Shown piece by piece: positions 1-64,000 of a stretch of 64,000 nucleotides of DNA. The position numbers were made by a program, and so were the translations under genes. The notes below the pieces were generated by a model. The model saw nothing but the letters and a program-made list of their open reading frames with translations. It made no database searches and was not told the DNA's origin. Positions within the stretch are counted from its first letter, which is position 1. Every line of letters begins with the position of its first letter. The DNA is from a virus, in the IMG/VR virus record IMGVR_UViG_3300033049_000020, positions 88,465 through 152,464 of that record. One strand, given 5' to 3'.

Positions 1-13
1 CTTGTTACTTAGT

Positions 14-415
14 ATGAGCACAAAGTCTATGGGTACTATACTTAGAGAGCTAATGGCTGACGGAATGGATGAGGAAGATGCTGCGGATTTAGCTTTCGAA
101 TTAAAACATGGTATGATGTCCGAATCTAAAAAGAAAATCGCTTACCGATTACTTAATTTTGGTTGTAATGAACATTCAGTTAAAAATCCGATAACTAGAG
201 CATACTTTGAAGCTGTCAAAGAAGGTAAACTGAGAGATGTAGTTAGAGACTTCTGGAGATTCGACAGTTATATGTACCCAACTGGTAGATTTTACGATAT
301 TATCGGTACGTCTCCACAATGTGGAGACGCTATATCGGTTAAAAGAGTATTGGAAGCCGCATTGGTAGCAGTAGCCCCACAAGTAGCTCAAGAAGAGGAA
401 TACGCAAACGAATGA
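14..415 (+). CDS. hypothetical protein (start may lie before the window)
   Basis: No family recognised. The frame is 133 residues from the ATG at 14; an in-frame TTG at 2 and the window edge leave the true start open. It is mildly acidic, with an acidic patch near residues 20-25 and no Cys cluster, signal peptide or membrane segment. Its stop overlaps the next start (ATGA), making it the first visible member of a six-gene run ending at 2380. Confidence 0.75.
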   Translation: MSTKSMGTILRELMADGMDEEDAADLAFELKHGMMSESKKKIAYRLLNFGCNEHSVKNPITRAYFEAVKEGKLRDVVRDFWRFDSYMYPTGRFYDIIGTSPQCGDAISVKRVLEAALVAVAPQVAQEEEYANE

Positions 416-1122
416 AAAAAAATTTAAAAACATCAAAAGAGTGGGAAGAGTTAGTTCCCAAAAGATTTAAATTGCAAATCCTAGACCCAGATGGTTGGGA
501 TAGAAGTAACTATGAATTCTCCTTTCATGAGGAGTTGATTACGTGGGAGCAATTCCGTAACAGGATGTCTTATTCTACGTGCATTGTACATGCCGATATT
601 CATAAGTGGGATGGTTTAATATTTCGGGAGGAATTAGAAGAAAACGGATGGAAAGAAGAAGAAGGATTGTGGCGTCACGAAACGTTCGGTGCAGAAGGAT
701 TGATGTACGATGAGGCGGTACCAAACCTACCATCACAAAATGAAATACCAGAAGGCTGGATGGATTGGAATAATCAGTCAATGGACTTCTATGTAAGTGT
801 ACTTGGGGGGTGGCAATTCCAAAGTAGTGGAGAAGCTAAAGCTATATGCAAATTGATAGCGTTCTATGAAGCCAACAAGGATAGAGACCCAAACCGAACA
901 GAAACGGAACTATACTCAATCAAAGACGAGTGGGTGCGACATAACGCTAAAACAGATAGAGTAATTGCAGAAGGAACTAATCGTATAAATGGAATGTTCA
1001 CAATGGAAGAAGCTCAAGCGTATGTAGCTAAACAAGATGAGAGGGTAGAACTAGAGAAGTTCAACCAATATAGGTTACACTCTTTTATAATAGAAGAAAT
1101 CACCAGTAAACCATTAGTATAA
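412..1122 (+). CDS. hypothetical protein with LDPDGWDR block
   Basis: Function unknown. The first 60 residues contain LDPDGWDR, an aromatic stretch and a closing STC, a pattern I recall from other phage hypothetical proteins. Around residues 115-160 follows a segment with AKAICKLIAFYEANKDRDPN, then a charged helical tail. No catalytic motif is visible. It overlaps the preceding gene by 4 nt and lies 1 nt before the next, so it is probably co-translated with them. Confidence 0.85.
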   Translation: MKKNLKTSKEWEELVPKRFKLQILDPDGWDRSNYEFSFHEELITWEQFRNRMSYSTCIVHADIHKWDGLIFREELEENGWKEEEGLWRHETFGAEGLMYDEAVPNLPSQNEIPEGWMDWNNQSMDFYVSVLGGWQFQSSGEAKAICKLIAFYEANKDRDPNRTETELYSIKDEWVRHNAKTDRVIAEGTNRINGMFTMEEAQAYVAKQDERVELEKFNQYRLHSFIIEEITSKPLV

Positions 1123-1123
1123 G

Positions 1124-1360
1124 ATGGACTTAGAAAAACAATGGAACGACTTACGTAACGATGGTAAATTATTATCATATATTGAGGATAAGTTTGACCA
1201 CTATAAAGAACTTGGCTATCAAGTAAGTGCCTTCATAAGCTCTTCTTATATTAGTATTGGAGATGAGAGTATCACAGGCAACAAATCCATGTACCACGAA
1301 TTAAAGAGTATTCATGATATGGATGCGTACTTAAAAGATAAAGAGGAAAGTCAACCATGA
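1124..1360 (+). CDS. small hypothetical protein
   Basis: A 78-residue acidic soluble protein of unknown function. It starts 1 nt after the preceding stop, and its own stop overlaps the next ATG, which supports translation as part of the operon. No motif recognised. Confidence 0.75.
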   Translation: MDLEKQWNDLRNDGKLLSYIEDKFDHYKELGYQVSAFISSSYISIGDESITGNKSMYHELKSIHDMDAYLKDKEESQP

Positions 1361-1677
1361 ACAAACTACACGCAAGAAAAATAAGTGAAACCATACCTGA
1401 TGTTGCAATATTCAACATGCTGGAACGTGCTAAGACTGAGGTAAAGGATTGGTCGGTTCCATGTAAGGTGAATGGTCAGATAAGTAGGGGACATTTCTGG
1501 AACATGTTCGCATGTCAACTTAAAGCTCCAGATTTTGAAATCGTGAGTAGTATGGTTAAGTATAGTCTTATATATGAGTTCGGTGACCTACTTCCAAAGG
1601 AGTACCAACCACCCAAAAAGAAAAAAGGTAAGGAGTTACCATTAAACTATATTCATTCAGAACCAAAATTTAACTAA
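1357..1677 (+). CDS. hypothetical protein with basic tail
   Basis: A 106-residue protein, no family recognised. It ends in a proline- and lysine-rich stretch (PPKKKKGKE near residue 90) that could bind nucleic acid, which is only an inference from charge. Both ends overlap neighbouring genes (4 nt and 1 nt). Confidence 0.75.
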   Translation: MNKLHARKISETIPDVAIFNMLERAKTEVKDWSVPCKVNGQISRGHFWNMFACQLKAPDFEIVSSMVKYSLIYEFGDLLPKEYQPPKKKKGKELPLNYIHSEPKFN

Positions 1678-2174
1678 TGGAAACAGATGGAGATTACGAT
1701 ACTGGATGGGATGAATCAGAAGATACTGAACTAGAAGCATGGGATGTAGAAACGGATTCTGAAGACCCAGAATTTGAAACTGGTAAGGAACCAAATAAGG
1801 ATATTGATTATTTATACATTCTTGGTGAGGCTTGGCCAGTATATCCGCAAGGTATCACCACTATTTTCGAAGATAAATATGAAAGACCTCATATTGTATC
1901 TAGAGAGCAATTTGATGCTATTCACACCAAATACTCTTGTATAGATATTGATGATGAGGTAACGGCTATCGATATAGTCAAAATTGGAAACACATCTTAC
2001 GAATTTACCATTAAAGAACTTAATATCAGATGTCGCTCTAACTATCCTTGGGCATTCTTTGAGAACACTCCAGAGAATAGACCGAAAATCAATGAGTACT
2101 ATAGACAGAAAAAGAATAGAGAAGAGTTGGCTGAAATAGTTGAAGTATTAAGAAACGATATTGCACAACTATGA
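1677..2174 (+). CDS. acidic hypothetical protein
   Basis: A 165-residue protein whose first 45 residues are strongly acidic (Asp/Glu-rich, low complexity), followed by a more ordinary globular part. Such acidic N-termini occur in DNA-mimic proteins, but nothing else supports that role. It overlaps both neighbours. Confidence 0.8.
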   Translation: METDGDYDTGWDESEDTELEAWDVETDSEDPEFETGKEPNKDIDYLYILGEAWPVYPQGITTIFEDKYERPHIVSREQFDAIHTKYSCIDIDDEVTAIDIVKIGNTSYEFTIKELNIRCRSNYPWAFFENTPENRPKINEYYRQKKNREELAEIVEVLRNDIAQL

Positions 2175-2380
2175 ACGAAGAAGTTACCCACTTCAATTAT
2201 TGTATAGCTAGACCATGGAAAAATAATCCAAATAGTCTATCCGCATACGCTTTAGGTACTCAATTATTTTATGGTACTATGGAGGAGGCTGAAGACACAA
2301 GAGCGAATATAAGTAAACGAGCTGGAAAAGAATATGAAATCTATAAGCTTGATAATCAACCACTTATGAGAAAACCTTAA
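2171..2380 (+). CDS. small hypothetical protein
   Basis: A 69-residue protein that closes the operon beginning before the window. The pattern ARPWKNNPNSLSAYALGTQL followed by an EEA helix resembles short phage sequences of unknown role. A new promoter follows about 20 nt downstream. Confidence 0.75.
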   Translation: MNEEVTHFNYCIARPWKNNPNSLSAYALGTQLFYGTMEEAEDTRANISKRAGKEYEIYKLDNQPLMRKP

Positions 2381-2397
2381 AATATTTTACAAAAGAC

Positions 2398-2428
2398 TTG
2401 TATTATCCAAATACTTTTCGTATCTTTG
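2398..2428 (+). promoter_or_regulatory. Bacteroidota-type promoter for the first tRNA region
   Basis: TTG at 2398-2400 and TATCTTTG at 2421-2428 match the -33/-7 consensus. The transcript would begin with the MRNF leader ORF and the terminator at 2571. Confidence 0.8.
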
Positions 2429-2459
2429 TACTATATTTAATAGAAAGACATAAACAGTT

Positions 2460-2528
2460 ATGAGAAACTTTAACGACATATTCGAATTCAACTTTGCCGC
2501 ATTTGCGGAGGAGGATGATTGCATCTAG
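2460..2528 (+). CDS. Phe-rich leader peptide (22 aa)
   Basis: The frame encodes 22 residues starting MRNF, with five Phe among the first 15. It lies between a promoter and an intrinsic terminator, upstream of two tRNA-Phe genes, the layout of a classical amino-acid attenuator leader such as that of pheST. A second ORF starting MRNF (21179) has the same position before the second tRNA region but is not Phe-rich. Translation and attenuation are inferred. Confidence 0.5.
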   Translation: MRNFNDIFEFNFAAFAEEDDCI

Positions 2529-2570
2529 ATGCCAAAGGATATGTTGTAAACGAAACTCAATACGATATAC

Positions 2571-2604
2571 AAAACCTTTGGCTAACCAGTCAAAGGTTTT
2601 TTTT
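2571..2604 (+). terminator. intrinsic terminator / possible attenuator
   Basis: AAAACCTTTG pairs with CAAAGGTTTT across a 10-nt loop and is followed by a T run. It separates the MRNF leader from the tRNA genes, so downstream transcription needs readthrough or antitermination. Confidence 0.85.
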
Positions 2605-2624
2605 ATGCCTTAAAATTAAAATAT

Positions 2625-2662
2625 GCGACCTAAGCTAACTTGGTAGAAGCACTGGCTTGAAA
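2625..2662 (+). tRNA. 5' half of a split tRNA-like gene
   Basis: GCGACCT, a D-arm-like segment and CTGGCTTGAAACC (anticodon-arm-like) are followed by unrelated sequence. The only matching acceptor strand, AGGTCGC followed by ACCA, lies at 3294-3304. The two halves are separated by a boxA-like motif, a complete tRNA-Phe and an HNH gene. Whether they are ever joined is unknown; it may be a disrupted relic. Confidence 0.45.
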
Positions 2663-2698
2663 CCCTTCTTTCTAATAGAAGTAAAACAATTAGAGTGA

Positions 2699-2723
2699 GT
2701 TCTTTGACATCTTGGTTAAATGG
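2699..2723 (+). promoter_or_regulatory. boxA-like element
   Basis: GTTCTTTGACATCTTGG resembles the boxA/leader element in front of Bacteroidota rRNA genes. An almost identical copy lies at 3447. It immediately precedes tRNA-Phe, suggesting Nus-type antitermination or processing. Confidence 0.5.
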
Positions 2724-2795
2724 GGTAGTGGTAGAGTTGGTCAATTGCGTTCGGTTGAAGCCCGAAAGATGTAGGTTCGATTCCTACCTGCCTCA
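2722..2795 (+). tRNA. tRNA-Phe (GAA)
   Basis: A canonical 74-nt cloverleaf: acceptor GGGGTAG/CTGCCTC with two wobble pairs, anticodon arm TTCGG-TTGAAGC-CCGAA, T-arm GTAGG/CCTAC, A73, no encoded CCA. It is one of two tRNA-Phe genes flanking an HNH gene. Confidence 0.85.
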
Positions 2796-2835
2796 CAAAA
2801 GTTTGAACTATTTTTACACTTTTCAGTCTTTGTTG

Positions 2836-2845
2836 ATATTTATAT
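2836..2845 (+). promoter_or_regulatory. ATATTTATAT motif upstream of HNH gene
   Basis: The decamer lies 15 nt before the HNH start. The same motif precedes nearly every homing-endonuclease gene here, suggesting a second promoter class. Confidence 0.5.
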
Positions 2846-2859
2846 TAAACGATGATATT

Positions 2860-3276
2860 ATGGAAAAGAAAATTTGTACACGATGTGAAGATAGTAAAGA
2901 GTTAGACGACTTCAGTTGGAAGAGTAAAGTAAAAGGGACTAAACAGTCTAAGTGTAAAGTATGTATGCGTGAGTTGGATAAGATAAAATACGCTAATGAT
3001 ACTGAAAGGAGAAGAAGAATAAGGGAAACCGCAAAACTGGCTTATATTAGGAATCGTGATTTTGTGCGGAGAGTAAAAAGGTTGGGTAGCTGCTCTGAAT
3101 GTGTAGAAGATAGGTGGTATTGTTTAGACTTCCATCATTGTGGAGATAAAGAGTTTGAACTTAGTGATATGGTACATTCTGGGTATTCCATTATTAAGAT
3201 TAAAAAGGAAATTAGAAAATGTAAGCTTCTATGTGCTAATTGTCATAGAGAAGAACATTACCAGAATGGTTATTGA
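2860..3276 (+). CDS. HNH homing endonuclease
   Basis: The 138-residue protein has an N-terminal zinc knuckle (CxxC near residues 6-9 and KCKVC near 34-38), then an HNH core with DFHHCGDKEF and LLCANCHREEH near the C-terminus. It should cut DNA at a specific site and promote its own spread. The ATG at 2860 is preferred over upstream in-frame codons because those would translate through tRNA-Phe. Its stop lies in sequence that continues into the 3' half of a split tRNA-like gene. Confidence 0.88.
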   Translation: MEKKICTRCEDSKELDDFSWKSKVKGTKQSKCKVCMRELDKIKYANDTERRRRIRETAKLAYIRNRDFVRRVKRLGSCSECVEDRWYCLDFHHCGDKEFELSDMVHSGYSIIKIKKEIRKCKLLCANCHREEHYQNGY

Positions 3277-3304
3277 CGCGGTTCGAAACTGGTAGGTCGC
3301 ACCA
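3266..3304 (+). tRNA. 3' half of a split tRNA-like gene
   Basis: The segment contains GGTTCGAAAC and ends AGGTCGC followed by ACCA, so it even encodes a 3' CCA-like end. It complements the 5' half at 2625. The local T-stem pairs only partly, so the gene may be decayed. Confidence 0.45.
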
Positions 3305-3312
3305 AAACATAC

Positions 3313-3385
3313 GTGACAGTAGCTCAGTTGGTAGAGCATCGCCCTGAAGAGGCGAGTGTCGGGGGTTCGAGACCCTCTTGTCACA
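3313..3385 (+). tRNA. tRNA-Phe (GAA)
   Basis: A canonical 73-nt tRNA: acceptor GTGACAG/TTGTCAC, D-arm GCTC/GAGC, anticodon arm TCGCC-CTGAAGA-GGCGA, T-arm GGGGG/CCCTC with one mismatch-tolerant pair, A73. It is the second Phe gene, downstream of the HNH insertion. Confidence 0.92.
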
Positions 3386-3446
3386 CAGCTAATATTTTAG
3401 CCAGAAATAGCTAAAATAGAGGTAAATAGTTAATATATTAGCTATT

Positions 3447-3471
3447 GTTCTTTGACATCTTGGTTAAATGG
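3447..3471 (+). promoter_or_regulatory. boxA-like element, second copy
   Basis: It repeats the 2699 element through its last base and again sits directly before a tRNA 5' end (GGTGCTG at 3470). Confidence 0.5.
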
Positions 3472-3505
3472 TGCTGTATGCAAGCGGTTCAACGCAGCAA
3501 TTTGA
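3470..3505 (+). tRNA. 5' half of a split class II tRNA-like gene
   Basis: GGTGCTG, TA and a D-arm (TGC...GCA) are present, but the gene then runs into the HNH upstream region. GGTGCTG pairs over 7 positions (two wobbles) with CGGCACT at 4296-4302. The gene is interrupted by an HNH gene and a complete tRNA-Glu. The isotype cannot be decided. Confidence 0.5.
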
Positions 3506-3524
3506 CATTTTCTAAATGTTTAGT

Positions 3525-3534
3525 ATATTTATAT
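3525..3534 (+). promoter_or_regulatory. ATATTTATAT motif upstream of HNH gene
   Basis: A perfect copy of the decamer lies 16 nt before the ATG at 3550. Confidence 0.5.
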
Positions 3535-3549
3535 TAAAATAGATATATT

Positions 3550-4176
3550 ATGGTAAGAAAATGGAGAGAAAAGGAAATTGAGTTTTTAAAGCTTAATTAT
3601 GGTGCTAATGGTTGTAAATACGTTTGTGAAAAATTAAATAGAGGTAGAGGTAGTGTACAGAAAAAGGCTAAAGTCTTCAACCTGAAAGTAGATAGGAAAA
3701 AAATTTATTATTCAGTGGAAGTTGTTAGTAGAATAGTCAGTGAAAGTATGTCGATGAAGGATGTGGTGTTGGCATTAGGTAAAAGTGTTAGTGGTAAACA
3801 ATATAAGGTAATAAAAAAGTTTATAGATGATAATAGTATTGACGATACACATTTTAATCCTTACCACTTAAATAAAACTAATTTAAAAATTGGTAGAGTC
3901 ACATATCCAATTGACCATTGGCTTAAGAACGGTTCTAATATTAGTAGTTCTAACTTAAAGGTTAAACTATATAAAGAAGGTCTGAAGAAGAGGGATTGCG
4001 AAATGTGTGGGCAAGGTGAAGAATGGTTAGGTAAAAAAATGAGTTTAATACTTGACCATATTAATGGGGTGAATGATGATAATAGGTTGGATAACTTAAG
4101 GATTGTTTGCCCTAATTGTAACGCTACCTTGGAAACCCATTGTAGAGGTAGTAAGGGATTAAAACAACGTGCGTAA
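3550..4176 (+). CDS. HNH homing endonuclease ending inside tRNA-Glu
   Basis: The 208-residue protein has an N-terminal helix-turn-helix-like region (EIEFLKLNYGANGCKYV) for DNA recognition. The C-terminal HNH domain has CEMCG, LDHINGVNDDN, LRIVCPNCN and a final ETH. The last codons and the stop form the acceptor strand of the tRNA-Glu that starts at 4168. Such endonucleases usually target their own insertion site, and the geometry suggests the element inserted in a tRNA and supplied a new 5' half. Confidence 0.9.
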   Translation: MVRKWREKEIEFLKLNYGANGCKYVCEKLNRGRGSVQKKAKVFNLKVDRKKIYYSVEVVSRIVSESMSMKDVVLALGKSVSGKQYKVIKKFIDDNSIDDTHFNPYHLNKTNLKIGRVTYPIDHWLKNGSNISSSNLKVKLYKEGLKKRDCEMCGQGEEWLGKKMSLILDHINGVNDDNRLDNLRIVCPNCNATLETHCRGSKGLKQRA

Positions 4177-4250
4177 TGCAATTGGGTGCGCAACTGGGCT
4201 TTCACCCCAGCTACATTGTTAGAGAGTGGGTTCGATTCCCACACGCATGA
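4168..4250 (+). tRNA. tRNA-Glu (TTC) with long variable arm
   Basis: The acceptor is CGTGCGT/ACGCATG (one wobble), D-arm TGC/GCA, anticodon arm CTGGG-CTTTCAC-CCCAG with a textbook Glu loop, T-arm GTGGG/CCCAC, A73. The variable region is 15 nt with a CTA/TAG stem, where tRNA-Glu normally has 4-5 nt. Its 5' strand is also the end of the HNH gene. Confidence 0.82.
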
Positions 4251-4256
4251 CTATAC

Positions 4257-4303
4257 AACCTTGTGTCTATATGACTTCGAGGGTTCGAATCCCTTCGGCA
4301 CTA
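4257..4303 (+). tRNA. 3' half of a split class II tRNA-like gene
   Basis: It carries a class II-type variable arm (GTC...GAC), a good T-arm GAGGG-TTCGAAT-CCCTT, acceptor strand CGGCACT and A73. It matches the 5' half at 3470, about 0.8 kb upstream, and starts right after tRNA-Glu. Confidence 0.5.
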
Positions 4304-4307
4304 CATT

Positions 4308-4398
4308 ATTGGTGTTCCAAATTGACCTAAAATTGAGTGTTTTGGAACACCAATAACCAGCCAAAACTACCTGTTTTAGGGTACATTTGGCTGGTTAT
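4308..4398 (+). repeat. two back-to-back long RNA hairpins
   Basis: ATTGGTGTTCCAAA (4308) pairs with TTTGGAACACCAAT (to 4354). The overlapping ATAACCAGCCAAA pairs with TTTGGCTGGTTAT (to 4398). Neither is followed by a T run, so they look like RNA processing or structural elements rather than terminators. Confidence 0.6.
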
Positions 4399-4444
4399 AG
4401 AACGCGGAATGTACTTAAATGTGGTAGATTCCGAGAAATATCAC

Positions 4445-4517
4445 CGCCCGTTGGTCTATCGGTTAGGACGTCTGGTTTTCAACCAGAAGGTGATGGGTTC
4501 AATTCCCATACGGGTGA
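4445..4517 (+). tRNA. tRNA-Glu (TTC)
   Basis: A standard 73-nt tRNA: acceptor CGCCCGT/ACGGGTG, D-arm GTC/GAC, anticodon arm TCTGG-TTTTCAA-CCAGA, T-arm ATGGG/CCCAT, A73. It is the second Glu gene. Confidence 0.9.
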
Positions 4518-4543
4518 CCTTGACAATCTGGAAAGACAGATAA
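4518..4543 (+). repeat. repeated tRNA spacer CCTTGACAATCTGG...CAGATAA
   Basis: The spacer forms a hairpin (ATCTG/CAGAT) after a TTGACA-like start and recurs almost exactly at 5907-5932. It resembles the boxA-like spacers and always leads into a tRNA. Confidence 0.55.
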
Positions 4544-4547
4544 TTAT

Positions 4548-4624
4548 GGGGGATGGGACTGCTTTGGAGTGGTCACCTCACTTGCAATGAGGAAATCAGA
4601 TGGGTTCGAATCCCATATCCTCCA
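4548..4624 (+). tRNA. tRNA-Ala (TGC)
   Basis: Acceptor GGGGGAT/ATCCTCC, anticodon arm CCTCA-CTTGCAA-TGAGG, T-arm ATGGG/CCCAT, A73. The 77-nt length reflects a slightly enlarged D-arm. Confidence 0.9.
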
Positions 4625-4665
4625 CTCAATGTGGGACTTTGATTTACTTTTTCTCCACTTTGCGT

Positions 4666-4675
4666 ATATTTATAA
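4666..4675 (+). promoter_or_regulatory. ATATTTATAA motif upstream of HNH gene
   Basis: A close match to the ATATTTATAT class, 15 nt before the ATG at 4690. Confidence 0.45.
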
Positions 4676-4689
4676 TAAAGACTAAATAA

Positions 4690-5469
4690 ATGGCTAAGTG
4701 TAAGAATATTGAGTGTAAAAATAATACAGAAGGTAAACGAGTTTATTGTTCGTTACAGTGTAGGAACTATTATGTTAACAAATATATTAGGGACTACAAT
4801 AAAAATAGCAAGGGGCTTGCCAAAGACGCTAAGAAAGTTTATGAGGACAACCCTAAATATTGCTTAAACCCTAATTGCGGAGAGAAGATAACATATAAGA
4901 AAAGAAGGAACCAATATTGTAATAGCTCATGTCAGGCGTCTGTTACGGGTGTAGGTAGAATTGTTAGCGAAAGTACTAGGGAAAAGCATAGATTAAGTAG
5001 GTTAAAACAAATTGGTGATTACAAAAAGGTTGATTGTAAATGGTGTGGTTCAGAACTATTAGTTATGAATAGAAGACTATATTGTGATTCAGAATGTAGA
5101 AGAAAATATAATCGTAAGAATATGGATGAGTTCTTAATCTACAAAGCTGACACAAAATTCGGTTTTAATTTGGGTGATTATCCTAAAGAATTTAATTTTG
5201 GGCTGATAGAGGAACACGGTTGGTACTCACCAACCAATTCAAGAAAGCCTAATATTGGTGGTATAAGTAGAGACCACATGTTATCAGTTAGAGAAGGGTT
5301 TAATAGTGGGATAGACCCAAAATTATTGAGTCATCCAGCCAATTGTAAATTGATGATTCATGGTGATAATATTAGTAAGAATAAGAAATCTAGTATAACA
5401 GAAGAAGAATTAAAGGAAAGGATTAAAGAATGGAATAAGAAATATGGGGCTATGGTGACAACTGGCTAA
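4690..5469 (+). CDS. zinc-finger HNH-like endonuclease ending inside tRNA-Ala
   Basis: The 259-residue protein carries three Cys4-type knuckles (CKNIEC...CSLQC near 4-24, CLNPNC...CNSSC near 58-81, CKWCG...CDSEC near 116-136). A C-terminal HNH-like segment follows, with ISRDHMLSVREGF and CKLMIHGDNISKNKKS. Such proteins are intron- or intergenic-type homing endonucleases. The last codons (from 5446) coincide with the 5' half of a tRNA-Ala, the same arrangement as the HNH gene ending at 4176. Confidence 0.85.
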   Translation: MAKCKNIECKNNTEGKRVYCSLQCRNYYVNKYIRDYNKNSKGLAKDAKKVYEDNPKYCLNPNCGEKITYKKRRNQYCNSSCQASVTGVGRIVSESTREKHRLSRLKQIGDYKKVDCKWCGSELLVMNRRLYCDSECRRKYNRKNMDEFLIYKADTKFGFNLGDYPKEFNFGLIEEHGWYSPTNSRKPNIGGISRDHMLSVREGFNSGIDPKLLSHPANCKLMIHGDNISKNKKSSITEEELKERIKEWNKKYGAMVTTG

Positions 5470-5519
5470 CACGTTGCTTTTGCAAGGCAGAGATGGGGTA
5501 TCGTACACCCCTAGCTCCA
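5446..5519 (+). tRNA. tRNA-Ala (TGC) with atypical T-loop
   Basis: Acceptor GGGGCTA/TAGCTCC, D-arm GTG/CAC, anticodon arm TTGCT-TTTGCAA-GGCAG, A73. The T-arm is GGGGT-ATCGTAC-ACCCC, so the loop starts with A instead of T. Its 5' half is shared with the end of the HNH gene. It is the second Ala gene. Confidence 0.82.
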
Positions 5520-5544
5520 CTTATTAACTTAAAAATGAAGTAAA

Positions 5545-5814
5545 ATGAGACTTACAGAGAAAAGAGAAATGCTTATGAAATTGGGTGAGAACCTAATGAG
5601 TAAAGGTGGTAAGCTAACACTTAACTTCACCAACGGTAGTATGAGGTATACGGAGCTTATAGCTTCTGAACAGTATCACTATCAAAGTGACAAACGATAT
5701 GTCGAAATATCGGCTATGGTTCATTTCAGTGAACCAAACGTCTACAGGGTAATACCTATAGGCACTAATACAATTAGTTTTGTACTGGAAACACTTCTGA
5801 GTAACTCCAAGTAA
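5545..5814 (+). CDS. hypothetical protein between tRNAs
   Basis: An 89-residue soluble protein of unknown function, rich in beta-type residues in the second half. It sits between tRNA-Ala and tRNA-Asp without its own obvious promoter, so it is probably co-transcribed with them. Confidence 0.65.
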   Translation: MRLTEKREMLMKLGENLMSKGGKLTLNFTNGSMRYTELIASEQYHYQSDKRYVEISAMVHFSEPNVYRVIPIGTNTISFVLETLLSNSK

Positions 5815-5833
5815 CCGCTTGGCATCAGTAATT

Positions 5834-5905
5834 GGTCTTGAAGCACAATGGCTGTGCAACTCGTTGTCTGCGAGAAAGTTGCGAGTTCGAATCTCGTCAG
5901 GACCG
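5834..5905 (+). tRNA. tRNA-Asp (GTC), atypical anticodon loop
   Basis: Acceptor GGTCTTG/CAGGACC, D-arm GCAC/GTGC, T-arm GCGAG/CTCGT and G73, the Asp discriminator. The anticodon loop TTGTCTG has T at position 37 where a purine is normal. Confidence 0.8.
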
Positions 5906-5906
5906 C

Positions 5907-5932
5907 CTTTGACAATCTGGAAAGACAGATAA
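5907..5932 (+). repeat. repeated tRNA spacer, second copy
   Basis: It copies the 4518-4543 spacer (TTTGACAATCTGG, AAAG, ACAGATAA) with the same hairpin and leads directly into the next tRNA. Confidence 0.55.
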
Positions 5933-5934
5933 AT

Positions 5935-6017
5935 GGATATGGCGCATAACGGCTGGTGTACCTGACTGTCACTCAGGTGTGTGTAACACGTAGTGGGTTC
6001 GACTCCCATCATATCTG
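5935..6017 (+). tRNA. tRNA-Asp (GTC) with long variable arm
   Basis: Acceptor GGATATG/CATATCT, anticodon arm CCTGA-CTGTCAC-TCAGG with the standard Asp loop, T-arm GTGGG/CCCAT, G73. The variable region is 15 nt and can form GTGT...ACAC, unlike ordinary tRNA-Asp. Confidence 0.82.
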
Positions 6018-6041
6018 CCCTTGACTTTTTGGTACTTAGCC

Positions 6042-6051
6042 ATATTTATAT
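6042..6051 (+). promoter_or_regulatory. ATATTTATAT motif upstream of GIY-YIG gene
   Basis: A perfect decamer 2 nt before the start codon, with CTTTTTGG about 15 nt upstream. Confidence 0.5.
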
Positions 6052-6053
6052 GT

Positions 6054-6695
6054 ATGAGGAAACCAAAAACGATACATTACCTTTACAAGACTACTTGTAA
6101 AGTAACAAATAGGTACTATGTAGGGATGCATAGTACCAACGACTTAGAAGACGGTTATATGGGTTCTGGAAGAAGGTTACGAGCCTCAATCAGGAAACAT
6201 GGTGAAGATAACCATACCAAAGAGATATTGGAGTTCTTTGATGATAGAGGACGACTGATAGAAGCAGAGAAGGAATCTATTACCTTAGACATGATTGATG
6301 ATAAGGATTGTATGAATCTGATGGGAGGTGGAACAGGTGGTTTCATCAGCGAAGACCAACAGAGGCATCGTTCAACGATTGCAGTGGAGAAGAGAGAAAA
6401 GAAGAGAGAGGACGACCCAGAGTGGGATAAAGAGTATAGACAAGCTCAATCCCTATCATTGATGAAGCAATATGAGAGTGGTAAGCGAGTATCCAAGCTC
6501 CCAAACTGGGAAGGTAGGAAACATTCAGAAATTACTAAAGAGAAGATGAGGGAGACTAAGAAGGGACAAGGCTCTGGCGAAACTAACTCTCAATACGGTA
6601 CTTGTTGGATAACCAAAGATGGTTCCAACAAGAAGATTAAGAAACAACTTCTTGATTCATTCCTTACTGAAGGATGGGTTAAAGGTAGAAAATAA
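6054..6695 (+). CDS. GIY-YIG homing endonuclease (Seg-like)
   Basis: The 213-residue protein has the GIY-YIG signature near its N-terminus (HYLYKTT...RYYVGMHST) followed by GYMGSGRRL. A basic C-terminal region has HSEITKEKMRETKKG, typical of DNA-binding NUMOD-type repeats. Family members make site-specific breaks and behave as free-standing mobile genes. The ATG at 6054 aligns with the paralogue at 8245; the longer frame upstream would run through the tRNA-Asp end. Confidence 0.9.
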   Translation: MRKPKTIHYLYKTTCKVTNRYYVGMHSTNDLEDGYMGSGRRLRASIRKHGEDNHTKEILEFFDDRGRLIEAEKESITLDMIDDKDCMNLMGGGTGGFISEDQQRHRSTIAVEKREKKREDDPEWDKEYRQAQSLSLMKQYESGKRVSKLPNWEGRKHSEITKEKMRETKKGQGSGETNSQYGTCWITKDGSNKKIKKQLLDSFLTEGWVKGRK

Positions 6696-6738
6696 TTTGG
6701 ATAGGTCGAATATTTTACGTATCTTTTACGTATCTTTG
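6696..6738 (+). promoter_or_regulatory. Bacteroidota-type promoter, leaderless gene
   Basis: TTTG at 6696, then two tandem -7-like boxes (TATCTTTT, TATCTTTG). Only 4 nt separate TATCTTTG from the ATG at 6743. Confidence 0.8.
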
Positions 6739-6742
6739 TAGG

Positions 6743-7009
6743 ATGAAAAGATTTAAGATAGGCGATACGTTCGTCAATAATGTAGACCATAGTAAGGTTA
6801 GTTCTAAAGGATATGACCATGCAGTTAACTACCTGCCATACACTTCAGAACCAGATGAAAGTTTGGAAACTATTGGTAAAACACAAACGGTTATAGATAT
6901 TGAAGATGGTGATACTATAATCACTGATTTTGTTTTATCATCTGGAGAAACGTACTGGTTTGAAAAGGATTCCTCATACGCAGAAAGTTGTAAAAAAATA
7001 CGAATGTAA
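6743..7009 (+). CDS. hypothetical protein whose stop lies in tRNA-Met
   Basis: An 88-residue beta-rich soluble protein of unknown function. It starts 4 nt after a -7 box, so its mRNA is probably leaderless. Its last two codons and stop form the 5' acceptor strand of the tRNA-Met-like gene at 7002, so the mRNA and the tRNA cannot both be mature from one transcript. Confidence 0.7.
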   Translation: MKRFKIGDTFVNNVDHSKVSSKGYDHAVNYLPYTSEPDESLETIGKTQTVIDIEDGDTIITDFVLSSGETYWFEKDSSYAESCKKIRM

Positions 7010-7112
7010 GAGCAAGCTGTCGTGAGACGCTGTATTGGGTTCATTACCCGATAAGTCTACGGTTAAAGGTGGTACCATTGTTAACTTATAGGTGCAATTC
7101 CTATTACATTCG
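7002..7112 (+). tRNA. tRNA-Met-like (CAT) with very long variable arm
   Basis: Acceptor GAATGTA/TACATTC (7 bp), D-stem AGC/GCT with an enlarged loop, anticodon arm TTGGG-TTCATTA-CCCGA. The variable region is about 34 nt with a GTTAA/TTAAC stem, and the T-arm ATAGG-TGCAATT-CCTAT has TG instead of TT. At 111 nt it is far longer than any normal tRNA. G73 is unusual for Met. Confidence 0.6.
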
Positions 7113-7114
7113 CT

Positions 7115-7196
7115 AAGGTTGAATACAGCAAACAAAAATTCCGAGAGATGTGCCCACGGGCACCCTTCCCGACCAAATTCCCGAAAGGGGTCAACC
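7115..7196 (+). ncRNA. structured RNA with TACAGCAAACAAAAA motif
   Basis: AGGTTGA and TCAACCT form a 7-bp closing stem, like a tRNA acceptor. Inside are ATACAGCAAACAAAAA, a GTGCC/GGCAC hairpin and a CCC-GAAA-GGG hairpin. The A-rich motif recurs at 8898 and 22271 beside anticodon arms. No function is known to me. Confidence 0.5.
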
Positions 7197-7203
7197 TACA
7201 TTC

Positions 7204-7275
7204 CGTCCTATGGTGTAACGGCTAACATGCTACCCTGTCACGGTGGCGCTAGGGGTTCGATTCCCCTTGGGACGG
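7204..7275 (+). tRNA. tRNA-Asp (GTC)
   Basis: Acceptor CGTCCTA/TGGGACG, D-arm GTG/CAT, anticodon arm CTACC-CTGTCAC-GGTGG, T-arm AGGGG/CCCCT, G73. A canonical 72 nt; the third Asp gene. Confidence 0.9.
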
Positions 7276-7340
7276 CTCTGGAACTTTTGTACCTTAGCTA
7301 TATGAGGAAACAAAATGATGGTGTTTCAAGTAGAAAATAA

Positions 7341-7372
7341 TTTGTAAATGTCAAATAAATTTTGTATCTTTG
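7341..7372 (+). promoter_or_regulatory. Bacteroidota-type promoter, leaderless gene
   Basis: TTTG, an ATGTCAAAT spacer and TATCTTTG, with 4 nt to the ATG at 7377. Confidence 0.8.
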
Positions 7373-7376
7373 TATT

Positions 7377-7538
7377 ATGAGTAGATATGAAGTAAGGGTA
7401 ATATGGTACGAGGGTGCCACTCAAACTGAAATAATCACAGGTAACCTAACCATGGGTAATAATTATTATCAGATAGTTGACGAAGATTTTAAGGACTGGT
7501 TCTTCCCAATGGGAAGAACCGTAATTCAAGAACTATGA
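7377..7538 (+). CDS. small hypothetical protein
   Basis: A 53-residue soluble protein, unrecognised. It is supported by a strong promoter exactly 4 nt upstream and by overlap with the following short frames. Confidence 0.6.
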   Translation: MSRYEVRVIWYEGATQTEIITGNLTMGNNYYQIVDEDFKDWFFPMGRTVIQEL

Positions 7539-7571
7539 AAGGATTTATATTTTGTATATGGATGTTTATGG

Positions 7572-7730
7572 ATGTTTATAACACTTGTACTTGTACTTAG
7601 TCTTATAGGTTTGTGGGTGGTATTACCTACCACAACACATTACGTTGAAGGTCCGCCAAACATCATTAGAAGTGACTGGATGATATTAGGTGACAAATTA
7701 CTGGAAGCGGTATTAACGGATAAGAAATAA
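7572..7730 (+). CDS. small single-span membrane protein
   Basis: The 52-residue frame starts with about 18 hydrophobic residues (FITLVLVLSLIGLWVVLP), a membrane anchor or uncleaved signal, followed by a polar tail. It has no recognised homologue and follows the preceding gene by 33 nt. Confidence 0.55.
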   Translation: MFITLVLVLSLIGLWVVLPTTTHYVEGPPNIIRSDWMILGDKLLEAVLTDKK

Positions 7731-7739
7731 AACTGACAG

Positions 7740-7967
7740 ATGAAACTTAAGAAATTTATAAAGAACTTAGAAGCGTTCGCAAAGAAACATCCAGAAGCAT
7801 TGGAAATGACGGTAGTAACTGCCATTGATGATGAAGGTAACGGATTCAATGAGGTGTACTTTACTCCAATATTGGGATTCTACGAAGATAGAGAATTCAT
7901 GTCTGTTGAGAATATGGAGGAGTACGAAAGACCTCCATCTGACATCAACGCTGTCTGTGTGAACTAA
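7740..7967 (+). CDS. hypothetical protein
   Basis: A 75-residue acidic protein, unknown. A lysine-rich N-terminal helix is followed by a beta-type region and an acidic tail. It overlaps the next ATG by one base. Confidence 0.7.
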   Translation: MKLKKFIKNLEAFAKKHPEALEMTVVTAIDDEGNGFNEVYFTPILGFYEDREFMSVENMEEYERPPSDINAVCVN

Positions 7968-8188
7968 TGGGTAATAAGAAAATAAATAGGCTGCTTATCA
8001 ACATGAAGAACAAGATTGATATTATTAACGGTTCAATCAACATGGTTCATGAGATGAGGCGAGGAGAAACGATTACGTTAAATGGAATACACCGATTGGA
8101 AGTCGGGATGTCAGAGTCTACAACCAATGACGAGTACATCGGAATAATAGACAAGTTGATTGATGAGAGAGATAACCTTCAAAATTAG
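7967..8188 (+). CDS. hypothetical protein
   Basis: A 73-residue, probably helical protein of unknown role, translationally coupled to the preceding gene (TAATG). Confidence 0.7.
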   Translation: MGNKKINRLLINMKNKIDIINGSINMVHEMRRGETITLNGIHRLEVGMSESTTNDEYIGIIDKLIDERDNLQN

Positions 8189-8232
8189 TTAACCGAATGG
8201 ATGGTTAAGTACGAATAACGCTTCTCTCTGTC

Positions 8233-8242
8233 ATATTTACAT
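8233..8242 (+). promoter_or_regulatory. ATATTTACAT motif upstream of GIY-YIG gene
   Basis: A near match to the ATATTTATAT class, 2 nt before the ATG at 8245, the same spacing as at 6042. Confidence 0.4.
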
Positions 8243-8244
8243 AT

Positions 8245-8661
8245 ATGACAGAGAGAAGAAAAAAACTCCATTTTATTTATAAGATTACCCATATCAAATC
8301 TGGTAAGTATTATTTGGGTATGCATTCAACATTCGATATGGATGATGAGTATATGGGTTCAGGTAAAAAGATAGTGGCATCCGTTAAAAAGTACGGAGTA
8401 GAGAAACACACTAAAGAGATTTTAGCATATGCTAAGAGTCGTAGTAGTCTGGTAAAGTTAGAAGCTGAGATGGTTACCGAAGATGTTGTGAGCGAAAAGC
8501 TTTGCCTCAACATGAAGAATGGTGGACATGGAGGTTTTGCTGGCGAGACGCATAAGAAGAGATTCATGGCCGCAGGCAGAAGAAAGAGGAGATTTAATCT
8601 TAAGAAGAAGAAAGTGAAGAAACGTATTGCAGCAAGGAAAGCAAAAGCAAGGAAAAAATGA
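8245..8661 (+). CDS. GIY-YIG homing endonuclease (Seg-like)
   Basis: The 138-residue protein contains FIYKITHIKSGKYYLGMHST and EYMGSGKKI, the GIY-YIG core, closely resembling the paralogue at 6054. The C-terminal 35 residues are almost entirely Lys/Arg, a generic DNA-binding tail shorter than in the paralogue. It lies between small genes rather than in a tRNA. It overlaps the next start by 4 nt. Confidence 0.9.
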   Translation: MTERRKKLHFIYKITHIKSGKYYLGMHSTFDMDDEYMGSGKKIVASVKKYGVEKHTKEILAYAKSRSSLVKLEAEMVTEDVVSEKLCLNMKNGGHGGFAGETHKKRFMAAGRRKRRFNLKKKKVKKRIAARKAKARKK

Positions 8662-8837
8662 AAGAAAAAGAGAGAAACAAAAGATTGATAGAACTCATTA
8701 CTAAACTTAGGATGGAAGGTGATGATAAAGCAATTGAATTATTAGGTACAATGGTGGCTTATAATACCGAAGCGATGCAAAAGTCCTATGAAATAATGAC
8801 AACAGATAATTTCATCACAAGGATGCTTGATGAGTAA
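8658..8837 (+). CDS. small hypothetical protein
   Basis: A 59-residue helical charged protein overlapping the GIY-YIG stop (ATGA), so it is probably translated from the same message. Function unknown. Confidence 0.6.
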   Translation: MKEKERNKRLIELITKLRMEGDDKAIELLGTMVAYNTEAMQKSYEIMTTDNFITRMLDE

Positions 8838-8844
8838 ATAATAT

Positions 8845-8957
8845 TGGCGTATGGTGTAGTGGTAGCACACTTATAACGGAACCTGACCAAGGTTCTATTC
8901 AGCAACAAAAATTTCCATTTCGAGGAAGTAGCGGAGGTTCGATTCCTTCTACGTCAA
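8845..8957 (+). tRNA. tRNA-Glu-like (TTC) with insertion before the anticodon arm
   Basis: Acceptor TGGCGTA/TACGTCA, D-arm GTG/CAC, anticodon arm TTTCC-ATTTCGA-GGAAG (8912-8928), T-arm GGAGG/CCTTC, A73. About 43 extra nt lie between the D-arm and the anticodon arm. They contain a GAACCT/AGGTTC hairpin and the motif TTCAGCAACAAAAA. Without the insertion it is an ordinary tRNA. Confidence 0.6.
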
Positions 8958-8963
8958 CCAGAC

Positions 8964-8973
8964 ATATTTATAG
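8964..8973 (+). promoter_or_regulatory. ATATTTATAG motif
   Basis: A member of the ATATTTATAT class, 12 nt before the small gene at 8986. Confidence 0.4.
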
Positions 8974-8985
8974 AGAAACATAGAT

Positions 8986-9156
8986 ATGGAAAAGAAGATT
9001 AATAGTATTAATAGTTGGAAAGCTAGAAACAAACAACGTGACAAGGTTTATATTTATGTTCGATTCGGCAAATTAACCGTATTCGAGGTTTACTTAGACT
9101 TATCCACAAAAGAATTCAGAGTAATGATACTCAATTTCGGGTATGAAAGAAAATGA
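8986..9156 (+). CDS. small hypothetical protein
   Basis: A 56-residue basic protein with beta-type composition, unrecognised. It overlaps the DUF5522-like gene and is preceded by an ATATTTATA-type motif otherwise linked to homing endonucleases. Confidence 0.6.
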   Translation: MEKKINSINSWKARNKQRDKVYIYVRFGKLTVFEVYLDLSTKEFRVMILNFGYERK

Positions 9157-9334
9157 TACATTTAAGAAGGACGTAGATTACTACATGGAAGATGGTCGGT
9201 TAGTTTTTACCGAACATTATTTAACCAAGATTAGGAAATACTGCTGCGGCAACGGCTGTAGACACTGCTGTTTCACACCAGCCAACCAAAAGGGAAACAC
9301 TCAACTGAAGAGTCAAAAAATCAAATTAAACTGA
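9143..9334 (+). CDS. DUF5522-like Cys-rich protein
   Basis: The 63-residue protein carries KYCCGNGCRHCCFTPANQK near residues 32-50, matching the CCGNGCRHCP signature I associate with the short DUF5522 family of Bacteroidota. The cysteines probably bind a metal; the function is unknown. It overlaps the previous gene by 14 nt. Confidence 0.75.
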   Translation: MKENDTFKKDVDYYMEDGRLVFTEHYLTKIRKYCCGNGCRHCCFTPANQKGNTQLKSQKIKLN

Positions 9335-9341
9335 AATTAAA

Positions 9342-9373
9342 TTTGGTAGTATGGATTATTTTACCTATCTTTG
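9342..9373 (+). promoter_or_regulatory. Bacteroidota-type promoter, leaderless gene
   Basis: TTTG then TATCTTTG, nearly the same sequence as the promoter of the structured RNA at 15810. The ATG at 9378 is 4 nt away. Confidence 0.8.
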
Positions 9374-9377
9374 TAGT

Positions 9378-9662
9378 ATGAGAAATCAAAGAGAAATAGA
9401 TTTAGCAATCGCATCGATTGAAAAGGACATGGAAACTGCCCCAGAGTATAACTACTTCGGGGATAATAATCATGAGAAGATGAGACTCGGTTTGAGTATC
9501 TTACAAGGTTTGATTGATGAAGACGAACTTGACCAGATGGGGGATGATGAGGAAATTACTTCCGAGGAATATAATGATGCTTATACGTATATTGAGTATC
9601 TTAATGGTGATGTTGAATTGGTCGAGATGTTGTTCAATCCAGAAAACATCGTCACAGAGTAA
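9378..9662 (+). CDS. acidic hypothetical protein
   Basis: A 94-residue acidic helical protein. The longer frame starting at 9351 reads through the promoter and is rejected; the ATG at 9378 has the standard 4-nt spacing. Function unknown. Confidence 0.75.
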   Translation: MRNQREIDLAIASIEKDMETAPEYNYFGDNNHEKMRLGLSILQGLIDEDELDQMGDDEEITSEEYNDAYTYIEYLNGDVELVEMLFNPENIVTE

Positions 9663-9664
9663 GT

Positions 9665-10021
9665 ATGGTCAACGTCTGCAAGAAAACATGTAAGGACTGT
9701 CCGTTCTCCAATCAATCTATGAAAGGGTGGCTGGCAGATTATGAAATCCAAGATTTTCAAAATTATATGTCTCGTGAAGTCAGCTTTCCTTGTCATATGA
9801 TGATGACCAAAGATAATTTGGACGCTAATGAAACCAAAGAAGCCATTACCAACGGAGAGATGAGTTTGTGTAGGGGATATGTTGAGAGTATTATTAAATC
9901 GGCTAAGATGCCGTACATGAACAAGCAACTGGTTGAGGCCATTGCTCAAGTTAAAGAAGAGGGATTATCTAACAATACAATGTCCATATTTGAATTCAGA
10001 ACTTATCATACATTAAATTGA
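9665..10021 (+). CDS. Cys-rich phage protein with CxxCPF motif
   Basis: The 118-residue protein starts with CKKTCKDCPFSN, then GWL, FPCHMMM and LCRGY. This order of Cys/His elements recurs in phage hypothetical proteins and suggests a zinc or iron-sulphur site. No enzymatic role can be assigned. It follows the preceding gene by 2 nt. Confidence 0.75.
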   Translation: MVNVCKKTCKDCPFSNQSMKGWLADYEIQDFQNYMSREVSFPCHMMMTKDNLDANETKEAITNGEMSLCRGYVESIIKSAKMPYMNKQLVEAIAQVKEEGLSNNTMSIFEFRTYHTLN

Positions 10022-10040
10022 ATAATAATACGTAGTAGGC

Positions 10041-10071
10041 TTGTTTTTCTCAATATTAATGCGTATATTTG
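10041..10071 (+). promoter_or_regulatory. Bacteroidota-type promoter
   Basis: TTG at 10041 and TATATTTG at 10064-10071; a 24-nt AT-rich leader precedes the ATG at 10096. Confidence 0.7.
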
Positions 10072-10095
10072 TACTTACAAACATTACTATTAAAC

Positions 10096-10839
10096 ATGGA
10101 ACTAATAATTGGGTCAACCGCCCTTAAATACCACTTCCCCGACTTCAATCGGGAACCGAAGGACTTAGACATTGCGGTGCCAGATAGTTCTAAGTATAAG
10201 ACTTCTAGAGAGATAGAATATCTCCAAAATCCAGTAATTTTCAAGTATATAGAAGAAGGTCAAAAATACATTGACCCAAACTTGTTATTATCCTTAAAAA
10301 TGTCACACCTATTCTTTGATAATAGATGGGACAAACATATGTGGGATACTCAGTTCCTAATAGATAAAGGTTGTGAGTATGACATCAATATTATGATGGA
10401 CTTATACGAGTACTGGAAGAAAGACTATCCTAGACATAGAAGAAGTGATTTGGATATGACCAAAGATGAATTCTTCACCAATGCTATTAACTATGATGAG
10501 AATGAACATGATTACCTTCACACTCTAATCAATCCAGAGCCACTATATCGTAAGATATTGGTTGGAGGTAAAGAGGTGGAGATAAGTGAAGCCCAGTTCA
10601 ACGCTTTAGACTTTGAAACTAAGTTGGAATTGATTAGGGAAGAAGTATATGTAATGGCATTTGAAAGGTATAAGGATAAACATCATTTGGTGGCCTATTC
10701 TATAATGCTTAAGAAGTTTATCAGACAACACGCACCGATATGGATGTTTCCATTTGTGGTGGAGAATTACATTAAATTAAGTAGAGCAAAAATCAATTTT
10801 ATAACAAAAATAGAAACACAATTAAATCATGGAAATTAA
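10096..10839 (+). CDS. nucleotidyltransferase-like protein
   Basis: The 247-residue protein begins MELIIGSTALKYHF and has KDLDIAV near residue 22. This is the GS...DxD arrangement of the DNA polymerase beta-type nucleotidyltransferase fold, as in phage proteins related to the minimal transferases. The C-terminal half is helical. The substrate could be a nucleotide added to RNA or protein, but nothing visible decides it. The upstream part of the frame (10069-10095) covers the leader and is excluded. Confidence 0.6.
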   Translation: MELIIGSTALKYHFPDFNREPKDLDIAVPDSSKYKTSREIEYLQNPVIFKYIEEGQKYIDPNLLLSLKMSHLFFDNRWDKHMWDTQFLIDKGCEYDINIMMDLYEYWKKDYPRHRRSDLDMTKDEFFTNAINYDENEHDYLHTLINPEPLYRKILVGGKEVEISEAQFNALDFETKLELIREEVYVMAFERYKDKHHLVAYSIMLKKFIRQHAPIWMFPFVVENYIKLSRAKINFITKIETQLNHGN

Positions 10840-11062
10840 CTTAACAGAACTTAACACAAAGCTGAAGAACTTCGGCTCACTACCTGTCGTAGAGTCACAC
10901 TCTGACGTCAACGTTGACGAAGGATACACTATCAGAAAGCTTACCGATGACTTATTCTTGAAGGTATACACCTATGAGGATTCGTATGGTGACAACGTAA
11001 CCACTGGAATCGAATTCGTTAAAGCGGTAGAATCAAAAGTAACAAATTATGAAACAATTTAA
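10829..11062 (+). CDS. small hypothetical protein
   Basis: A 77-residue acidic protein with alternating beta-type residues, unrecognised. It overlaps the nucleotidyltransferase-like gene by 11 nt. Confidence 0.7.
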   Translation: MEINLTELNTKLKNFGSLPVVESHSDVNVDEGYTIRKLTDDLFLKVYTYEDSYGDNVTTGIEFVKAVESKVTNYETI

Positions 11063-11071
11063 AAATAAAAC

Positions 11072-11464
11072 ATGGAAGACAAGAAATTAACATTTGACGA
11101 GATTATAACTATCGCTAAAGAAATGTACGGTGATGATGGTGTATCTGACTTCGCTGAAGGAATGTGGTATAGCGTCCCAGAAGACTTCGAACCACTGTCA
11201 GAAGATGCTACTGCTGAAGAAAGAAAAAGTAGACGAGAGAATTATGCAAATACACAACCATTGGGGCATACTACAGAGGTAGATAGTACTGGTGGTATGG
11301 ACGAAGGTTCTGATTGGAGTACCGTACAACACTTTACCAAGCATGATGTGTACATCCAAACATCTGGATGGTACCAGTCTCATAGTGGAGTCGAATTCTA
11401 CGATGGGTGGGAATCCTGTTCTGAGGTAACACCTAAACAAAAAACAATAACTGTTTACACATAA
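11072..11464 (+). CDS. hypothetical protein, paralogue 1 of a tandem pair
   Basis: The 130-residue protein is clearly related along its length to the next gene: both begin ME(D/N)KKLTFDEII and share DFEPL, NTQPLG/DTQPLG, GGMD(E/K)GSDW, KHDVY and SGWY. The function is unknown. The pair arose by tandem duplication. Confidence 0.8.
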   Translation: MEDKKLTFDEIITIAKEMYGDDGVSDFAEGMWYSVPEDFEPLSEDATAEERKSRRENYANTQPLGHTTEVDSTGGMDEGSDWSTVQHFTKHDVYIQTSGWYQSHSGVEFYDGWESCSEVTPKQKTITVYT

Positions 11465-11468
11465 AACT

Positions 11469-11891
11469 ATGGAAAATAAAAAACTAACGTTTGATGAGAT
11501 TATAGCTCTAATACAAGAAATATATGATGTTGACGAAACGGCTCAAGATGATTATGGTGGAAGTATTGAAATGTTCGCACATGAAGGTATGTACTACCCA
11601 ACCCCCCAAGACTTCGAACCGTTAGGGAGTGATTCTACCTACCAAGAAGATATTGCTAGGGATAAGCGATATGTAGATACCCAACCATTGGGTCGAACTG
11701 AGCAGATGGCTAGTAATGGTGGTATGGACAAAGGTTCTGATTGGTGGAGAATTTACCATTTTGTTAAGCACGATGTATATGTGAAGGTTAGTGGTTGGTA
11801 CGCATCTCACGATGGTACACACTTTGAAGATGGATGGGGTAGCTGTAAGGAGGTTCATCCTAACGAAGTCACCGTTATCGAATATAAATAA
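11469..11891 (+). CDS. hypothetical protein, paralogue 2 of a tandem pair
   Basis: The 140-residue partner of the gene at 11072 has the same order of conserved blocks plus a short insertion near residue 25. The strong divergence with conserved Trp/Gly/Asp positions indicates both copies are maintained. Role unknown. Confidence 0.8.
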   Translation: MENKKLTFDEIIALIQEIYDVDETAQDDYGGSIEMFAHEGMYYPTPQDFEPLGSDSTYQEDIARDKRYVDTQPLGRTEQMASNGGMDKGSDWWRIYHFVKHDVYVKVSGWYASHDGTHFEDGWGSCKEVHPNEVTVIEYK

Positions 11892-11907
11892 AAAAAATGG
11901 GAATTTA

Positions 11908-11939
11908 TTTGTATATGTCAAATAAATTCCCTATCTTTG
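11908..11939 (+). promoter_or_regulatory. Bacteroidota-type promoter, leaderless gene
   Basis: TTTG, an ATGTCAAAT spacer and TATCTTTG, then 4 nt to the ATG at 11944. Confidence 0.8.
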
Positions 11940-11943
11940 TTGT

Positions 11944-12402
11944 ATGAACGACTCAATATTATTTCACGGAGGGTGCCACGGATGTACTATGCAGACTGAA
12001 GGAGAAGGATTAGGCGGCTGTGTCGGCTGTAGATTTTTCGACTTCACTGCGCACTCAGATTTACCTGACCTTAATGATTCTCATCTAAAAGAAGAGGATT
12101 CTCATCTAAAAGAAGAGAATTATATGACTAAAGTTAGAGGTGAGGCAAGAGCATTAGCCGCAGGTCTAAACAACATACCAAAAGAGCCGAAGGTATCCTT
12201 GGGTGACCAACTGGATGTTGCAGTTGGAGCCGAGAACTATGAAGAGGCTGCAATTGTCAGAGACAAGATAGCGGCTGAGAAACCTTTTAAGGATGCCCTT
12301 AATGCTGCAATAGCTAAAGGTGATTATGAAGAGGCTTCTAATATCAGAGAAAAGAATAAGAAAGGTTTTTTTGGTAAACTCGGTGATTACTTCAAGAAAT
12401 AA
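11944..12402 (+). CDS. UVR-motif protein with N-terminal Cys pairs
   Basis: The 152-residue protein has CHGC and CVGC near residues 11-29, likely a zinc site. A tandem repeat DSHLKEE (18-bp DNA repeat, 12076-12119) follows. C-terminally there are two UvrB/UvrC-type motifs (LDVAVGAENYEEAAIVRDKI and a second AIAKGDYEEASNIREK). UVR motifs mediate helical-hairpin protein contacts. Another UVR protein lies at 19919. The role in the phage is unknown. Confidence 0.75.
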   Translation: MNDSILFHGGCHGCTMQTEGEGLGGCVGCRFFDFTAHSDLPDLNDSHLKEEDSHLKEENYMTKVRGEARALAAGLNNIPKEPKVSLGDQLDVAVGAENYEEAAIVRDKIAAEKPFKDALNAAIAKGDYEEASNIREKNKKGFFGKLGDYFKK

Positions 12403-12404
12403 AA

Positions 12405-12869
12405 ATGGGAAAATATAAAATACTTATATCATATGGTACGGGTGATAGTTTCAATAATTATGATACTACCAGTTTCATTGAATTGGAATGGGATAATCTT
12501 GACGTAGCCAAAGAGAATTTGAAGGCTATTCGAGAGCACGACAATATGTGCGAGTTAGCCAATGCTTGGAGAACTAAATTCGAGGACAAGGTTAAATATT
12601 ACCAAGATAATGAAGACAAGTTCTGGTTTGTTTCGGATAGTAAGCCTTTACACAATAAGAATAAGTGTTATCATGCTATGGCAGACTATAAGAAGTCTCC
12701 AGACGATTTCACTTTAGTGCCAGATGATTACTCTGCACAACACCTCATTAAGTTTAAAGCTGATAACGGCAACTTGATGCAAATTCAAGCTTTTTGGGTT
12801 GGTTATTTTGAAAGATTTATGGGTGCTGAAATAATCACCGATGACTCAGATATGAAATTCATTAAATAA
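12405..12869 (+). CDS. hypothetical protein
   Basis: A 154-residue soluble protein of unknown function, between a UVR protein and a P-loop kinase and coupled to both (2-nt gap, 1-nt overlap). No motif recognised. Confidence 0.8.
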   Translation: MGKYKILISYGTGDSFNNYDTTSFIELEWDNLDVAKENLKAIREHDNMCELANAWRTKFEDKVKYYQDNEDKFWFVSDSKPLHNKNKCYHAMADYKKSPDDFTLVPDDYSAQHLIKFKADNGNLMQIQAFWVGYFERFMGAEIITDDSDMKFIK

Positions 12870-13711
12870 TGGCATTCAAAATTAAAGTATTACATATTAC
12901 GGTTGGCTTACCAGCTAGCGGTAAAACGACTTGGGCTAAAGAGCAAGCGGCTAAGGCTGGTTACTCACGTAATTTTGGTGCCATACACTTAGATGAGTGG
13001 ATGATGAGAGACCAATTCGATAGTTATTCTGACTTCATCGAGTCGACTTCATTTCGTCCATACTGTAGAGAAACAACCATCATTGATGGTTTGTTCTTGA
13101 CTGTGGCCAATATTGAGATGTTCTTGACAGCTTTGAATAAGAAGGGTATGTCATTTGAAAAGGTGGTTATTCATAAGTGGGATATTGACCGAGAATCATG
13201 TATCTGGAATGACTTATACCGTAGAGAGAAGGGTTCGGGTATTACTATTGCAAATGGTGAAATAGATATGTTCAGTAGAGAGCAACTAAAGGCTCTGAAA
13301 GATAAGTTCAATGGTACCGTATTCATTAGAGAGAAGCACTTAGTCGAGAAGAAAGAACCTTGGCAAGTATTTGCCAATCAGTACGAAATATATCACAATA
13401 GAGACGGATACGTAAAAAGCGAATCGTGGTCTGGTGGTGGTGATTGGAGAGACTGTTGGGAAGGTGGGGGCATTATTCATCCAGACTCAGAGCCTGAATA
13501 TATGAATGAGTTATATGACCTATTAAAGAAAATCGATGAGACTACTGACCACTACAAGTATAAAGTTATTCATAATTCGGTAGTATGGGAAGACGAGGAT
13601 TACGAGAACGACTACTATGGTGGTAGTGAGAAACGTATTCGGCACGTATTCTCTGTAGAGTCACTTTACAAAATGTTGGTTACTGATAAATTGATAGAAG
13701 CAATAACATGA
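12869..13711 (+). CDS. P-loop kinase (AAA_33 / polynucleotide kinase-like)
   Basis: The 280-residue protein opens with a Walker A motif GLPASGKTTW near residues 12-21. LDEWMMRDQ (an Asp-containing second motif) and a C-terminal region with LVEKKEPWQVFANQ follow. This matches small kinases of the zeta-toxin/polynucleotide kinase type that phosphorylate nucleic acid ends or small molecules. No phosphatase domain is visible. An RNA-repair role would fit a tRNA-rich phage but is only an inference. Confidence 0.7.
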   Translation: MAFKIKVLHITVGLPASGKTTWAKEQAAKAGYSRNFGAIHLDEWMMRDQFDSYSDFIESTSFRPYCRETTIIDGLFLTVANIEMFLTALNKKGMSFEKVVIHKWDIDRESCIWNDLYRREKGSGITIANGEIDMFSREQLKALKDKFNGTVFIREKHLVEKKEPWQVFANQYEIYHNRDGYVKSESWSGGGDWRDCWEGGGIIHPDSEPEYMNELYDLLKKIDETTDHYKYKVIHNSVVWEDEDYENDYYGGSEKRIRHVFSVESLYKMLVTDKLIEAIT

Positions 13712-13712
13712 T

Positions 13713-13892
13713 TTGGATTATAGTGGAGCTAATAATACCTTAGATGGTCTTCATACCTTCGATAATAATAAGTTCAAAGCAGTGTATTTGCATAAGCATG
13801 GTGCTAACATCATGTTTAAGAGTTCAACACCAGCACACGAAGTTATTAAATTCATTGATTGCAATATTCAATTGGGGGTTAAAACCATATAA
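13713..13892 (+). CDS. possible short gene or gene fragment (TTG start)
   Basis: A 59-residue frame from TTG at 13713 with plausible protein-like composition (FKAVYLHKHGANIMFKSS). It has no ATG and no promoter, so it may be a decayed remnant downstream of the kinase. Confidence 0.35.
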   Translation: MDYSGANNTLDGLHTFDNNKFKAVYLHKHGANIMFKSSTPAHEVIKFIDCNIQLGVKTI

Positions 13893-13907
13893 ATGTTAAT
13901 AAATTAC

Positions 13908-13938
13908 TTGTTATTGTCAATTTTTTTACGTATCTTAG
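13908..13938 (+). promoter_or_regulatory. Bacteroidota-type promoter
   Basis: TTG at 13908 and TATCTTAG at 13931-13938, followed by a 20-nt A-rich leader before the ATG at 13959. Confidence 0.6.
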
Positions 13939-13958
13939 CATAATCAAAACAAAAACAG

Positions 13959-14882
13959 ATGTTTAATAAATTATATGGTAAGCCAGTGGCTACAGTTGAA
14001 GAAATTCACGAAGAATTTGATTCGGCACAAGAAAGACTACTTAAAGAGTGTGATGATATTTTGAATACACTTGAAATCCCTACTGAGGGTAAAGTGGAGC
14101 GAAAAGCATCTAACTTAGAAGCGTTAGGTTTTATTAATTCAAAAACAGTAGAAGATTATAAGGACTTTAAAGAGTCAGTAAAGAACGTAGAGGAAAAAAT
14201 TGATTTTACAACCACACAAGCCACTGAAATCAGAAACTTAGCATTCAGATATCCATTCGAGAAATTCATCACTACTGACGAATTAGATAGAATCTGTACT
14301 AAGTACGACCTACTTCATGCGCCAGTAGCTAACTACATCAAAGATGTTCCAGAGAAGAATGTGTTGGAGATGAAGAATAGAAAACCTTTGGACGTAAAAG
14401 ATGCGGTTGAGGCGGTTTACGAATTATTTGGATTCGAAACCAATAGATTCATGAATCTATTGGGTAAAACGGATACTAAGTTCACTGAGTCTGAGGTAAT
14501 AGCTATCTGTGAAACATACGGAGGGCGTCCAAATACTACGATTGGACACCTTAAAAATGGTGATACTAGTTTTACCTTCGGAATTCTTTATAGTATTTTA
14601 AACGATTTTACGAAAATTAATTATAGTGATTATAATTTTACTAGTATGACCACGATAGACCAATCTGGATTACATGTTGCTGCACCAAAATCACACTTTA
14701 ACCTAAAAGGGTTAGATAAAATTACTAAATTTGGGTGGGGCGTTAAAAGAGAGGTAGAAGTTAAAGACCCAGTAGTATTTGAATACTGCCAAAATGACAT
14801 CGTAAGAATTATTACTAAATGGGGAACGGAAGACGACCAATCATATTTGGATGATGCATTACAAAACCCAACACTAAACTAA
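13959..14882 (+). CDS. hypothetical protein, paralogue 1 of a tandem pair
   Basis: The 307-residue protein is homologous to the next gene: both have TVEEIHxEFD near the start, a coiled region, then KFIT(T/V)DELDxIC, APV, YIKDVPEKN and a conserved end WGTxDDQSYLD. No domain recognised. Conserved acidic and aromatic residues suggest a structured intracellular protein. Confidence 0.82.
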   Translation: MFNKLYGKPVATVEEIHEEFDSAQERLLKECDDILNTLEIPTEGKVERKASNLEALGFINSKTVEDYKDFKESVKNVEEKIDFTTTQATEIRNLAFRYPFEKFITTDELDRICTKYDLLHAPVANYIKDVPEKNVLEMKNRKPLDVKDAVEAVYELFGFETNRFMNLLGKTDTKFTESEVIAICETYGGRPNTTIGHLKNGDTSFTFGILYSILNDFTKINYSDYNFTSMTTIDQSGLHVAAPKSHFNLKGLDKITKFGWGVKREVEVKDPVVFEYCQNDIVRIITKWGTEDDQSYLDDALQNPTLN

Positions 14883-14887
14883 GAGAC

Positions 14888-15781
14888 ATGTTTAATATTT
14901 TTAACAAAGAGGTGTTTGACACCAAGAAGATAGTTACTGTGGAAGAAATCCACCAAGAGTTTGATGATGCACAAGAAAAAGTGTTAAAGGAAGCTTCAGA
15001 CATACTGGATGGTATTCCTACCAAAGATTCTAGATTAGAAAGGAAGGCACTTAAATTAGAAATTACTGGTTTCGCTAAGTCGGAATTATTACAGGAATAT
15101 TATACTAAGAATACCGAAATAGAAACTATTGCAAAAGCGGTGGAGGGTAGAAAACGTATGTTGGATAGTATTATGAAATTCATTCAGAAATATCCATACC
15201 AAAAGTTTATCACAGTTGATGAATTGGATAATATTTGTGGCAAATATGGGTTGATATATGCACCCGTCAAACACTACATCAAAGATGTTCCAGAGAAGAA
15301 TCTAGACGAAATAGTTAATAGGAAGGAGCTTCATAGTTCTGAAATAACACCAGTTGTTCATATTGTGTCAAAAATAAGTTTTTGGGACAATACACCACAA
15401 GATTATCAGGATTTTGTGAATAAGCATATCTTGAACCGAGTCTTTCCCGATAAAGAAATGACTGAACGAAACTTTGAACAAGTGATTGAAGAGCGAGGAT
15501 GGAAAGATGGTAAGTCATCCCAGTATTGGTTTAGGAAGGCAACTGTGAAGACTGAAGATAATGCTGGATTACAGGTTGCCGCTCCAGAATCACATTTTGA
15601 TTTGAAAGGATTGAAAAAGACCAAGAAATTTGGTTTCGCTAAAGTGGAATATATCGAAACTAAAGACCCAATTGTTTTTGAATACTGTAAAGACAATATT
15701 GTACGAATAATAAGTAAGTGGGGGACTGACGATGACCAATCATATTTGGACGAATCGTTGATTAATCAAAATTTAAACTAA
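14888..15781 (+). CDS. hypothetical protein, paralogue 2 of a tandem pair
   Basis: The 297-residue tandem paralogue of the gene at 13959 shares the same N- and C-terminal blocks; the middle (residues 150-210) is the divergent part. Function unknown. It ends just before the promoter of the structured RNA region. Confidence 0.82.
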   Translation: MFNIFNKEVFDTKKIVTVEEIHQEFDDAQEKVLKEASDILDGIPTKDSRLERKALKLEITGFAKSELLQEYYTKNTEIETIAKAVEGRKRMLDSIMKFIQKYPYQKFITVDELDNICGKYGLIYAPVKHYIKDVPEKNLDEIVNRKELHSSEITPVVHIVSKISFWDNTPQDYQDFVNKHILNRVFPDKEMTERNFEQVIEERGWKDGKSSQYWFRKATVKTEDNAGLQVAAPESHFDLKGLKKTKKFGFAKVEYIETKDPIVFEYCKDNIVRIISKWGTDDDQSYLDESLINQNLN

Positions 15782-15809
15782 AAGAAAAAGTGAAATAATT
15801 GTCCAAAGA

Positions 15810-15841
15810 TTTGGTAGTGTGGATTATTTTACCTATCTTTG
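15810..15841 (+). promoter_or_regulatory. promoter of the large structured RNA
   Basis: TTTG at 15810-15813 and TATCTTTG at 15834-15841, almost identical to the promoter at 9342. No ORF follows for 1.7 kb, so this drives RNA. Confidence 0.8.
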
Positions 15842-15845
15842 TAGT

Positions 15846-15862
15846 GTTCTTTGAAATGATAG
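15846..15862 (+). promoter_or_regulatory. boxA-like element at the start of the structured RNA
   Basis: GTTCTTTGAAATGATAG resembles the boxA-like GTTCTTTGACAT of the tRNA regions and lies at the expected transcription start. Confidence 0.5.
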
Positions 15863-16863
15863 ATATTGAAGTATTAGGATTTAAAGATTTATTTCTGCAA
15901 TTAAAAGCGAAATAACGGTTCTAAGGTACTGACAGCCGTGAAAGCGGCCTAGGGATAGTAGTGTTAGACAGAAGTTTGATGTTAACGCATTAAATGTTTA
16001 CTGCGGTAGGAAAGGCTCTTCGGAGTTACGAAAACATTACGTGCTCAGTGTTGCATATGTGGGCTGGTTCAAGGAGGTTAGACTCTCTGCCCAAAAAAAT
16101 GCAATTTATAGCGGCCATAAGCGCTCGTGGAGATGTAGTCTGCATCGAATAGAGTAATTAAATCTATATCCGATACTTCAACCTTTAAAAATATTTAGGA
16201 AATGCTTGGCATTAACCTGATGAGGCAATCACGAATGTAGTGGATACATTGCAATAGTAGTGATTGTAACTGGTAAGTGAGAACCAACCATGGAACGGTT
16301 ATCATAGTCTTGCCGCACGTAGAGTGCCAACATGCCTCTAAAGCATTAGATTCATACGATTGAGTGTGGGTCGTGGTTGACGGATGGTGCAAACCCCTCC
16401 CAAGACGCAAAGGAATAGTGAGAAGAGTGGTAGTTCGCCCTACTTTGTCCCCTTAAGTGGGATGCTCTTCTGGCGACATTATTCCGAGAAATTAAAGATA
16501 GATTGGAGAGTGACCTATTAGCGTAGGCGGCCTAGTTGGGGTGGAACATACTACGACACCCAACAACGTGGTTAGAGGTCATTGAAGAGTAAGTGTATGT
16601 GACGATGACACGCTCTCCTAACTGTATTGTTTACCGCAGCATCCGAGATTCAAGGTAGGACTGGGCGTTTGGTTTATCCAACGAAGAAAACTTGGGAGAA
16701 TTGGCGAGTCGATAGGGTAGATATACCTTGAATACGCGAAATAAATTGTTCAAAAGGGGCGAATCGAGAGTCGAGGTATTTGTCGTTCCAAACCGAGAAA
16801 CTCGAACTACTGGCGAGTAGATTCCACTAAAGATGAAAGCTTGTCTAGGGTGGTGAATACGTA

Positions 16864-17027
16864 GATGCCCCACCTGTTAAAAGGTTCCAACTACCGTTGG
16901 AGGATGGTCGTGGTCGGAGTGGTGTTCGATTAGTAGCAATGACTTGAAAAAATCAGAGGTCACTGTCATACGCTGTGAATGGGCGTATCGGTAGTCGGAC
17001 ACCGTAAGTTCTGATGAAGGGGTGCCC
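16864..17027 (+). repeat. structured RNA module, copy 1
   Basis: It begins ATGCCCCACCT and has a hairpin CCAAC-TACC-GTTGG, an A-rich CAGAGG segment, a TACGC/GCGTA hairpin and then CGGTAGT. That last segment complements the first hairpin loop (ACTACCG), a likely pseudoknot. Copy 2 follows directly. Confidence 0.7.
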
Positions 17028-17205
17028 ATGCCCCACCTATATGGTTCGAACTACCGTTCGAACAGAGATGTGTCGACTTCCAACCGACTATATAGCATTC
17101 TCGAAAAAAACAGAGGCAAAGGGGGTACGCTGCAAATGGGCGTAATAGGTAGCTATATCCGAATAAGTATAGTAAGTCGCCAGAGACTTGGGATTCATCT
17201 CTGGC
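17028..17205 (+). repeat. structured RNA module, copy 2
   Basis: It has the same order of elements as copy 1. The first hairpin is CGAAC-TACC-GTTCG, a compensatory C-G to G-C change relative to copy 1, and GGTAG again complements the loop. This covariation argues for selected RNA structure. Confidence 0.7.
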
Positions 17206-17212
17206 GGTAATT

Positions 17213-17297
17213 GGCGCAATAGCTCAGTTGGTAGAGCGAGGTTTAAAAATGCTACTTGTAGCGGCCTTGGTCGGTGGTTCGAATCCATCTTGCGCCA
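17213..17297 (+). tRNA. tRNA-Leu-like (TAA) with 16-nt insertion in the anticodon loop
   Basis: Acceptor GGCGCAA/TTGCGCC, D-arm GCTC/GAGC, T-arm GGTGG/CCATC, A73. The anticodon stem CGAGG/CCTTG encloses TTTAAAA, a perfect 7-nt loop for anticodon TAA, followed by an extra hairpin GCTAC/GTAGC. The variable loop is short, unlike normal tRNA-Leu. The isotype is tentative. Confidence 0.6.
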
Positions 17298-17302
17298 CAT
17301 AT

Positions 17303-17360
17303 GGGGAGGTCAGAGAGGTAGCATTAGGGCTACCCAAGGGTTCGAATCCCTAACTCTCCA
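17303..17360 (+). tRNA. minimal tRNA-like RNA lacking one arm
   Basis: Acceptor GGGGAG/CTCTCC and a T-arm (AGGG-TTCGAAT-CCCT) are present, but only 26 nt lie between them. They form a single hairpin GGTAGC/GCTACC with loop ATTAGG. At 58 nt it lacks a D-arm or an anticodon arm. It could be a functional mini-tRNA or a deletion relic. Confidence 0.45.
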
Positions 17361-17372
17361 CTATTATATAAG

Positions 17373-17570
17373 GTACGGTAGCTCAGATTGCGTTAGAGCA
17401 CTCTTCCTATTAGAGGTGTACAACTTGAAGTAGGAGTATTAAGATGACTGATAAGATAGTATAGTGAGATTCCCTGATGTACAAGGAGGAACGTTGCTAG
17501 AGTGAAATTGAAAGAAGTCTCGATATTAATAACATGAGAGGGGTCGGTGGTTCGAATCCCTCTAGTGCAA
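17373..17570 (+). tRNA. tRNA-Arg-like (CCT) with about 120-nt insertion in the anticodon loop
   Basis: The 5' part has a good D-arm (GCTC/GAGC) and CACTC-TTCCTAT. The 3' part has GAGAG, a T-arm with TTCGAAT and A73. Between them lie about 120 nt without tRNA features, too short for a typical group I intron. The acceptor strands pair only partly, so it may be a decayed or chimeric gene. Confidence 0.4.
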
Positions 17571-17595
17571 CTAAAATATTTTAAACGAATATACT

Positions 17596-18483
17596 ATGTA
17601 TAAAGGAGATTTAAAAAATGTACCATCAGAAGTGGTGGTAGTAATCTTGGAAAGGCAGTTAGAACAAGGCAATAGAAGGGATGTAAGTGTATTTGAAGAA
17701 ACTCTATATGCCCAACAAGATGAAAATGGGTTCGATTGGGATGCTGCGCCAGAAGGCGATAATTTTTGGGAGAGAGTTTTGGAGTTTGAGGAGTGGGAAA
17801 TATTTTTCGAGAAATATCCTAGGAAGTCTTGTGGAGATTATAAGGAGGGTGATTATATTATAGTTACTGAACTTCACGGTGAGTCTAACTACTATAATTG
17901 GTTTATGCCAAATGAAGTTATAAAAGTTGGTGGTGACCGTTGGATGGGGTCTTTAAGAGAACATTTTGCGGCTATAAGTGCTAACAACTACCCAAATGGT
18001 AACGGCATGAATTATAATTTTGAAGAAAACTACAAGATAAGACATGCTACAGATTGGGAAATATTATTATCATTTTGGGGTAGTTTTCCAAAAACTAAAA
18101 TTGAGTTACAAGTAGGGGACACTTACGAGAACTCAACAGGTAAGATGATGAGGATACATTCAATGAATAACAGTATGTTATGGTACATACATGAGAATGG
18201 TACTCTGTACGAGGAAGAAAAAAATACAATATTGGAACGATTAGAAAGGAAGTTATACAAGAATTATAAATCAGTAAATAATAAATCAAAAACAATTAAA
18301 AATGAAGTACACAGAGAGAATTCAGAATCAAGGCGAACAAGCAACAAAGGTATTAGAGCAATTAGGCAAAAGGTCGAAATTGCAAGCGCAAGCAGACCTG
18401 TTGGAAGTAGAGTCTCAGATATCCGACAAAGAAACAGACCTAGAAAATCTACGATTAGCGGAAGGAGAGTATTCTTTAACTAG
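17596..18483 (+). CDS. hypothetical protein with an overprinted C-terminus
   Basis: The 295-residue frame is acidic and ordinary up to about residue 235, with no recognised family. The last 60 residues are Arg/Ser-rich and overlap the gene at 18302 in another frame by 182 nt. The sequence just before 18302 looks like a normal intergenic leader. The tail is therefore probably an accidental extension after a frameshift, rather than designed overlap. Confidence 0.65.
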   Translation: MYKGDLKNVPSEVVVVILERQLEQGNRRDVSVFEETLYAQQDENGFDWDAAPEGDNFWERVLEFEEWEIFFEKYPRKSCGDYKEGDYIIVTELHGESNYYNWFMPNEVIKVGGDRWMGSLREHFAAISANNYPNGNGMNYNFEENYKIRHATDWEILLSFWGSFPKTKIELQVGDTYENSTGKMMRIHSMNNSMLWYIHENGTLYEEEKNTILERLERKLYKNYKSVNNKSKTIKNEVHRENSESRRTSNKGIRAIRQKVEIASASRPVGSRVSDIRQRNRPRKSTISGRRVFFN

Positions 18484-18571
18484 AGTAGCGGAATGTCAAC
18501 TTGCGTTGAACGACCTGAATGCCGTTTACAAATTGATGAATAAAGAGATGATTGCCGAATTCGGCAAGTAA
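18302..18571 (+). CDS. hypothetical coiled-coil protein
   Basis: The 89-residue protein is dominated by heptad-like Leu/Ala/Glu/Gln patterning (KLQAQADLLEVESQISDKE), indicating a coiled coil. Its ATG follows an A-rich leader like other starts here. It is probably the true gene in the overlap with the upstream frame. Confidence 0.75.
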   Translation: MKYTERIQNQGEQATKVLEQLGKRSKLQAQADLLEVESQISDKETDLENLRLAEGEYSLTRVAECQLALNDLNAVYKLMNKEMIAEFGK

Positions 18572-18718
18572 TCAAAAACATTAAGGATAACAACCTTGTG
18601 GGTTACAAAATATTATCTGCTTTAAGCAAACAGTAAACACGCTGCCCATGGAACCGTTGATAACCTATATTATAGGAAGGAGGGGCAAGGATAATGAAAG
18701 GAATAATACGTCCTTTTT
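18572..18718 (+). ncRNA. structured non-coding segment ending in a terminator
   Basis: No ORF. It contains AACC-TTGTG-GGTT, a TGCCC/GGGGCA long-range stem enclosing CCTATA/TATAGG, and a terminal AAAGGA/TCCTTT hairpin before T residues. It could be the 3' UTR of the upstream gene or an independent small RNA. Confidence 0.45.
18697..18718 (+). terminator. intrinsic terminator
   Basis: AAAGGA and TCCTTT pair across 8 nt, followed by TT. A short stem, moderate support. Confidence 0.55.
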
Positions 18719-18722
18719 AATT

Positions 18723-18955
18723 TACAGTCTAACCAAGACGTTGTTTGTATTAGAGGTGTAGACAGAAGTAACTGTTTTGTTACGACCACTCAACCTTTGG
18801 TGGGTTGACAGATATAATATTGAGAGTGATAGACAGCTCCTGAGTGGATACAGGGCGATTAGGACTAAGGAGAGTCATTAATGACTAGCCTCCTACGGGA
18901 ACACAACTCCGTCTAGCTCTTTTATTGTTCTCATCCAATTTGCAGAGAGCACAAC
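18723..18955 (+). ncRNA. structured non-coding segment
   Basis: No ORF in about 230 nt. Hairpins include TCAACC/GGGTTGA and GGAG-AGTCATTAATGACT-CTCC. It lies between a terminator and the ATATTTATAT motif of the next gene. No family recognised. Confidence 0.4.
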
Positions 18956-18965
18956 ATATTTATAT
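18956..18965 (+). promoter_or_regulatory. ATATTTATAT motif
   Basis: A perfect decamer 4 nt before the ATG at 18970, one of the few copies not serving a homing endonuclease or repressor gene. Confidence 0.5.
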
Positions 18966-18969
18966 ACAC

Positions 18970-19449
18970 ATGAGAGCAATAGAGACACAAGCACCAGACC
19001 CAATAGAGAATAAAGATGGATTCTTAACAGTTTTCTTAGCTGGTTCCATTGAGATGGGAATAGCTGAAGACTGGCAGAAAGAATTAATCGGACTATTATC
19101 AGATAAACCAATTGAATTCTTGAATCCAAGACGAGACGATTGGGATTCATCTTGGATTCAAGAATTCGGTGATAATGAATTTACCGAACAAGTAGAATGG
19201 GAACTATCATCATTAGATGCGGCAGACTTAATCATCTGCTATTTCGACAAAGAAACCAAATCACCGATTACCATGATGGAACTTGGCTTACATGCTAAGT
19301 CTCAGAAGCTAATTGTTTGCTGTCCAGAAGGATTCTGGCGTAAAGGAAACGTTGATGTTATTTGTAATAAATACGGTATAACACAAGTAACAGAATTAGA
19401 AAAATTAGCCAATATATTAAGATTACGAAGTCTTATAAGTACAATTTAA
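18970..19449 (+). CDS. nucleoside 2-deoxyribosyltransferase-like protein
   Basis: The 159-residue protein has VFLAGSIEMG near residue 21, NPRRDDWDSSW near 55, EQVEWEL and ADLIICYF near 75-90, and PITMMELGL near 99. This is the order of the nucleoside 2-deoxyribosyltransferase family (Nuc_deoxyrib_tr_2). Such enzymes exchange bases on deoxyribonucleosides or hydrolyse modified nucleotides. In phages they may serve salvage or nucleotide hypermodification. The ATG at 18970 is chosen because the family begins just before the FLAGSI strand. Confidence 0.82.
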   Translation: MRAIETQAPDPIENKDGFLTVFLAGSIEMGIAEDWQKELIGLLSDKPIEFLNPRRDDWDSSWIQEFGDNEFTEQVEWELSSLDAADLIICYFDKETKSPITMMELGLHAKSQKLIVCCPEGFWRKGNVDVICNKYGITQVTELEKLANILRLRSLISTI

Positions 19450-19481
19450 TTTGGTAATATCGGATATTTTTTGTATCTTTG
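19450..19481 (+). promoter_or_regulatory. Bacteroidota-type promoter
   Basis: TTTG and TATCTTTG with a 20-nt spacer. A 21-nt leader precedes the ATG at 19503. Confidence 0.75.
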
Positions 19482-19502
19482 TCTTGAATCAAAACAATTA
19501 CT

Positions 19503-19670
19503 ATGATTAAGAACTTATTACAGGCGAGAGCCAACGGTATTATCGATAGCATGGAAGCCTTGGAAGGTAGAGATGATGAGGAGGCTAACTATGAATTTGA
19601 TGCATTGTATAAGATGGGTATATCTTTGAATATGATGGCATTACACATATTTAAGGTAGAATTAGATTAA
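19503..19670 (+). CDS. small hypothetical protein
   Basis: A 55-residue acidic helical protein, unrecognised, with a clear promoter upstream and a separate promoter immediately downstream. Confidence 0.6.
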   Translation: MIKNLLQARANGIIDSMEALEGRDDEEANYEFDALYKMGISLNMMALHIFKVELD

Positions 19671-19705
19671 TTTGTTGAAATTCTCAGAATAAATGTGTAT
19701 CTTTG
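19671..19705 (+). promoter_or_regulatory. Bacteroidota-type promoter, leaderless gene
   Basis: TTTG directly after the previous stop and TATCTTTG at 19698-19705; the ATG at 19710 is 4 nt away. Confidence 0.75.
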
Positions 19706-19709
19706 TATT

Positions 19710-19880
19710 ATGAAGAAAAATAATTACAGAAGACGAATGACCGTCTTAAACCAATTAGAAGCCCAATTGGAGTCTGGAACTAAAAATTCTGATGGGAAGG
19801 AAATCTCTCTTACTGACAAGGATAAGAAGAGAATAACGAAGGAAGTTGAGGTGTTAACTACTCGACTAAAGAGTGCATAA
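19710..19880 (+). CDS. small basic hypothetical protein
   Basis: A 56-residue Lys/Arg-rich helical protein. The ATG at 19710 has the fixed 4-nt spacing to the -7 box, so the upstream in-frame codons are rejected. Function unknown. Confidence 0.65.
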   Translation: MKKNNYRRRMTVLNQLEAQLESGTKNSDGKEISLTDKDKKRITKEVEVLTTRLKSA

Positions 19881-19918
19881 ATAGTTTTAGATACTATTTA
19901 TCATAAAGAATAGGAACT

Positions 19919-20398
19919 ATGGAATTTGACGATAATGAATTTGATTTCAATGGCTTTCACAATATGAAAGACCTTGGAGAACCCACCAGTGTTGAGAAAT
20001 TTACCCAAGGTGGAGTAACTTACGAACTTAAAGTATGGCAAACAGCTAACGGTGTTATTAAAACCATGGACATCATAGATGTCTCCAGCAACTTTGACGA
20101 TATAGATTTTAAGGTTGTTAAGGAAGAGGTTTCGTTTAATAAGGACGATTTAAACTCAGTATTTGATAATGCAGGTGCAATACCAATGGGCTTTTTACGT
20201 TTATTAGGTGAAGCGGCACAATTGCATGACAGTCATGCAGAACGATTCAGAGGTATGAAACCACCTGAACTCACAATAGAAGAACAAATTGAGGAACTAG
20301 AAGAAGACCTTTTAGTTGTAGTAGGCCAAGAAGATTACGAAGCTGCTGGTGACATTAAAAAGGAAATTGAAACTCTTAAGTTAAAAACTAATGGTTAA
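19919..20398 (+). CDS. UVR-motif protein
   Basis: The 159-residue acidic protein has a C-terminal UvrB/UvrC-type motif near residues 120-155 (EEDLLVVVGQEDYEAAGDIK). The N-terminal part is beta-rich and unrecognised. It is the second UVR protein after 11944; a shared partner is possible. Confidence 0.72.
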   Translation: MEFDDNEFDFNGFHNMKDLGEPTSVEKFTQGGVTYELKVWQTANGVIKTMDIIDVSSNFDDIDFKVVKEEVSFNKDDLNSVFDNAGAIPMGFLRLLGEAAQLHDSHAERFRGMKPPELTIEEQIEELEEDLLVVVGQEDYEAAGDIKKEIETLKLKTNG

Positions 20399-20404
20399 AA
20401 ACTA

Positions 20405-20698
20405 ATGGCTAAGAAACCAGTACCATGTATAAAGTGTGGCGAAACTAAAATAGTAATCGGAGATGCAAACGAAAGCGCCTTCAACTATTTTACGGGTAAA
20501 TGTACCAATTGTGGTAATGAAGTATTTGGTGATTGTGGCATATTCCCTGAGATGGATATGATGGTTGGAACGTGGAATGCGTCTAACGACCCAAAGAAGA
20601 TACTTAAGTCTTATAAGAGTACTATTAAAGATTACGAGAAGAAGATTGACGAAGTAAAACAAAAGATAGTTGAACTTGAATTCTGGCATACCAAATGA
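20405..20698 (+). CDS. zinc-ribbon protein, Lar-like
   Basis: The 97-residue protein has a zinc ribbon (CIKCGE...CTNCGN, near residues 8-38) followed by VGTWNAS and a coiled-coil tail. The ribbon plus a W-N element resembles the small restriction-alleviation (Lar) family, which modulates type I restriction. The similarity is partial, so it is best read as a zinc-ribbon protein that might be anti-restriction. Confidence 0.6.
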   Translation: MAKKPVPCIKCGETKIVIGDANESAFNYFTGKCTNCGNEVFGDCGIFPEMDMMVGTWNASNDPKKILKSYKSTIKDYEKKIDEVKQKIVELEFWHTK

Positions 20699-20814
20699 TA
20701 GATATTAAAGACCTAAGAGTAGGAAATCATATTCAACTTCATGAGGTAGATGCTGGTGAAGATAGAAAGGCAACCTTTGATTGGTTGAAGTCAAATCAAT
20801 TGAAAAGGATATGA
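20695..20814 (+). CDS. short hypothetical protein
   Basis: A 39-residue frame coupled to the previous gene (ATGA) and followed 3 nt later by the next ATG. IDIKDLRVGNHIQL resembles the start of small SH3-like phage proteins. It may be a truncated gene. Confidence 0.45.
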   Translation: MIDIKDLRVGNHIQLHEVDAGEDRKATFDWLKSNQLKRI

Positions 20815-20817
20815 TAA

Positions 20818-21033
20818 ATGGATAAATTAGAGATAGGAACAAGAATAATATTCGTAAAGCTTTTAGATAGCCCAGCCACTGGCGACCACCCAGAATTAGT
20901 TTATGCTTATAAAGGAGACGAAGGAGAGGTAACTGGATACAATAACTTTGAAGGGTATTGGGTTAAAAGAGATAAATGGCCAGCCCCTTTCGGTGCAGAG
21001 ATAGAAACCGAATTCATCGAGTTAAAATTATAA
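20818..21033 (+). CDS. small hypothetical protein, SH3-like pattern
   Basis: A 71-residue beta-rich protein (LEIGTRIIFVK, GDEGEVTGYN, GYWVKRD) with the spacing of a small beta-barrel. Function unknown; last gene before the second tRNA region's promoter. Confidence 0.65.
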   Translation: MDKLEIGTRIIFVKLLDSPATGDHPELVYAYKGDEGEVTGYNNFEGYWVKRDKWPAPFGAEIETEFIELKL

Positions 21034-21084
21034 GACTGAAAATCAGTCACTTAAGAGAAATTTTAAAAATAATTGTACGAACAC

Positions 21085-21115
21085 TTGTTTTATTCAAAAC
21101 TATTTCGTATCTTTG
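21085..21115 (+). promoter_or_regulatory. Bacteroidota-type promoter of the second tRNA region
   Basis: TTG and TATCTTTG, the same layout as at 2398. It is followed by an MRNF ORF, a terminator, a boxA-like element and tRNAs. Confidence 0.75.
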
Positions 21116-21178
21116 TACTATAATTAAAATAAACAAAGAAACTTTGCACTTTTATTAAGTGCGCTATATTTAAAAGAA

Positions 21179-21268
21179 ATGAGAAACTTTACTACGACTT
21201 ATAAAGGGAAACAGTATCCGCAAGGCACAAAGCCAAGCGCACTGAGATTGTCGTATCTTGTTTTCTAA
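21179..21268 (+). CDS. MRNF leader ORF (29 aa)
   Basis: A short basic peptide whose first codons match the leader at 2460 at both DNA and protein level (ATGAGAAACTTTA). It precedes a terminator and a tRNA operon. It is not enriched in one amino acid, so classical attenuation is less obvious than at 2460. Confidence 0.4.
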   Translation: MRNFTTTYKGKQYPQGTKPSALRLSYLVF

Positions 21269-21302
21269 CTTTTTAGAATAGAAAAACACATAGATATTGC
21301 GA

Positions 21303-21334
21303 AAGCCTCAGTGAGAAATCACCGAGGCTTTTTT
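21303..21334 (+). terminator. intrinsic terminator / possible attenuator
   Basis: AAGCCTC plus GTGA pair with TCAC plus GAGGCTT around a GAAA-containing loop, followed by TTTT. It parallels the terminator at 2571. Confidence 0.85.
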
Positions 21335-21372
21335 GTTGTTTCATATTTTGACAACGTTAAAAATAAAATATG

Positions 21373-21392
21373 GTTCTTTGACATCGTGGTAA
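21373..21392 (+). promoter_or_regulatory. boxA-like element
   Basis: GTTCTTTGACATCGTGG is a third copy of the element at 2699 and 3447. It lies between the terminator and the first tRNA. Confidence 0.5.
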
Positions 21393-21400
21393 TAAATAAA

Positions 21401-21473
21401 TTGAGAAGTAGCTTAAACTACAAAGCTCCATCCGTGAGGGGTGGGGATGGAGGTGTAAACCCTCCTTCTCAAC
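21401..21473 (+). tRNA. tRNA-like gene, possibly His (GTG)
   Basis: Acceptor TTGAGAA/TTCTCAA, D-arm AGCT/AGCT, anticodon stem CCATC/GGTGG, T-arm GGAGG-TGTAAAC-CCTCC. C73 is typical of bacterial tRNA-His and GTG lies in the loop. However, no T precedes it, and the T-loop has TG rather than TT. Ser (TGA) is the alternative reading. Confidence 0.5.
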
Positions 21474-21479
21474 TAATAT

Positions 21480-21558
21480 CTAGGTACTTGAGCAGTTGGT
21501 TGAACTCGCTTGCTTTGGGAGCAAGAGTATTGCGCTGGTTCGAATCCAGCTACCTAGA
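21480..21558 (+). tRNA. tRNA-Pro (TGG)
   Basis: Acceptor CTAGGTA/TACCTAG, D-stem GAG/CTC, anticodon arm CTTGC-TTTGGGA-GCAAG, T-arm GCTGG/CCAGC, A73. Slightly long (79 nt). Confidence 0.88.
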
Positions 21559-21569
21559 CTTTTTAATCT

Positions 21570-21663
21570 CTAGTAATGTGCGAGTGGATTAAGCAACTGG
21601 CCTTGGAAACCAGTGAGGACTTCAAGAGGTTGTCTTCCGTAGGTTCGAATCCTACTTACTAGA
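21570..21663 (+). tRNA. tRNA-Ser (GGA) with 9-nt anticodon loop
   Basis: Acceptor CTAGTAA/TTACTAG, class II variable arm GAGGAC/GTCTTC, T-arm GTAGG/CCTAC, A73. The stem ACTGG/CCAGT encloses CC plus TTGGAAA, so the loop is two bases too long on the 5' side; without them the loop is normal for GGA. Confidence 0.75.
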
Positions 21664-21700
21664 AATGACTAAGTTAACTACTTCCACGTAGTAGTCATTG
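21664..21700 (+). repeat. hairpin after tRNA-Ser
   Basis: AATGACTA pairs with TAGTCATT (8 bp), with a CTAC/GTAG inner helix. There is no T run. It could be a processing signal or a remnant acceptor-like stem. Confidence 0.4.
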
Positions 21701-21761
21701 GAAACAGGTAATGCTGGCTAAAAGTTAACAAAAAATTCTGGTCACTTTCTCTGACTTGAAC

Positions 21762-21771
21762 ATATTTATAT
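21762..21771 (+). promoter_or_regulatory. ATATTTATAT motif upstream of HNH gene
   Basis: A perfect decamer 13 nt before the ATG at 21785. Confidence 0.5.
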
Positions 21772-21784
21772 AGAAATAGATATT

Positions 21785-22132
21785 ATGGGACAATCAGAGA
21801 AACAACAATTATGGAAGAAGCAACACTACCAAGAGAACAAAGAATTTTATATTAATAAGCAACAAAAGAGGAGGAAAGAAATTAAAGAATTCATTGATTC
21901 CTTTAAAACGGAATGTGATGCATGTTATGAATATGATAAAGCGTGTTTGGACTTTCATCACCTAGATGGAGCTGATAAAGATGCGGCAGTATCTCAAGCA
22001 TTGGTAAATAAATGGGGCAATAAAAGGATTATAACAGAGATAGAAAAATGTGTTGTATTATGTTCTAACTGTCATCGTAAGTTACACGCTTATAATTTAA
22101 CAGTCGAAGAACTTAAAATTAGAATAGCATAA
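21785..22132 (+). CDS. HNH endonuclease
   Basis: The 115-residue protein has a basic helical N-terminus, then ECDACYEYDKACLDFHHLDG and CVVLCSNCHRKLHAY, a compact HNH nuclease with two CxxC pairs. It is probably a homing endonuclease inserted between tRNA-Ser and tRNA-Pro. It does not overlap a tRNA. Confidence 0.88.
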   Translation: MGQSEKQQLWKKQHYQENKEFYINKQQKRRKEIKEFIDSFKTECDACYEYDKACLDFHHLDGADKDAAVSQALVNKWGNKRIITEIEKCVVLCSNCHRKLHAYNLTVEELKIRIA

Positions 22133-22135
22133 TAA

Positions 22136-22181
22136 TATACGGCAATTAGTTGTCGTATTTGCCGCAGAAAATGCGGCAAAT
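22136..22181 (+). repeat. tandem hairpins after the HNH gene
   Basis: ATACGGCAA/TTGTCGTAT and ATTTGCCGC/GCGGCAAAT are adjacent hairpins sharing GGCAA-type arms. The absence of a T run argues for processing or antitermination rather than termination. Confidence 0.5.
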
Positions 22182-22184
22182 AAT

Positions 22185-22259
22185 CGGGGGGTTCCGCAGA
22201 TGGATATACGGACCTGCTTTGGAAGCAGGTGTTCGTGGGTTCGAATCCCACTCTCCCGA
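22185..22259 (+). tRNA. tRNA-Pro (TGG)
   Basis: Acceptor CGGGGGG/TCTCCCG with wobbles, D-arm CCG/CGG, anticodon arm CCTGC-TTTGGAA-GCAGG, T-arm GTGGG/CCCAC, A73. It is the second Pro gene, on the other side of an HNH gene. Confidence 0.85.
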
Positions 22260-22263
22260 CTAA

Positions 22264-22320
22264 AGGATGATTACAGCAAACAAAAACAATTTGACTCTTA
22301 ATCAAAAAAAATTCATCCTG
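22264..22320 (+). tRNA. armless tRNA-Lys-like RNA (CTT), 57 nt
   Basis: A perfect 7-bp acceptor AGGATGA/TCATCCT and a perfect anticodon arm TTTGA-CTCTTAA-TCAAA are present. In place of the D-arm is TTACAGCAAACAAAAACAA (19 nt), and in place of the variable region and T-arm is AAAAAT. The anticodon loop equals that of the full tRNA-Lys (CTT) at 25104. It resembles the armless tRNAs of some animal mitochondria; I know of no phage precedent. Confidence 0.5.
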
Positions 22321-22326
22321 TTATAT

Positions 22327-22412
22327 TGAGCGATATGCAAACTGGCAAGCAAACAGGTTTTGAACCTGTCGTGACGAAAGTCCAATTGTAGGTTCGAACC
22401 CTACTCGCTCAA
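22327..22412 (+). tRNA. tRNA-Gln-like (TTG) with class II variable arm
   Basis: Acceptor TGAGCGA/TCGCTCA, D-arm TGC/GCA, anticodon arm ACAGG-TTTTGAA-CCTGT, T-arm GTAGG/CCTAC, A73. The 18-nt variable region contains GAC-GAAA-GTC, which normal tRNA-Gln lacks. Confidence 0.75.
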
Positions 22413-22467
22413 CCGTTTACTTTTCTGTACTTTTTAAGTACATTATACAATAACAAAAAATGATACT

Positions 22468-22713
22468 ATGGAGAATATAGAGAAATTAATAACTGAATAT
22501 GAAACCAAATATGAAGAAGGTTTCACCGATGATGAAATCAAAAACATATTAGAGAATTATCCCAACATTAACATGGATAAGTTTAATGGTGCAATGATGG
22601 GAAATACGTGTGCAATGAGAGATGGGTTACTAGTAATGTATCCTTGTGATGTAAGAGCAGCATTGTATTGTGGAATGGAGAATCGAGATTTAAATATACA
22701 GGAATGGGATTAA
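22468..22713 (+). CDS. hypothetical protein between tRNAs
   Basis: An 81-residue acidic protein of unknown function with four Cys (residues 48, 60, 68 region), located between two tRNA-Gln genes. Confidence 0.65.
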   Translation: MENIEKLITEYETKYEEGFTDDEIKNILENYPNINMDKFNGAMMGNTCAMRDGLLVMYPCDVRAALYCGMENRDLNIQEWD

Positions 22714-22721
22714 ACGTATAT

Positions 22722-22792
22722 TGCCTTGTCGTCTAGCGGCAGGACCCTCCCCTTTGAAGGGAGTGACGGTGGTTCGAATCCATCCGAGGCAA
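22722..22792 (+). tRNA. tRNA-Gln (TTG)
   Basis: A canonical 71-nt tRNA: acceptor TGCCTTG/CGAGGCA, D-arm GTC/GAC, anticodon arm CTCCC-CTTTGAA-GGGAG, T-arm GGTGG/CCATC, A73. Confidence 0.92.
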
Positions 22793-22817
22793 CCCTTAAC
22801 TTTTTGGTCGCTTTACT

Positions 22818-22888
22818 CCAATTATAAAAATTGTACATGACCTAATTATAAAAATCGTACATGACCTAATTATAGATATTGTACGTCA
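22818..22888 (+). repeat. three tandem 23-24 bp repeats
   Basis: Units at 22818, 22841 and 22865 share CCTAATTATA...TGTAC(A/G)T(G/C)A. They lie between tRNA-Gln and tRNA-Tyr. They could be protein-binding iterons or a replication-related site; no further support. Confidence 0.65.
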
Positions 22889-22910
22889 CTTTAGAGATGA
22901 ATAAAAATAT

Positions 22911-22993
22911 CGGTTAGATGGTAAATTGGCTAAATCAGCAGACTGTAAATCTGTCGTCTTTCGACTATGTAGGTTCGATTCCTACCTGACCGA
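22911..22993 (+). tRNA. tRNA-Tyr (GTA)
   Basis: Acceptor CGGTTAG/CTGACCG, anticodon arm GCAGA-CTGTAAA-TCTGT, class II variable arm with CGTC...GACT, T-arm GTAGG/CCTAC, A73. Here the long variable arm is normal. Confidence 0.92.
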
Positions 22994-23006
22994 CCAAGCT
23001 AAGTTC

Positions 23007-23035
23007 ACACTATAATCGCAAAGAAGAGGAAGTGT
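23007..23035 (+). repeat. ACTATA-type hairpin, copy 1
   Basis: ACACT/AGTGT stem with TATAATCG and GAGGA inside, directly before a tRNA-Thr-like gene. Copies at 23123 and 24530. Confidence 0.5.
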
Positions 23036-23038
23036 AAT

Positions 23039-23112
23039 TGGGAATATGCTCAGGGTAAGTCAGACGGATTGTAACCCCGAACTGCATGGAGTTCGAGTCT
23101 CCTCATTCCCAC
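23039..23112 (+). tRNA. tRNA-Thr-like (TGT)
   Basis: Acceptor TGGGAAT/ATTCCCA and a T-arm around TTCGAGT are good. The anticodon stem CGG/CCG encloses ATTGTAACC, so TGT is likely but the stem is weak. It could be a second Tyr (GTA) reading. Confidence 0.5.
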
Positions 23113-23122
23113 AGCTTAGTTG

Positions 23123-23150
23123 GTACTATACTCGGTTGACGAGGAAGTAC
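23123..23150 (+). repeat. ACTATA-type hairpin, copy 2
   Basis: GTACT-ATA-CTCG-loop-CGAG-GA-AGTAC. With copies 1 and 3 it shares the internal-loop pattern ATA opposite GA, while the stem bases differ. Confidence 0.55.
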
Positions 23151-23224
23151 ATTGGTTGAAGTTATAATAAACCACCCTTCTTGAAAGGGAACCCATAAAG
23201 ATGGGTTATAAATAAAACTTAGAT

Positions 23225-23307
23225 GCTTGATTAGTATAACGGAGGGGAAACCCGTATTACCTTGGCTTTGTAACCCAAAAATATCAGTTCGATTCTGATA
23301 TCAAGCT
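23225..23307 (+). tRNA. tRNA-Thr (TGT) with D-loop hairpin insertion
   Basis: Acceptor GCTTGAT/ATCAAGC, anticodon arm TTGGC-TTTGTAA-CCCAA (one mismatch), T-arm ATCAG/CTGAT. The D-arm region is about 9 nt too long and contains a GGG-GAAA-CCC hairpin. Confidence 0.75.
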
Positions 23308-23379
23308 CTACATAGTGATTATTTGTGGTTGATGTATAACAATTAATCATTATCACTATACTTTTTGATGATAATGCTT

Positions 23380-23389
23380 ATATTTATTA
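23380..23389 (+). promoter_or_regulatory. ATATTTATTA motif upstream of HNH gene
   Basis: A near match to the decamer, 2 nt before the ATG at 23392, with CTTTTTGA upstream. Confidence 0.45.
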
Positions 23390-23391
23390 TT

Positions 23392-23892
23392 ATGGAAGCT
23401 AAAATATGTAAAAATTGTGGTGAGGAAATCAAAGGTAGAGGCATTAAGTTCTGCTCTCAAACCTGTAATGGTATCTACAACAATAAAGATAGGATTAAGA
23501 AGGTAGAACGAGAATGTAATAATTGTGGTGTAGTAACAACTAATAAATTTTATTGTACGCCAGAGTGTAATCAAAAACATAAAACTCAATTAAGGTTTGA
23601 CCAGATTGAGAATGGTGACATTACATTAGATTTTAGGCAGTATAAAAAATACCTAATTAATAAACATGGTGCTAAATGCATGAGATGTGGTTGGTGTGAG
23701 GTTAATCCGACATCTGGTAATGTGCCTATAGAGTTGGAACATAAAGATGGTGACTCAAGTAATAATTCATTAGGTAATCTTGAATTACTTTGTCCTAACC
23801 ACCATTCACTAACACCAACGTATAAAGCGTTGAATAAAGGTAACGGTAGACATAAAAGGATGGAACGTTACAAAGAAGGTAAAAGTTATTAA
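23392..23892 (+). CDS. HNH homing endonuclease
   Basis: The 166-residue protein has an N-terminal zinc finger (CKNCGEE...CSQTC, CNNCG...CTPEC) and a C-terminal HNH domain with CMRCGWCEV, ELEHKDGDSSNN and LELLCPNHH. It lies between the Thr and Gly tRNAs. The start at 23392 follows the ATATTTATA-type motif and gives a zinc finger at the very N-terminus as in the relatives here. Confidence 0.9.
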   Translation: MEAKICKNCGEEIKGRGIKFCSQTCNGIYNNKDRIKKVERECNNCGVVTTNKFYCTPECNQKHKTQLRFDQIENGDITLDFRQYKKYLINKHGAKCMRCGWCEVNPTSGNVPIELEHKDGDSSNNSLGNLELLCPNHHSLTPTYKALNKGNGRHKRMERYKEGKSY

Positions 23893-23902
23893 ATTAATAG
23901 TT

Positions 23903-24106
23903 ATGGAAGAGACAATAATCGATGGTAGAGAAGCCATCATAACAAGAGGAGAGGGGTTAGTGGTCATAGCATCCAAAGGTAAAGGTGGTGCTGTAATATC
24001 TGATGAGAATGAAGATGTTGCTAAGGAGAAGTTTTCTGAAGCGATGAATTTGGCTGAGTCAGTTTACAAACTAATCTTTTTTGAAAAACATGGGAAATTC
24101 CCATAA
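23903..24106 (+). CDS. small hypothetical protein
   Basis: A 67-residue protein with a beta-type first half and helical second half, unrecognised. It lies between the HNH gene and tRNA-Gly. Confidence 0.6.
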   Translation: MEETIIDGREAIITRGEGLVVIASKGKGGAVISDENEDVAKEKFSEAMNLAESVYKLIFFEKHGKFP

Positions 24107-24112
24107 ACATAA

Positions 24113-24186
24113 GCGAGTAACGCATAAGTGGTGGTGCGCCAGCCTTCCAAGCTGGAATAGAGTCGGTTCGATACCGTCTACTCGCT
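24113..24186 (+). tRNA. tRNA-Gly (TCC)
   Basis: Acceptor GCGAGTA/TACTCGC, D-arm GCA.../TGC, anticodon arm CCAGC-CTTCCAA-GCTGG, T-arm with loop TTCGATA. T73. Confidence 0.82.
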
Positions 24187-24226
24187 CACGGACATATCGG
24201 ACTGTCCAATAAAATGTCCGATAAAT

Positions 24227-24297
24227 GCAGTATAGGTGTTACGGTAGCACATCTGGCTTCCACCCAGAAGGCGAGATTTCGACTATCTCATACTGCA
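24227..24297 (+). tRNA. tRNA-Gly (TCC)
   Basis: A canonical 71-nt tRNA: acceptor GCAGTAT/ATACTGC, D-arm GTG/CAC, anticodon arm TCTGG-CTTCCAC-CCAGA, T-arm GAGAT/ATCTC, A73. Confidence 0.92.
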
Positions 24298-24437
24298 CAA
24301 AAGTAAGTATAGTAGCAATAACACAAAGCGCTTGTGTTATGTACCTTGCAGTGGGTGACCACAAGGAGAAGTACGTTTCGAGTAATTAACGGGATGGAAT
24401 TGGGCTAATCAGGCGAATAAACTTCTCTTACTTTTAA
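24298..24437 (+). ncRNA. structured RNA between tRNAs
   Basis: About 140 nt closed by AAGTAAG/CTTACTT, containing an ATAACACAA/TTGTGTTAT hairpin and CCTTG/CAAGG around GTGG-GTGA-CCAC. No ORF. It could be a novel small RNA or an elaborated spacer. Confidence 0.5.
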
Positions 24438-24442
24438 TAATT

Positions 24443-24517
24443 CCATCGGTAGCAAATGTGGATAAGCAACTGGTTTTTACCCAGAATGGAAGACGGGTTC
24501 GACTCCCTCTTGGGGCA
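24443..24517 (+). tRNA. tRNA-Lys-like (TTT), defective acceptor
   Basis: The 5' half is nearly identical to the intact tRNA-Lys at 24557, with anticodon arm CTGG-TTTTTAC-CCAG context. The 3' half (TTGGGGCA) does not complement the 5' CCATCGG, so it is likely a pseudogene or needs repair. Confidence 0.5.
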
Positions 24518-24529
24518 CTGGATTAGTTA

Positions 24530-24552
24530 GCACTATACTCGAAAGGAAGTGC
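24530..24552 (+). repeat. ACTATA-type hairpin, copy 3
   Basis: GCACT-ATACTCGAAAGGA-AGTGC, the shortest of the three related hairpins, immediately before tRNA-Lys. Confidence 0.5.
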
Positions 24553-24556
24553 AAAA

Positions 24557-24630
24557 CCATCGGTAGCAAATGTGGATAAGCGTTCGGTTTTTACCCGAAG
24601 TAGGAGTGGGTTCGACACCCACCCGATGGA
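24557..24630 (+). tRNA. tRNA-Lys (TTT)
   Basis: Acceptor CCATCGG/CCGATGG, anticodon arm TTCGG-TTTTTAC-CCGAA, T-arm GTGGG/CCCAC, A73. A U34-containing MnmA-type substrate. Confidence 0.92.
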
Positions 24631-24635
24631 CAAAT

Positions 24636-24707
24636 GGCTCTATAGTATAAGCGGCAATACACTAGTCTTGTAAACTTGAGTTCTGGCATCGATTGCCAGT
24701 AGAGCCT
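24636..24707 (+). tRNA. tRNA-Thr (TGT) with A-type T-loop
   Basis: Acceptor GGCTCTA/TAGAGCC, D-arm GTA/TAC, anticodon arm CTAGT-CTTGTAA-ACTTG (one T-T mismatch), T-arm CTGGC-ATCGATT-GCCAG. The T-loop begins with A, as in the tRNA-Ala at 5446. Confidence 0.8.
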
Positions 24708-24713
24708 CAATAT

Positions 24714-24783
24714 GCGATTATAGTTTAATTCAGAATACCAACCATCTAGGTTGGAGATGTTGGTGGAAACCCAGCTAATCGCT
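24714..24783 (+). tRNA. tRNA-Arg-like (TCT), atypical loops
   Basis: Acceptor GCGATTA/TAATCGC, anticodon arm CCAAC-CATCTAG-GTTGG (A instead of T at position 33), T-arm GTTGG-TGGAAAC-CCAGC with TG in place of TT. Confidence 0.6.
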
Positions 24784-24788
24784 CATAT

Positions 24789-24876
24789 GACTCCATAGTT
24801 CAATTGGTTATCCCGAAAGGGTGTAGAATAGTTGCCTTTTAAGCTTCGGATTTGGGTTCGAGTCCCAATGGAGTCA
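24789..24876 (+). tRNA. tRNA-Lys (TTT) with D-loop hairpin insertion
   Basis: Acceptor GACTCCA/TGGAGTC, T-arm TTGGG/CCCAA, A73. The D-loop carries an extra CCC-GAAA-GGG hairpin. The anticodon loop CTTTTAA is correct but its stem has two T-T mismatches. Confidence 0.7.
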
Positions 24877-24989
24877 CACAAGTTTGTACGTTTGTGCTGT
24901 AAAACGTACTTATCATGATGAATTCATGTGCAACTGGGTAACAGGTTAACCACTCTCCTGTCCTAATGTTAAAGACTAAAAGTGGATAT
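24877..24989 (+). other. spacer with hairpin, possible RNA remnant
   Basis: It contains GTACGTTT/AAACGTAC and some tRNA-like fragments (GTGCAACTGGGTAACAGG) but no complete tRNA or ORF. Confidence 0.35.
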
Positions 24990-25064
24990 GCGAATGTAGC
25001 TCAGTTGGTTTAGAGCGTCTGGTTGCCAATCAGAAGGTCGTGAGTTCGAATCTCATCTTTCGCT
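24990..25064 (+). tRNA. tRNA-Gly (GCC)
   Basis: Acceptor GCGAATG/CTTTCGC (one mismatch), D-arm GCTC/GAGC, anticodon arm TCTGG-TTGCCAA-TCAGA, T-arm TGAG/CTCA, T73. Confidence 0.85.
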
Positions 25065-25103
25065 CTCTTGACTTTTTGGTACTTCCCACCTCCCCAACAA
25101 TAA

Positions 25104-25177
25104 CCATCGATAGCAAATGCGGATATGCACTTGACTCTTAATCAAGACGGGAAAGGGTTCGACTCCCTTACGGTGGA
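25104..25177 (+). tRNA. tRNA-Lys (CTT)
   Basis: Acceptor CCATCGA/ACGGTGG (one mismatch), anticodon arm CTTGA-CTCTTAA-TCAAG, T-arm AAGGG/CCCTT, A73. It shares its anticodon loop with the armless RNA at 22264. Confidence 0.87.
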
Positions 25178-25200
25178 CTAACATTAAAATCAACATTATT

Positions 25201-25875
25201 ATGGAAGATGAATCGTATTACGTCTCTGACGTAACAGGTAATAAGTACCCCAAAGATGAGTATCATAATCATGGTTGGGGTGGGATTAAGTACAATTTTA
25301 AGGATTTACCTCATGATGAATATCCTTATTCAGTAGTAGAACCAAACATCAAAAGCGATGAGGAGTTACTGGTTGAATATATGCGAGAGGTCTTTAGTAT
25401 CCTTAAGGAACGAGAAGTGCCGAGTAAGTATGATAAAGAGTATGATGCTAGACTATACAAAGCTCTGGCTAATTGGAACATTCACGTAATACCTCACGCC
25501 TTTAAGGAGCGTGGATTGAGAGAAGAGGATGTTGCGATAATATTACCGTCAGCACGATTAAGAGAGCTGGCAGAATACGTTGAATTCACAAATTTAATTG
25601 ATTTTACCACGGGAAAGAAGGTATTGGGCGAAATGCTTGATAGTAATGAAGACGCTTGGACGGTAATGGAAAGAATGGATTTATTATACAAGGCCGAAGG
25701 TTCGGCAGTAGAAGATGCTGTTGACGCAGTATTAGCTAAATATCCAGATAAAATTATTGCCTACAAAGGTGGAAAGAAAGGTTTATTTGGAATGTTTGTT
25801 GGTGAGATAATGCGAAGCATTAAGGGTGTTAATGGGAAAGAAGTAAGTGATATATTAACCGAAAAATTAAAATAA
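25201..25875 (+). CDS. protein with GatB/YqeY-type tRNA-binding tail
   Basis: The 224-residue protein has an unrecognised acidic N-terminal 60 residues. The rest reads like the C-terminal domain of GatB: LREEDVAIILPSARLRELAE, FTTGKKVLGEMLDSNEDAW, VDAVLAKYPDKIIAYKGG and LFGMFVGEIMRSIKG. In GatCAB this domain binds the tRNA elbow during Glu-tRNA(Gln) amidation. There is no catalytic GatB core, so it probably acts as a tRNA-binding protein. It directly follows the tRNA cluster; a YqeY relative is at 49993. Confidence 0.78.
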   Translation: MEDESYYVSDVTGNKYPKDEYHNHGWGGIKYNFKDLPHDEYPYSVVEPNIKSDEELLVEYMREVFSILKEREVPSKYDKEYDARLYKALANWNIHVIPHAFKERGLREEDVAIILPSARLRELAEYVEFTNLIDFTTGKKVLGEMLDSNEDAWTVMERMDLLYKAEGSAVEDAVDAVLAKYPDKIIAYKGGKKGLFGMFVGEIMRSIKGVNGKEVSDILTEKLK

Positions 25876-26171
25876 TGATGGAACGAATAGATTTTCCAAC
25901 ATCTGGAATGCACATCAACGACTATTTAACGTCAGTTGAACGTGAAGTATCTGAATACTACTCAGATTCTATTCGTAGAATTTGGGTAAGCTATGCTAGA
26001 ATCAGCAAAGGACGTGGAGAGTATAGGCTACAAGTGACTGTATTTCCAAATGGAGTTGACTCCCCATATAGGATTATCACTGGAGAGGTTGATACTCAAT
26101 TGACTCTAGAGGGAGTCTGCGAAATGATTGATGGAGCACTTAAGGCCATCAATAATGCCTCCATGGTATAA
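25875..26171 (+). CDS. hypothetical protein whose stop lies in tRNA-Thr
   Basis: A 98-residue protein of unknown function, coupled to the GatB-tail gene (1-nt overlap). Its final codons (ASMV) and stop are encoded by the 5' part of the tRNA-Thr starting at 26157. Confidence 0.7.
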   Translation: MMERIDFPTSGMHINDYLTSVEREVSEYYSDSIRRIWVSYARISKGRGEYRLQVTVFPNGVDSPYRIITGEVDTQLTLEGVCEMIDGALKAINNASMV

Positions 26172-26228
26172 AGGTTATTACGTGCCCTTGGTAAGGGTAA
26201 AATTCCGATTCAATTTCGGGTGGAGGCT
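26157..26228 (+). tRNA. tRNA-Thr (GGT)
   Basis: A canonical 72-nt tRNA: acceptor GCCTCCA/TGGAGGC, D-arm GTA/TAC, anticodon arm TGCCC-TTGGTAA-GGGTA, T-arm TCCGA-TTCAATT-TCGGG, T73. It overlaps the end of the preceding protein gene by 15 nt. Confidence 0.87.
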
Positions 26229-26242
26229 CCCTGAACTTTTTA

Positions 26243-26274
26243 TTTGTACATGTCAAATATTATGCGTATCTTTG
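26243..26274 (+). promoter_or_regulatory. Bacteroidota-type promoter, leaderless gene
   Basis: TTTG, spacer with CATGTCAAATA, TATCTTTG, 4 nt to the ATG at 26279. Confidence 0.8.
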
Positions 26275-26278
26275 TCTT

Positions 26279-26959
26279 ATGGATAAGTATGTAAAGGTAA
26301 AGTTCAATGGTAAGGTAACACCTTATTTACTTTACGTAGATGAGAATTACGTATGGACAGATGAGCAGGTAAAGTCGGAAAACGCTAAAACAGTTGAATT
26401 AGCTAAAATGGCTTTCCTTGACCACGGAGTACCATTAATACCTTTGGATTCAATATCAGATGTCTTGAGCCTTAAAGCGGCCTACACAACACCAACCAAA
26501 GATGTAGTATTACTCATTTATGAGGGTGGAAATTTCATGACACTATTACCATCTATGGAGATAGTAAAGGAACAATACTCTGAGTATTACCCAATAGAAG
26601 AAGGTTTTGCGGTTATATGTGAAAATGACCCATTCGATAAAAACGTGAGTATGACGGACTACATATTTGAGAGGATGTGCAAGGATAACTCAATAGTTGG
26701 GTATCATTATCTGTTCAGCTTCAGGAATAGATTAGAATCGGAATTGATTAAAGCATTTTCTGAAGCACCAGCGATACTATTCAATAGTTCGTATGTGGAT
26801 GTGGATTGGTGGGAATTAATGCTGAGGTGTATAATAAAGTCTAAAACCAAGGCTAAAGTCATCGGTAAGAAAAAAACTCACCCAAAAATGGTGGAGAGAC
26901 AGGATAAGTATCTTGAATTAGCCAATAAGTTTGGGGTTGAAATATCGATGATGCTATAA
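26279..26959 (+). CDS. hypothetical protein
   Basis: A 226-residue soluble protein with no recognised family. The last 35 residues are Lys-rich (KSKTKAKVIGKKKTHPK). A monocistronic leaderless unit with its own promoter. Confidence 0.8.
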   Translation: MDKYVKVKFNGKVTPYLLYVDENYVWTDEQVKSENAKTVELAKMAFLDHGVPLIPLDSISDVLSLKAAYTTPTKDVVLLIYEGGNFMTLLPSMEIVKEQYSEYYPIEEGFAVICENDPFDKNVSMTDYIFERMCKDNSIVGYHYLFSFRNRLESELIKAFSEAPAILFNSSYVDVDWWELMLRCIIKSKTKAKVIGKKKTHPKMVERQDKYLELANKFGVEISMML

Positions 26960-26991
26960 TTTGCATATGTCAAATATTTTATGTATCTTTG
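26960..26991 (+). promoter_or_regulatory. Bacteroidota-type promoter
   Basis: TTTGCATATGTCAAATA and TATCTTTG, the most typical form of the extended promoter here; 7 nt to the ATG at 26999. Confidence 0.8.
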
Positions 26992-26998
26992 TTCTATT

Positions 26999-27520
26999 AT
27001 GAGTAAAGAAGACAAATTCAATCCAGAGAGACTATTACGTAGTCTAGGCTTCACTAGTGTAAGTAAGGATGAAGACGGAAATTCTAAACCTAGCGATTGG
27101 GGTAGTAGTCGTTTCTACAATCATCCTCTAGGTTATCGTGTAGATATCACTTACGATGACAATACGACTAGGAAGCCTGATAATGTCCTTTACTACATGT
27201 TCAGGGATAACCAACATAGAGAAGTGGTTGAGGATTACAATAAATCATACGGACAGCATAGAACGTCAACGGAGTTTGCTAACGCTCTACACGACTTCAA
27301 TAAAGAACTCAAAGAATTTTACAAAGACAAATTAGAGGCTAATCCACTATTAAAAAAGTATGTAACAACCTTCGAATACGTAGGCTGCTCAGGATTTCAC
27401 CCTTCTCACTTTGGAACAAGGACTAAAGGTCATTTAAGTATGGACTGGTGGTTAGAAACATTCAAAAACTTAGAGTGGGATGTGGACATGATGAAAGAAG
27501 CAAAAGAAAAATCAGAATAA
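26999..27520 (+). CDS. hypothetical protein
   Basis: A 173-residue charged protein, unrecognised, with a possible helical C-terminal half. The ATG at 26999 is chosen because the upstream in-frame codons lie in the -7 box. Confidence 0.78.
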   Translation: MSKEDKFNPERLLRSLGFTSVSKDEDGNSKPSDWGSSRFYNHPLGYRVDITYDDNTTRKPDNVLYYMFRDNQHREVVEDYNKSYGQHRTSTEFANALHDFNKELKEFYKDKLEANPLLKKYVTTFEYVGCSGFHPSHFGTRTKGHLSMDWWLETFKNLEWDVDMMKEAKEKSE

Positions 27521-27521
27521 A

Positions 27522-27553
27522 TTTGCATAGCTCGAATATTTTTCGTATCTTTG
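27522..27553 (+). promoter_or_regulatory. Bacteroidota-type promoter
   Basis: TTTGCATAGCTCGAATA and TATCTTTG, with a 24-nt A-rich leader before the ATG at 27578. It starts the operon that includes bL12. Confidence 0.75.
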
Positions 27554-27577
27554 TAATCTAATCAAAACAAAAAACGT

Positions 27578-27940
27578 ATGATTCTAATTTTTATATTACT
27601 AGCATTAATAATACTCGGTGGGTATATAATGAACACTAGTTATAATTATGAGCCTCTTGGCTTTATGATGGTAGCTATATTCAGCATTTGGCTACTTATT
27701 CATACTATTATGTGGGGGTTAACTACTTACGATTATTATATGTTTGTAGTTAAGAGAAATGCATTTGAGCAAACGTTGAGTGACTCTAGAGAAAACGGCA
27801 ATGAATATGAGACTGCTGCAATTGTTAAAGAGGTGGCTGAGTGGAATATTAGTTTGGCCACTAGACAGTACGACAATAAGACTTTCTATCTAGACCAATA
27901 TCATGACGATAGAATAGAAGATTTAAAGCCAATCAAATAA
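27578..27940 (+). CDS. membrane protein with two predicted spans
   Basis: The 120-residue protein has hydrophobic segments at about residues 2-16 and 28-48 and a cytoplasmic-type helical tail. The function is unknown. It heads a run of short coupled genes leading into bL12. Confidence 0.7.
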   Translation: MILIFILLALIILGGYIMNTSYNYEPLGFMMVAIFSIWLLIHTIMWGLTTYDYYMFVVKRNAFEQTLSDSRENGNEYETAAIVKEVAEWNISLATRQYDNKTFYLDQYHDDRIEDLKPIK

Positions 27941-28090
27941 ATGGCCTCTAAGAATAAGTGGAATAAGATGAAGAACGCTCGTTCTAATCGTGGATTTGCA
28001 CTTAAAGAGTCTAAATTAAAAATGAAGCGAAGACTATTCTTCAACGCCTCAACAAGAAAAAATTTAAACAACCCCAAAAACTGGGATTAA
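27941..28090 (+). CDS. small basic protein upstream of bL12
   Basis: A 49-residue protein with a large excess of Lys/Arg (KNKWNKMKNARSN, KLKMKRRLFF), of the size and charge seen in small ribosomal or RNA-binding proteins. It matches no ribosomal protein I can name. Its position 9 nt before the bL12 gene makes an RNA or ribosome role plausible. Confidence 0.55.
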   Translation: MASKNKWNKMKNARSNRGFALKESKLKMKRRLFFNASTRKNLNNPKNWD

Positions 28091-28099
28091 TTAATAACA

Positions 28100-28468
28100 A
28101 TGAAAGAATTAAAAGAATTTGCAGAGAGAATAGCCAACTTCACACCAAGTGAAGCAAAAGAGCTAAAAGAAATATTAGAAGATACTTACGGTATTGAAGC
28201 ACCTAATACTGATGTTGTGGTATTTGATAACGTTGAGGTAGAAGAAGTGGAAACTCAAACTGAGTTTGACGTGATTCTAGAGAACTCTGGCGCATCCAAA
28301 TTGGGAATCGTTAAGTTGGTTAAGCAAATGCTTGGTTTAGGGCTTAGAGAGGCTAAAACCATTGTTGATGCGGCTCCTACAGCAATAAAGGAAGCAGTTT
28401 CTGACATGGAAGCTCAGTCCCTTAAGTCTGAATTGGAAGCAGCAGGTGCGACTGTAACAATTGTATAA
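28100..28468 (+). CDS. rplL: ribosomal protein bL12 (L7/L12)
   Basis: The 122-residue protein has the full length of bacterial bL12. There is a helical N-terminal dimerisation region (residues 1-30), a short acidic hinge and the C-terminal domain (about 53-122). The latter carries TEFDVILENSGASKLGIVK, GLGLREAKTIVDAAP and the final LEAAGATV. bL12 forms the ribosomal stalk that recruits IF2, EF-Tu, EF-G and RF3. Phage-encoded bL12 has been reported for other viruses. The copy could replace the host stalk and bias factor recruitment. It overlaps the next start by one base. Confidence 0.93.
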   Translation: MKELKEFAERIANFTPSEAKELKEILEDTYGIEAPNTDVVVFDNVEVEEVETQTEFDVILENSGASKLGIVKLVKQMLGLGLREAKTIVDAAPTAIKEAVSDMEAQSLKSELEAAGATVTIV

Positions 28469-28641
28469 TGACCTTTAAAAAGATTGACGTCATAAATCGA
28501 ATATTGGTTTTCTGTGATGAGGTCAAAATTTATCGTAAAGAACTTATGGTTCGTAAGCACTTTATATGCGAGTCAGAAGAATATACTGATGAGCTGTGGG
28601 AAATATTCAAAGAAATTTGGTTATCCAAACCCCTATTGTAA
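28468..28641 (+). CDS. small hypothetical protein
   Basis: A 57-residue protein of unknown function, coupled to bL12 (TAATG) and to the next gene (one-base overlap). Confidence 0.6.
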   Translation: MTFKKIDVINRILVFCDEVKIYRKELMVRKHFICESEEYTDELWEIFKEIWLSKPLL

Positions 28642-28745
28642 TGTTCGATAAGATACTAGAAGAACATAAAAACTTGATGAATAGTAATCACCGTAACATA
28701 GTTATTGTGGTTATGATACTAACAATACTTATAGCATGTTTATAG
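28641..28745 (+). CDS. single-span mini membrane protein
   Basis: 34 residues: a polar N-terminus and a C-terminal hydrophobic helix (NIVIVVMILTILIACL). Overlaps on both sides support it as a real gene. Function unknown. Confidence 0.5.
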   Translation: MFDKILEEHKNLMNSNHRNIVIVVMILTILIACL

Positions 28746-29035
28746 AGAGATACACTTCCCCGACTTCCGACCTATACCTTGATGGTGAGTTCGTGACAAC
28801 CCTCTTTAATGAGGAAGAACTTCTTAGAGTAAGACTTAAAGTGGCTCAAGAAGAACTTAAAGGTTACACAGTGGTGATTGAAGGATACGAATATAACATG
28901 TTACATGACGGCATGTTGGAGTCGGAAGATGATAAGGATGGTGAAGCGCTCAGAGAGGTATTTAATGTGTCCTTTGAATGTGTTCGGAAAATATGCTTAC
29001 TCAATCGAGAAAGAAAAGACCTTTTGAAGAACTAG
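28736..29035 (+). CDS. hypothetical protein
   Basis: A 99-residue acidic protein, unrecognised, overlapping the mini membrane protein by 10 nt; last gene of the bL12 operon before a terminator. Confidence 0.72.
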   Translation: MFIERYTSPTSDLYLDGEFVTTLFNEEELLRVRLKVAQEELKGYTVVIEGYEYNMLHDGMLESEDDKDGEALREVFNVSFECVRKICLLNRERKDLLKN

Positions 29036-29062
29036 AGTTCTTTTCCATACCACCCTGAGTAC

Positions 29063-29087
29063 AAAGCCGAAGTTTATTTTCGGCTTT
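29063..29087 (+). terminator. intrinsic terminator
   Basis: AAAGCCGAA and TTCGGCTTT pair around GTTTATT, closing the bL12 operon. Confidence 0.8.
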
Positions 29088-29089
29088 CC

Positions 29090-29120
29090 TTGCATTTGTC
29101 AATTATATTTTGTATCTTTG
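29090..29120 (+). promoter_or_regulatory. Bacteroidota-type promoter
   Basis: TTGCATTTGTCAATTATA and TATCTTTG, directly after the terminator; 7 nt to the ATG at 29128. Confidence 0.8.
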
Positions 29121-29127
29121 TCTCATA

Positions 29128-29403
29128 ATGAATGAAACAAGACTGAAATTAGACCATTGTCCAGCTTGCAAAAGTGAATGTGATTCTGCATCATCTTCTG
29201 ATAATAGTAATGCTAAACCAGTACCATACGATATTACAGTATGTTTTTACTGCGCAGAGACATTACAATTCGATGAGGATTTGCGATTAACATCATTATC
29301 TAGTCGAGATTTCGACATGTTGGATAAGGAGACAAGAATAGAGGTTTTGAAAGTAAAGAGGTTTGTTAAAGAGGAAATAGATAGAAAAGAAAAAAATGAG
29401 TAA
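29128..29403 (+). CDS. Cys-containing hypothetical protein
   Basis: The 91-residue protein has HCPACKSEC and VCFYCAE, a probable zinc-binding set of two CxxC pairs in the first 50 residues, and a charged C-terminal helix. Function unknown. It overlaps the metallophosphoesterase gene. Confidence 0.72.
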   Translation: MNETRLKLDHCPACKSECDSASSSDNSNAKPVPYDITVCFYCAETLQFDEDLRLTSLSSRDFDMLDKETRIEVLKVKRFVKEEIDRKEKNE

Positions 29404-29995
29404 CAAAAGTAATAAAAGTGACATATTTGTCACGAGTGACCAACATTTTGGTCATAAGAACATCATACGATTCTCCAATCGCCCGTATCGAGACGTGAAT
29501 CATATGAATGAGGAAATGATAAAGAATTGGAACGCTATCATCAGTGATAATGATGATGTTTACATGCTGGGAGATGTAAGTCTAACAAATGCAGAGAAAA
29601 CAAAGGATATAATATACCGATTAAACGGTAGATTACATCTGATTAACGGTAACCATGAGAAGAGTGTTCTTAGCAAAAGCTATAATAGAGACCGATTTGA
29701 GTGGATTAAAGATTACTACGAATTGAAGATTAATGACGAAGGCGAAAAAGCAATGTTCGTGATGTGTCATTACGCATTTAGAGTATGGAATAAAAGCCAT
29801 CATAAATCAATTCACCTTTATGGGCACTCTCACGATAGCTTAGACGCTAACGGAGAATTTTGGGGGAGAAGTATGGATGTTGGGGTTGACAGTGCCGCCA
29901 GAGTATTGGGAGAATATAGACCATTTAGACTTAGCGAAATTACGAATATAATGAAAAAACGTGAACCTAAAATTATTGACCATCATGGTAAATAA
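29396..29995 (+). CDS. calcineurin-like metallophosphoesterase
   Basis: The 199-residue protein has the family motifs in order: TSDQHFGHKN (D-x-H, residue 13), MLGDVSL (GD), INGNHEK (GNH), MCHYAF and LYGHSHD (GHxH). These bind two metals and hydrolyse phosphoesters. Phage and bacterial relatives of this size act on nucleotides or cyclic nucleotides, but the substrate cannot be read from the sequence. It may be co-transcribed with the Cys-rich gene upstream. Confidence 0.88.
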   Translation: MSNKSNKSDIFVTSDQHFGHKNIIRFSNRPYRDVNHMNEEMIKNWNAIISDNDDVYMLGDVSLTNAEKTKDIIYRLNGRLHLINGNHEKSVLSKSYNRDRFEWIKDYYELKINDEGEKAMFVMCHYAFRVWNKSHHKSIHLYGHSHDSLDANGEFWGRSMDVGVDSAARVLGEYRPFRLSEITNIMKKREPKIIDHHGK

Positions 29996-30039
29996 TTTGG
30001 AGTATTTCACATCAGTTATGACTTTTTGGTTATTCTACG

Positions 30040-30049
30040 ATATTTATAT
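30040..30049 (+). promoter_or_regulatory. ATATTTATAT motif upstream of endonuclease VII-like gene
   Basis: A perfect decamer 11 nt before the ATG at 30061, with CTTTTTGG about 18 nt upstream of it. Confidence 0.5.
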
Positions 30050-30060
30050 TAAAGACTAAG

Positions 30061-30642
30061 ATGGAAAAAAGATGTGTAATATGTGATGACGTGAAACCAC
30101 TTAATAAGTTTCATAAAGCTTCAGATAGACCAGATGGATATAGAGGTGATTGTAAAATTTGTAGGAAAACTAAGAGGAGATTAGACCCAAACGCCACTAA
30201 ATTAAGGTGCTATACTTGCGATGAGCTAAAAGATAAAACGGACGAAAATTTCCACATATCTAAAAAGAGTAAGTATGGGTTTAGGCGTTGTTGTAAAGAG
30301 TGTCACAAAAATATACAGAGGAAGAGTCACCTAAATAGGAATTACGGTATAACACCAGAAGAGTATGAGGGTATGCTAATAAACCAAGATTATAAATGTT
30401 TAATATGTACAGAGGTTAAAAAATTGGTTGTTGACCACAACCACTTGAGTGGTGAGGTGAGAGGTCTTCTATGTGATACTTGTAATCGGGGAATCGGTTA
30501 TCTACAGGAAAGTAAGACCAACCTTTGGAACTCGATACTATATTTGATGCCAGAATTAGAGAATGTTAGATTTAGTGAAGTAAAAGACATTTTGGATAAA
30601 AGAGAAAAAAAGGTGGTAGACCACCACACAGGGAGGACTTAG
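30061..30642 (+). CDS. endonuclease VII-type HNH nuclease
   Basis: The 193-residue protein has two N-terminal CxxC knuckles (CVICDD...CKICRK, CYTCDE...CKECHK). The C-terminal region contains YGITPEEYEGMLINQDYKCL, VVDHNHLSGEVRGLLCDTCN and GIGYLQES. This is the signature of the recombination endonuclease VII family (T4 gp49 fold). With the ATATTTATAT motif upstream it behaves like the mobile endonucleases here, so a homing role is more likely than Holliday-junction resolution. Confidence 0.85.
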   Translation: MEKRCVICDDVKPLNKFHKASDRPDGYRGDCKICRKTKRRLDPNATKLRCYTCDELKDKTDENFHISKKSKYGFRRCCKECHKNIQRKSHLNRNYGITPEEYEGMLINQDYKCLICTEVKKLVVDHNHLSGEVRGLLCDTCNRGIGYLQESKTNLWNSILYLMPELENVRFSEVKDILDKREKKVVDHHTGRT

Positions 30643-30703
30643 ATTTGTCTTAGACAATTGTCCTCTACTATTTATAAATGAGGATAATTAAAAAAGAGAA
30701 ATT

Positions 30704-31309
30704 ATGGAAACAGTTTTCAAACTAAAGAATGGTGCATCAGTCGATGTTATCGAGCACACTAACAGCGTAATCGCTGAAAATAGAGCATTAGGATACGTAA
30801 CCAGAATCTACATTGGTACAGACTCACAAGACAGAGGTAGCAAGTCTACTTATGCTACTTGTATTTGTTACAGAAGTGGGTTCTACTTAGAACCAGCATA
30901 TGAAGGTGCAGACCCAGAATTTGTTGGTAAGGGTGTTCACTATATCTACACTAAGGAAAAGATTCCAAGGTTAAGAGACATCTGGTCAAGGTTGTACAAG
31001 GAAACTGAGTACACCATGGAAATTGCCACTTGGTTCATTGACTTGTACCCAAATGCAGATGTAACAATCGATTTGGACTATAATATCAAGCCAAGCGAAA
31101 ATAGTAACATCTTGGTAAGCGCAACCAAAGGTTGGGCAGAAAGTATGGGTATGAAGGTTAACATTAAGTTGGACTGGGAGGACGAAAATACTAAGTACCA
31201 TGTACAAGTTGCTACAAAGGCGGCTGACCGTGAATGTAGAGGTGGTGGTTCAAAAGCTGGAAACAGAAAGAAGTTCCGAAAGGAAAACAAAAAAGCCGCT
31301 AAGTCATAA
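30704..31309 (+). CDS. YkuK-like (DUF458) RNase H-fold protein
   Basis: The 201-residue protein has IYIGTDSQDRGSKSTYATCI near residue 36 and VTIDLDYNIKPSENSNIL near 125, as in the YkuK/DUF458 family with a predicted RNase H-like fold. A Lys/Arg-rich tail (GNRKKFRKENKKAAKS) suggests nucleic-acid binding. A nuclease activity is possible but unproven for the family. Confidence 0.78.
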   Translation: METVFKLKNGASVDVIEHTNSVIAENRALGYVTRIYIGTDSQDRGSKSTYATCICYRSGFYLEPAYEGADPEFVGKGVHYIYTKEKIPRLRDIWSRLYKETEYTMEIATWFIDLYPNADVTIDLDYNIKPSENSNILVSATKGWAESMGMKVNIKLDWEDENTKYHVQVATKAADRECRGGGSKAGNRKKFRKENKKAAKS

Positions 31310-31312
31310 TTT

Positions 31313-31343
31313 AAAAAGCCCATTTATTACAAATGGGCTTTTT
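31313..31343 (+). terminator. intrinsic terminator
   Basis: AAAAAGCCCATTT and AAATGGGCTTTTT form a strong 13-bp stem. Confidence 0.9.
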
Positions 31344-31344
31344 A

Positions 31345-31376
31345 TTTGCATATGTCAAATATTTTGTGTATATTTG
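31345..31376 (+). promoter_or_regulatory. Bacteroidota-type promoter
   Basis: TTTGCATATGTCAAATA and TATATTTG, immediately downstream of the terminator, driving the small membrane-protein cluster. Confidence 0.75.
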
Positions 31377-31403
31377 TATTATCATTAATAAAAACTATTA
31401 ATT

Positions 31404-31529
31404 ATGGAATGGGTAATGTTAAACATGTTTCTGGCAATAGCCAATTTTGGAGTGGGGGTACACTCTTATAATAATAAAGAGTATGGACAATATGTGGGTG
31501 TCTGGATTATGTACAATGAGTACATTTAG
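31404..31529 (+). CDS. small membrane protein
   Basis: 41 residues with an N-terminal hydrophobic helix (EWVMLNMFLAIANFGVGV). It has a promoter but no recognised homologue. First of four very short hydrophobic genes. Confidence 0.5.
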   Translation: MEWVMLNMFLAIANFGVGVHSYNNKEYGQYVGVWIMYNEYI

Positions 31530-31553
31530 TCAAATTGCAAACCTTATAGTCTA

Positions 31554-31715
31554 ATGGGAGTTCTACTATTCGTATTGTTACTCCTATTAATATTAGCGCC
31601 AGAGATACTGCTACTACTTGCAATGGTTCCAATCATACTACTTGTAGTGATATTCGAGTTCATATTGAACCTATTTGGTAAGAGCCTTGATGGTAAAGAC
31701 CTTAATAATAACTAA
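31554..31715 (+). CDS. small membrane protein
   Basis: 53 residues, about 40 of them hydrophobic (two adjacent helices rich in Leu/Ile/Val), with a short charged tail. It could be an envelope-associated or superinfection-type peptide; no homology recognised. Confidence 0.55.
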   Translation: MGVLLFVLLLLLILAPEILLLLAMVPIILLVVIFEFILNLFGKSLDGKDLNNN

Positions 31716-31726
31716 AATAAATAATA

Positions 31727-31999
31727 ATGAAAAGAATACTATTAGTACTTGCGGTTGCGGTGACATTTATGTTCACTATTACAAGCTGCACTGAGAACCA
31801 AAGAGCAAAGCGATTTGGTGGGAATATGACAATCAACCTACCAGCAGGTCAGAAATTGGTTGAGGCAACGTGGAAGAACGAAGACCTTTGGTATCTCACC
31901 AGAGATAGACGAGAAGGAGAAGTGGTTGAGAAATTTAGCTTCGTTGAAGAATCCTCATTTGGGATTATTGAAGGAAGTGTAACCTTTATAGAGAAATAA
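31727..31999 (+). CDS. small lipoprotein
   Basis: The 90-residue protein starts MKRILLVLAVAVTFMF and has a lipobox ending TSC at about residue 21, so it is probably a lipid-anchored envelope protein. The mature part is beta-rich. Phage lipoproteins often act in superinfection exclusion; that role here is an inference. Confidence 0.75.
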   Translation: MKRILLVLAVAVTFMFTITSCTENQRAKRFGGNMTINLPAGQKLVEATWKNEDLWYLTRDRREGEVVEKFSFVEESSFGIIEGSVTFIEK

Positions 32000-32002
32000 A
32001 CC

Positions 32003-32152
32003 ATGTCAGTATTTGCAATGAACATATTATTTGTCTTCCTTAACGGAGGAGTATCAATTTTGAATTACAACATTGGAAACCACAAGACATCATTATTTTC
32101 AATGTTTGTGGTTGGATGGTGTGCTGCCTTGGCATTTAAAGCAATCCTTTAA
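32003..32152 (+). CDS. small membrane protein
   Basis: 49 residues with two hydrophobic stretches separated by NYNIGNHKTS. It is coupled to its neighbours by 3-nt and 0-nt gaps. Function unknown. Confidence 0.5.
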   Translation: MSVFAMNILFVFLNGGVSILNYNIGNHKTSLFSMFVVGWCAALAFKAIL

Positions 32153-32467
32153 ATGACTGAGATAATCATTTGTAGTGCTGTTTGGTATAAGGACTTACCA
32201 ACGATGGTTCACTTACCTAAAAACATTGATGTTGGAACGGTAGTATGTGGTCATAGACATCACAACTGTATTCACACCGTTTTTACCCTATGTAAACTTA
32301 GAAGTGTTACTTTCGCTGAAGATGCCGCAGGTGAGGATGTACAAGGTTTCCTAACCAATACGAACAGATTTGTGGATAGGTATGATGGGATGGAAATTGC
32401 AATTGCATGTGGACAAGTGGGTGAAGAGAAAACTGGTAAAGAATTATATAGTGAAGATTTATATTAA
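32153..32467 (+). CDS. conserved phage protein with CGHRHHNC motif
   Basis: The 104-residue protein contains VVCGHRHHNCIHTVFTL near residue 30 and QGFLTNTNRFVDRYDG near 63, blocks I recall from many phage hypothetical proteins. The His/Cys cluster could bind metal. Function unknown. Confidence 0.78.
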   Translation: MTEIIICSAVWYKDLPTMVHLPKNIDVGTVVCGHRHHNCIHTVFTLCKLRSVTFAEDAAGEDVQGFLTNTNRFVDRYDGMEIAIACGQVGEEKTGKELYSEDLY

Positions 32468-32880
32468 TGAGCGATAAAGCCTACATAAGGATGATTGAAA
32501 CGGCTGAGTCCATACAGAAGGGTGACTGGTTGTTTACCTGTGATATGGAACCTAAACAATTTGAGTCTTTTGACCCAGAGAAATCTCCCGATGATTGGGA
32601 GAGGGATAAATTCTCGGACAAGAATTGGGAGCAATTCTCCAAGTATGGGGACTTTACAACCATTGGAGGTGCATGTCATTCACAATCTAATTGTGGTCTA
32701 CACCCAGTATCGGAGAAGTACGCTAAGTGGTTCATCGAGAACAAATGCTGGGAAGAATATGATAAGTTGAAAGGTAGCGACATAAATTATGATTCGACAG
32801 ATAATGACATCTGGGAGGACTATGAGATACGAGTAAAGGAACGATGTGAAGAAGAAGGAATAACTTACGAAGGAATATAA
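32467..32880 (+). CDS. hypothetical protein
   Basis: A 137-residue acidic, Trp-rich protein, unrecognised, overlapping the preceding stop by one base. Confidence 0.75.
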   Translation: MSDKAYIRMIETAESIQKGDWLFTCDMEPKQFESFDPEKSPDDWERDKFSDKNWEQFSKYGDFTTIGGACHSQSNCGLHPVSEKYAKWFIENKCWEEYDKLKGSDINYDSTDNDIWEDYEIRVKERCEEEGITYEGI

Positions 32881-32883
32881 AAC

Positions 32884-32946
32884 ATGGAGTGGATATTGAT
32901 AGCATTAGTAATTTGGTATTTCTTCTTTCGAGAAGATGATTATTGA
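32884..32946 (+). CDS. 20-residue membrane peptide
   Basis: MEWILIALVIWYFFFREDDY: one short hydrophobic helix and an acidic end. The 3-nt spacing to the upstream gene is the only support. Confidence 0.35.
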   Translation: MEWILIALVIWYFFFREDDY

Positions 32947-33235
32947 GAAATAAAGGCAGAGATTGTATCGCTGGGCGAAAGCCTTGAGGAATTATATAGA
33001 GTGGGTAAACAGAGAATCTAACGCTGTGAATACGCTAGACGTATTCATTGAGGAAGTTCAGGGCATCTCTCCAAGAGGTAGGAGATTCGGGCTAACGTTC
33101 GGGTTGTTTGGACTACCGCAACATGGGATGCAACACCAACAGTCTTAGCAAGCGAACTTGGATTGCGATGATAGACGGGTAGTGGCACCAGTATGAAAAA
33201 CTGGATGACTTTTAGGGTCATAGATAAATGTTAGA
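32947..33235 (+). ncRNA. structured non-coding RNA candidate
   Basis: About 290 nt without a credible ORF. It includes GAATACG/CGTATTC, ATCTC/GGAGAT, CCAGT/ACTGG and ATGAC/GTCAT hairpins and GC-richer composition. It lies between a plus-strand operon and convergent minus-strand genes. It is not a tRNA, and I could not match it to RNase P RNA or tmRNA. Confidence 0.45.
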
Positions 33236-33260
33236 TTTAAAAACAAGACCTTGGCTATGC

Positions 33261-33827
33261 TCACTTACCCACTCTTATGTAATTTTCTCTCTTTATTTCT
33301 CTATTTATCTTACTACACAAAGGTTGGAGGTTAGTATAGTGATTTAGGTTAATAATATCATCCTCAGTCTTACCAGATGTCGATGGTATTATGTGGTCAA
33401 TATCCCAACCGTAATCAAATTCACCATTATACTTACCATAATTATCCCAGTTCATCCATGGCTCCCAAAGGGATTCTATACGTATTTTAAATTCATTAAA
33501 CGAACAATCTAGTATTTCAGTGGCTTTAGACTTTTTGGTATAACCATTACGATATATGGTCATTCTTATTAGTCTACTAATACTGCTACGTATCTTGAAT
33601 AGGTTATCGGATTTGCGCTTAGTCTTTAGGTACTCACGTTTATACTTTCGTCTATAGTCAACATTTTTAAGTTCCCAGCGTCTACGGCCATCTTTAACCT
33701 TTTCTGGGTTATTATTACGCCATACTTTATGCTGAATACTGGTACATAGCTTACAAATACCCTTATGTTTATAGAACGTAACATTAGGTTCATACTCACC
33801 ACAATGTTTACAGGTTTTAACCTTCAT
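33261..33827 (-). CDS. HNH homing endonuclease (antisense)
   Basis: The 188-residue protein has an N-terminal zinc finger (CKHCGE...CKLC), a basic middle and a C-terminal HNH domain with WDIDHIIPSTSG and YTNLQPLCSKINRE. It is on the minus strand, downstream of and overlapping a ribbon-helix-helix gene, the same arrangement as the GIY-YIG unit at 39850-40697. Confidence 0.88.
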   Translation of the reverse strand: MKVKTCKHCGEYEPNVTFYKHKGICKLCTSIQHKVWRNNNPEKVKDGRRRWELKNVDYRRKYKREYLKTKRKSDNLFKIRSSISRLIRMTIYRNGYTKKSKATEILDCSFNEFKIRIESLWEPWMNWDNYGKYNGEFDYGWDIDHIIPSTSGKTEDDIINLNHYTNLQPLCSKINREIKRENYIRVGK

Positions 33828-33960
33828 CGATATCTTTCTTTAGTAACACCCTTAGTCGTTGTGATATAGAATATCCATTATCTTTGCAGTGCTTAACGAA
33901 CGCATCCTTTAATTCTTGTTCAACCCTTACGTTGAGCATTATCTCCTTTTTATTTCCCAT
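33817..33960 (-). CDS. ribbon-helix-helix DNA-binding protein
   Basis: The 47-residue protein has IMLNVRVEQELKDAFVKHC followed by a second helix SISQRLRVLL, the beta-strand/helix/helix pattern of Arc/CopG-type regulators. Its 3' end overlaps the HNH start, so the two are probably co-expressed. It may repress its own promoter and thereby the endonuclease. Confidence 0.72.
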   Translation of the reverse strand: MGNKKEIMLNVRVEQELKDAFVKHCKDNGYSISQRLRVLLKKDIDEG

Positions 33961-33979
33961 GTAAATCAATTGCTTTACA

Positions 33980-33989
33980 ATAAATATAA
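33980..33989 (-). promoter_or_regulatory. ATATTTA-type motif of the antisense unit
   Basis: On the minus strand TTATATTTATTG lies about 20 nt before the ribbon-helix-helix ATG, a variant of the ATATTTATAT class. Confidence 0.4.
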
Positions 33990-33995
33990 TAAAAA

Positions 33996-34027
33996 TTTGG
34001 AAAAGTCATATTAATTGTGTATATTTG
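33996..34027 (+). promoter_or_regulatory. Bacteroidota-type promoter, leaderless gene
   Basis: TTTG and TATATTTG; 4 nt to the ATG at 34032. It is divergent from the antisense RHH/HNH unit. Confidence 0.72.
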
Positions 34028-34031
34028 TAAT

Positions 34032-34526
34032 ATGAAAGTAATAACAGGTAAAGCGAGATATAAGAAAGAGAGTAGGTTCATCTATAATACTGATGAAAAA
34101 CTTATCTTCGACATCACTAAGGTGTATATCACGACTACAGCTAAGAGTTGTGTCGGTGTATACCCAGTAGGGTCACGAGAATATCGACTTAGCTTAGTTG
34201 GTACCGAATGGGACGACTCTGATGGTAAGTATAAAAAGGATACGGTGTGTCATGATAGTGAACTGATTATACTTGAGTTGTATGAGACAGTTACACTGCC
34301 ATTGACAGATGAAGAGTGTTACAAGCTAGTCGATTTCATTAAAGAAGACTCAACTAGAGTATTACAAGATTTCTTGGATGCTAACATTAGGGTATCTAAT
34401 TTCCCAATTATTGATTTGTCAACCTCTAACTTCCCCTCAGTGAGGGAAAGCTACTTGGAGTGGGAACAAGACCCAAACGCAAGAATCATCAACGCAGACG
34501 TTGAACCTGCGCCATACGATAGATAG
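34032..34526 (+). CDS. hypothetical protein
   Basis: A 164-residue acidic protein of unknown function, beta-rich in the first 100 residues. The ATG is fixed by the 4-nt spacing to the -7 box. Confidence 0.78.
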   Translation: MKVITGKARYKKESRFIYNTDEKLIFDITKVYITTTAKSCVGVYPVGSREYRLSLVGTEWDDSDGKYKKDTVCHDSELIILELYETVTLPLTDEECYKLVDFIKEDSTRVLQDFLDANIRVSNFPIIDLSTSNFPSVRESYLEWEQDPNARIINADVEPAPYDR

Positions 34527-34536
34527 GACTAATAGT

Positions 34537-34570
34537 GGAGGGGTATGGGTAAGCTCACCTCCTTTATTTT
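34537..34570 (+). terminator. probable intrinsic terminator
   Basis: GGAGG and CCTCC pair across a loop containing GTAAGCTCA, then TTTATTTT. A related GTAAGCTCACCT-TTTATTT sequence lies at 34922. Confidence 0.6.
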
Positions 34571-34583
34571 AAAACCAAACAAC

Positions 34584-34907
34584 ATGGCTAAGACTAAAAA
34601 GAAACGTACAGATTTAAGGTCACTTACAGTTAACGGTGTGGAGTGGGGGTATAAGATTGGAAAGACTTGTATTGCTATTCACGACCCTAACGATAAGAGG
34701 TACTTCCCTAAGATTGACAGTTTAATCGATTCTAGCAGTATAGGTTACAGAATAACACCTGCGCTGATACTCAACTATATTAAGGTTGTGATATTGAAAG
34801 AGGAAGCGGTACATAGTACGTGTTGTGACTGTGGTATAGTGTCTAGTAATTTGGAAGTGTTAACTTTTGATGGTATTACCAGTGCGTGGTGTTATAGTTG
34901 TGTATAA
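34584..34907 (+). CDS. Cys-rich hypothetical protein
   Basis: The 107-residue protein has a basic start (MAKTKKKRTD) and a C-terminal CCDCG...CYSC zinc site. The ATG at 34584 is preferred over an in-frame ATG at 34545 that lies inside the terminator hairpin. Function unknown. Confidence 0.7.
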   Translation: MAKTKKKRTDLRSLTVNGVEWGYKIGKTCIAIHDPNDKRYFPKIDSLIDSSSIGYRITPALILNYIKVVILKEEAVHSTCCDCGIVSSNLEVLTFDGITSAWCYSCV

Positions 34908-34948
34908 AGAATATGATTCTGAGTAAGCTCACCTTTATTTATTTTTTG

Positions 34949-34973
34949 AAAAACCACCCATTGGGTGGTTTTT
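34949..34973 (+). terminator. intrinsic terminator
   Basis: AAAAACCACCC and GGGTGGTTTTT form an 11-bp stem with a 3-nt loop. Confidence 0.9.
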
Positions 34974-34977
34974 CTCG

Positions 34978-34996
34978 TTTTAATATAGTATCTTTG
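34978..34996 (+). promoter_or_regulatory. Bacteroidota-type promoter (-7 element)
   Basis: TATCTTTG at 34989-34996 with a weak -33 inside the terminator; a 30-nt leader precedes the AAA gene. Confidence 0.6.
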
Positions 34997-35026
34997 TTGT
35001 AACCTTAAAAATAATAAACAAATAGA

Positions 35027-36316
35027 ATGAATTTAGACCCAAAGACTAAAGTATGGAACGAATCAGGAGGTAGACACTATCTACAATTCCCAACCAACAG
35101 AATGCAAGAATTAGATAAAAACTCTGTCTATGTGGTAGAGCAAGATGAATTTAAAGTGTTTTATTTATCTAAAGTATCGAATGGATATGTTTTCGATTAT
35201 AAAATTTACGGATTAGAATCAGAATTCGTTAGGAGAGTGGAGAAGAGTTATGCCGCTACAAATAGCAACTTAGGTATTCTACTTAATGGTACAAAAGGAA
35301 CTGGTAAAACTGTATGTTGTAAAACGATTGCTAACAACCTTAATCAACCAACGGTTATTATTAATGTCCCGTTTCCAGGAGTCCAATTCTTCGTGAATAG
35401 TATTCCACAGGACATCACCATTTTTGTTGATGAGTATGAGAAGATTTACGGTAATTCAAATGATATGCTTACCATTATGGATGGGGCACTTAATTCTGAG
35501 TTCAAGCGTATGTTCTTATTGACAACTAATAAGTTGTACATCGAGGACAACCTAAAACAACGACCATCAAGATTACGTTACTTGAAGACCTTCAGTGACC
35601 TATCACCAGATGTTGTCGAGGAATTGGTTGAGGACATTCTCATATTGGAGAAATTCAAAGATGAGTGCTTCAAGTTTATCAGCTCTCTAGAGATTATCAC
35701 TGTGGACATAGTGAAGGAGATTTTGAATGAAGTAAACCTTCATAATGAATCACCATTTGAATTCGCTGAAGACTTTAACGTAGAAATGCGAGAAGGTAAG
35801 TATAAGATTTTCAATGTAGACCAAAATGGTAACACGTCATTGGCTATGAACAATGCGAATATCTACCCTAGACCTAAGTTTAACGAACAACATACTCGAC
35901 ACTACGTTGAGGTTGGTGGTATAATGATTGGTGAAATAGTCAACGTGATTGATGAAGATACCATTATGATTGGTGAATGGGTGGTTGATGAAGAAACTGG
36001 TGAAAATACACCGACTCTGAGCAAGCTAATGGTATTACGACTTGAAAAGACATATACTACTCACGTTCATTACGCTTACGGTGGCTATGATGATTACGGT
36101 TTCGGTGGTAGAACTGATATTAATTCGTCAAAGATAGCAGGTGGATTCACAAATATCTTAATAGGTATGACGGCTGAAGAGCTATTGAAAATCATGAAAC
36201 TTATCAATCATAACCAGCCAACCGATGAAGGATTTGAATTCGGTGATGAGGCGGTTGCAAAGCCAAAAGCATACCAAGCTATAAGCGAAGTAGAAGTAGG
36301 AAAGGCAGAGGGATAA
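35027..36316 (+). CDS. AAA-family ATPase
   Basis: The 429-residue protein has Walker A LNGTKGTGKTVCCKT near residue 88, a Walker B-like TIFVDEYEKIYG near 134 and an arginine-bearing QRPSRLRY near 185. A C-terminal domain (after 270) is Gly/Tyr-rich (YAYGGYDDYGFGG) and unrecognised. Probably an ATP-driven remodelling factor. A second AAA protein is at 50756; the two share only the ATPase core. Confidence 0.8.
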   Translation: MNLDPKTKVWNESGGRHYLQFPTNRMQELDKNSVYVVEQDEFKVFYLSKVSNGYVFDYKIYGLESEFVRRVEKSYAATNSNLGILLNGTKGTGKTVCCKTIANNLNQPTVIINVPFPGVQFFVNSIPQDITIFVDEYEKIYGNSNDMLTIMDGALNSEFKRMFLLTTNKLYIEDNLKQRPSRLRYLKTFSDLSPDVVEELVEDILILEKFKDECFKFISSLEIITVDIVKEILNEVNLHNESPFEFAEDFNVEMREGKYKIFNVDQNGNTSLAMNNANIYPRPKFNEQHTRHYVEVGGIMIGEIVNVIDEDTIMIGEWVVDEETGENTPTLSKLMVLRLEKTYTTHVHYAYGGYDDYGFGGRTDINSSKIAGGFTNILIGMTAEELLKIMKLINHNQPTDEGFEFGDEAVAKPKAYQAISEVEVGKAEG

Positions 36317-36335
36317 TACCCACTAATATATCAAT

Positions 36336-36372
36336 AAATAAGGAAGCTGGATTAAATCCAGCTTCCTTATTT
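36336..36372 (+). terminator. intrinsic terminator
   Basis: AAATAAGGAAGCTGG and CCAGCTTCCTTATTT form a perfect stem of about 15 bp. Confidence 0.9.
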
Positions 36373-36401
36373 GCATATGTCAAATATTATTTGTATCTTT
36401 G
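36370..36401 (+). promoter_or_regulatory. Bacteroidota-type promoter, leaderless gene
   Basis: TTTGCATATGTCAAATA and TATCTTTG; the 4-nt rule points to a GTG start at 36406. Confidence 0.8.
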
Positions 36402-36405
36402 TGGT

Positions 36406-36771
36406 GTGGATTTATTCAAGAACGGCATATTAAGTTTAAAAGATATATTCTCTTTACTTAATTCCCCTAGGGATTTAACTGAAGAAGAGTTTCATTGCCT
36501 ATCTATTTTCTGTAGTCTTAAGCCGTGGAAACATATTATTGAATCCATAGATACTCCACAAGTAGTGATAGATTGTGGAATCTCATCCACGCTTAGTGAG
36601 GTGAGAAGGATGATAAAAGCTAACGCACTATCAATCGGTAAGCGAAAGGTAAAAGACTTTAGTGATACTATCCAACCTGAAGATTTCTTTGAGACGGGTA
36701 TCGAAGGGTTAAAGTGGACAACAGTTAAACACGGAAAGAAAATTCAAGAAGTAATACTAACATGTCAGTAA
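36406..36771 (+). CDS. hypothetical protein (GTG start)
   Basis: A 121-residue protein of unknown function. No ATG is available near the promoter. The GTG at 36406 sits exactly 4 nt after TATCTTTG, matching the leaderless genes. It overlaps the next gene by 10 nt. Confidence 0.7.
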   Translation: MDLFKNGILSLKDIFSLLNSPRDLTEEEFHCLSIFCSLKPWKHIIESIDTPQVVIDCGISSTLSEVRRMIKANALSIGKRKVKDFSDTIQPEDFFETGIEGLKWTTVKHGKKIQEVILTCQ

Positions 36772-37301
36772 GAGGAATAACATACAATGATGGTGGAAAT
36801 CCGATTGATTACAAAGAGGTAACAATCAGCACCAGAGAAACTGGAGACCATAAGTGGAACTCTGGAGATTTCGTAAGAGATTGGTATTTCTCGACTAAGT
36901 TCATTCTAATGGGTGGGCTGAATGGAGAACACGGTTGCCATTCATCAAGTGTTGACCATTTTGTTATGGATGGTGCTCCGTATGATTCGCTTTATCTGGT
37001 TTTCGGTGAGGACGACAAACCTAGTTTAACTAATCAGTATGATTGGGATGGTGATAATATCGAACTTTTCGTACCAGAAGGAACCCAACCAACGTGGGAA
37101 GAATTAAGAGAGATGTGTGGTGACCCAGTATTAAAAGTTGGTGATATTGTTAGCTTCATGCCAGATTATGATGTAATCACTGGTATGGTTGACGAAATCA
37201 TTGATGAGGAGAAGGAAAGATTCGTGATGGTTAATTGTGTTGAGCCTGTGCAAGGTACCATAAGAATACCATTTTTGGACTTAATACGGCCAGAGAGGTA
37301 A
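36762..37301 (+). CDS. hypothetical protein
   Basis: A 179-residue acidic protein. NGEHGCHSSSVDHFVMDGA suggests a His/Cys site, and the C-terminal segment LKVGDIVSFMPDYDVITGMV looks like a small beta-barrel. No family assigned. Confidence 0.78.
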   Translation: MSVRGITYNDGGNPIDYKEVTISTRETGDHKWNSGDFVRDWYFSTKFILMGGLNGEHGCHSSSVDHFVMDGAPYDSLYLVFGEDDKPSLTNQYDWDGDNIELFVPEGTQPTWEELREMCGDPVLKVGDIVSFMPDYDVITGMVDEIIDEEKERFVMVNCVEPVQGTIRIPFLDLIRPER

Positions 37302-37594
37302 TGAAAAAACGAACTCCCTGTCAGCGATTTGATAAGGATGGCAATTTAGTACCTAAGAAGGCGTTTAATACGTTTGAGAATGCTTTAAGACGGGCTAGAG
37401 AGCTTAATTTAAGAAAAGGGGAGACCGATATGCTTACACCCTATAAGTGCCCTATATGTGCTTTATTTCACATGGGACATAATGGTGAAAAAATAACAGA
37501 TGCGTATCGCAAAGCAGTTATACCTAAGATGTTTGCCATTAAGGTTGTGGGGAAGATTGATTTAGAGGAGTTGAGTAAACGAATAAAGAAATAA
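37301..37594 (+). CDS. small zinc-finger-like protein
   Basis: The 97-residue basic protein has YKCPICALFHMGH near residue 48, a C2H2-like pattern found in small phage proteins that may bind nucleic acid. It overlaps the previous gene by one base. Confidence 0.7.
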   Translation: MKKRTPCQRFDKDGNLVPKKAFNTFENALRRARELNLRKGETDMLTPYKCPICALFHMGHNGEKITDAYRKAVIPKMFAIKVVGKIDLEELSKRIKK

Positions 37595-37653
37595 TGAAAT
37601 ATAAACTAACATGTGGGTATCAATATACCAAAAGACTTTAAAATAGAAGGAAT

Positions 37654-37956
37654 ATGAGTACAATAAGAGAAGAAATATATTACGAACACTTTGGGGGTCA
37701 CCACGTATTAAGGTTTTCTGATTTACCAGAAGATATGTTACCAGACGACCAAATAGAGATGACACATGTTGAGGGATTCTATTCTGAGAATAATAGTTGG
37801 GATGCATATTCTGAGTTAAGGGTTTTCCATGTGAGAGAAACAACAGAAGAGGAAAAGGTTGAGTTGAAAGCACATTTCGCTAAACTAAAGGCTGAGAGTA
37901 AGGAAAAAAGACGACTTCAGTTTTTAAAATTACAAGAAGAATTTAAAGATGAGTGA
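37654..37956 (+). CDS. hypothetical protein
   Basis: A 100-residue acidic protein with a long charged C-terminal helix, unrecognised. It overlaps the next gene by 8 nt. Confidence 0.72.
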   Translation: MSTIREEIYYEHFGGHHVLRFSDLPEDMLPDDQIEMTHVEGFYSENNSWDAYSELRVFHVRETTEEEKVELKAHFAKLKAESKEKRRLQFLKLQEEFKDE

Positions 37957-38206
37957 ATTTATATTAAAGTTTAATGAGGCCAATAACTTCGACCCAGTTG
38001 GTGAGAAGTATGGAACTCTAGGAGATAGAGAGGACATAGCCAGAAACGTTGCGTGGATTATCAATTGTGCTGAATCGGCTATCGAAAAGGCTTATGGTGA
38101 TGGTGCTCCTAGAAGGGTGGAGATGTTCAAAATGTGTAATGAATTAAGAGGTCAATTGAGAAACCAATTATCTCAAGAGGAGATTGAAACGTTGAAATTA
38201 GGATAG
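37949..38206 (+). CDS. hypothetical protein
   Basis: An 85-residue helical protein, unknown function. The stop is followed directly by a new promoter. Confidence 0.72.
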   Translation: MSEFILKFNEANNFDPVGEKYGTLGDREDIARNVAWIINCAESAIEKAYGDGAPRRVEMFKMCNELRGQLRNQLSQEEIETLKLG

Positions 38207-38221
38207 GTCAATTTAATTTTG

Positions 38222-38229
38222 TATATTTG
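38222..38229 (+). promoter_or_regulatory. -7 element, leaderless gene
   Basis: TATATTTG with 4 nt to the ATG at 38234; the -33 region is less clear. Confidence 0.6.
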
Positions 38230-38233
38230 TACT

Positions 38234-38674
38234 ATGGAAAAACAATTTGTACCATATGCCGAGGCTAAGGCTATGAAAGAGCTGGGATTTGATGAAACAT
38301 GTTTTGCATGTTTTTATGATGGAGTGTTAAGTTTGACAACTGACGAAGAATCTTTGGTTTATGAAATAGAAGATAATTTTTGGAGAAAGAATAGTGATAT
38401 GGATAATTCAGTCACTACACCACTATACCGACAAGCATTAGAATGGTTTAGAAAGGAACACGGATTATACTATTCAATTATACCTGAGTTCTATACTAAT
38501 GTAATACATTTTAATTGGCAATTACGTTGGTATTTACCTAAAGAAGAGTGGACTAAATATGTTATTAGTGGTGGTACATATTGGTATGGTGATGATGGTC
38601 AATATCCCACACAAGAAGAGGCAGAGTTAGCCACTTTAAGAAAAATGATTGAAAGAGTGAAACAACAAAGTTAA
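38234..38674 (+). CDS. hypothetical protein
   Basis: A 146-residue acidic, aromatic-rich protein with no recognised motif. Start fixed by the 4-nt spacing to the -7 element. Confidence 0.75.
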   Translation: MEKQFVPYAEAKAMKELGFDETCFACFYDGVLSLTTDEESLVYEIEDNFWRKNSDMDNSVTTPLYRQALEWFRKEHGLYYSIIPEFYTNVIHFNWQLRWYLPKEEWTKYVISGGTYWYGDDGQYPTQEEAELATLRKMIERVKQQS

Positions 38675-38682
38675 TATGGAAA

Positions 38683-38763
38683 ATGGGTGAATTATATGGT
38701 GTTAGTTTGGAAACAATTAAGAATATAAAATATAAGAAGACGTGGAAACATATAAAGATTTAA
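38683..38763 (+). pseudogene. remnant of a homing-endonuclease C-terminal helix-turn-helix
   Basis: A 26-residue frame (LYGVSLETIKNIKYKKTWKHI) matches the DNA-binding tail typical of HNH endonucleases, with no nuclease domain upstream. It overlaps the first 22 nt of mnmA. It suggests an endonuclease gene was once here and was deleted. Confidence 0.5.
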
Positions 38764-39863
38764 AAGGGAAAAGGGTCTTGTGTGCGATGTCGGGAGGATT
38801 AGATTCCACCATGACAGCGTTACTATTGCACGAGGCTGGATGTGACTGTATAGGTATCACGATGAAAACTTGGGACTATGCATCTTCTGGAGTTGCTGAC
38901 AGTAACTCCAAGACCACAGGTTGTTGCTCGTTGGATGACATCAACGATGCTAGACAACTATGTGTCGATTACGATATCCCTCATAACATCATTGATATAC
39001 GTGAAACTTTCACCGACTCAGTGGTTGATAACTTCATTGATGAATATATGGCTGGTAGGACACCCAATCCTTGTATAGTATGTAATACTCACATTAAGTG
39101 GGGTGCGCTATTAAATTATGCCGACCAATTAGGGTGCGACTATATTGCGACTGGCCATTATGCTCGTATCCGTTACGAAAATGACAGATACGTTATCTCA
39201 AGTGGTATTGATGTAACTAAAGACCAAAGCTATGTGCTATATGGGTTGAGCCAAGAGGTGTTAGCCCGTACTCTAGTTCCTATGGGTGAATACCTTAAAA
39301 GTGATATCAGGAACATGGCTAAAGAGCGTGGCTATGACGCAATTGCTACTAAATCGGAGAGTTACGAGATTTGTTTTGTACCTATTGGACACTTTAGTGA
39401 TTTCTTAAAATTTAAGAGACCAGAGTTATTGCACTTAGATGGTGGGGAAATCAGACTTAAAGATGAGACCGTAATAGGTACGCATCATGGGTATCCTTTC
39501 TACACCGTAGGACAAAGAAGAGGACTTGGGTTATCGACTGGCAATGCGGTATACGTTAATGACATAGACCCTAAGAATAATATTGTCTACGTTGGTGGTG
39601 AAGATGAGTTGAATAAGACTGTGGTATATGTCAAAGATTTTAACTACGTCAAATACCCGTCTATTGAGGATGGATTCGAATGTGTTGTTAAAATACGTTA
39701 TAAGGATAGAGGTTCCCATGCTAGGTTATACAATGCTGAAGATGGGTTAATTAGGGTAGAGTTCCTAAAAGAGGTGAAAGCCCCTACGTTAGGTCAGAGT
39801 GCAGTAGCCGTTGATTATGATGGTGACCTGATTGGTGGTGGTATAATGATTAAGCGTATGTAA
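38742..39863 (+). CDS. mnmA: tRNA-specific 2-thiouridylase MnmA
   Basis: The 373-residue protein is of normal MnmA length. The PP-loop SGGLDSTMTALLLHEAG is near residue 17. The two catalytic Cys are in NPCIVCNTHIKWG (near 106) and ESYEICFVP (near 207), and a GHYARI element and C-terminal beta-barrels are present. MnmA thiolates U34 of tRNA Lys, Glu and Gln, and the window encodes tRNAs with TTT, TTC and TTG anticodons. The start is a GTG inside an endonuclease remnant. Its 3' end overlaps the convergent GIY-YIG gene by 14 bp. Confidence 0.92.
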   Translation: METYKDLKGKRVLCAMSGGLDSTMTALLLHEAGCDCIGITMKTWDYASSGVADSNSKTTGCCSLDDINDARQLCVDYDIPHNIIDIRETFTDSVVDNFIDEYMAGRTPNPCIVCNTHIKWGALLNYADQLGCDYIATGHYARIRYENDRYVISSGIDVTKDQSYVLYGLSQEVLARTLVPMGEYLKSDIRNMAKERGYDAIATKSESYEICFVPIGHFSDFLKFKRPELLHLDGGEIRLKDETVIGTHHGYPFYTVGQRRGLGLSTGNAVYVNDIDPKNNIVYVGGEDELNKTVVYVKDFNYVKYPSIEDGFECVVKIRYKDRGSHARLYNAEDGLIRVEFLKEVKAPTLGQSAVAVDYDGDLIGGGIMIKRM

Positions 39864-40545
39864 ACGTAAATCCTAAATGGGTTTTACGTCTTCCACAAAC
39901 AACGTTTGATATGTACTTAACTTGGGTGTTTAACGCATTAGCGCAATGCGTTAAACTTTCCCATTTCTTGATGAATTCACCATCCTTAGTGAATTGCTTG
40001 ATTCTCTTATAGGTCTTGTGTTCTTCCTTAACTGTTTTACCGTAAAACGGGTTTTTGTTACCTAATTTAGATTTTCGTATGTTTTCTACGTGAGTTTCTG
40101 ATAATTTCTTACCTTTACGGGCTTTGCTTAATTTTAATTTAGTTTCTTCTGTAAGTGTTTTACCCTTTCTATGTGATGGTCTACCCTTTAATGATTCACT
40201 TATTTTACGTTTAGTTTCTTCACTTTGTTTAGACCCTAAACGACTTCCAGCTACAGGACAACAATTGTAGCCGAGTTTATATGTATCACCTTCATCAATG
40301 AAACTTTGTTCGATGGTTATAAGTTCTTCTATATCACATGTGGTAATAACCTCAAACTTGAAATTACTTTCACCATATTTATTCCACGCTCGTTGCAGTT
40401 TAATTGAGTGATGTTTATCACCCTTTAAGTCGTTTAGGTGTTCTCTCCACCTCACCCCAATATTAATAGCTGAACCGATGTAAACCTTACCGTTGGTAAT
40501 ATTCGTGATAGAGTAAATGCCAGATACGTTTAAATCCTCTTTCAT
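39850..40545 (-). CDS. GIY-YIG homing endonuclease with NUMOD repeats
   Basis: The 231-residue protein has a GIY-YIG nuclease (SGIYSITNITNGKVYIGSAI, residues 8-28), NUMOD3-type repeats (SEETKRKISESLKGRPSHRKG and two more) and a C-terminal NUMOD1-like region (IKQFTKDGEFIKKWESL). It is on the minus strand, converging into the end of mnmA. It overlaps an upstream ribbon-helix-helix gene by 4 nt (ATGA). Confidence 0.93.
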   Translation of the reverse strand: MKEDLNVSGIYSITNITNGKVYIGSAINIGVRWREHLNDLKGDKHHSIKLQRAWNKYGESNFKFEVITTCDIEELITIEQSFIDEGDTYKLGYNCCPVAGSRLGSKQSEETKRKISESLKGRPSHRKGKTLTEETKLKLSKARKGKKLSETHVENIRKSKLGNKNPFYGKTVKEEHKTYKRIKQFTKDGEFIKKWESLTHCANALNTQVKYISNVVCGRRKTHLGFTFTYA

Positions 40546-40697
40546 GGCTTTACTAATCCAAAATGTTGTTCCAACAACCAATTAATCAGTTGCGACTTAT
40601 TCGTACCAGTCTTGGCTAACGATTCGTAGTTCTCTGGTGAGATGGTAACACTTACCGTACTCTTTTTATCACTATCTTTTTTCTTTGGTCTTCCCAT
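40542..40697 (-). CDS. ribbon-helix-helix-like regulator
   Basis: The 51-residue protein starts GRPKKK (AT-hook-like), then STVSVTISPENYESLAKTG and KSQLINWLLEQHF. This is the strand/helix/helix order of RHH proteins. It is coupled to the GIY-YIG endonuclease, so it probably controls it. Confidence 0.7.
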   Translation of the reverse strand: MGRPKKKDSDKKSTVSVTISPENYESLAKTGTNKSQLINWLLEQHFGLVKP

Positions 40698-40713
40698 ATC
40701 TATTATTCCTTTA

Positions 40714-40723
40714 ATATAAATAT
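40714..40723 (-). promoter_or_regulatory. ATATTTATAT motif of the antisense unit
   Basis: A perfect decamer on the minus strand, 16 nt before the ribbon-helix-helix ATG, with a CTTTTTAC-like... GTTTTTAC element further upstream. Confidence 0.5.
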
Positions 40724-40758
40724 GAAGCTACTTAGTAAAAACACGATAAATATTATTT

Positions 40759-40887
40759 TTATTTATTCTTTTCGAAATATTCGGTCAGGAGTGAGTCAAT
40801 CAGTTTGGAGCGATTATAGTTACCGTCTTCAATCAGTTTGATTATCTCTGGAGATAACGTGACGCTGAGTTTAGTTTGTTTTTTCAT
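40759..40887 (-). CDS. second ribbon-helix-helix-like protein
   Basis: The 42-residue protein KKQTKLSVTLSPEIIKLIED plus RSKLIDSLLTEYF is very similar in layout to the protein at 40542. It stands alone upstream of it on the same strand. Confidence 0.68.
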   Translation of the reverse strand: MKKQTKLSVTLSPEIIKLIEDGNYNRSKLIDSLLTEYFEKNK

Positions 40888-40892
40888 ATTGG

Positions 40893-40902
40893 TAAATATA
40901 CA
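40893..40902 (-). promoter_or_regulatory. TATATTTA motif upstream of the second RHH gene
   Basis: A variant of the ATATTTATAT class, 5 nt before the start at 40887. Confidence 0.35.
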
Positions 40903-40933
40903 CATAGTAGATGAGAAAATACATGGTAAAAAC

Positions 40934-40964
40934 TTGTATTCTGGGAAACTTTTCCGTATCTTTG
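40934..40964 (+). promoter_or_regulatory. Bacteroidota-type promoter, leaderless gene
   Basis: TTG and TATCTTTG; 4 nt to the ATG at 40969. Confidence 0.8.
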
Positions 40965-40968
40965 TAAC

Positions 40969-41316
40969 ATGAAGAAGTGTATCGTAACTAAACAGAACTT
41001 ATTACACACCGAAACGGTGGATAACACTAAAACTGAAATTCATATTTATGCAGATGAAGTTGAAATCATTAATCGTGATGAATTAACTATTACCATTACA
41101 GATGAAACTCTCCCATTGGCTAAACTCATAAATGATTCTTTTGAGGTTAACGATAAATTGATTCTACCGCCCAAAGAATTTGCATTCAAATTAAATGGTG
41201 AGGTGGTTGAAACCGTTGAAACGTTCCACGACTTGTCATTCCAAATATTAGAGATGGAGTTGAGTGGAGATACTGGTAAACTAATCTACCAATTTAAAAA
41301 TATGAGACCACTATAA
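40969..41316 (+). CDS. hypothetical protein
   Basis: A 115-residue beta-rich acidic protein, unknown. It overlaps the start of the helicase-methyltransferase gene by one base, so the two are probably made together. Confidence 0.75.
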   Translation: MKKCIVTKQNLLHTETVDNTKTEIHIYADEVEIINRDELTITITDETLPLAKLINDSFEVNDKLILPPKEFAFKLNGEVVETVETFHDLSFQILEMELSGDTGKLIYQFKNMRPL

Positions 41317-44300
41317 TGACCGATAAAACCAAAGAGTTTATTCAGAAGTTAAAGGATTCGGGATACTGGAATGATGAATATGATTATTCCAAGGTTGAGT
41401 ATGTTAATAGTAAAACGAAAGTTATCATTATTGATAAGAAGTTTGGTACTGAGCATAAAATTAAACCCAATAATATATTAAGTCAGGGGTTCAAACCTTC
41501 TATTCGAAATGCCGTAGATAGAAACGAATATCTGGTAAATCAATTTAGGGAGGTTCACGGTGAGTGGTATGACTATTCTAAGGCGAATTACGTTGGAAAT
41601 GGTAAGGTAAAAACTACTATTATATGCCCAGAGCATGGTGAGTTTGAACAGTCAGTAGCTAAACATATCTTTGGTCAGGGTTGCACTAAGTGTGGTGGTA
41701 ACGAAAAGGATATAACAACGGAAAGATTTCTTCAGAAGTTAAAGGATTCGGGATACTGGAATGATGAATATGATTATTCTAAAGTAAATTATGTTAATGG
41801 TAATACCAAAGTAATTGTAATCGATATTAAGTTGGATACTGAACATCTGATTACCCCAACTAAACTATTAGTAAATAACAAATGTACCATTCAGAATGCT
41901 GTTGACCAAAATGAATATCTGATAAAACGATTCGAAGAGGTTCATGGTGGTAGGTATGACTATTCTAAGGTTGAGTATGTGAATTCGTACGATAATGTCA
42001 TTATCATTTGTCCAGAACATGGTGAGTTTGAGCAGACACCTACTAACCATAGGAGAGGCGCTGGCTGTCGTGAATGTGGGGGTAATAAACCACTTACGAC
42101 AGAAGGGGTGATTGAACAATTCAAAGAGGTTCATGGTGAGGGGTATGATTACTCTAAGGTTCGTTATAGTGGTATTGATAATAAAGTAATTATCATCTGC
42201 CCAGAGCATGGAGGATTTGAGCAGACACCTTATGACCATAGGAAAGGTGCTGGTTGCTCGATATGTAATCGTGGTTGGAATAGGGGACACTTGATTAGGT
42301 TCTTCTCGGATATGGAGAAGGGTAGAGATATTCTTCTTATGGATTCTATGGAGCTTATGAGACTTATCGAGCAAGGTAAACTACCTAGAGAGGTGCAAGA
42401 GCTTGTGTTTGAAATGGATGATACTGGTGATAACACATTGCGAGACCTTAAAGATAGGGTTCTGGGTGAAGATGGAACGGAAGAACCCACGACCCAAAGT
42501 GGTGAAACCGACACCACAACTGATACTGAAGAAGGGGTTGAAACCCCACAACGAACGCAGACTGAGGATGAAGAGGTTGGTGAGGAACCAGAACCCACAT
42601 TACCAACAATGGGTGGTATTGATGATTTGTTAGTCTTAGATAATGAGATGGTGGTAACATGTGACGATGAGACCGTTGAGTTCTTCATCTCACACCGACT
42701 GAATAAGTATTGGAACGGTGTCATCAATGGTGAGCGAGATGTGAATGAATTAATTGGTTCTGAAGGTGGTGTTAATTTCCAGACCACTAAACAGAGGTTC
42801 CTTGAAGAGTATCAAGAGGTAATGGATTACCAAGTTCCAGAAGGTTATAACTTCAGGGATAAGAATGGTAAGCTATTGCAACCATTCATGATGCAGAAAC
42901 TAACTGTTCTTAGGGTTAAGAATTATAGGAGATATGGTAATTGGTCTGGTACTGGCGCTGGCAAAACAAATGCGTTCATCATTACCTCTCGTGAGATTGA
43001 TAGTCGATTAACGTTGGTTGTTGGTCTGAACGCTACGATAAACCAATTGGGTGAGGATATTTTGAGTGTATTCCCAGATAGCGTTATCCACACTAGATAC
43101 AGTAAAGGTACTACATATGATAGAAGTAAGCATAATTACCTATTATTGAACTATGAGAAGTTCCAACAGGACTATTCCGAGGGGTTATTTCAAGACCTCA
43201 ATGATAATAATCAGATTGATTTCGTTGTAATTGATGAGGTACATAATGTTAAACAACGCACTACAGATGATGAAAGTATTAGACGTGGTACATTAATGCG
43301 TTTGGTTGGTAGAGCCGAGGAAACGAACCCTAACCTACACCTATTGGCTATGAGTGCAACACCTGTCATCAATAACTTAACCGAAGCCAAGTCATTATTA
43401 CATATGACCACTGGTGAAGAGTATAATGATATACACAATAGAAGTACTATTAGTAATGCCATAAGGGTGTTCTCACATTTAACACGTAATGGTATCAGGT
43501 ACAGACCCAACTACGACATTAAGGTTAATGAGTTGAGTGGAGAAAATACCCCACACCTTAGAATCGATGGTATGCACCTTATTGATAGATTGGTTACGTT
43601 GAGTAACACCGACTATGTTGGGGTGGAGAGGACATTACTTGATGATAAACTGAATGCAGTATTCAACGATATTGATAAGGGTACAATAATGTATAGTTAT
43701 TACACGGATGACGGTATCATTCCTAGATTGATAGCTGACCACATTAAGAGGTTAGGATTTAGTTATGGTCTCTACACTGGTGAGGTTGGTACTAGCGAAA
43801 GGGTAAGCACACTTAACGACTTCATTGATGGTAAAATAGATGTGCTAATAACGAGTGGACCTATATCAACTGGTGTTGATGGGTTACAGAAGGTTTCAAA
43901 TAAGATTATAATCACCACACTACCATGGACTGACGCAAATTACGTTCAGTTGAAGGGTAGACTACAAAGAACTGGCAGCATCTTTAAGGAGGTTGATATT
44001 ATTATACCTCAAATTCACATTGAGTATGATGGTGAGCCGTGGTCTTTAGATAGTCAGAGGTTAGCCATACTGCGAAATAAGAGAACCATTGCTGATGCGG
44101 CTGTTGATGGTGTATTACCATCCCAAAGTATGGTGACAATGAAGGGTTTACACACAGAAGCGTTTAAGTCGCTAGCAGTTATTAAAGAACGATTAGAATT
44201 AGATGGTGCCCGATTATCCCAACGTAATAAATTAACATTCCCTTTGAGACCAGAGGTTGTTGAAACCATGGGACGTAAGTTGGGTGACTTCTCTGAGATG

Positions 44301-44837
44301 AATAGGACTTGGAGTATATCTAAGTCCACCACAACACACGATAGGCTTAAGAAAGACCCTATGGAATGGTATTATTACCATACCTTATATGCTGAATCAC
44401 GTAAATCTTGGTTGGAGATACCGTTTGTTGAGATAGCTAAGAAGTTGAAAGGTAGACCTGATTGGATTGTGGGTGATTTTGGTTGCGGTGAGAACCTATT
44501 GGCTAAGGAAGTCGATAATAAGGTTCATGGATTTGACCATGTGGCTATCAATGACTCGGTAGTATCGTGTGACATAACCAACGTACCACTAGAGGATGGG
44601 GTATTAGACGTTGCGGTGTTCTCATTATCCTTGATGGGTACTAACTACAAGGGATACTTCCAAGAAGCGTATAGAACGCTTAAATCCTATGGTAATATAT
44701 TCGTATGTGAGCCAGCAGCCAAATGGGAAGGAAGAGAAGAACAACTTAAGGCTGAATTAGAAGTAGTCGGTTTCAAGTGTTTCGGAACCATAAGGAATAC
44801 TGACAAATTCATTTACGTTGATGGTGTTAAGTATTAG
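41316..44837 (+). CDS. zinc-repeat / SF2 helicase / RRP8-like methyltransferase fusion
   Basis: A 1173-residue three-part protein. Residues 1-330 hold repeats of YDYSKVxY plus zinc sites (CPEHGEFEQ...CxxC), DUF723-like. Residues 370-440 are an acidic, Thr-rich linker. Residues 520-900 are an SF2 helicase: Walker A GTGAGKTNAF near 545, DEVH near 638, MSATPV near 678 and QLKGRLQRTG near 878. Residues 1040-1173 match the RRP8 rRNA methyltransferase family: VGDFGCGENLLA, VHGFDHVAIND, CDITNVPLEDGVLDVAVFSL, SLMGTNYKGYFQEAYRTL. RRP8 makes m1A in large-subunit rRNA in eukaryotes. The phage target is unknown. Confidence 0.88.
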   Translation: MTDKTKEFIQKLKDSGYWNDEYDYSKVEYVNSKTKVIIIDKKFGTEHKIKPNNILSQGFKPSIRNAVDRNEYLVNQFREVHGEWYDYSKANYVGNGKVKTTIICPEHGEFEQSVAKHIFGQGCTKCGGNEKDITTERFLQKLKDSGYWNDEYDYSKVNYVNGNTKVIVIDIKLDTEHLITPTKLLVNNKCTIQNAVDQNEYLIKRFEEVHGGRYDYSKVEYVNSYDNVIIICPEHGEFEQTPTNHRRGAGCRECGGNKPLTTEGVIEQFKEVHGEGYDYSKVRYSGIDNKVIIICPEHGGFEQTPYDHRKGAGCSICNRGWNRGHLIRFFSDMEKGRDILLMDSMELMRLIEQGKLPREVQELVFEMDDTGDNTLRDLKDRVLGEDGTEEPTTQSGETDTTTDTEEGVETPQRTQTEDEEVGEEPEPTLPTMGGIDDLLVLDNEMVVTCDDETVEFFISHRLNKYWNGVINGERDVNELIGSEGGVNFQTTKQRFLEEYQEVMDYQVPEGYNFRDKNGKLLQPFMMQKLTVLRVKNYRRYGNWSGTGAGKTNAFIITSREIDSRLTLVVGLNATINQLGEDILSVFPDSVIHTRYSKGTTYDRSKHNYLLLNYEKFQQDYSEGLFQDLNDNNQIDFVVIDEVHNVKQRTTDDESIRRGTLMRLVGRAEETNPNLHLLAMSATPVINNLTEAKSLLHMTTGEEYNDIHNRSTISNAIRVFSHLTRNGIRYRPNYDIKVNELSGENTPHLRIDGMHLIDRLVTLSNTDYVGVERTLLDDKLNAVFNDIDKGTIMYSYYTDDGIIPRLIADHIKRLGFSYGLYTGEVGTSERVSTLNDFIDGKIDVLITSGPISTGVDGLQKVSNKIIITTLPWTDANYVQLKGRLQRTGSIFKEVDIIIPQIHIEYDGEPWSLDSQRLAILRNKRTIADAAVDGVLPSQSMVTMKGLHTEAFKSLAVIKERLELDGARLSQRNKLTFPLRPEVVETMGRKLGDFSEMNRTWSISKSTTTHDRLKKDPMEWYYYHTLYAESRKSWLEIPFVEIAKKLKGRPDWIVGDFGCGENLLAKEVDNKVHGFDHVAINDSVVSCDITNVPLEDGVLDVAVFSLSLMGTNYKGYFQEAYRTLKSYGNIFVCEPAAKWEGREEQLKAELEVVGFKCFGTIRNTDKFIYVDGVKY
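41341..41389 (+). repeat. 49-bp direct repeat, copy 1
   Basis: The DNA is identical to 41731-41779, within the zinc-repeat part of the helicase gene. This indicates a recent internal duplication or gene conversion. Confidence 0.85.
41731..41779 (+). repeat. 49-bp direct repeat, copy 2
   Basis: Identical to 41341-41389; the surrounding repeat units have diverged much more. Confidence 0.85.
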
Positions 44838-45477
44838 AAGCTATGTACTTTGGGGACTTCCACAAGAAGTGATTGCTAGAACGCTATTCCCAATGGGTGA
44901 TTACTTGAAGGCTGATATTAGAAAGATGGCAGAAGATAGAGGATATAAGGCTATTGCTACTAAGTCAGAAAGTTATGAAGTTTGCTTCATTCCAGATAAT
45001 AATTATCGAGGATTCTTATCTCGAAAGAGAGAAATCAAAGGTGGTAACTTCTTGGACATGGATGGTAATGTAATGGGAACTCATGATGGGTATCCATTCT
45101 TCACCATTGGACAAAGAAGAGGATTGGGGATTGAAGGTGGCGCTGACCCGTATTTTGTTTGCGCCATTAATCCTAAGACTGGTGACGTGGTTTTAGGTAG
45201 AGAAAAGGACTTGATGCGTAAGAGTATGTTGGTGACTGATATCAACACTGTTAAGTACCCAATCGAAATGTTGGATGGTATGGAAGTACTTGCCAACGTG
45301 AGATATAGAGGCGCTAAAGTGACTGGTAAGTTGACCGATATGGGAGATGGTATATTCAGAGTAGACTTCAATCACCAAGTTAAGTCTATAACTGCTGGTC
45401 AATCCACTGTGTTCTACGATGTTAAGTATACTGACGATGTAATCGGTGGTGGACATATACATAGTGTATTAGAATAG
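44818..45477 (+). CDS. C-terminal MnmA fragment (second mnmA)
   Basis: From SYVLWGLPQEVIARTLFPMG to the end it parallels residues 160-373 of the full MnmA at 38742 and keeps the second catalytic Cys (ESYEVCF). It lacks the PP-loop and the first Cys. It starts at a TTG overlapping the helicase stop. Divergence from the full copy is substantial, so it is not a recent duplicate. It may be a decayed gene truncated by insertion of the helicase gene, or a tRNA-binding fragment. Confidence 0.7.
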   Translation: MMVLSIRSYVLWGLPQEVIARTLFPMGDYLKADIRKMAEDRGYKAIATKSESYEVCFIPDNNYRGFLSRKREIKGGNFLDMDGNVMGTHDGYPFFTIGQRRGLGIEGGADPYFVCAINPKTGDVVLGREKDLMRKSMLVTDINTVKYPIEMLDGMEVLANVRYRGAKVTGKLTDMGDGIFRVDFNHQVKSITAGQSTVFYDVKYTDDVIGGGHIHSVLE

Positions 45478-45483
45478 TATTTA

Positions 45484-45528
45484 CATTAAGTGTCGTAAAG
45501 GTTATATTTACCTTTATGACACTTAATG
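45484..45528 (+). promoter_or_regulatory. 19-bp inverted repeat over a start codon
   Basis: The arms 45484-45502 and 45510-45528 match at 18 of 19 positions, with a TATATTT loop. The right arm contains the ATG at 45516. It could be an operator, a translational hairpin or an ATATTTA-type promoter inside a repressor site. Confidence 0.75.
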
Positions 45529-46169
45529 AATTCGCATCTGAGGCATACTGTCCTCACGATACATATGAACATTTTTTCGATTCTTTAGATTCTGGCCAAA
45601 ATACACATTTAGTTGGTTGCAGACAAAGCGGTAAATCTACCGCTTTGGCCGTTTATATGGCATATCACTTAATCACCAATACTCAAGAGAATGCTAAAAC
45701 AATTATGTTCAGCACGTTCAACTCTTCTGGTGGTAAAATACTATTAGATTTGGTTAGGACATTCGTTAAAGAGTATAATTTAAGGCATGGTGGAATGCCG
45801 TGGGATAAAGACGAAAAATTACGAGTAGTAATGGCTAATGGAAATAAAGTAGAGTATTTCGATAGCAAACGACTACAGGAATTTAGAGGTAAAAATAATG
45901 TAAGAGCGATATTATTAGACGAGTTCGGAACTATGTGGGATGCGCTTACCATATATGGCACTTTAAGATACAACGCTGAGATACTTGATGCCCAATTAGT
46001 TATCGTAGGTAAAAGACCTAAAGTGGTTCCAGACTCGACATTCAATTTTTATTCAATTCAATGGTTTGAATGTGGACTAACAAAAACGAATCTAAAGGGG
46101 GTGCCTATGATGTTTCCAGATACGGTTTTCCACTCAACATATGAAAGAATGACACCTTATTTGGGATAA
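45516..46169 (+). CDS. terminase-large-subunit-like ATPase domain
   Basis: The 217-residue protein has VGCRQSGKSTALAVYMAYHL near residue 33 (Walker A with the CRQ.GKS form of phage terminases). FSTFNSSGGKILLDL and RAILLDEFGTM (Walker B with Glu) follow. It corresponds to the ATPase part of a terminase large subunit but stops before any nuclease domain. Either it is a split or truncated terminase, or a related ATPase with another role. Its start is embedded in an inverted repeat. Confidence 0.65.
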   Translation: MTLNEFASEAYCPHDTYEHFFDSLDSGQNTHLVGCRQSGKSTALAVYMAYHLITNTQENAKTIMFSTFNSSGGKILLDLVRTFVKEYNLRHGGMPWDKDEKLRVVMANGNKVEYFDSKRLQEFRGKNNVRAILLDEFGTMWDALTIYGTLRYNAEILDAQLVIVGKRPKVVPDSTFNFYSIQWFECGLTKTNLKGVPMMFPDTVFHSTYERMTPYLG

Positions 46170-46172
46170 GGG

Positions 46173-46203
46173 TTGTTTTTATAAATAAAAAGTAGTATCT
46201 TTG
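46173..46203 (+). promoter_or_regulatory. Bacteroidota-type promoter, leaderless gene
   Basis: TTG and TATCTTTG with 4 nt to the ATG at 46208. Confidence 0.7.
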
Positions 46204-46207
46204 CAGC

Positions 46208-46576
46208 ATGAAAAATATTGTAATAGTAGACATAGACACTGAAAGAACTGATGCCGTTATCGTAGGTAAGCCTGCCGATATTCCTGAACCAACTTCTCTT
46301 GAAGAAGCTAAGGTGATGGTAGATTTAGACATTAAGACGATTACGGAGGCTTTAGTAACCTTAGTAGCGGCATCACACATCAACAACTTCTCCGATAAGG
46401 ACGGGTTGATTAAGGGTATTAACAACAGACTATTGGAAGGTGTGAAACAATACACTGACATGGTTAATGCGGAACCAATTTCGCAAGTAGCCGATATAGT
46501 TGCTAACGAACCAGTAACGGAGGATGCGACAGACGAAGACGTAACCGATATAACGAACGAAGAGGCAAAAGACTAA
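46208..46576 (+). CDS. acidic hypothetical protein
   Basis: A 122-residue protein with a strongly acidic C-terminal third (EPVTEDATDEDVTDITNEEA), unrecognised. Leaderless by promoter spacing. Confidence 0.75.
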   Translation: MKNIVIVDIDTERTDAVIVGKPADIPEPTSLEEAKVMVDLDIKTITEALVTLVAASHINNFSDKDGLIKGINNRLLEGVKQYTDMVNAEPISQVADIVANEPVTEDATDEDVTDITNEEAKD

Positions 46577-46654
46577 TGAAATTAGTAATCAATATCTTTT
46601 ATTGAACATCTATTTCATTTTTACTGCATTAAGTATGTTTTAAGATGAGAAATA

Positions 46655-47284
46655 GTGACTAAGAAAAAAGAAAAGATATTATTTGCGAAAAGCGCTCTAC
46701 TAAACAAAGCAGGGTATAACAGTACTGCTGCTATTAGCGCCACTGTTATTAACGACTACGGAGACAACCCTAGTATAGAGTTACAATTGACTGATTGTTA
46801 TAAAGCAATCACTTTTGATTTTTCATTATATGAAGAAATTGACAGAGATAACACACTATACAAGTTGGACACATTATTGGACGTATTAGTGGATTTCAGA
46901 CATGCAGTTTCTGATGCGTGTGACAAAGCCAAAATAGTCCAAATAAAAAGGGAGAAAGCCAGTCGAAAAGCCAAAAAAAACGGAAAAGACGTGAACGAAA
47001 GCCAAACGTGTGAACTATGTGAACGTGAACGCACAACAACGTTCCATCACTTAGTACCTAAGAAAAGTCACAAGCGTTCAAGAGTAACCAAACTACACAC
47101 CAAGGAATACATGAATGCTATTGGTGTTGACCTATGCAAAAGTTGTCATAAGACTGTTCACAAATTTTTTACTCATATGGAATTAGCATTAGAATACTAC
47201 ACCTTAGACTTGCTCAAAGGTAATGAGAAATTAATGAAATTCGTTATATGGCTTAAAAAACAGAAGAAAGACGTTAAGGTATAA
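46655..47284 (+). CDS. protein with C-terminal HNH domain (GTG start)
   Basis: The 209-residue protein has an unrecognised N-terminal 100 residues and a basic linker. The HNH domain has CELCERERTTTFHHLVPKKS and GVDLCKSCHKTVHKFF. Its last 46 residues recur, mutated, at 47954-48094. That duplication indicates that the HNH element at 47356 inserted in this gene and supplied a replacement 3' end. Confidence 0.8.
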   Translation: MTKKKEKILFAKSALLNKAGYNSTAAISATVINDYGDNPSIELQLTDCYKAITFDFSLYEEIDRDNTLYKLDTLLDVLVDFRHAVSDACDKAKIVQIKREKASRKAKKNGKDVNESQTCELCERERTTTFHHLVPKKSHKRSRVTKLHTKEYMNAIGVDLCKSCHKTVHKFFTHMELALEYYTLDLLKGNEKLMKFVIWLKKQKKDVKV

Positions 47285-47355
47285 CTTTATGTCACAATAA
47301 TATAAAGTTTTTACTACTTTCACATTTTAGTTCATAGTTATATCTAAACGGGATT

Positions 47356-47952
47356 ATGAAAGAATGTGTTAAATGTGATGAGATAAAATTGGATGATGAG
47401 TTTTACTTGAGGGGTTCCCCTAAAAAGTTGACTAAATATTGTAAAGACTGTATAAAGAAATCTGATAAGGAGCGAAGAATTAGGCGACTCATGAAGTCAG
47501 ACCCAAATAAGGCTAACCGAATACTAACTCTCCATAAGGAGAAAGAAGTTAGAGATAAAACTAAACGAGATGGGTGTTCTTGGTGTTACAAATGTAAAGA
47601 ACATGTCCCAAATGAAGGCTTCTCAGAGTATAATTTGGGAAATCATGGTTCGTGTAGGAATTGTTCCAATATGGATTCGATACAAAGAACTAGAAAATTA
47701 AAATTAGAGGGTATTGAATATTTAGGTGGTTGTTGTAGTATTTGTGAGTTTATAGGTCACTACTCAGCATTTGATTTTCACCATAAAGATTCATCAACTA
47801 AAGAGTTTGATTGGAGAATAGGTAGGAAGATGACATTTGAAAAAATTAAAAAAGAGTTGGATAAATGTGAACTACTTTGTGGTAACTGCCACTCAATGGT
47901 ACATAGTAAATTAAATAATAATGGTACATTAAATAATATGTACATCATCTAA
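47356..47952 (+). CDS. HNH homing endonuclease
   Basis: The 198-residue protein has an N-terminal zinc finger (CVKCDE...CKDC), a second knuckle (CYKCKE...CRNC) and a C-terminal HNH with DFHHKDSSTKEFDW and CELLCGNCHSMVHS. It lies between a gene and a displaced copy of that gene's 3' end. Confidence 0.9.
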   Translation: MKECVKCDEIKLDDEFYLRGSPKKLTKYCKDCIKKSDKERRIRRLMKSDPNKANRILTLHKEKEVRDKTKRDGCSWCYKCKEHVPNEGFSEYNLGNHGSCRNCSNMDSIQRTRKLKLEGIEYLGGCCSICEFIGHYSAFDFHHKDSSTKEFDWRIGRKMTFEKIKKELDKCELLCGNCHSMVHSKLNNNGTLNNMYII

Positions 47953-47953
47953 T

Positions 47954-48094
47954 TGTCATAAGGCTATTCATAAAATGTATGACCACATGACTCTAGCATT
48001 AGAGTATTATACCTTAGAACTACTTAAAGGTAGTGAAAAACTAATGAAGTTCGTAACTTGGGTTAAGAAACAAACTAAAAAAGCAAAGATATGA
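47954..48094 (+). pseudogene. displaced 3' end of the HNH-domain gene at 46655
   Basis: The frame encodes CHKAIHKMYDHMTLALEYY... with 46 codons and a stop. It aligns without gaps to the C-terminus of the protein at 46655 but starts in the middle of the HNH motif. It has no start codon. Confidence 0.8.
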
Positions 48095-48663
48095 AATTAA
48101 CTGACGCATTCAATGAAGTTGTGAATAACCCACTTAATGAGGCAAAACGAGATTACGGTTGTGTAATGTTATATTTTCCAGTATCAGACGAGTTCTGGGA
48201 TAAAATTCAAGGGAGAATTGATGATGAAGACATATCATCGGATAAGGATGAAGACGGTAAAGAGAAGAATGGTAGACAACCTGCTAATGAAGCTCATGTT
48301 ACCCTACTATATGGTATCCATGCTGACGTTACAGATGAAGACGTTGAGGCTATCATCAACCAAATTGGTAAAATGGACTTAACATTACGCAAGATTTCAA
48401 TGTTCGAGAACGATGAGTTCGATGTGTTGAAATTTGATGTAGAAGGAGATGGTTTATTCGAATACAATAAGAAATTCCGTGAATTACCACATACGACCAA
48501 CTTTCCAGACTACCATCCACACCTTACAATCGCATATATGAATAAGGGTACAATTACTGATGAGATACAGAAAGATTTGTCTAAGGACGAGACCTTGACG
48601 GTTCAAGCCAACAAGGTAGTATACTCAAAACCAGATGGTTCCAAGAAAAATTATGAGCTTTAA
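48091..48663 (+). CDS. 2H phosphoesterase family protein
   Basis: The 190-residue protein has the two signature motifs HVTLLYG (near residue 69) and HLTIAYM (near 145) in the expected spacing. 2H enzymes hydrolyse 2'-5' or 2',3'-cyclic phosphodiester bonds. Members include LigT-type RNA enzymes and the phage anti-CBASS protein Acb1. The sequence alone does not tell which. The gene overlaps the pseudogene upstream and the next gene. Confidence 0.8.
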   Translation: MKLTDAFNEVVNNPLNEAKRDYGCVMLYFPVSDEFWDKIQGRIDDEDISSDKDEDGKEKNGRQPANEAHVTLLYGIHADVTDEDVEAIINQIGKMDLTLRKISMFENDEFDVLKFDVEGDGLFEYNKKFRELPHTTNFPDYHPHLTIAYMNKGTITDEIQKDLSKDETLTVQANKVVYSKPDGSKKNYEL

Positions 48664-48916
48664 GATAGGTGACTTCATTAAATGGAAAGGTAGGGAAGTA
48701 GACTTACCATGGGTATACCTTATCCATTACATTATAGATGATGAGATATATAGTAGTCGTTTTGAAGAATATTCGGATGACCCACCAGCACCTAGAGAAT
48801 TAAAAGTATATTTCGGTAGGGGTGATACCTTATGGTACTGTTCTGAACCATCAGCGTGGCAACTGAATTGGAGGCTACCAATCGATGTGGTAGAGGATAA
48901 ATACGAACTTCTTTAA
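48653..48916 (+). CDS. hypothetical protein
   Basis: An 87-residue protein beginning MSFKIGDFIKWKG, with a beta-type, Trp-rich sequence, unknown. The ATG at 48653 gives an 11-nt overlap with the 2H gene. Confidence 0.7.
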   Translation: MSFKIGDFIKWKGREVDLPWVYLIHYIIDDEIYSSRFEEYSDDPPAPRELKVYFGRGDTLWYCSEPSAWQLNWRLPIDVVEDKYELL

Positions 48917-48933
48917 ATTAATTTACTTAGGGG

Positions 48934-48964
48934 TTGAAACTCTCATTTATATTCGGTATCTTTG
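48934..48964 (+). promoter_or_regulatory. Bacteroidota-type promoter, leaderless gene
   Basis: TTG and TATCTTTG; 4 nt to the ATG at 48969. Confidence 0.75.
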
Positions 48965-48968
48965 CTGT

Positions 48969-49349
48969 ATGAGACTAATATCAACACACGTTGTAAAGAC
49001 CTTAGACCTTGGAGTTCACGGAAATTTATTCGGTGGACGAATGTTAGCTTGGGCTGATGAAGCTGGGGGAGCATACGCATCAGAGGCTGCAAGGTCTACT
49101 ATGTTAGTAACCGTATCTTTAGGGTCGGTAGAGTTTAGAAAAGCGGTCAAATTAGGTCGAATAGTTAAAATATATGGAGATACCATTAAAATCGGTAACT
49201 CATCAATCACAATCAAATTAGAAGCTAGGTCGTTCAATACTTATACGGGTAAGGAGACCATTGTGTTTTCAACTGACGCTATATTCGTGAGGATTGATGA
49301 TGAAGGTTCCCCAATACCAATAGATAAAGTCAAAATTGAGAATGGATAA
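48969..49349 (+). CDS. hotdog-fold acyl-CoA thioesterase (YciA-like)
   Basis: The 126-residue protein has the hotdog pattern of acyl-CoA thioesterases: HGNLFGGRMLAWADEAGGAYA near residue 17 (N, GG, D/E), then VEFRKAVKLGRIVKIYG and an SITIKLEA strand. Such enzymes hydrolyse acyl-CoAs. In a phage this could alter lipid or CoA metabolism during infection. It is unusual in phage genomes and looks host-derived. Confidence 0.85.
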   Translation: MRLISTHVVKTLDLGVHGNLFGGRMLAWADEAGGAYASEAARSTMLVTVSLGSVEFRKAVKLGRIVKIYGDTIKIGNSSITIKLEARSFNTYTGKETIVFSTDAIFVRIDDEGSPIPIDKVKIENG

Positions 49350-49956
49350 AAAATATGAATCAAAAGAGATAGATGCGGTAGTAGAATTATTGTGCCGAAT
49401 GATAAATACCAAGGACTTTACCTATGGTCATATGATAGACCTAATGGAGGGAGTTCAATCTAATGGTCATTTTATGGGTGAAGAATATTGTGGTAATGAC
49501 CACGAATATTGGGGTGATTATGACGAAGGTGAAATCTTTGATAATTATATGGTCACCACTTATGAGCCTGACTTAAATATGGTAATGGCCAGATATGGAT
49601 TTGTTCCTACGATTAAGGGTTTAGAACTTGAGAACTTAATAGATGAAGAGAAACATGAGTTATTGGTTAGTATAGGTAAAAAGTTTGGGTCAATACAGCA
49701 ATTGGAAACCTTTATAGGTGAAGAATTGATGAGTGAGTTTAGAGGATTCGAATATAAGAAGACGGATATAGCTAATACTGATAAGAACTGTATATGTGAA
49801 AATATTATCGAAAACGAAAACTATGAAATTGAAGGTTGTTGTCGATATAATAACAAATCATTCCATAATCAGTGGATAGGAACGGGCAAAGACGGTGATT
49901 TTTTCCAGACAGTCTGTCCATGTGGAAAAGTTTCTAAACCTTTTTTAGGTGAATAG
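49342..49956 (+). CDS. hypothetical protein with C-terminal Cys cluster
   Basis: A 204-residue acidic protein. The last 50 residues contain CICE, GCCRY and TVCPCGKVS, a possible zinc site. The ATG at 49342 is chosen over a TTG 6 nt upstream. It overlaps the thioesterase by 8 nt. Confidence 0.72.
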   Translation: MDKKYESKEIDAVVELLCRMINTKDFTYGHMIDLMEGVQSNGHFMGEEYCGNDHEYWGDYDEGEIFDNYMVTTYEPDLNMVMARYGFVPTIKGLELENLIDEEKHELLVSIGKKFGSIQQLETFIGEELMSEFRGFEYKKTDIANTDKNCICENIIENENYEIEGCCRYNNKSFHNQWIGTGKDGDFFQTVCPCGKVSKPFLGE

Positions 49957-49957
49957 G

Positions 49958-49988
49958 TTGTAAGTCTCGAATAAATTTTGTATCTTTG
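49958..49988 (+). promoter_or_regulatory. Bacteroidota-type promoter, leaderless gene
   Basis: TTG and TATCTTTG; 4 nt to the ATG at 49993. Confidence 0.8.
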
Positions 49989-49992
49989 TAAC

Positions 49993-50385
49993 ATGCTATT
50001 AGAAACGATAAATACGGACATTAAAAATGCTATGAAAGCTAAAGAAGCTGACAAGCTTCTGACACTAAGATTCCTTAAAGGTCAAGTCCAAAGAAAATAC
50101 GACAATCCAACGGATGGTGATATAGTTAGCACAGTCAAGAAGTGTATTAACGATGTTAAAGATACTACCAATGACGCTGCTGAAATTGCTATTTTAGAAA
50201 TTTATCTACCAAAGCAATTATCTTCTGAAGACATGGGTGCATTAACATATATGTTCGTTAAGGAAAATACCCTTGAGGGTAGAGCTGGAATGGGGCAAAT
50301 TATGAAACACTTCAAGGAAAATTATGCTGGTCAATATGACGGTAAGGAATTATCTAATATTGCTAACAACGCATTAGGACTATAA
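49993..50385 (+). CDS. yqeY: GatB/YqeY domain protein
   Basis: The 130-residue protein has the YqeY layout: an N-terminal helical part (INTDIKNAMKAKEADKLLTLR), EIAILEIYLPKQLSSEDM and the C-terminal tRNA-binding part GRAGMGQIMKHFKENYAGQYDG. It is a stand-alone relative of the GatB tail seen in the protein at 25201. YqeY has no established activity; the fold binds tRNA. The upstream in-frame codons belong to the promoter. Confidence 0.87.
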   Translation: MLLETINTDIKNAMKAKEADKLLTLRFLKGQVQRKYDNPTDGDIVSTVKKCINDVKDTTNDAAEIAILEIYLPKQLSSEDMGALTYMFVKENTLEGRAGMGQIMKHFKENYAGQYDGKELSNIANNALGL

Positions 50386-50750
50386 TGACAATCACTATAG
50401 GTTACGTACTTCTGATAGGTTTTATTCACTGGATAAGTGACTTTATTTTTCAGACTGACGATATGGCTAATAATAAAGGTAAGTCGATTAAATGGCTTTC
50501 CTTTCATGTTTTCACCTATTCCTTATTGACAACAATGGGATGGGCGGCTTTTACACAAAATCCAGAGGACTTATTCATGGTTTTCTTGATAACATTTAGC
50601 ACTCATTGGGTGACGGACTTCTTCACCAGTAAGGCCACAGGATATTTCTACTTAAAACAAGAATGGAGAAATTTCTTTAATGTAGTGGGGCTAGACCAAT
50701 TAATACATTTAACAACACTAATGCTAACATACAACTATATACTAAACTAA
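50385..50750 (+). CDS. DUF3307-like membrane protein
   Basis: The 121-residue protein has HWISDFIFQTDDMANNK near residue 15, three to four hydrophobic helices and HWVTDFFTSK. This matches the small DUF3307 integral membrane family common in phages and bacteria. Role unknown. Coupled to YqeY. Confidence 0.75.
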   Translation: MTITIGYVLLIGFIHWISDFIFQTDDMANNKGKSIKWLSFHVFTYSLLTTMGWAAFTQNPEDLFMVFLITFSTHWVTDFFTSKATGYFYLKQEWRNFFNVVGLDQLIHLTTLMLTYNYILN

Positions 50751-50755
50751 GAAAT

Positions 50756-52141
50756 ATGTCGGAAGAGAAGAATGAGAATAAGAGGAAAACGTATTTCCCA
50801 AAAGTGAATGGAGAATTAGACCCAGCTTTAGTGATTAGCGCAGAGGCTAAGACACCATCCGATACCGTACTCAAAACTATTAAAAGTCATCTTAAAATGG
50901 AAGAACAATATGAGTTCGACTCTGAATACCCATTAGAAGAAGTCGAAGAAGGAGAAGAGACAATTGGGGCTGGATTAGAGAACGGTAGAGATTTTAAAAT
51001 TAGTTGTATAGAATTAGCCATTATCAATAGGTTTTTGACTGATGTTCTATTAAAAGGATTCGAGGGTATCAAGGTTAATTCTTATGGTACAACTACAAGT
51101 ACAGGTAGATTATCATTTGGTGGTGACCTTAACGTAACTAACGGATGGTGGTATGATATTAGCATTGAGGATGATAACAATAGTTATATTTTTCAAACTA
51201 TGTCACACCTTGATAGATATGATAGATTACAAACATACTTAAGCATCTCCTCAAAAGAGGGTTTACTCTTTAACGTTTTTAAAGAAATGTTCGAAGAGTT
51301 CAAACTAATAGCATTCAACAACTCAGCATATCAAGGTAAGTGTATCGAGGTTGAAATATTTGAAGGTGTATTCCAAGGAATAGAAATCTTAGATTTGGGT
51401 GATATTGTGCATAACTTAATATTAACTGAAACTCAAGACCGATATGTAAACCACTTCATTAAAAGAGTGAGTAGAGGTAAGACGGCTAGAGTGCTGTTCA
51501 ATGGGATTCCAGGAACTGGAAAGACTGAAAGTATTCGAAAAATTAATGCGGCACTAATGCCTCATGCAACCTTCATTATACCAAGATTTGCAACAATCAA
51601 CGACCTTAGAATGGTTCTAGAAACCTGTGAGGTGTTTAACAATGGTGTCGTGATTATGGATGATATTGACTTATTCATTGGGTCTAGAGATAAAGGTAAC
51701 TACACCAACCTATTGGGTGAATTCTTATCATTTTTTGATGGGGTTAAGAAACGCAAAATTAGCCTATTAGCATCTACCAATGATAAAGGATTAGTAGATA
51801 GGGCGGCAGAGCGTCCAGGACGATTTAACTTCATCATTGACTTTGAATATCTTGATAAGGGGCAAACAATTGAAATTTGTAAAATCCATTTGGATAAGAA
51901 ATGGCAAATACAAAAAGTATATGATGCCTTAACTGGGTCAATTGATGGAAAGCCCATGAAAGTAACTGGTGCATTTATCGCAAATCTATCAGAAAACATT
52001 AGAGAGATGTCAGAAGATGCTGATGAAGAAGGAGATGTGTGGACAATTGAGGACACTATCTCGCTCATCAACTCATCTTATAAAGGATTCTATAGTAGTC
52101 AAGTAAATAATAAAAACGGTCACGTAGGATTAGTACAGTAA
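50756..52141 (+). CDS. AAA+ ATPase
   Basis: The 461-residue protein has about 220 unrecognised N-terminal residues. The AAA core follows: Walker A FNGIPGTGKTESIRK near 246, Walker B VVIMDDIDLF near 298, sensor ASTNDKGLVDRAAERPGRF near 338. The order resembles BCS1/FtsH-type AAA modules that unfold or remodel proteins. No protease or membrane segment is present. Substrate unknown. Confidence 0.85.
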   Translation: MSEEKNENKRKTYFPKVNGELDPALVISAEAKTPSDTVLKTIKSHLKMEEQYEFDSEYPLEEVEEGEETIGAGLENGRDFKISCIELAIINRFLTDVLLKGFEGIKVNSYGTTTSTGRLSFGGDLNVTNGWWYDISIEDDNNSYIFQTMSHLDRYDRLQTYLSISSKEGLLFNVFKEMFEEFKLIAFNNSAYQGKCIEVEIFEGVFQGIEILDLGDIVHNLILTETQDRYVNHFIKRVSRGKTARVLFNGIPGTGKTESIRKINAALMPHATFIIPRFATINDLRMVLETCEVFNNGVVIMDDIDLFIGSRDKGNYTNLLGEFLSFFDGVKKRKISLLASTNDKGLVDRAAERPGRFNFIIDFEYLDKGQTIEICKIHLDKKWQIQKVYDALTGSIDGKPMKVTGAFIANLSENIREMSEDADEEGDVWTIEDTISLINSSYKGFYSSQVNNKNGHVGLVQ

Positions 52142-52148
52142 AATTAAA

Positions 52149-52180
52149 TTTGCATATGTCAAATATTTTACTTATCTTTG
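52149..52180 (+). promoter_or_regulatory. Bacteroidota-type promoter of the NAD salvage genes
   Basis: TTTGCATATGTCAAATA and TATCTTTG, followed by a 24-nt leader to the ATG at 52205. Confidence 0.8.
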
Positions 52181-52204
52181 TGATATCAAAACAAACTTAT
52201 TAGA

Positions 52205-53167
52205 ATGGGAGTAGAATTAAAAACAGCAGTTAACCCAGATGATTACACGTTAGGTGTAATTGTTGCGAGATTCCAAATAGACCGACTACATGAAGGTCAC
52301 ATTGCATTAATTGACTCTGTAGTTAGTCATCACAAGAAGGTAATTGTTTTCCTTGGTATTCCAGCCAAAGATAAAGGTGGTACAAGAAGCAACCCACTAC
52401 CTTATGCTGCAAGAGAAAAGATGGTTAAGGAAGCTTACCCTAATGTAGTGGTAATGCCAATACAAGACAAACGAAGTAACGAAGAGTGGAGTAAACAACT
52501 CGATACTCTAGTTAAACAACCTTTCGGAAACACTAAGTGCTTACTATATGGTGCAAGAGATTCATTCTTGAAACACTACTGCGGTAAGAATGATACAACC
52601 GAACTTACATCAGACATCTTTTATTCAAGTACAATTGCTAGGAAAGAGATTTCAGAAGAAATCCAAGGCTCCGAAGCATGGAGAGCTGGAGCAATTCATG
52701 CTATATATGACAGATACCCAGTATCTTACCCAACAGTAGACATTATTCCTTATAACGTAAACAACCAAATCCTATTGGCTCAACGTGAGAACTCTGACAA
52801 GTGGAGAATGATTGGCGGATTTGTTGACCGAACAGATAAAAACTTGGAATCTGCCGCTAAACGAGAGTTGAGCGAGGAAGCTGGAATGTGGGAAAGTACA
52901 CCAATGGAATATGTAACCAGTGGCCAAGTAAATGATTGGAGATACCGAGGTGACGAAGATGGTATTATGACCACAGTATTCAAGTGTCAACACCTTTTTG
53001 GCCGACCTGCACCAGACGATGACATTTATGCCCTTAAGTGGTTTGACATCAATGTGTTACAAGAAACACTTGAAGATATCATTGTAGAGGAGCATAAAGA
53101 ATTTTTACAAACATTTTTGGACACTCATGTAGAGATGGTCGGAGATACGAAGGGAAAAGGAGTATGA
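52205..53167 (+). CDS. nadM: bifunctional NMN adenylyltransferase / Nudix hydrolase
   Basis: The 320-residue protein has residues 10-180 like NadM-type NMN adenylyltransferases: VARFQIDRLHEGHIALI, KRSNEEWS and YSSTIARKEI. Residues 190-315 form a Nudix domain with GGFVDRTDK and AAKRELSEEAG. The first part joins NMN and ATP to give NAD; the Nudix part hydrolyses ADP-ribose-type compounds. Together with NAMPT (53767) and PRPP synthetase (59287) it completes nicotinamide-to-NAD synthesis. Confidence 0.92.
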   Translation: MGVELKTAVNPDDYTLGVIVARFQIDRLHEGHIALIDSVVSHHKKVIVFLGIPAKDKGGTRSNPLPYAAREKMVKEAYPNVVVMPIQDKRSNEEWSKQLDTLVKQPFGNTKCLLYGARDSFLKHYCGKNDTTELTSDIFYSSTIARKEISEEIQGSEAWRAGAIHAIYDRYPVSYPTVDIIPYNVNNQILLAQRENSDKWRMIGGFVDRTDKNLESAAKRELSEEAGMWESTPMEYVTSGQVNDWRYRGDEDGIMTTVFKCQHLFGRPAPDDDIYALKWFDINVLQETLEDIIVEEHKEFLQTFLDTHVEMVGDTKGKGV

Positions 53168-53451
53168 CACCAGAAGAATGTAGAATATTTCGTGGTCAAA
53201 ACATGAAGGTCAAAAACAAAGATGTTCGTGTGAAACTATTGGCAATGTCCCAAGAAAATATGTGGGACTATATGGACTGGCATGAGTCTGAATTGATTCA
53301 TGGGTGGAGATTGAAAGCCAATCACACAGACGAGGATATTAAAATTCTTAAGACTGCATTAGCGGAAGCCAACGAGTGTATCGAGATACAATCATATGAG
53401 TTAGATTCTAGTAACGAAAGAATCATAGAGCTGATGGAAGAGAATAATTAG
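53164..53451 (+). CDS. hypothetical protein
   Basis: A 95-residue helical protein with a predicted coiled C-terminal half, unrecognised. It overlaps the nadM stop by 4 nt. Confidence 0.7.
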   Translation: MTPEECRIFRGQNMKVKNKDVRVKLLAMSQENMWDYMDWHESELIHGWRLKANHTDEDIKILKTALAEANECIEIQSYELDSSNERIIELMEENN

Positions 53452-53461
53452 ACAAAGAACA

Positions 53462-53716
53462 ATGAAATATCGAATCAAAATAATCACGTTTAGAAATGGT
53501 AAACAAGAATTTGAACCTCAAGCAGGAGAAAACTCAATGCTACCTTGGAAGGAAACAACTTGGAATGGTGTCAATTATAAAGGTGAAGTCTTATCTGGTT
53601 TTTATGATTACGCTCCTAAATGTGATACTAGGAAAGATGCATTAAGAGCTATTGACAGGCATTATGACGGTAACACTGATGCTCATACCATTGAATTTGA
53701 ATACATCAACAAATAA
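53462..53716 (+). CDS. hypothetical protein
   Basis: An 84-residue basic, beta-rich protein, unknown; last gene of the nadM transcription unit. Confidence 0.7.
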   Translation: MKYRIKIITFRNGKQEFEPQAGENSMLPWKETTWNGVNYKGEVLSGFYDYAPKCDTRKDALRAIDRHYDGNTDAHTIEFEYINK

Positions 53717-53717
53717 A

Positions 53718-53749
53718 TTTGCATAATCGGAAATAATTCCATATATTTG
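53718..53749 (+). promoter_or_regulatory. Bacteroidota-type promoter
   Basis: TTTGCATAATCGGAAATA and TATATTTG, 17 nt before the NAMPT ATG. Confidence 0.75.
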
Positions 53750-53766
53750 TATAAAATTAAAACAAT

Positions 53767-55350
53767 ATGAGTTTACAAAGACAACTTAGACGAAACCTCA
53801 AGACAGCCTTAGAGAATAGGGATTGGGAGACCATGAACATATTAGCTCCATCATTAGACAAACTATTGGAGAAGCCTGATAATTTAGTACTTCTTGGAGA
53901 TGCTTACAAGTATTCTCATCATAAGTTTTATCTTGACAATACAAGTGTAATTGGTTCGTATATGGAATCAAGAGGGGGTCGATACTCCTCAACAGTATTC
54001 TACGGACTACAATACTTCCTTAAACGATATTTGAGTGGAGTTGCTATCCTTGCAGAAGAGGTAGACGAGGCTTATGAGTACCTAGGAACTAAATTGGGTA
54101 CATTCGGTAGAGACGATGTGTTTGACCGAAGTAAGTTTGACTACATTGTTGAGAAGCATGGTGGTAGACTACCAATCAGAATTAAGGCAGTTCCAGAGGG
54201 AACGTCAGTTAACGTTAGTAACGTTATGTTGTACATCGAGAACACTGACCCTAATTGTGCATGGTTAACCAACTTCTTAGAAACATTGATTCTACAGATT
54301 TGGTATCCAATTACAGTAGCTACTCTTTCAAGAGAGGTGAAGAAAGTAGCTAATCAAGCGTTCCTTGATACTACTGACCATGATAAAGACACTATTGATT
54401 TCTTATTGGACTTCGTATTGAATGACTTTGGTTTCCGTGGAGTGTCCAGTGTTCAATCAGCCGCAATCGGTGGCTCTGCACACTTGGTGAACTTTAGAGG
54501 TTCAGACACTACAGTAGCGTCTCAACTTATTAGAGAGAATTATAATACCGATGTTGTTTACAACCTATCAGTTCCAGCAACTGAGCACTCCATCATGTGT
54601 ATGGAAGGTAAGGAGGGTGAAGCTAAGATGATGAGACGAGTTCTTGAGCAATATCCAACAGGTATTGTAGCTTGTGTGTCAGATACTTATGGTATTATGA
54701 ATGCAATCAGAAACATCTGGGGCGATGAGTTGAAGGATTTGATTTTGTCAAGACCTGCGGAACCAGGAAATCAGTTGGTTATCCGACCTGATTCTGGCCA
54801 CGTAATCAACACATTGATTATGATTTTCGATGAGTTATTTGACATTTTCGGATACACAACCAACAGCAAAGGTTATAAGGTACTTCCATCACAGATTAGA
54901 GTAATCCAAGGTGATGGTGTCAACCCAGACGCAATTGCTGAGATTTATGACATGCTACGAGAGAGAAAAATCTCTGCCGAGAACATTGTATTCGGTATGG
55001 GTGGAAAGCTTCTTCAAGCTAATATTGATAGAGATACGCAGAATTTCGCAACCAAAGCATGCTATGCTGTGATTAATGGTAAAGAACGTAACATCGTTAA
55101 GGAGCCGATTGAAATTAATGAGAACTTCGAGGAAGTTCCATCATTCAAGAAGTCTAAGCAAGGAATGCCTAAATTGGTTAAGAATGATGATGGAACGTTC
55201 CGAACAGTTACTAGCCATATGGTCGAGTTTGACTCAGTTAAAGATGAGTTAGTGACTGTGTTTGAAAATGGTAACATTTTGGTTGATTACACTTTCGAAG
55301 AAATTAGAGAACGAGCAAGTATTCATGAAGAAACTCTGGAGCTAGTTTAA
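53767..55350 (+). CDS. nadV: nicotinamide phosphoribosyltransferase
   Basis: The 527-residue protein is full NAMPT length. Recognisable parts are DAYKYSHHKFY near residue 46, ESRGGRYS, DFGFRGVSS near 220, VPATEHS near 275 (catalytic His region), RPDSGH near 343, QGDGVN and FGMGGKLLQ near 405. It couples nicotinamide to PRPP, giving NMN. The N-terminal 40 residues are a phage-specific helical extension. It is preceded by its own promoter and followed by small coupled genes. Confidence 0.95.
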   Translation: MSLQRQLRRNLKTALENRDWETMNILAPSLDKLLEKPDNLVLLGDAYKYSHHKFYLDNTSVIGSYMESRGGRYSSTVFYGLQYFLKRYLSGVAILAEEVDEAYEYLGTKLGTFGRDDVFDRSKFDYIVEKHGGRLPIRIKAVPEGTSVNVSNVMLYIENTDPNCAWLTNFLETLILQIWYPITVATLSREVKKVANQAFLDTTDHDKDTIDFLLDFVLNDFGFRGVSSVQSAAIGGSAHLVNFRGSDTTVASQLIRENYNTDVVYNLSVPATEHSIMCMEGKEGEAKMMRRVLEQYPTGIVACVSDTYGIMNAIRNIWGDELKDLILSRPAEPGNQLVIRPDSGHVINTLIMIFDELFDIFGYTTNSKGYKVLPSQIRVIQGDGVNPDAIAEIYDMLRERKISAENIVFGMGGKLLQANIDRDTQNFATKACYAVINGKERNIVKEPIEINENFEEVPSFKKSKQGMPKLVKNDDGTFRTVTSHMVEFDSVKDELVTVFENGNILVDYTFEEIRERASIHEETLELV

Positions 55351-55535
55351 TGAATAAATTTGAATCGTTGTTAGAAAAGTTTGAGCGAGAAGGGAAGGTG
55401 ACAACGTTGCCACCAAAACAAGTAAGTAAACTACATAAAGGTCTTATGAAGGATTTGGCCGAGTATAGAGCAGAGGATAAGATTCGTAGATATAAGTCCG
55501 AACAAGATATTTTAGTAACAATATTAAACGCATAA
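55350..55535 (+). CDS. small hypothetical protein
   Basis: A 61-residue basic helical protein, coupled to NAMPT by a one-base overlap. Function unknown. Confidence 0.65.
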   Translation: MNKFESLLEKFEREGKVTTLPPKQVSKLHKGLMKDLAEYRAEDKIRRYKSEQDILVTILNA

Positions 55536-55537
55536 TT

Positions 55538-55750
55538 ATGAGTGATATGAAAGATTTAAAGTGGGTAGAAACCAACATTAGCAGGTGTAGACACTTTGCT
55601 ACGATAGGTAACCCCATAGCACTGCATTTGATTCAATCAGGCTTCAAGGATGAGTATGTGATGGTTGAGGAGTATGGAGAGTACGAGTCCTATGAGATGT
55701 ACATTCTTACTGGTGCAGAAGTTAAAAAAAATTATGGAATAATAGTATGA
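55538..55750 (+). CDS. small hypothetical protein
   Basis: A 70-residue protein, unrecognised, with two Tyr/Glu-rich segments. It overlaps the HAD-like gene by 4 nt. Confidence 0.65.
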   Translation: MSDMKDLKWVETNISRCRHFATIGNPIALHLIQSGFKDEYVMVEEYGEYESYEMYILTGAEVKKNYGIIV

Positions 55751-56457
55751 GTATAGTAAGAGCATTCGAAACCGCATTTTCAGACGCTGAGAGAAAGGGT
55801 TGGGATTATATTTATGTCTTCGTGGACTTACATAGTACTGTAATTAAGCCAAATTATACTGCTGGTAACATACCATCAGAATTCTATATTGGAGCCTTAG
55901 AAGCACTTAAAATGATGAGTGATACTGACGACATGAAACTCGTTATGTATACGTGTAGTCATCCACATGAGATTGAGAAGTATATTAAGCTGTTCGAGGA
56001 GCACAATATAATATTCAATTATGTAAATGAGAATCCAGAGGTAACTACAACACCTCAAGGGTATGGTTGTTATGATATGAAGCCATATTTTAATGTAATG
56101 CTTGAGGATAAGGCAGGTTTCTATCCAGAAGAGGATTGGGAGCCAGTAAATAATTATCTAAGACTTAGATATGATGTAGGTAGTCCAGATGCATGGTTCA
56201 AAGGATTGTTGATTAATATCAAAACCAATCCTAATTTTAAGGAAGACACTATGATAAGGTCAATATCGGCTATAGATATTGACATGTGGAATGAAGAATT
56301 TCCTGAAGCCAATTTTTATAATAGTTCTTTAGATAGGAAAGAATTTTTCAGTAGAATCAAAATAGCTAGCACCAAAGGGATGTTATCCTGTGACCCATGG
56401 AAACCATTCATAGATACTATTATAGAGATACAAAAAACAAAACCAAGATTAGGATGA
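55747..56457 (+). CDS. HAD-like hydrolase
   Basis: The 236-residue protein has VFVDLHSTVIKPNY near residue 25 (motif I with Asp, second Asp replaced by His). KLVMYTCSHPHEIEKYI (motif II) and KPYFNVMLEDKAGF (motif III/IV region) follow. This is a phage HAD-type phosphatase pattern. The His in place of the second motif-I Asp may weaken phosphatase activity. The C-terminal 80 residues are unrecognised. Confidence 0.68.
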   Translation: MSIVRAFETAFSDAERKGWDYIYVFVDLHSTVIKPNYTAGNIPSEFYIGALEALKMMSDTDDMKLVMYTCSHPHEIEKYIKLFEEHNIIFNYVNENPEVTTTPQGYGCYDMKPYFNVMLEDKAGFYPEEDWEPVNNYLRLRYDVGSPDAWFKGLLINIKTNPNFKEDTMIRSISAIDIDMWNEEFPEANFYNSSLDRKEFFSRIKIASTKGMLSCDPWKPFIDTIIEIQKTKPRLG

Positions 56458-57227
56458 CAAAGATTAAGGGAGAAGATTTTAGAAAATTACATGAAGGTGC
56501 GTGTGGAGAATGGCAAAAAAAGTTAGAAGATTGGTTTGCCCTCGATATTGCTATATATGGCTGGGCTAATGTATCTAACTCTAACTTATCAAATATGAGA
56601 AGTGCCTCAGATTCAGCACAACGCAAAATATTAGATGATATGTTCGGTTGTCAATATGAAATTGGAGATTGGGTTACTAAAATTGATACCCCATTTTCAG
56701 ATGACACATATACTAAGAAAATCTACAATATACAGAACGATGGTTGGTTACAATTTGAAGGGGAATTAATGCCAGATAATACACTAAACGCTTTCAATCC
56801 ACGTAAAGAATATTTGCGTTTGGCAACCAATGACGAAATAGATTCGATGAAATCTAAATTTAAAATAGGTGATTGGGTTACATGGACAGGTGCCCATCCC
56901 ACTACTGCTCAGATAATGGATACTTGTAAGTATGAGTCAGATTGTTGGAATTTATTAGGTATAGGGAAAACAGGTAACTACGACTTATGTAATGAAAAAC
57001 ATTTAAAATTTGCGACTAAGAACGAAATCAAGGTAGCTAAAGAAAATAGCTGGAAAGAAGGTGAGCCGTATTTAGTGTCATTCAGGGATGAAGGGTGGAA
57101 GTTAGCATATAGCACTGACACATTTGAACATTTCTATTATGAGTCTAAAAAGAGTGGTGGTAGCTCATACTACTCAATTTACCAAAAGTTGAGCTTAAAT
57201 ATTGATTATCCCGTAAAGGACTTTTAA
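56454..57227 (+). CDS. hypothetical protein with repeated beta-barrel-like units
   Basis: The 257-residue protein contains two related segments, QYEIGDWVTKIDTPF and KFKIGDWVTWTGAHP, each followed by a ...LRLATN(D/E)EI or LKFATKNEI stretch. This suggests tandem small beta-domains. Function unknown. The ATG at 56454 gives the usual 4-nt overlap. Confidence 0.75.
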   Translation: MTKIKGEDFRKLHEGACGEWQKKLEDWFALDIAIYGWANVSNSNLSNMRSASDSAQRKILDDMFGCQYEIGDWVTKIDTPFSDDTYTKKIYNIQNDGWLQFEGELMPDNTLNAFNPRKEYLRLATNDEIDSMKSKFKIGDWVTWTGAHPTTAQIMDTCKYESDCWNLLGIGKTGNYDLCNEKHLKFATKNEIKVAKENSWKEGEPYLVSFRDEGWKLAYSTDTFEHFYYESKKSGGSSYYSIYQKLSLNIDYPVKDF

Positions 57228-57275
57228 TTAGCAGACCTTAGCATTGTATTTATTAATATAACAGCGACATCACTA

Positions 57276-57638
57276 ATGAGCGACAAAGAAGCGTCTAAAC
57301 CAACCGATGGTAAGGCAGAAGATAAGTTACCAGTTGAACTAGAAAATCAGAAGGAACTTCTTGCATTAGAGTCACAAAGACTCGATAATTTCGACAAGAA
57401 ACTTAAGATTAAAGGTTTAACTGCTAAGAACGAATTGGAGAAATCCAAGAACGAACTAGACCTATCTAGACACTATATTGACCAGATTAATACGCTTAGA
57501 TGGTTATTATCCGACACAATGCTAGATGAAGACGCTACCCAAATTGGTAGTGAAGCGAAGTTCAAGCACCTCTTTGTAGAGAAAGACCAACAAATCATTA
57601 AAAAAAAGATAATGACACTGGTAAAAAACCTGAAATAG
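57276..57638 (+). CDS. coiled-coil hypothetical protein
   Basis: A 120-residue highly charged helical protein (ELENQKELLALESQRLDNFD), probably a coiled coil. Role unknown. Confidence 0.72.
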   Translation: MSDKEASKPTDGKAEDKLPVELENQKELLALESQRLDNFDKKLKIKGLTAKNELEKSKNELDLSRHYIDQINTLRWLLSDTMLDEDATQIGSEAKFKHLFVEKDQQIIKKKIMTLVKNLK

Positions 57639-57639
57639 G

Positions 57640-57670
57640 TTGACATTATCAATTTAATTGGGTATCTTTG
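57640..57670 (+). promoter_or_regulatory. Bacteroidota-type promoter
   Basis: TTG and TATCTTTG; a 15-nt leader precedes the ATG at 57686. Confidence 0.75.
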
Positions 57671-57685
57671 TGGTAAACAACAACA

Positions 57686-58051
57686 ATGAGCTTAATAAAA
57701 TTTGAATTAACTAACGACCACTTAAAGCTGGTCAAGCAACTACGATTTACCAAGGGTAAAGGAATCACAATCAATGCAGCAGACGAGTTCGGCTCACCAT
57801 TCGGTGGGGACAATTTGTATGAAGACATGGATGTAATTCTATCTGGTAAACCAGAGGTCAACTTTGACCCATTAGGAGAGCCAGAACCATTAGATATGGA
57901 GGCTATTGAACTATACAAGAAACTATACGATGAACTTCCAACCGCGTTAGAAGTAATGTTGAACCTCAACACCTTTGAAACGGGACACTACAAACGTAAG
58001 TTCCATCAACGAGGTTACTGGAAACTATATACACCAAAGATTGAGTCGTAA
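57686..58051 (+). CDS. hypothetical protein
   Basis: A 121-residue soluble protein, unrecognised. It begins a run of small genes, several with Cys pairs. Confidence 0.75.
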   Translation: MSLIKFELTNDHLKLVKQLRFTKGKGITINAADEFGSPFGGDNLYEDMDVILSGKPEVNFDPLGEPEPLDMEAIELYKKLYDELPTALEVMLNLNTFETGHYKRKFHQRGYWKLYTPKIES

Positions 58052-58213
58052 ATGTGGAGAATTAAATACTTGCTACATGATTGGTTTGGAATCAATTGGT
58101 CTAAGGATATTAGTTGTAAACATAGGTGGGTAATGAGTGAAATGTCAAAGAACATATGTCTTGATTGTGACGCTACCAGATGTCATTGTAAATGTGGATT
58201 ATATAAACACTAA
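58052..58213 (+). CDS. small Cys-rich protein
   Basis: A 53-residue protein with CLDCDATRCHCKCG near residue 35, a dense metal-binding cluster. It starts immediately after the preceding stop. Confidence 0.6.
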   Translation: MWRIKYLLHDWFGINWSKDISCKHRWVMSEMSKNICLDCDATRCHCKCGLYKH

Positions 58214-58215
58214 TT

Positions 58216-58392
58216 ATGGATAATATACGTTGTTATTTATGTGGAAGATTTATCGGAAATAAAGACTTCGAAGCCAATAAGGTTGACGTGAAGTTCACGC
58301 CTGACACGGAATTCACGTCAGAAGATATAAAACATTATCATTCAGAGTGTATGTGCAAAATTAGTCAGAACAGTAAAAACAAAAAAATATGA
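58216..58392 (+). CDS. small Cys/His protein
   Basis: A 58-residue protein with RCYLCGR at the start and YHSECMC near the end, likely a small zinc finger. It overlaps the next gene by 4 nt. Confidence 0.6.
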   Translation: MDNIRCYLCGRFIGNKDFEANKVDVKFTPDTEFTSEDIKHYHSECMCKISQNSKNKKI

Positions 58393-58811
58393 GTGTAGAT
58401 TTTTATGGTTGCGAATCATGCGGCAATTCGAGATACGAAGAGTATGTAGCAGCATGTAATAAGTGTTACAATGACTTATGCGTATCATGTCTGGTTGATA
58501 AGAACACTATAGAGGTTGATTCCGACTTCGCATACGTATATGGGTATAGGTTCGACTCTAAGAACCCAGAACTAATGGAGCGTTACAAGTCAGAGGGATT
58601 CTACCTTTATAACGAGGATGGTACAACTGACTACGAAGATGGTGAAATCATCGGTGACAGTGGTATTGATAGTAAGTACTGCCCGTTTTGTGCTGGTAAT
58701 AAAATAGACAAAGTAGAAGTGTTAGGTTACCTATTAGGTAAATGTGGACTAAGCCTTGATGAGGCTTGGGAAGAAATGAAAAAATCATATCAAAAAGAAG
58801 AGAATGAGTGA
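58389..58811 (+). CDS. zinc-finger-like hypothetical protein
   Basis: The 140-residue acidic protein has CESCG, CNKCYNDLCVSC in the first 40 residues and CPFCAG near 100: several CxxC pairs like a RING or double zinc-ribbon. A protein-interaction role is plausible but not shown. Confidence 0.72.
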   Translation: MSVDFYGCESCGNSRYEEYVAACNKCYNDLCVSCLVDKNTIEVDSDFAYVYGYRFDSKNPELMERYKSEGFYLYNEDGTTDYEDGEIIGDSGIDSKYCPFCAGNKIDKVEVLGYLLGKCGLSLDEAWEEMKKSYQKEENE

Positions 58812-59001
58812 GAGAGCACCATCATACGTAATCGTAAAACAATACATCAACTCCAAAGGGGTAACGATACCAACAATACTCATTAACAATATTAGTGAGA
58901 TAATGGAATTTGATGACGAAGACAAGGCCACTAAGCTGGCCATGTTATTTGAAGCCAATTCTGATTCAGGTTGGAAATATAACGTTAAAAAAATAGGATA
59001 A
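58804..59001 (+). CDS. small hypothetical protein
   Basis: A 65-residue protein, unknown function, overlapping the zinc-finger gene by 8 nt. Confidence 0.65.
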   Translation: MSERAPSYVIVKQYINSKGVTIPTILINNISEIMEFDDEDKATKLAMLFEANSDSGWKYNVKKIG

Positions 59002-59003
59002 TT

Positions 59004-59234
59004 ATGGAAAAGCAAGAAGTGCAAAAAGTAAAAGTTTATCTATCGATATATGGTGATTATACCGCATTTCATGAAATATCAGTGGTTGTTGAATATGACA
59101 TTACTAATAAGAAACAAATAGGTGATATGACATTAGAAGAATGTGAAAACTTCAATAGTGATGATAGTGATTATGGTGACACTGAGTTACATGATGCAAT
59201 ATTGATTGATGGTAGGTATTACTATTCGATTTAA
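59004..59234 (+). CDS. small acidic hypothetical protein
   Basis: A 76-residue beta-rich acidic protein, unrecognised; last gene before the PRPP synthetase promoter. Confidence 0.68.
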   Translation: MEKQEVQKVKVYLSIYGDYTAFHEISVVVEYDITNKKQIGDMTLEECENFNSDDSDYGDTELHDAILIDGRYYYSI

Positions 59235-59266
59235 TTTGCATATGTTAAATATATTTCGTACCTTTG
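59235..59266 (+). promoter_or_regulatory. Bacteroidota-type promoter of prs
   Basis: TTTGCATATGTTAAATA and TACCTTTG, followed by a 20-nt leader to the ATG at 59287. Confidence 0.72.
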
Positions 59267-59286
59267 TATTAAATCAAACTTAATAG

Positions 59287-60255
59287 ATGGGTAAAAAATC
59301 AATAATTTTTTCAGTAGATAATAGGTTAGACCTTAGAGATGAAGTTGTAACTTATATCAGGGGAAGACTCAAAAAGATTCATAAAGGCACGATGAAGAAT
59401 CGTGAGTTTAAGGACGGAGAAGTCAACGTTGATTTCCAAGATAGTATCAGAGGGAGACGAGTATATCTACTTTCGTCTCCCAATACATCTACAGAGCGAG
59501 AAAAATTAATGTTCGCCATTGATGCTGCTAAACGAGCATCAGCCAAAGAAATAGTTTTAATTCTACCATTCTTCCCGTATGCTCGGCAAGATAAAATGGA
59601 CCAGCCTAGAGGTGCCATCGGTGCCAAGGTATTGTCTGGTGTGTGGGAATACTTAGGATGTGATAAAATAATCACATTGGAGCTTCATGCGGAGCAGATT
59701 CAAGGTTTCTTCCAAATTCCAGTAACACACATTAAAGGTAAGTATTTATTTGCTGATTACGTAGCTGAAAAGGCTCGTGAATACGGTGGTGATGTTGTAT
59801 TAGCGGCAGCAGATGCTGGTGGTGGAAAGCGATTGGAGAAGATGGCGGCACTCGTACATAAACGTCACGGTATTGACCTACCATTGGTATTCGCGCATAA
59901 GACCCGTATCGAAGATAATAAGGTCGACAAGATGCGTATCATAGGTAAAGTGAATGATAAATACGTTATCTTCTTAGACGACATGTTAGATACTGGCGGT
60001 ACACTATGTGCCGCAGCAAGTGGAGTAATGGGTGAAGGTGCTCTAGGTTGTGAAGGTATTGTAACACACGTATTAGCGAGTGGTAATGCCGTAGAAAATA
60101 TTGAAAATTCAGATTTAAAAACCTTGATGGGTTCGAATAGTCTTATCATACCAATACACCCTAAGTTCGTTCAATTGAGTGCGGCAGGTGAGATTGGTAA
60201 AGCGATTATAGCCGAAGACTATAATCTTAGTCACAATAAGTTACAAGAGAACTAA
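59287..60255 (+). CDS. prs: ribose-phosphate pyrophosphokinase
   Basis: The 322-residue protein has the family order: GEVNVDFQDSIRGRRVYLL near residue 43, LPFFPYARQDK near 98, ELHAEQIQGFF near 135, VVLAAADAGGGKR near 175 and the PRPP-binding loop VIFLDDMLDTGGTL near 232. It makes PRPP, the co-substrate of NAMPT encoded 4 kb upstream, and so feeds the phage NAD pathway and nucleotide synthesis. It is coupled to the sigma factor gene by one base. Confidence 0.94.
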   Translation: MGKKSIIFSVDNRLDLRDEVVTYIRGRLKKIHKGTMKNREFKDGEVNVDFQDSIRGRRVYLLSSPNTSTEREKLMFAIDAAKRASAKEIVLILPFFPYARQDKMDQPRGAIGAKVLSGVWEYLGCDKIITLELHAEQIQGFFQIPVTHIKGKYLFADYVAEKAREYGGDVVLAAADAGGGKRLEKMAALVHKRHGIDLPLVFAHKTRIEDNKVDKMRIIGKVNDKYVIFLDDMLDTGGTLCAAASGVMGEGALGCEGIVTHVLASGNAVENIENSDLKTLMGSNSLIIPIHPKFVQLSAAGEIGKAIIAEDYNLSHNKLQEN

Positions 60256-60881
60256 TGATTGATAAGAATTTCTTTTATGAAACTGAACTTAAAGCTGCTC
60301 ATGGTGGATGTCCTCACGCAATGAATAATGTGTACCTAAAGTTATATAAGGCTATGCAACCAACGGTTGAGTATCATTTTTATAATAATGCATTAGGACG
60401 AGAAATCATCCAAGATAGTATTATAAAGATATTCAAGCGTCTTGATAAAATTAATTACAAGGCAATGAGTAGATACGCTAAGAGGACGGCCAGTAATATG
60501 TGTATTGATACGCATCGTAAAAATGCCATAAAAGACCGTAAACTTGAAATTAGTATGGATAAGCCTCTAATGACTTCCTATGATGTGAGGACGTTTAAAG
60601 ACTTACTCCCAAACACAGACGATACTAGCCTTTACGATAAATATAATCCAGATATAGTCTGGGAGCAATTGTTTGAAGCTATTAACGAACTATCTCCAGC
60701 ATACAAGAGAATATTTGAGATGTTTTACTTAGACGAAATGAGTCACGAAGAAATTAGCGAAGAGCTAGGAATTTGCAAAGGAGCATCCAAATCCAACCTG
60801 TTCAAGGCTAGGAATAACATGAGAAAGAAATTAGGTTCATACAACGGAGTCTTGAAGAAAGATTTTGAACCTATATGGTAA
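60255..60881 (+). CDS. ECF-type RNA polymerase sigma factor
   Basis: The 208-residue protein has a region 2-like helix set (LGREIIQDSIIKIFKRLDKI, YAKRTASNMCIDTHRK) and a region 4 helix-turn-helix (LSPAYKRIFEMFYLDEMSHE, EISEELGICKGASKSNLFKA). That is the size and layout of ECF sigma factors. It should redirect host RNA polymerase to phage promoters. The ATATTTATAT motif class found before the mobile genes is a candidate target. Confidence 0.85.
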   Translation: MIDKNFFYETELKAAHGGCPHAMNNVYLKLYKAMQPTVEYHFYNNALGREIIQDSIIKIFKRLDKINYKAMSRYAKRTASNMCIDTHRKNAIKDRKLEISMDKPLMTSYDVRTFKDLLPNTDDTSLYDKYNPDIVWEQLFEAINELSPAYKRIFEMFYLDEMSHEEISEELGICKGASKSNLFKARNNMRKKLGSYNGVLKKDFEPIW

Positions 60882-60898
60882 ATACCGATTATTTTCGG

Positions 60899-60906
60899 TA
60901 TCTTTG
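60899..60906 (+). promoter_or_regulatory. -7 element of the A1-like gene
   Basis: TATCTTTG, 14 nt before the ATG at 60921. Confidence 0.65.
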
Positions 60907-60920
60907 TACAAAACAACAAT

Positions 60921-62501
60921 ATGAAATTTAAGGAACTAACGGATGAACATATCCAAGCTATACGTAATATATTTACAGATAAAAGCGTCTCTTGGGATGA
61001 GAGAATCGACCAAATTAAAGCTATTACCGATACGTCCGAAAGAACGGTTAGGAAATGGTTAATCAAATTAGGTATTTCCAAGACCAAAGAGGAAGTATCA
61101 CCTCAATACGAAACAGCTAAAAAGAAGAAAGCTGATAAGACCAAAAATGTTCTTTGTATAACATGGGGTCAATGTAATACTGATGTCCATGAACAATTAT
61201 TTACCAATATAGAATCATATGCTAAAGAGCGTAATGGTGCTATTCACGTAATCGCAGGTCGATATAAAAATCCAACTAGCTTGGAGGGTATGCACACCAT
61301 CCAACAAGGTGAGACTTGGCATTCTCGTTTAGTACCATATTTGGATGCTAATCGACATGACATTCATAAATACTTATCGATACTATCTGATATTAAAACC
61401 CAACCAACTGCTATTAATCCAATGTCGGGTATGGCAGGTGTAAGTGGTGTTAATTCGTGTATTTTCGGGTCACCTAAAGTACAAATGGAAATGATACCAG
61501 TACTTGAAGGTAATAGACCTAAAATGATGATGACTACTGGTGCCTGTACGGTTAAGAACTATACAGACAGTAAAGCTGGTAAAAAAGGTGAATTCCATCA
61601 TACGTTAGGTTTTATAGTAGTAGAAATTGAAGATAAGGATACGTTCCACCTTCGTCATGTAACTGCTGATGATAATGGTAATTTTATAGACCTATTTTAT
61701 GAGGTTAAAGACGGTGTGGTTTCGACCATTGAAGATTGTGATGCAATTGTATTGGGTGACCTTCACGTTGGCCACCACGATGAAGAGGTTCTTGTTAAGA
61801 CGTCTGACCTTATGAATAGACTTAAGCCGAAGCACACCATATTGCACGATGTGTTTGATGGTAGGTCAATAAGTCACCACGAAGCTAAAGACCCGTTCAT
61901 TCAATACGCTAAGGAATTCCATGGTCAAAATGATTTGGGAGAAGAGATTGAGGAGATGATGGGAGTTCTGAGTATGTTCAAACATAGACCAAATGTGGTT
62001 ATTGTTAGAAGTAATCACGATGACTTCTTAGATAGATGGTTGAAGCTGAATGATTGGCGTAAACAATCCACACCAAAGAACAATAAGCTGTATATGGATT
62101 TTTCTCAAAGATTGATGAACCAATATGAGAATACTCCAGACCAAGTATTAGGTGTTATTCCCGAATTGATTACTGATAGATTCCCTAAGTATAAAACATT
62201 AGGCAGGGGCGACTCTTATAAGGTAAATGGATGGGAGTTAGGTCATCACGGAGATATGGGTGCTAACGGCTCCAGAGGTAGCTTATTGAGCTTCAGGAGA
62301 CTTAATACTAAAGTAATTGTTGGTCACTACCATAGCCCACAGAGAAAAGACGGTGCTTTGGCAGTCGGAACATCAACTCACTTACGAGTAGGCTACAATA
62401 AAGGAGCTTCAGGTTGGTTGCAAAGTCACGTAATTATTCATAAAAATGGTAAGGCGCAGCATATCAATTTTATAAATGGTAAATTCACCATTATAAAATA
62501 A
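60921..62501 (+). CDS. T5 A1-like metallophosphoesterase
   Basis: The 526-residue protein has an N-terminal helix-turn-helix (TSERTVRKWLIKLGISKTKE, residues 34-54). A middle region has GWxQ-type ITWGQCNTDVHEQLF and FGSPKVQMEMIP. The C-terminal metallophosphoesterase has LGDLHVGHHD near 277, HDVFDGRSISHH near 313, RSNHDDFLD near 358, GHHGDMGANG and IVGHYHSP near 465. This resembles the T5 A1 protein, needed for host DNA degradation and completion of DNA entry. That function is assigned by similarity. Confidence 0.75.
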   Translation: MKFKELTDEHIQAIRNIFTDKSVSWDERIDQIKAITDTSERTVRKWLIKLGISKTKEEVSPQYETAKKKKADKTKNVLCITWGQCNTDVHEQLFTNIESYAKERNGAIHVIAGRYKNPTSLEGMHTIQQGETWHSRLVPYLDANRHDIHKYLSILSDIKTQPTAINPMSGMAGVSGVNSCIFGSPKVQMEMIPVLEGNRPKMMMTTGACTVKNYTDSKAGKKGEFHHTLGFIVVEIEDKDTFHLRHVTADDNGNFIDLFYEVKDGVVSTIEDCDAIVLGDLHVGHHDEEVLVKTSDLMNRLKPKHTILHDVFDGRSISHHEAKDPFIQYAKEFHGQNDLGEEIEEMMGVLSMFKHRPNVVIVRSNHDDFLDRWLKLNDWRKQSTPKNNKLYMDFSQRLMNQYENTPDQVLGVIPELITDRFPKYKTLGRGDSYKVNGWELGHHGDMGANGSRGSLLSFRRLNTKVIVGHYHSPQRKDGALAVGTSTHLRVGYNKGASGWLQSHVIIHKNGKAQHINFINGKFTIIK

Positions 62502-62502
62502 A

Positions 62503-62534
62503 TTTGGAAAGTTAAATAATTTTACGTATCTTTG
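62503..62534 (+). promoter_or_regulatory. Bacteroidota-type promoter, leaderless gene
   Basis: TTTG and TATCTTTG; 4 nt to the ATG at 62539. Confidence 0.8.
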
Positions 62535-62538
62535 TGAT

Positions 62539-62712
62539 ATGGAAGAGCAGGTAACAATTGTTATTGATAAGAAAGACCTAAACATATTAGCTATGGCGGT
62601 TAATAGATTTTGGGCGATGACTTATAAAGAGTCTATAGAAGATAAAACTGACTTAGGTAAAAATACGCCAAGCATGTTATGGAAAGAACTGAATTGTTGG
62701 AGAAACAATTAA
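62539..62712 (+). CDS. small hypothetical protein
   Basis: A 57-residue protein with a beta strand then a helical part, unknown. Supported by the fixed promoter spacing; followed 10 nt later by the Nudix gene. Confidence 0.65.
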   Translation: MEEQVTIVIDKKDLNILAMAVNRFWAMTYKESIEDKTDLGKNTPSMLWKELNCWRNN

Positions 62713-62722
62713 TATCTTTAAA

Positions 62723-63178
62723 ATGAAAACAACCTGTGGATTATTCCTTATCAATAAGGACAATGAATTGCTTTGTGTTCACCCGACTAGACATCCTATT
62801 GATGTGTGGTCAGTACCTAAAGGTATTGTGGATGAAGGGGAAAGCCATTTACATGCGGCTATACGGGAAACTTTTGAGGAAACTAGTATTACGCTGAATA
62901 CGGATGAACACATCTTTCACAGCATAGCAGTGCCGTTTATGTACCCAAGTGGTAAGAAACAGTTATCTGCTCACTTCATATTCGAAAAAGAGAATCCAGA
63001 ATTGGACTTCGGTAACTTCAACTTCAATTGTAGTTCATTTGTACCAGAGTTCTTAGGTGGGTTTCCAGAAGTGGACTCATTTGGTTGGGTAGACATAGAT
63101 TTAGCTATGGAATTCATCCACTTGACACAAGCAAAAGCACTTGATAGTTCCATTACTTTACATAAGTTTTGGCCATGA
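62723..63178 (+). CDS. Nudix hydrolase
   Basis: The 151-residue protein carries a complete Nudix box GIVDEGESHLHAAIRETFEE (residues 35-54) after WSVPK. It hydrolyses nucleoside diphosphate-linked compounds; it could clean up ADP-ribose, modified NTPs or cap-like RNA ends. A second Nudix domain is in the NadM protein. Confidence 0.92.
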   Translation: MKTTCGLFLINKDNELLCVHPTRHPIDVWSVPKGIVDEGESHLHAAIRETFEETSITLNTDEHIFHSIAVPFMYPSGKKQLSAHFIFEKENPELDFGNFNFNCSSFVPEFLGGFPEVDSFGWVDIDLAMEFIHLTQAKALDSSITLHKFWP

Positions 63179-63202
63179 GTGGTTTTTTACATATTAATTT
63201 AG

Positions 63203-63210
63203 TATCTTTG
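63203..63210 (+). promoter_or_regulatory. -7 element of the IF-3 gene
   Basis: TATCTTTG, 8 nt before the ATG at 63219; the -33 region is weak. Confidence 0.6.
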
Positions 63211-63218
63211 TACAAATA

Positions 63219-63767
63219 ATGGCAAGAAGAAACGAGAGAATTCAACCGAGAATTCAACAAAAACATAAACTTAACGACCAAATAATAGGCGATGAAGTTA
63301 GGTTAGTTGGAGATAATGTGGAGAACGGAGTGATAACTTTATCAGAGGCTAAAAGTATAGCCAAGGCGAAGGAGATGGATTTGGTATTAATTAACCCCAA
63401 CTCAGAGCCAGTTATTTGCAAAGTGATGGACTACAAGAAATTTCTCTATGAGGAAAAGAAGAAAGGTGGTCAGCCGAAGCCAAAACCGATTAAAGAATTA
63501 AGATACCGTCCTAACACGGACGACCATGACTTCGAGTTCAAGCTTAAACACGCTAAGAGCTTCTTAGATAAGGGTCATAAGGTTAAGGCATATGTCATGT
63601 TTCGAGGTAGAGAATTATCTTTTAAAGATAAGGGGGAAGCTATATTATTGAGGCTATCAGTAGAGTTAGAAGGACTTGGTGTGCCAGAGGCGTTACCTAA
63701 GTTTGAAGGGCGTAAATGTATAATGATTTTTAAGCCAATAAATGGAGATAATAAAAAAAATGGGTAA
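63219..63767 (+). CDS. infC: translation initiation factor IF-3
   Basis: The 182-residue protein is full IF-3 length. The N-terminal domain (about 18-90) includes LNDQIIGDEVRLVGDNVENG and LVLINPNSEPVICKVMDY. After the basic linker (KKKGGQPKPKPIKELRYRP) comes the C-terminal domain with HDFEFKLKHAKSFLDKGHKV and VMFRGRELSFKDKG. IF-3 binds the 30S subunit, rejects wrong start codons and usually disfavours leaderless mRNAs. A phage version could retune start selection towards its own messages. It overlaps the next gene by 8 nt. Confidence 0.95.
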   Translation: MARRNERIQPRIQQKHKLNDQIIGDEVRLVGDNVENGVITLSEAKSIAKAKEMDLVLINPNSEPVICKVMDYKKFLYEEKKKGGQPKPKPIKELRYRPNTDDHDFEFKLKHAKSFLDKGHKVKAYVMFRGRELSFKDKGEAILLRLSVELEGLGVPEALPKFEGRKCIMIFKPINGDNKKNG

Positions 63768-64000
63768 GAGAAGAATGGCTATCGACACCAAACGTGGTGA
63801 ACAGATAAAGGATAGTGACGATTACAAATGGACTGTCATAATAGAAGAGATTGACGGAACGGTTGTGACCAAACATGCAAATGGTCACAACTTAGAAGAA
63901 GCATTATATAGATTACAAATAATTGAGCGTAAAGATTCAATCACTAAATTCATTGATAAAGTACCTGAGTGGATACTACAAGTTGCAATATTTTCCTTAA
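63760..64000 (+). CDS. hypothetical protein, truncated by the window end
   Basis: The first 80 residues of a frame coupled to IF-3 run to the window end without a stop. The start is basic (MGKRRMAIDTKRG), followed by mixed alpha/beta sequence and a C-terminal hydrophobic stretch beginning WILQVAIFSL. Function unknown. Confidence 0.65.
   Translation, partial: MGKRRMAIDTKRGEQIKDSDDYKWTVIIEEIDGTVVTKHANGHNLEEALYRLQIIERKDSITKFIDKVPEWILQVAIFSL

Follow-up and report, generated by a model that had tools for sequence, protein, structure and literature searches.

A tRNA gene in the window (the whole 64,000-nt stretch of DNA analysed, taken from the right-hand end of an IMG/VR virus record that comes from a huge phage, is 152 kb long and has 52 tRNA matches) is dead, and is referred to here as X. 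It is broken in two, has lost nucleotides at the break and contains a complete nested tRNA. We propose that X, most likely a tRNA-Glu(UUC), was split by a free-standing HNH homing endonuclease cassette that carries a replacement tRNA of the same anticodon, an explanation we consider probable. The break at X is not a single accident, as the break-and-replace pattern recurs at a Phe and an Arg gene, where the anticodons of the broken and nested tRNAs are identical. The features at X are as follows.

3470..3500, plus strand: 5′ half of X, comprising the acceptor strand, the D-arm and the first 3 nt of the anticodon stem, recognized by sequence, pairing and D-arm signature
3501..3549, plus strand: left end of the cassette, a promoter-like repeat upstream of HNH2 that belongs to repeat family D17
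3550..4176, plus strand: HNH2, a free-standing HNH endonuclease gene of 208 aa
4168..4250, plus strand: Glu-B, a complete long-variable-arm tRNA-Glu(UUC)
4256..4303, plus strand: 3′ half of X, comprising C36-A37-A38, the 3′ anticodon strand, the variable arm, the T-arm and the acceptor strand
4445..4519, plus strand: Glu-C, an ordinary tRNA-Glu(UUC) whose 3′ end is similar to the single Glu gene of the related contig L025

The two halves are parts of one tRNA. The 5′ half reads GGTGCTG TA TGC-AAGCGGTTCAAC-GCA G CAA, and the 3′ half reads CAA CCTTG, a variable arm T-GTC-TATAT-GAC-TTC, a T-arm GAGGG-TTCGAAT-CCCTT, the acceptor CGGCACT and A73. The complementarity described in the initial annotation between a half at 3470 and one ending at 4303 stands, with coordinates good to within a few bases: the acceptor GGTGCTG/CGGCACT is paired at seven of seven positions (five Watson-Crick, two G-U), and the CAA at positions 27-29 is paired with the TTG at 41-43. 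The T-arm is intact and the variable arm forms a small hairpin, GTC-TATAT-GAC, making X a long-variable-arm tRNA. It is highly improbable that the two pieces are remnants of unrelated tRNAs whose match is accidental. By acceptor pairing and D-arm alone such 5′ pieces occur at 0.039 per kb in this genome, or about 0.03 expected per 0.8 kb, and this is the extent to which chance could account for them; however, each piece independently fits the same uncommon tRNA body, the 5′ half through its D-arm TATGCAAGCGG and the 3′ half through the 'CTTCGaGGGTTCG' leading into the T-arm, and for this reason a chance match is unlikely. The additional pairing of positions 27-29 with 41-43 and the presence in the genome of two more split tRNAs with the same layout also argue against it. 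The paired acceptor strands and the arms kept in each half would suit a tRNA that is trans-joined, as had been suggested earlier, or cis-spliced after both halves are transcribed, but we find this reading scarcely credible. When every join of the halves with proper spacing was enumerated, in cis or in trans, the best restored three of five anticodon-stem pairs, and those best joins lacked U33. About six nucleotides of the anticodon arm (roughly positions 30-35), including the first two anticodon positions, are gone, and the competing suggestion in the initial annotation, that the insertion destroyed the tRNA, is thereby borne out. Nor does the insert contain a group I intron, as there was no Rfam match at E<=1 and there were no core motifs. 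This search was run permissively, since the gathering threshold misses the positive control, a group I intron in the tRNA-Leu of a related huge phage, which the permissive search detects (26.3 bits, E 2e-4). Because no join restores the anticodon stem and the insert is without a group I intron, joining or splicing of X is very unlikely; furthermore, the broken tRNA-Phe described below is without four of five bases of one T-stem strand, and intact isoacceptors are present in the genome, so rescue by joining is unneeded. An uninterrupted homologue elsewhere in the genome had been thought to speak against the split. Other intact tRNA-Glu(UUC) genes do exist (4168-4250 and 4445-4519) and an unbroken relative of X is found in another huge phage (L090:900-984), although at the same place as X no intact copy was found; these genes count against trans-joining, not against the kinship of the halves, which still belong together.

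The material between the halves spans about 755 bp (3501-4255). Its left edge was set immediately after the 5′ half of X because the D17 repeat found there also precedes two other nearby HNH genes, copies lying before HNH1 (2813-2849), HNH2 (3502-3538) and HNH3 (4643-4679). The HNH gene that had been reported to separate the halves is recovered by both Pfam HNH (PF01844, 25.6 bits, cut-off 21.4) and PHROG (phrog_10822 HNH endonuclease, 3e-34); its reading frame is intact, encodes an HNH nuclease domain and lies outside any self-splicing intron. SegB, an endonuclease of phage tRNA arrays, is a GIY-YIG enzyme. HNH2 has nuclease matches to HNH families only and none to the GIY-YIG domain of the SegB family. 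All six viral homologues of HNH2 lie on tRNA-bearing contigs. The 5′ end of Glu-B overlaps the last codons of HNH2, and Glu-B scores 39.5 bits in Rfam (cut-off 29) with the anticodon UUC, in agreement with the earlier reading of a complete tRNA-Glu nested within a split tRNA.

The same arrangement is found just upstream of X, in a tRNA-Phe whose split was absent from the initial annotation, and a related one at the downstream Ala genes.

2624..2665, plus strand: Phe-A 5′ half, a broken tRNA-Phe(GAA) running through position 41
2722..2796, plus strand: Phe-B, a complete tRNA-Phe(GAA) inside Phe-A
2862..3276, plus strand: HNH1, an endonuclease gene inside Phe-A (phrog_2255 HNH endonuclease, 1.8e-28)
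3281..3301, plus strand: Phe-A 3′ half, from position 53, with an 8-bp acceptor in which AGGTCGCA is perfectly paired with TGCGACCT
3313..3386, plus strand: Phe-C, a complete tRNA-Phe(GAA)
4548..4624, plus strand: tRNA-Ala(UGC), complete, on the upstream side of HNH3
4690..5469, plus strand: HNH3, an HNH3-like gene between two tRNA-Ala(UGC) genes (phrog_1271 HNH endonuclease, 5e-11)
5446..5520, plus strand: second tRNA-Ala(UGC), overlapping the last codons of HNH3, 81% identical to the tRNA-Ala of LR756502 and scoring 40.9 bits in Rfam

The Phe-A halves have intact homologues among phages, namely the tRNA-Phe genes of Calle and PPSC2, the 5′ half matching PPSC2 over 46 nt at 93.6% and Calle over 34 nt at 100%, and relative to intact phage tRNA-Phe genes positions 42-52 have been lost. 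A third case in this genome, the tRNA-Arg gene Arg-A with a UCU anticodon, lies outside the window (halves at G000:57701-57726 and 58380-58422) and holds a complete tRNA-Arg(UCU), Arg-B, and an HNH gene. At Phe and Arg the isotype match is direct, as the nested tRNA has the anticodon of the broken one, and at all three loci both native halves are kept beside the insert. In the Ala unit, where the tRNA-Ala and the start of HNH3 share 69% DNA identity with LR756501, the 3′ end of the HNH gene runs into a tRNA with the same anticodon on its other side, a layout also seen for Gly/Gly, Pro/Pro and Asn/Asn in relatives. Within this subset of reading frames running into a tRNA, which was picked post hoc, the anticodon is the same on both sides in 4/7 against a background of 13% (binomial 0.008). 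The broader proposition that endonuclease gaps are generally flanked by identical anticodons was rejected: as a class these gaps are not enriched (7/35, compared with 31/189 for close pairs without an endonuclease in these phages; p = 0.63), and only the subset shows the pattern. A scan of related records for further endonuclease-split tRNAs gave no clear case, and its background was high: at equal score there were 14 hits in the forward search and 9 in the control. Two observations on amber tRNAs may be added: G000:47335-47483, outside the window, holds two tandem tRNAs with CUA anticodons, and in a related phage a CUA tRNA (L020:6631-6703) directly follows a homologue of HNH2, where GGATCAT/ATGATCC flanks suggest a further split tRNA.

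In the comparison with relatives, the L025 contig aligns on both sides of the cluster (window 2385-2607 and 10105-10856). Between those flanks it carries one uninterrupted gene each for Phe, Glu, Asp and Ala, together with one GIY-YIG-like gene, but no HNH gene. In L025 another cluster also consists of single genes (Pro, Gln, Tyr, Thr, Gly, Lys), most of which are present two or three times in the window. Relative to L025, the window lineage has additional same-anticodon tRNAs together with endonuclease genes. Because of the nested structure, we infer a gain in the window lineage rather than a loss in L025. An exact pattern search for intact X returned only unrelated tRNAs (mostly tRNA-Ser or sequences without a tRNA call) or nothing. 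The conserved leader upstream of the cluster was found in IMG/VR only on the L025 contig and in no bacterial genome, and a search with the flanking protein at 412-1119 found no viral relatives. A spacer, TTGACAATCTGGAAAGACAGATAA, stands before tRNA genes (window 4519-4545 and 5907-5933; L025:9281-9304) and is conserved at about 96% identity to the relative; it is possibly a promoter or processing signal.

In our model the cassette, consisting of HNH2, its upstream element and the long-variable-arm tRNA-Glu(UUC), would have landed in the anticodon arm of X and removed roughly positions 30-35. The endonuclease, predicted to cut tRNA DNA, would first cleave the tRNA gene of a recipient genome; recombinational repair would then transfer both the endonuclease gene and the same-anticodon tRNA of the donor, and the leftover ends of the recipient tRNA would persist as two halves. 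Decoding of GAA/GAG would be maintained by Glu-B and Glu-C. The breakpoints vary, being about 29|36 in X, 41|53 in Phe and about 26|30 in Arg, with nucleotides lost at each, and therefore fit cutting, trimming and recombinational repair rather than a precise intron or integrase. Co-conversion of adjacent DNA is known for free-standing endonucleases, and the tRNA presumably travelled with the endonuclease and was not joined to it afterwards. The nested tRNAs differ from the dead ones in the sequence of the anticodon stem, as between X (CAA../CCTTG) and Glu-B (CTGGG/CCCAG), and such differences would fit a putative resistance to the enzyme. As judged by anticodon, the insert would be a functional substitute at Phe and Arg, and at X it is a probable one for Glu.

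The identity of X decides whether the nested tRNA is a replacement there as well. When X was compared with 660 collected tRNAs, the top score (37) went to a tRNA-Glu(UUC) of another huge phage (L090:900-984), and since its nearest intact relative is a tRNA-Glu(UUC), X is probably a tRNA-Glu as well, of the same isotype as Glu-B, by a narrow margin over tRNA-Tyr; Glu-B would then probably read the same codon as the dead gene. The L090 gene has a Tyr-like body with a Glu anticodon, shares with X the start of the anticodon stem (CAA), the end of the loop (CAA) and the end of the stem (CTTG), and precedes an ordinary tRNA-Glu as X precedes Glu-C. We consider it unlikely that the HNH cassette broke a tRNA of another isotype, such as tRNA-Tyr, with Glu-B a mere neighbour in a crowded array. 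The next-best match to X is indeed a tRNA-Tyr (score 34.5), several Tyr genes come close to the score of the Glu match, the D-arm TATGCAAGCGG is mainly a tRNA-Tyr signature among viral tRNAs (the exceptions being one His, one Val, one Glu and two Ser), and same-anticodon doublets without endonucleases are common. However, C36-A37-A38 of the 3′ half, provided that it is part of X, is compatible with UUC but not with GUA, the Phe and Arg splits of the same genome are isotype-matched, two tRNA-Tyr genes are already present in the genome, and the slot is a Glu slot in L025. A different reading, compatible with our main explanation as its selective side, is that doublets and insertions reflect selection by host defences that cut tRNAs, a further tRNA with the same anticodon but another structure being retained for its resistance to cleavage while the endonuclease acts only as an agent of recombination. 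Loop changes in phage tRNAs have been put forward as a means of escaping anticodon nucleases (PMC10264068), the amplification of tRNA-Tyr by SegB counters Septu, a defence that cuts the variable loop of this tRNA (PMC13096335), and long variable arms are frequent here in non-class-II isotypes; by itself, though, this reading gives no account of the broken halves around the cassette, and we regard it as somewhat unlikely.

If split by a cassette with its own replacement tRNA, X may represent a wider process, which we put forward tentatively as 'home-and-rescue'. Here endonuclease genes would destroy a tRNA gene while travelling with a putative cleavage-resistant tRNA of the same anticodon, leaving the invaded genome dependent on the cassette, and it is possible that repeated rounds followed by loss of the endonuclease gave rise to the doubled tRNA sets of huge phages. 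The proposal bears on the dozens of partly redundant tRNA genes in such phages. If cassettes swap in same-anticodon tRNAs, some of this surplus would record the passage of selfish elements and not be a matter of codon supply, and, if true, the process would be a natural counterpart to engineered cleave-and-rescue gene drives, with targets that are small and easily assayed.

The closest analogues are the SegB-type endonucleases of phage tRNA arrays and the mobile endonuclease elements (mORFs) of fungal mitochondria, and here an mORF-like replacement would strike tRNA genes. As with SegB of T4/T6, the endonuclease gene lies within a phage tRNA array (PMC13096335). SegB cuts within tRNA genes and drives their amplification, recombination altering the tRNA set (PMC13096335), where for HNH2 cutting would be the corresponding step; in that work a tRNA gene is amplified in tandem at full length, and no isotype was found to be favoured (PMC13096335). 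Unlike SegB, HNH2 is of the HNH type, and its insertion splits the tRNA and leaves a nested isoacceptor, a probable one at X. The mORFs, found in Allomyces atp6 and in Glomus atp6, atp9, cox2 and nad3, carry a replacement gene end (PMC3630166): an endonuclease gene inserts into a gene, carrying a diverged substitute for the portion that is lost, with the native remnant adjoining, as is proposed here. In mORFs, however, the target is a protein gene of which the C-terminal part alone is replaced in frame, whereas the present cassette would supply an entire tRNA gene and leaves two dead native halves. Group I introns in tRNA genes, which occur in the tRNA-Leu of related huge phages, also place an endonuclease gene inside a tRNA, but the inserts of the window have neither a ribozyme core nor a clean exon junction. 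In archaeal split tRNA genes, which are trans-spliced, the gene is likewise in two halves; unlike these, the halves of X lack some nucleotides and no full tRNA is possible.

Several observations accompany these results. Related huge phages have group I introns with classical core motifs in genes for tRNA-Leu and other tRNAs, at L043:19622-19885 (minus strand) and at the W01 and G002 loci, the one tested with Rfam falling below its gathering score. A possible protein-gene parallel of remnant and replacement is seen in mnmA (tRNA 2-thiouridylase), where a complete copy (38742-39863) is followed by a GIY-YIG gene (39850-40581, minus strand) and, 5 kb further, by a second copy (44818-45477) that is without the first 161 residues (residues 162-367 are present) and is 50% identical.

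Unusual tRNAs are frequent in the arrays. Long variable arms occur in tRNAs with Glu, Asp, Pro and Gln anticodons (window 4168-4250, 5934-6020, 21569-21664 and 22327-22414), which usually stand next to an ordinary counterpart with the same anticodon; in a wider set of related records they extend to Lys, Thr, Met, Asn, Cys, Ala, Ile and Trp, and some long-variable-arm tRNAs are Tyr-bodied with a changed anticodon. Candidate 'permuted tRNAs' in a relative were rejected, as they are YrlA (Y RNA-like) sequences; YrlA-like copies lie within the tRNA array of a related phage (L045:4917-5029, 8899-9014, 3785-3872 on the minus strand, and 14681-14836; also L044:14031-14221). The tRNA at 17213-17298 has an additional anticodon-loop hairpin, GCTAC-TT-GTAGC, and is given the anticodon 'aaaa' by ARAGORN. 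It is followed by two tRNA-like remnants, one (17300-17357) reduced to an acceptor, one inner hairpin and a T-arm, the other (17360-17571) with about 100 nt between its tRNA-like 5′ and 3′ pieces. Three tRNA-like sequences uncalled by ARAGORN at its defaults (7010-7120, 21403-21478 and 24714-24784) have paired ends, an anticodon-like loop and non-standard T-loops. Finally, the motif CAGCAA(A)CAAAAA occurs near or inside tRNA-like sequences at window positions 7125, 8903 and 22270, and is contained in a 113-nt tRNA at 8845-8957.

What the first reader, a model, noticed from the sequence alone, without database searches (positions are those of the whole stretch)
15846..17212. 1.4-kb multi-domain structured RNA with its own promoter next to tRNAs
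An ORF-free, GC-richer stretch begins 5 nt after a strong promoter with a boxA-like sequence. It folds by eye into several closed domains: TTGAAGTATTAGGAT with its complement 300 nt later, GGAATA/TATTCC, and TGACCT/AGGTCA. It runs into tRNA genes. GOLLD and ROOL RNAs have the same kind of context, but I see no decisive sequence match, so this may be a new class.
Basis: partly seen in the sequence, partly recalled or inferred. Interest (0 to 1): 0.92.

Follow-up and report, generated by a model that had tools for sequence, protein, structure and literature searches.

The report
New structured RNA in a phage
A phage of Bacteroidota-type bacteria carries, at the head of a group of tRNA genes, a long folded RNA that belongs to no known RNA family; its first 315 letters recur, with the fold preserved, in one other phage, so it looks like a new kind of large phage RNA whose job is still to be tested.

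Summary
Window 15846-17212 is non-coding and GC-rich (about 46% against 34% around it). It starts 5 nt after a Bacteroidota-type promoter, has a boxA-like leader like those near this phage's tRNAs, and ends at a tRNA gene. The first ~315 nt (15866-16181) are a real structured RNA: a homologue (66% identity) lies among tRNAs in one other phage record, G029, and the common fold has 13 doubly compensated pairs (z -5.5; 0 of 200 shuffled alignments as good). The remaining ~1 kb has no homologue I could find; it holds a duplicated ~130-nt module with modest structural support.

No Rfam family matches at E up to 10, so GOLLD, ROOL, HEARO and OLE are not supported. G029 carries this domain and, separately, a divergent GOLLD, so the domain is not GOLLD.

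New here: the 5' domain is closed by a stem plus UUCWGCAA loop that relatives use to close Y-RNA-like, circularly permuted tRNA modules. I read the locus as a new family of large structured phage RNA, working like GOLLD or ROOL, with a shared docking stem. That it is one 1.37-kb molecule, and what it does, are inferences.

The parts
15810..15841 (+). Bacteroidota-type promoter TTTG-N20-TATCTTTG
   Evidence: 18 such sites in the window against 0.48 expected
15846..15857 (+). boxA-like leader GTTCTTTGAAAT
   Evidence: the same motif (GTTCTTTGACAT) lies near tRNA genes of this phage and, as GTTCTTTAAAATA, in the leader of G029's GOLLD-like RNA
15866..16181 (+). conserved 5' domain, closed by outer helix 15866-15880 / 16168-16181
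   Evidence: homologue in G029, 66% identity, E 5e-28; consensus fold with 13 doubly compensated pairs, z -5.5, 0 of 200 shuffles; outer helix probability 0.83-0.98
15885..15891 (+). A arm (AGATTTA) of the A/B docking stem; the conserved loop motif TTTCTGCAATTAAAA follows
   Evidence: covarying arms across related phages; motif absent from the reversed control
16159..16165 (+). B arm (TAAATCT) of the A/B docking stem
16041..16116 (+). best-conserved core of the 5' domain (model R1)
   Evidence: 80% identical to G029 without gaps; the model finds only G000 and G029 among 37 records
15912..15928 (+). ATAACGGTTCTAAGGTA, 16 of 17 letters as in E. coli 23S rRNA around 1914-1932
   Evidence: reached by 6 of 300 random sequences, so only suggestive
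16412..16485 (+). stable hairpin domain GGAATA...TATTCC
   Evidence: pair probability 0.99
16878..17009 (+). module M1 of the duplicated structure
17038..17172 (+). module M2 of the duplicated structure
17177..17207 (+). strong 3'-terminal hairpin
17213..17298 (+). tRNA gene with an enlarged anticodon arm; its 5' end would set the 3' end of the RNA if RNase P cuts here (inference)
   Evidence: ARAGORN and Rfam, 53.4 bits

Best explanation
The locus encodes a non-coding, highly folded stable RNA of a Bacteroidota-type phage, the first described of a new family. Transcription starts near 15847 from a Bacteroidota-type promoter. A boxA-like leader would keep polymerase going through long untranslated RNA, as in rRNA and tRNA operons. 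RNase P at the tRNA start (17213) would free the 3' end. The first ~315 nt form an autonomous conserved domain, closed by a stem (A/B stem plus UUCWGCAA / A-rich internal loop) that the phage family also uses to close Y-RNA-like permuted-tRNA modules. Most likely it is a structural or scaffolding RNA made in quantity during infection, like GOLLD or ROOL, and its stem binds a partner shared with the Y-RNA-like modules. Shown here: non-coding, promoter, conserved covarying 5' domain, the same covarying stem in other phages, no known family. Inferred: one continuous 1.37-kb molecule, antitermination, RNase P release, abundance, partner and function.
For: Promoter, boxA-like leader shared with tRNA leaders and with a GOLLD-like RNA, GC and fold energy, homologue and covariation, frame-breaking indels of 1, 2 and 22 nt, A/B stem covariation in related phages, duplicated module in the 3' part, tRNA directly downstream. 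GOLLD and ROOL lie near phage tRNA islands, and GOLLD rises during lysis (PMC12286853).
Against: Only two members of the 5' domain are known, so covariation rests on one comparison. The 3' kilobase has no homologue. In G029 the 5' domain stands alone. No expression data. The function is by analogy of context and size only.
Confidence: 0.5

Rival explanations
1. Composite locus: the 5' domain is a separate RNA of about 320 nt, and the following kilobase is one or more other structured RNAs, or decayed tRNA-array material, co-transcribed with it and cut apart. There is no single 1.37-kb molecule.
For: In G029 the domain is followed at once by a permuted tRNA-like unit and odd tRNAs. Homology to the window stops near 16206. 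The window array holds odd tRNAs right behind it.
Against: One promoter, no clear internal start in the consensus scan, uniform GC rise up to the tRNA.
Confidence: 0.3
2. A very divergent GOLLD or ROOL RNA that Rfam models no longer recognise.
For: Same kind of place; relatives G009, G012 and G029 do carry GOLLD-like RNAs that score below Rfam's cut-off.
Against: No match at E up to 10 in the window or the whole record. G029 has the 5' domain and a GOLLD-like RNA at separate places, so the 5' domain is not GOLLD; for the 3' kilobase it is only unlikely.
Confidence: 0.08
3. A catalytic or self-processing RNA: the A/B stem brings the ends of the enclosed domain together and they are joined, giving a circular or permuted product.
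For: In relatives the same stem encloses circularly permuted tRNAs whose halves would join into a regular anticodon arm, e.g. CG|AGG CTGTTAA CCTCG (read; acceptor pairing).
Against: Y RNAs have the same permuted topology without being spliced (PMC11472068), and YrlA recognises the modules. No known ribozyme core was found by Rfam.
Confidence: 0.05
4. Not functional: a decayed coding or foreign stretch with chance folding.
For: The 3' kilobase has no homologue, and its repeat module has only modest structural support.
Against: Covariation of the 5' domain, promoter, and frame-breaking indels in otherwise conserved sequence.
Confidence: 0.05

Closest known systems
GOLLD RNA (Rfam RF02032)
   Same: Large GC-rich folded RNA in a phage tRNA array, with a boxA-like leader as in G029's GOLLD-like RNA.
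   Different: No model match in G000; G029 carries both at different places.
ROOL RNA (Rfam RF03087)
   Same: Large phage RNA near tRNA islands (PMC12286853).
   Different: No match in the window or in 24 related records (the latter had no positive control).
YrlA bacterial Y RNA (Rfam RF02553)
   Same: Relatives' modules closed by the same A/B stem have the permuted-tRNA topology of Y RNA.
   Different: The window's domain holds no tRNA-like module. The outer stem differs from the YrlA consensus (read by eye). No Ro60 gene in G000.
OLE and HEARO RNAs
   Same: Size class and folded non-coding RNA (general knowledge).
   Different: No Rfam match at E up to 10.

Membership tests
GOLLD | Match to the conserved 3' region (RF02032) | tested here: not met
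   No match at E up to 10; the same search does find GOLLD-like RNAs in G009, G012 and G029
GOLLD | Location in a phage tRNA array | tested here: met
GOLLD | Forms an RNA-only multimeric cage, made late in infection | not testable with these tools
   Needs expression and structure data; reported for GOLLD in PMC12286853
ROOL | Match to RF03087 | tested here: not met
   the controls did not ring either
HEARO and OLE | Match to the Rfam models | tested here: not met
YrlA / bacterial Y RNA | Circularly permuted tRNA module | tested here: not met
   None in the window; present in relatives
YrlA / bacterial Y RNA | Ro60 (TROVE) partner encoded nearby | tested here: not met
   No PF05731 match in G000; the record may be incomplete, and a host Ro60 was not tested
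23S rRNA fragment | Match to an rRNA covariance model or extended identity | tested here: not met
   Only 17 nt alike; no rRNA model match

The most novel reading that the evidence does not exclude
These phages use one modular RNA stem (the A/B stem with its UUCAGCAA loop) as a common socket that carries nothing, a permuted tRNA or, in the window, a large new RNA domain. The stem either binds one partner or joins the enclosed ends. In the second case the permuted tRNAs, a gene form that my literature search found reported only in algae and archaea, would be real tRNA genes in phages.
Probability: 0.12. Interest if true: 0.92.

Novelty: new variant of a known kind. Interest (0 to 1): 0.62.

Why it matters
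Large phage RNAs such as GOLLD and ROOL form RNA-only cages, yet their function is unknown (PMC12286853). A further, unrelated RNA in the same kind of place would suggest that phages have evolved such molecules repeatedly. It also comes with a handle: a short covarying stem shared with tRNA-mimicking modules in related phages, which can be used to fish for a common partner.

Tried and rejected
Rfam at gathering and at E up to 10: no family. IMG/VR patterns from the 3' repeats: hits at the level expected by chance. Three IMG/VR patterns from the 5' domain: G029 is the only true homologue; other hits were chance, apart from a short match in G002-type phages inside a different element. Annotated phages, plasmids and GTDB genomes: no homologue; the two GTDB hits of motif A are chance. 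Neighbour protein 14888-15781: no relative in IMG/VR and no Pfam or PHROG family. Cultured relative Cellulophaga phage phi4:1: a tRNA array, but no 5' domain and no A/B stem. Long rRNA-derived RNA: rejected, only 17 nt alike. My first idea, that relatives hold spliced permuted tRNA genes, was demoted after the YrlA match. A third copy of the repeat module: no support (z -0.8).

Full report
WHERE IT IS. The window is bases 88465-152464 of a 152,464-base IMG/VR virus record, G000. Promoters of the Bacteroidota type TTTG-N20-TAnnTTTG occur 18 times against 0.48 expected. The A1-like DNA transfer protein (60921-62501) has its nearest named relatives in Maribacter, Cellulophaga and Flavobacterium phages. 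The record has 52 tRNA matches. The host phylum is thus inferred, not known.

THE OBSERVATION. Between the ORF ending at 15781 and the tRNA at 17213 lies a stretch without a convincing ORF. GC rises to 0.44-0.47 from about 0.34. A promoter ends at 15841, five bases before the boxA-like GTTCTTTGAAAT at 15846. GTTCTTTGACAT stands upstream of tRNA genes at 2699 and 21373 and beside the array at 3447; the motif count alone is weak evidence (7 of 100 shuffles reach it). The GOLLD-like RNA of a related phage, G029, also has GTTCTTTAAAATA in its leader. The fold energy of the whole stretch is 3.0 standard deviations below dinucleotide shuffles.

THE 5' DOMAIN IS A REAL RNA. A BLAST over 36 related phage records found a homologue in G029 (IMGVR_UViG_3300038696_000205), E 5e-28, aligned over 349 positions at 66% identity. 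It lies among tRNA genes in a similar order to the window: Phe, Glu and Asp tRNAs upstream, Pro, Gln and Tyr downstream, behind its own promoter-like TATATTTG (read by eye). The two-sequence consensus fold has 57 pairs, of which 13 changed on both sides and are kept. Its energy was not reached by any of 200 column-shuffled alignments (z -5.5). Gaps of 1, 2 and 22 bases argue against a reading frame. A covariance model of the best-conserved 76 nt finds only these two among 37 records. Patterns in IMG/VR and in 84,980 prokaryote genomes add no true homologue.

THE 3' KILOBASE. No homologue was found in the records searched. It has a duplicated module, M1 16878-17009 and M2 17038-17172. One hairpin changed from TCCAAC/GTTGGA to TCGAAC/GTTCGA, keeping its pairs, and the hairpin TACGC/GCGTA is unchanged. 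Structural support is modest (z -2.2, 6 of 200 shuffles as good). A strong hairpin at about 17177-17207 sits just before the tRNA. I infer that RNase P at 17213 would release the 3' end; this is not shown.

NOT A KNOWN FAMILY. Rfam 15 gives nothing in this stretch except the tRNA at its end; the other entries up to E 10 are far below their cut-offs. GOLLD-like RNAs exist in G009 and G012 (95.6 bits) and in G029 (57.6 bits), all below Rfam's cut-off of 150 but with E-values of 1e-15 or better; none is in G000. As G029 has the 5' domain and a GOLLD-like RNA at separate places, the 5' domain is not GOLLD. ROOL was not found, though that search had no positive control.

AN UNEXPECTED LINK. The domain is closed by a stem (AGATTTA 15885-15891 / TAAATCT 16159-16165) followed on the 5' side by TTTCTGCAATTAAAA. 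The same motif, AAAGATTN0-3TTTCWGCAA, occurs once or twice in 9 of 37 records and never in the reversed control. Its arms covary: AAGATTA/TAATCTT, AAGATTG/CAATCTT, AGAATGG/CCATTCT, AGATTCA/TGAATCT. In relatives the stem encloses a circularly permuted tRNA: anticodon loop, T arm, 3' acceptor strand, linker of 4-14 nt, 5' acceptor strand, D arm. A strict descriptor (7 of 7 acceptor pairs) finds 10 units in the loci scanned and none in the window. Of 12 distinct units behind motif A, ten have 7 of 7 and two have 6 of 7 acceptor pairs, over seven different acceptor sequences (a thirteenth row there is not of this kind). Rfam's YrlA model, a bacterial Y RNA, recognises them below its cut-off (best 45.9 bits, cut-off 69); weak YrlA matches also ring in control genomes. 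Y RNAs are known circularly permuted tRNA mimics (PMC11472068). The phage outer stem differs from the YrlA consensus, and Ro60 genes are found only in two other relatives. So in this phage family one stem closes different contents, and the window's domain is one of them. A shared binding partner is the simplest reading; it is an inference.

HOW IT MOST LIKELY WORKS. A structural RNA made in quantity at the head of a tRNA operon, read through by antitermination, freed by tRNA processing, and docked through the A/B stem. The analogy to GOLLD and ROOL rests on context and size. The main rival is that the 5' domain and the 3' kilobase are separate RNAs, because in G029 the domain stands alone.

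VERDICT. The structured 5' RNA is established computationally, from one pair of homologues; the 1.37-kb unit and its function are not. I rate it a new family within the known kind of large phage RNAs.

Noticed in passing
L144, L145, L149, L152, L168, L169, L193, L195, L196, L203 (related phages): Circularly permuted tRNA-like units, some in tandem, closed by the covarying A/B stem. The acceptor stem varies strongly between near-identical neighbours (L193 against L197) yet stays paired, and the enclosed anticodon loops look intact (Asn, Thr, Gln, Asp).
   Followed up: partly
L139:5172-4773 (G029), L156:1501-1932 (G009), L157 (G012): Divergent GOLLD RNAs in phages of this group, well below Rfam's cut-off but with clear E-values (1e-15 to 1e-26).
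   Followed up: partly
window 15912-15928: ATAACGGTTCTAAGGTA in the 5' domain is 16 of 17 letters like a conserved 23S rRNA segment; G029 has the same place as AATGGTCCTAAGGTAG. 6 of 300 random sequences do as well.
   Followed up: yes
window 17213-17571: Odd tRNA genes behind the RNA: one with an enlarged anticodon arm, one without regular D and anticodon arms (17303-17362), and one with a long insertion or recombined 3' half (17371-17571).
   Followed up: no
window 18572-19060: About 350 nt without a gene, then a long hairpin that overlaps the start of a nucleoside deoxyribosyltransferase-like gene (fold z -7.7 at 19001); possible leader regulation.
   Followed up: no
L139:6830-6610 (G029): A further non-coding stretch with an A-like motif (AAAGATAATTTCTGC) and a long closing helix.
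   Followed up: no
L185:677 and L139 about 4620-4560: Mini forms of the A/B element (stem and loop motif without an inserted domain), about 50-60 nt.
   Followed up: partly
window 38742-39863 and 53767-55350: QueC-like queuosine biosynthesis gene and nicotinamide phosphoribosyltransferase gene in the same phage.
   Followed up: no
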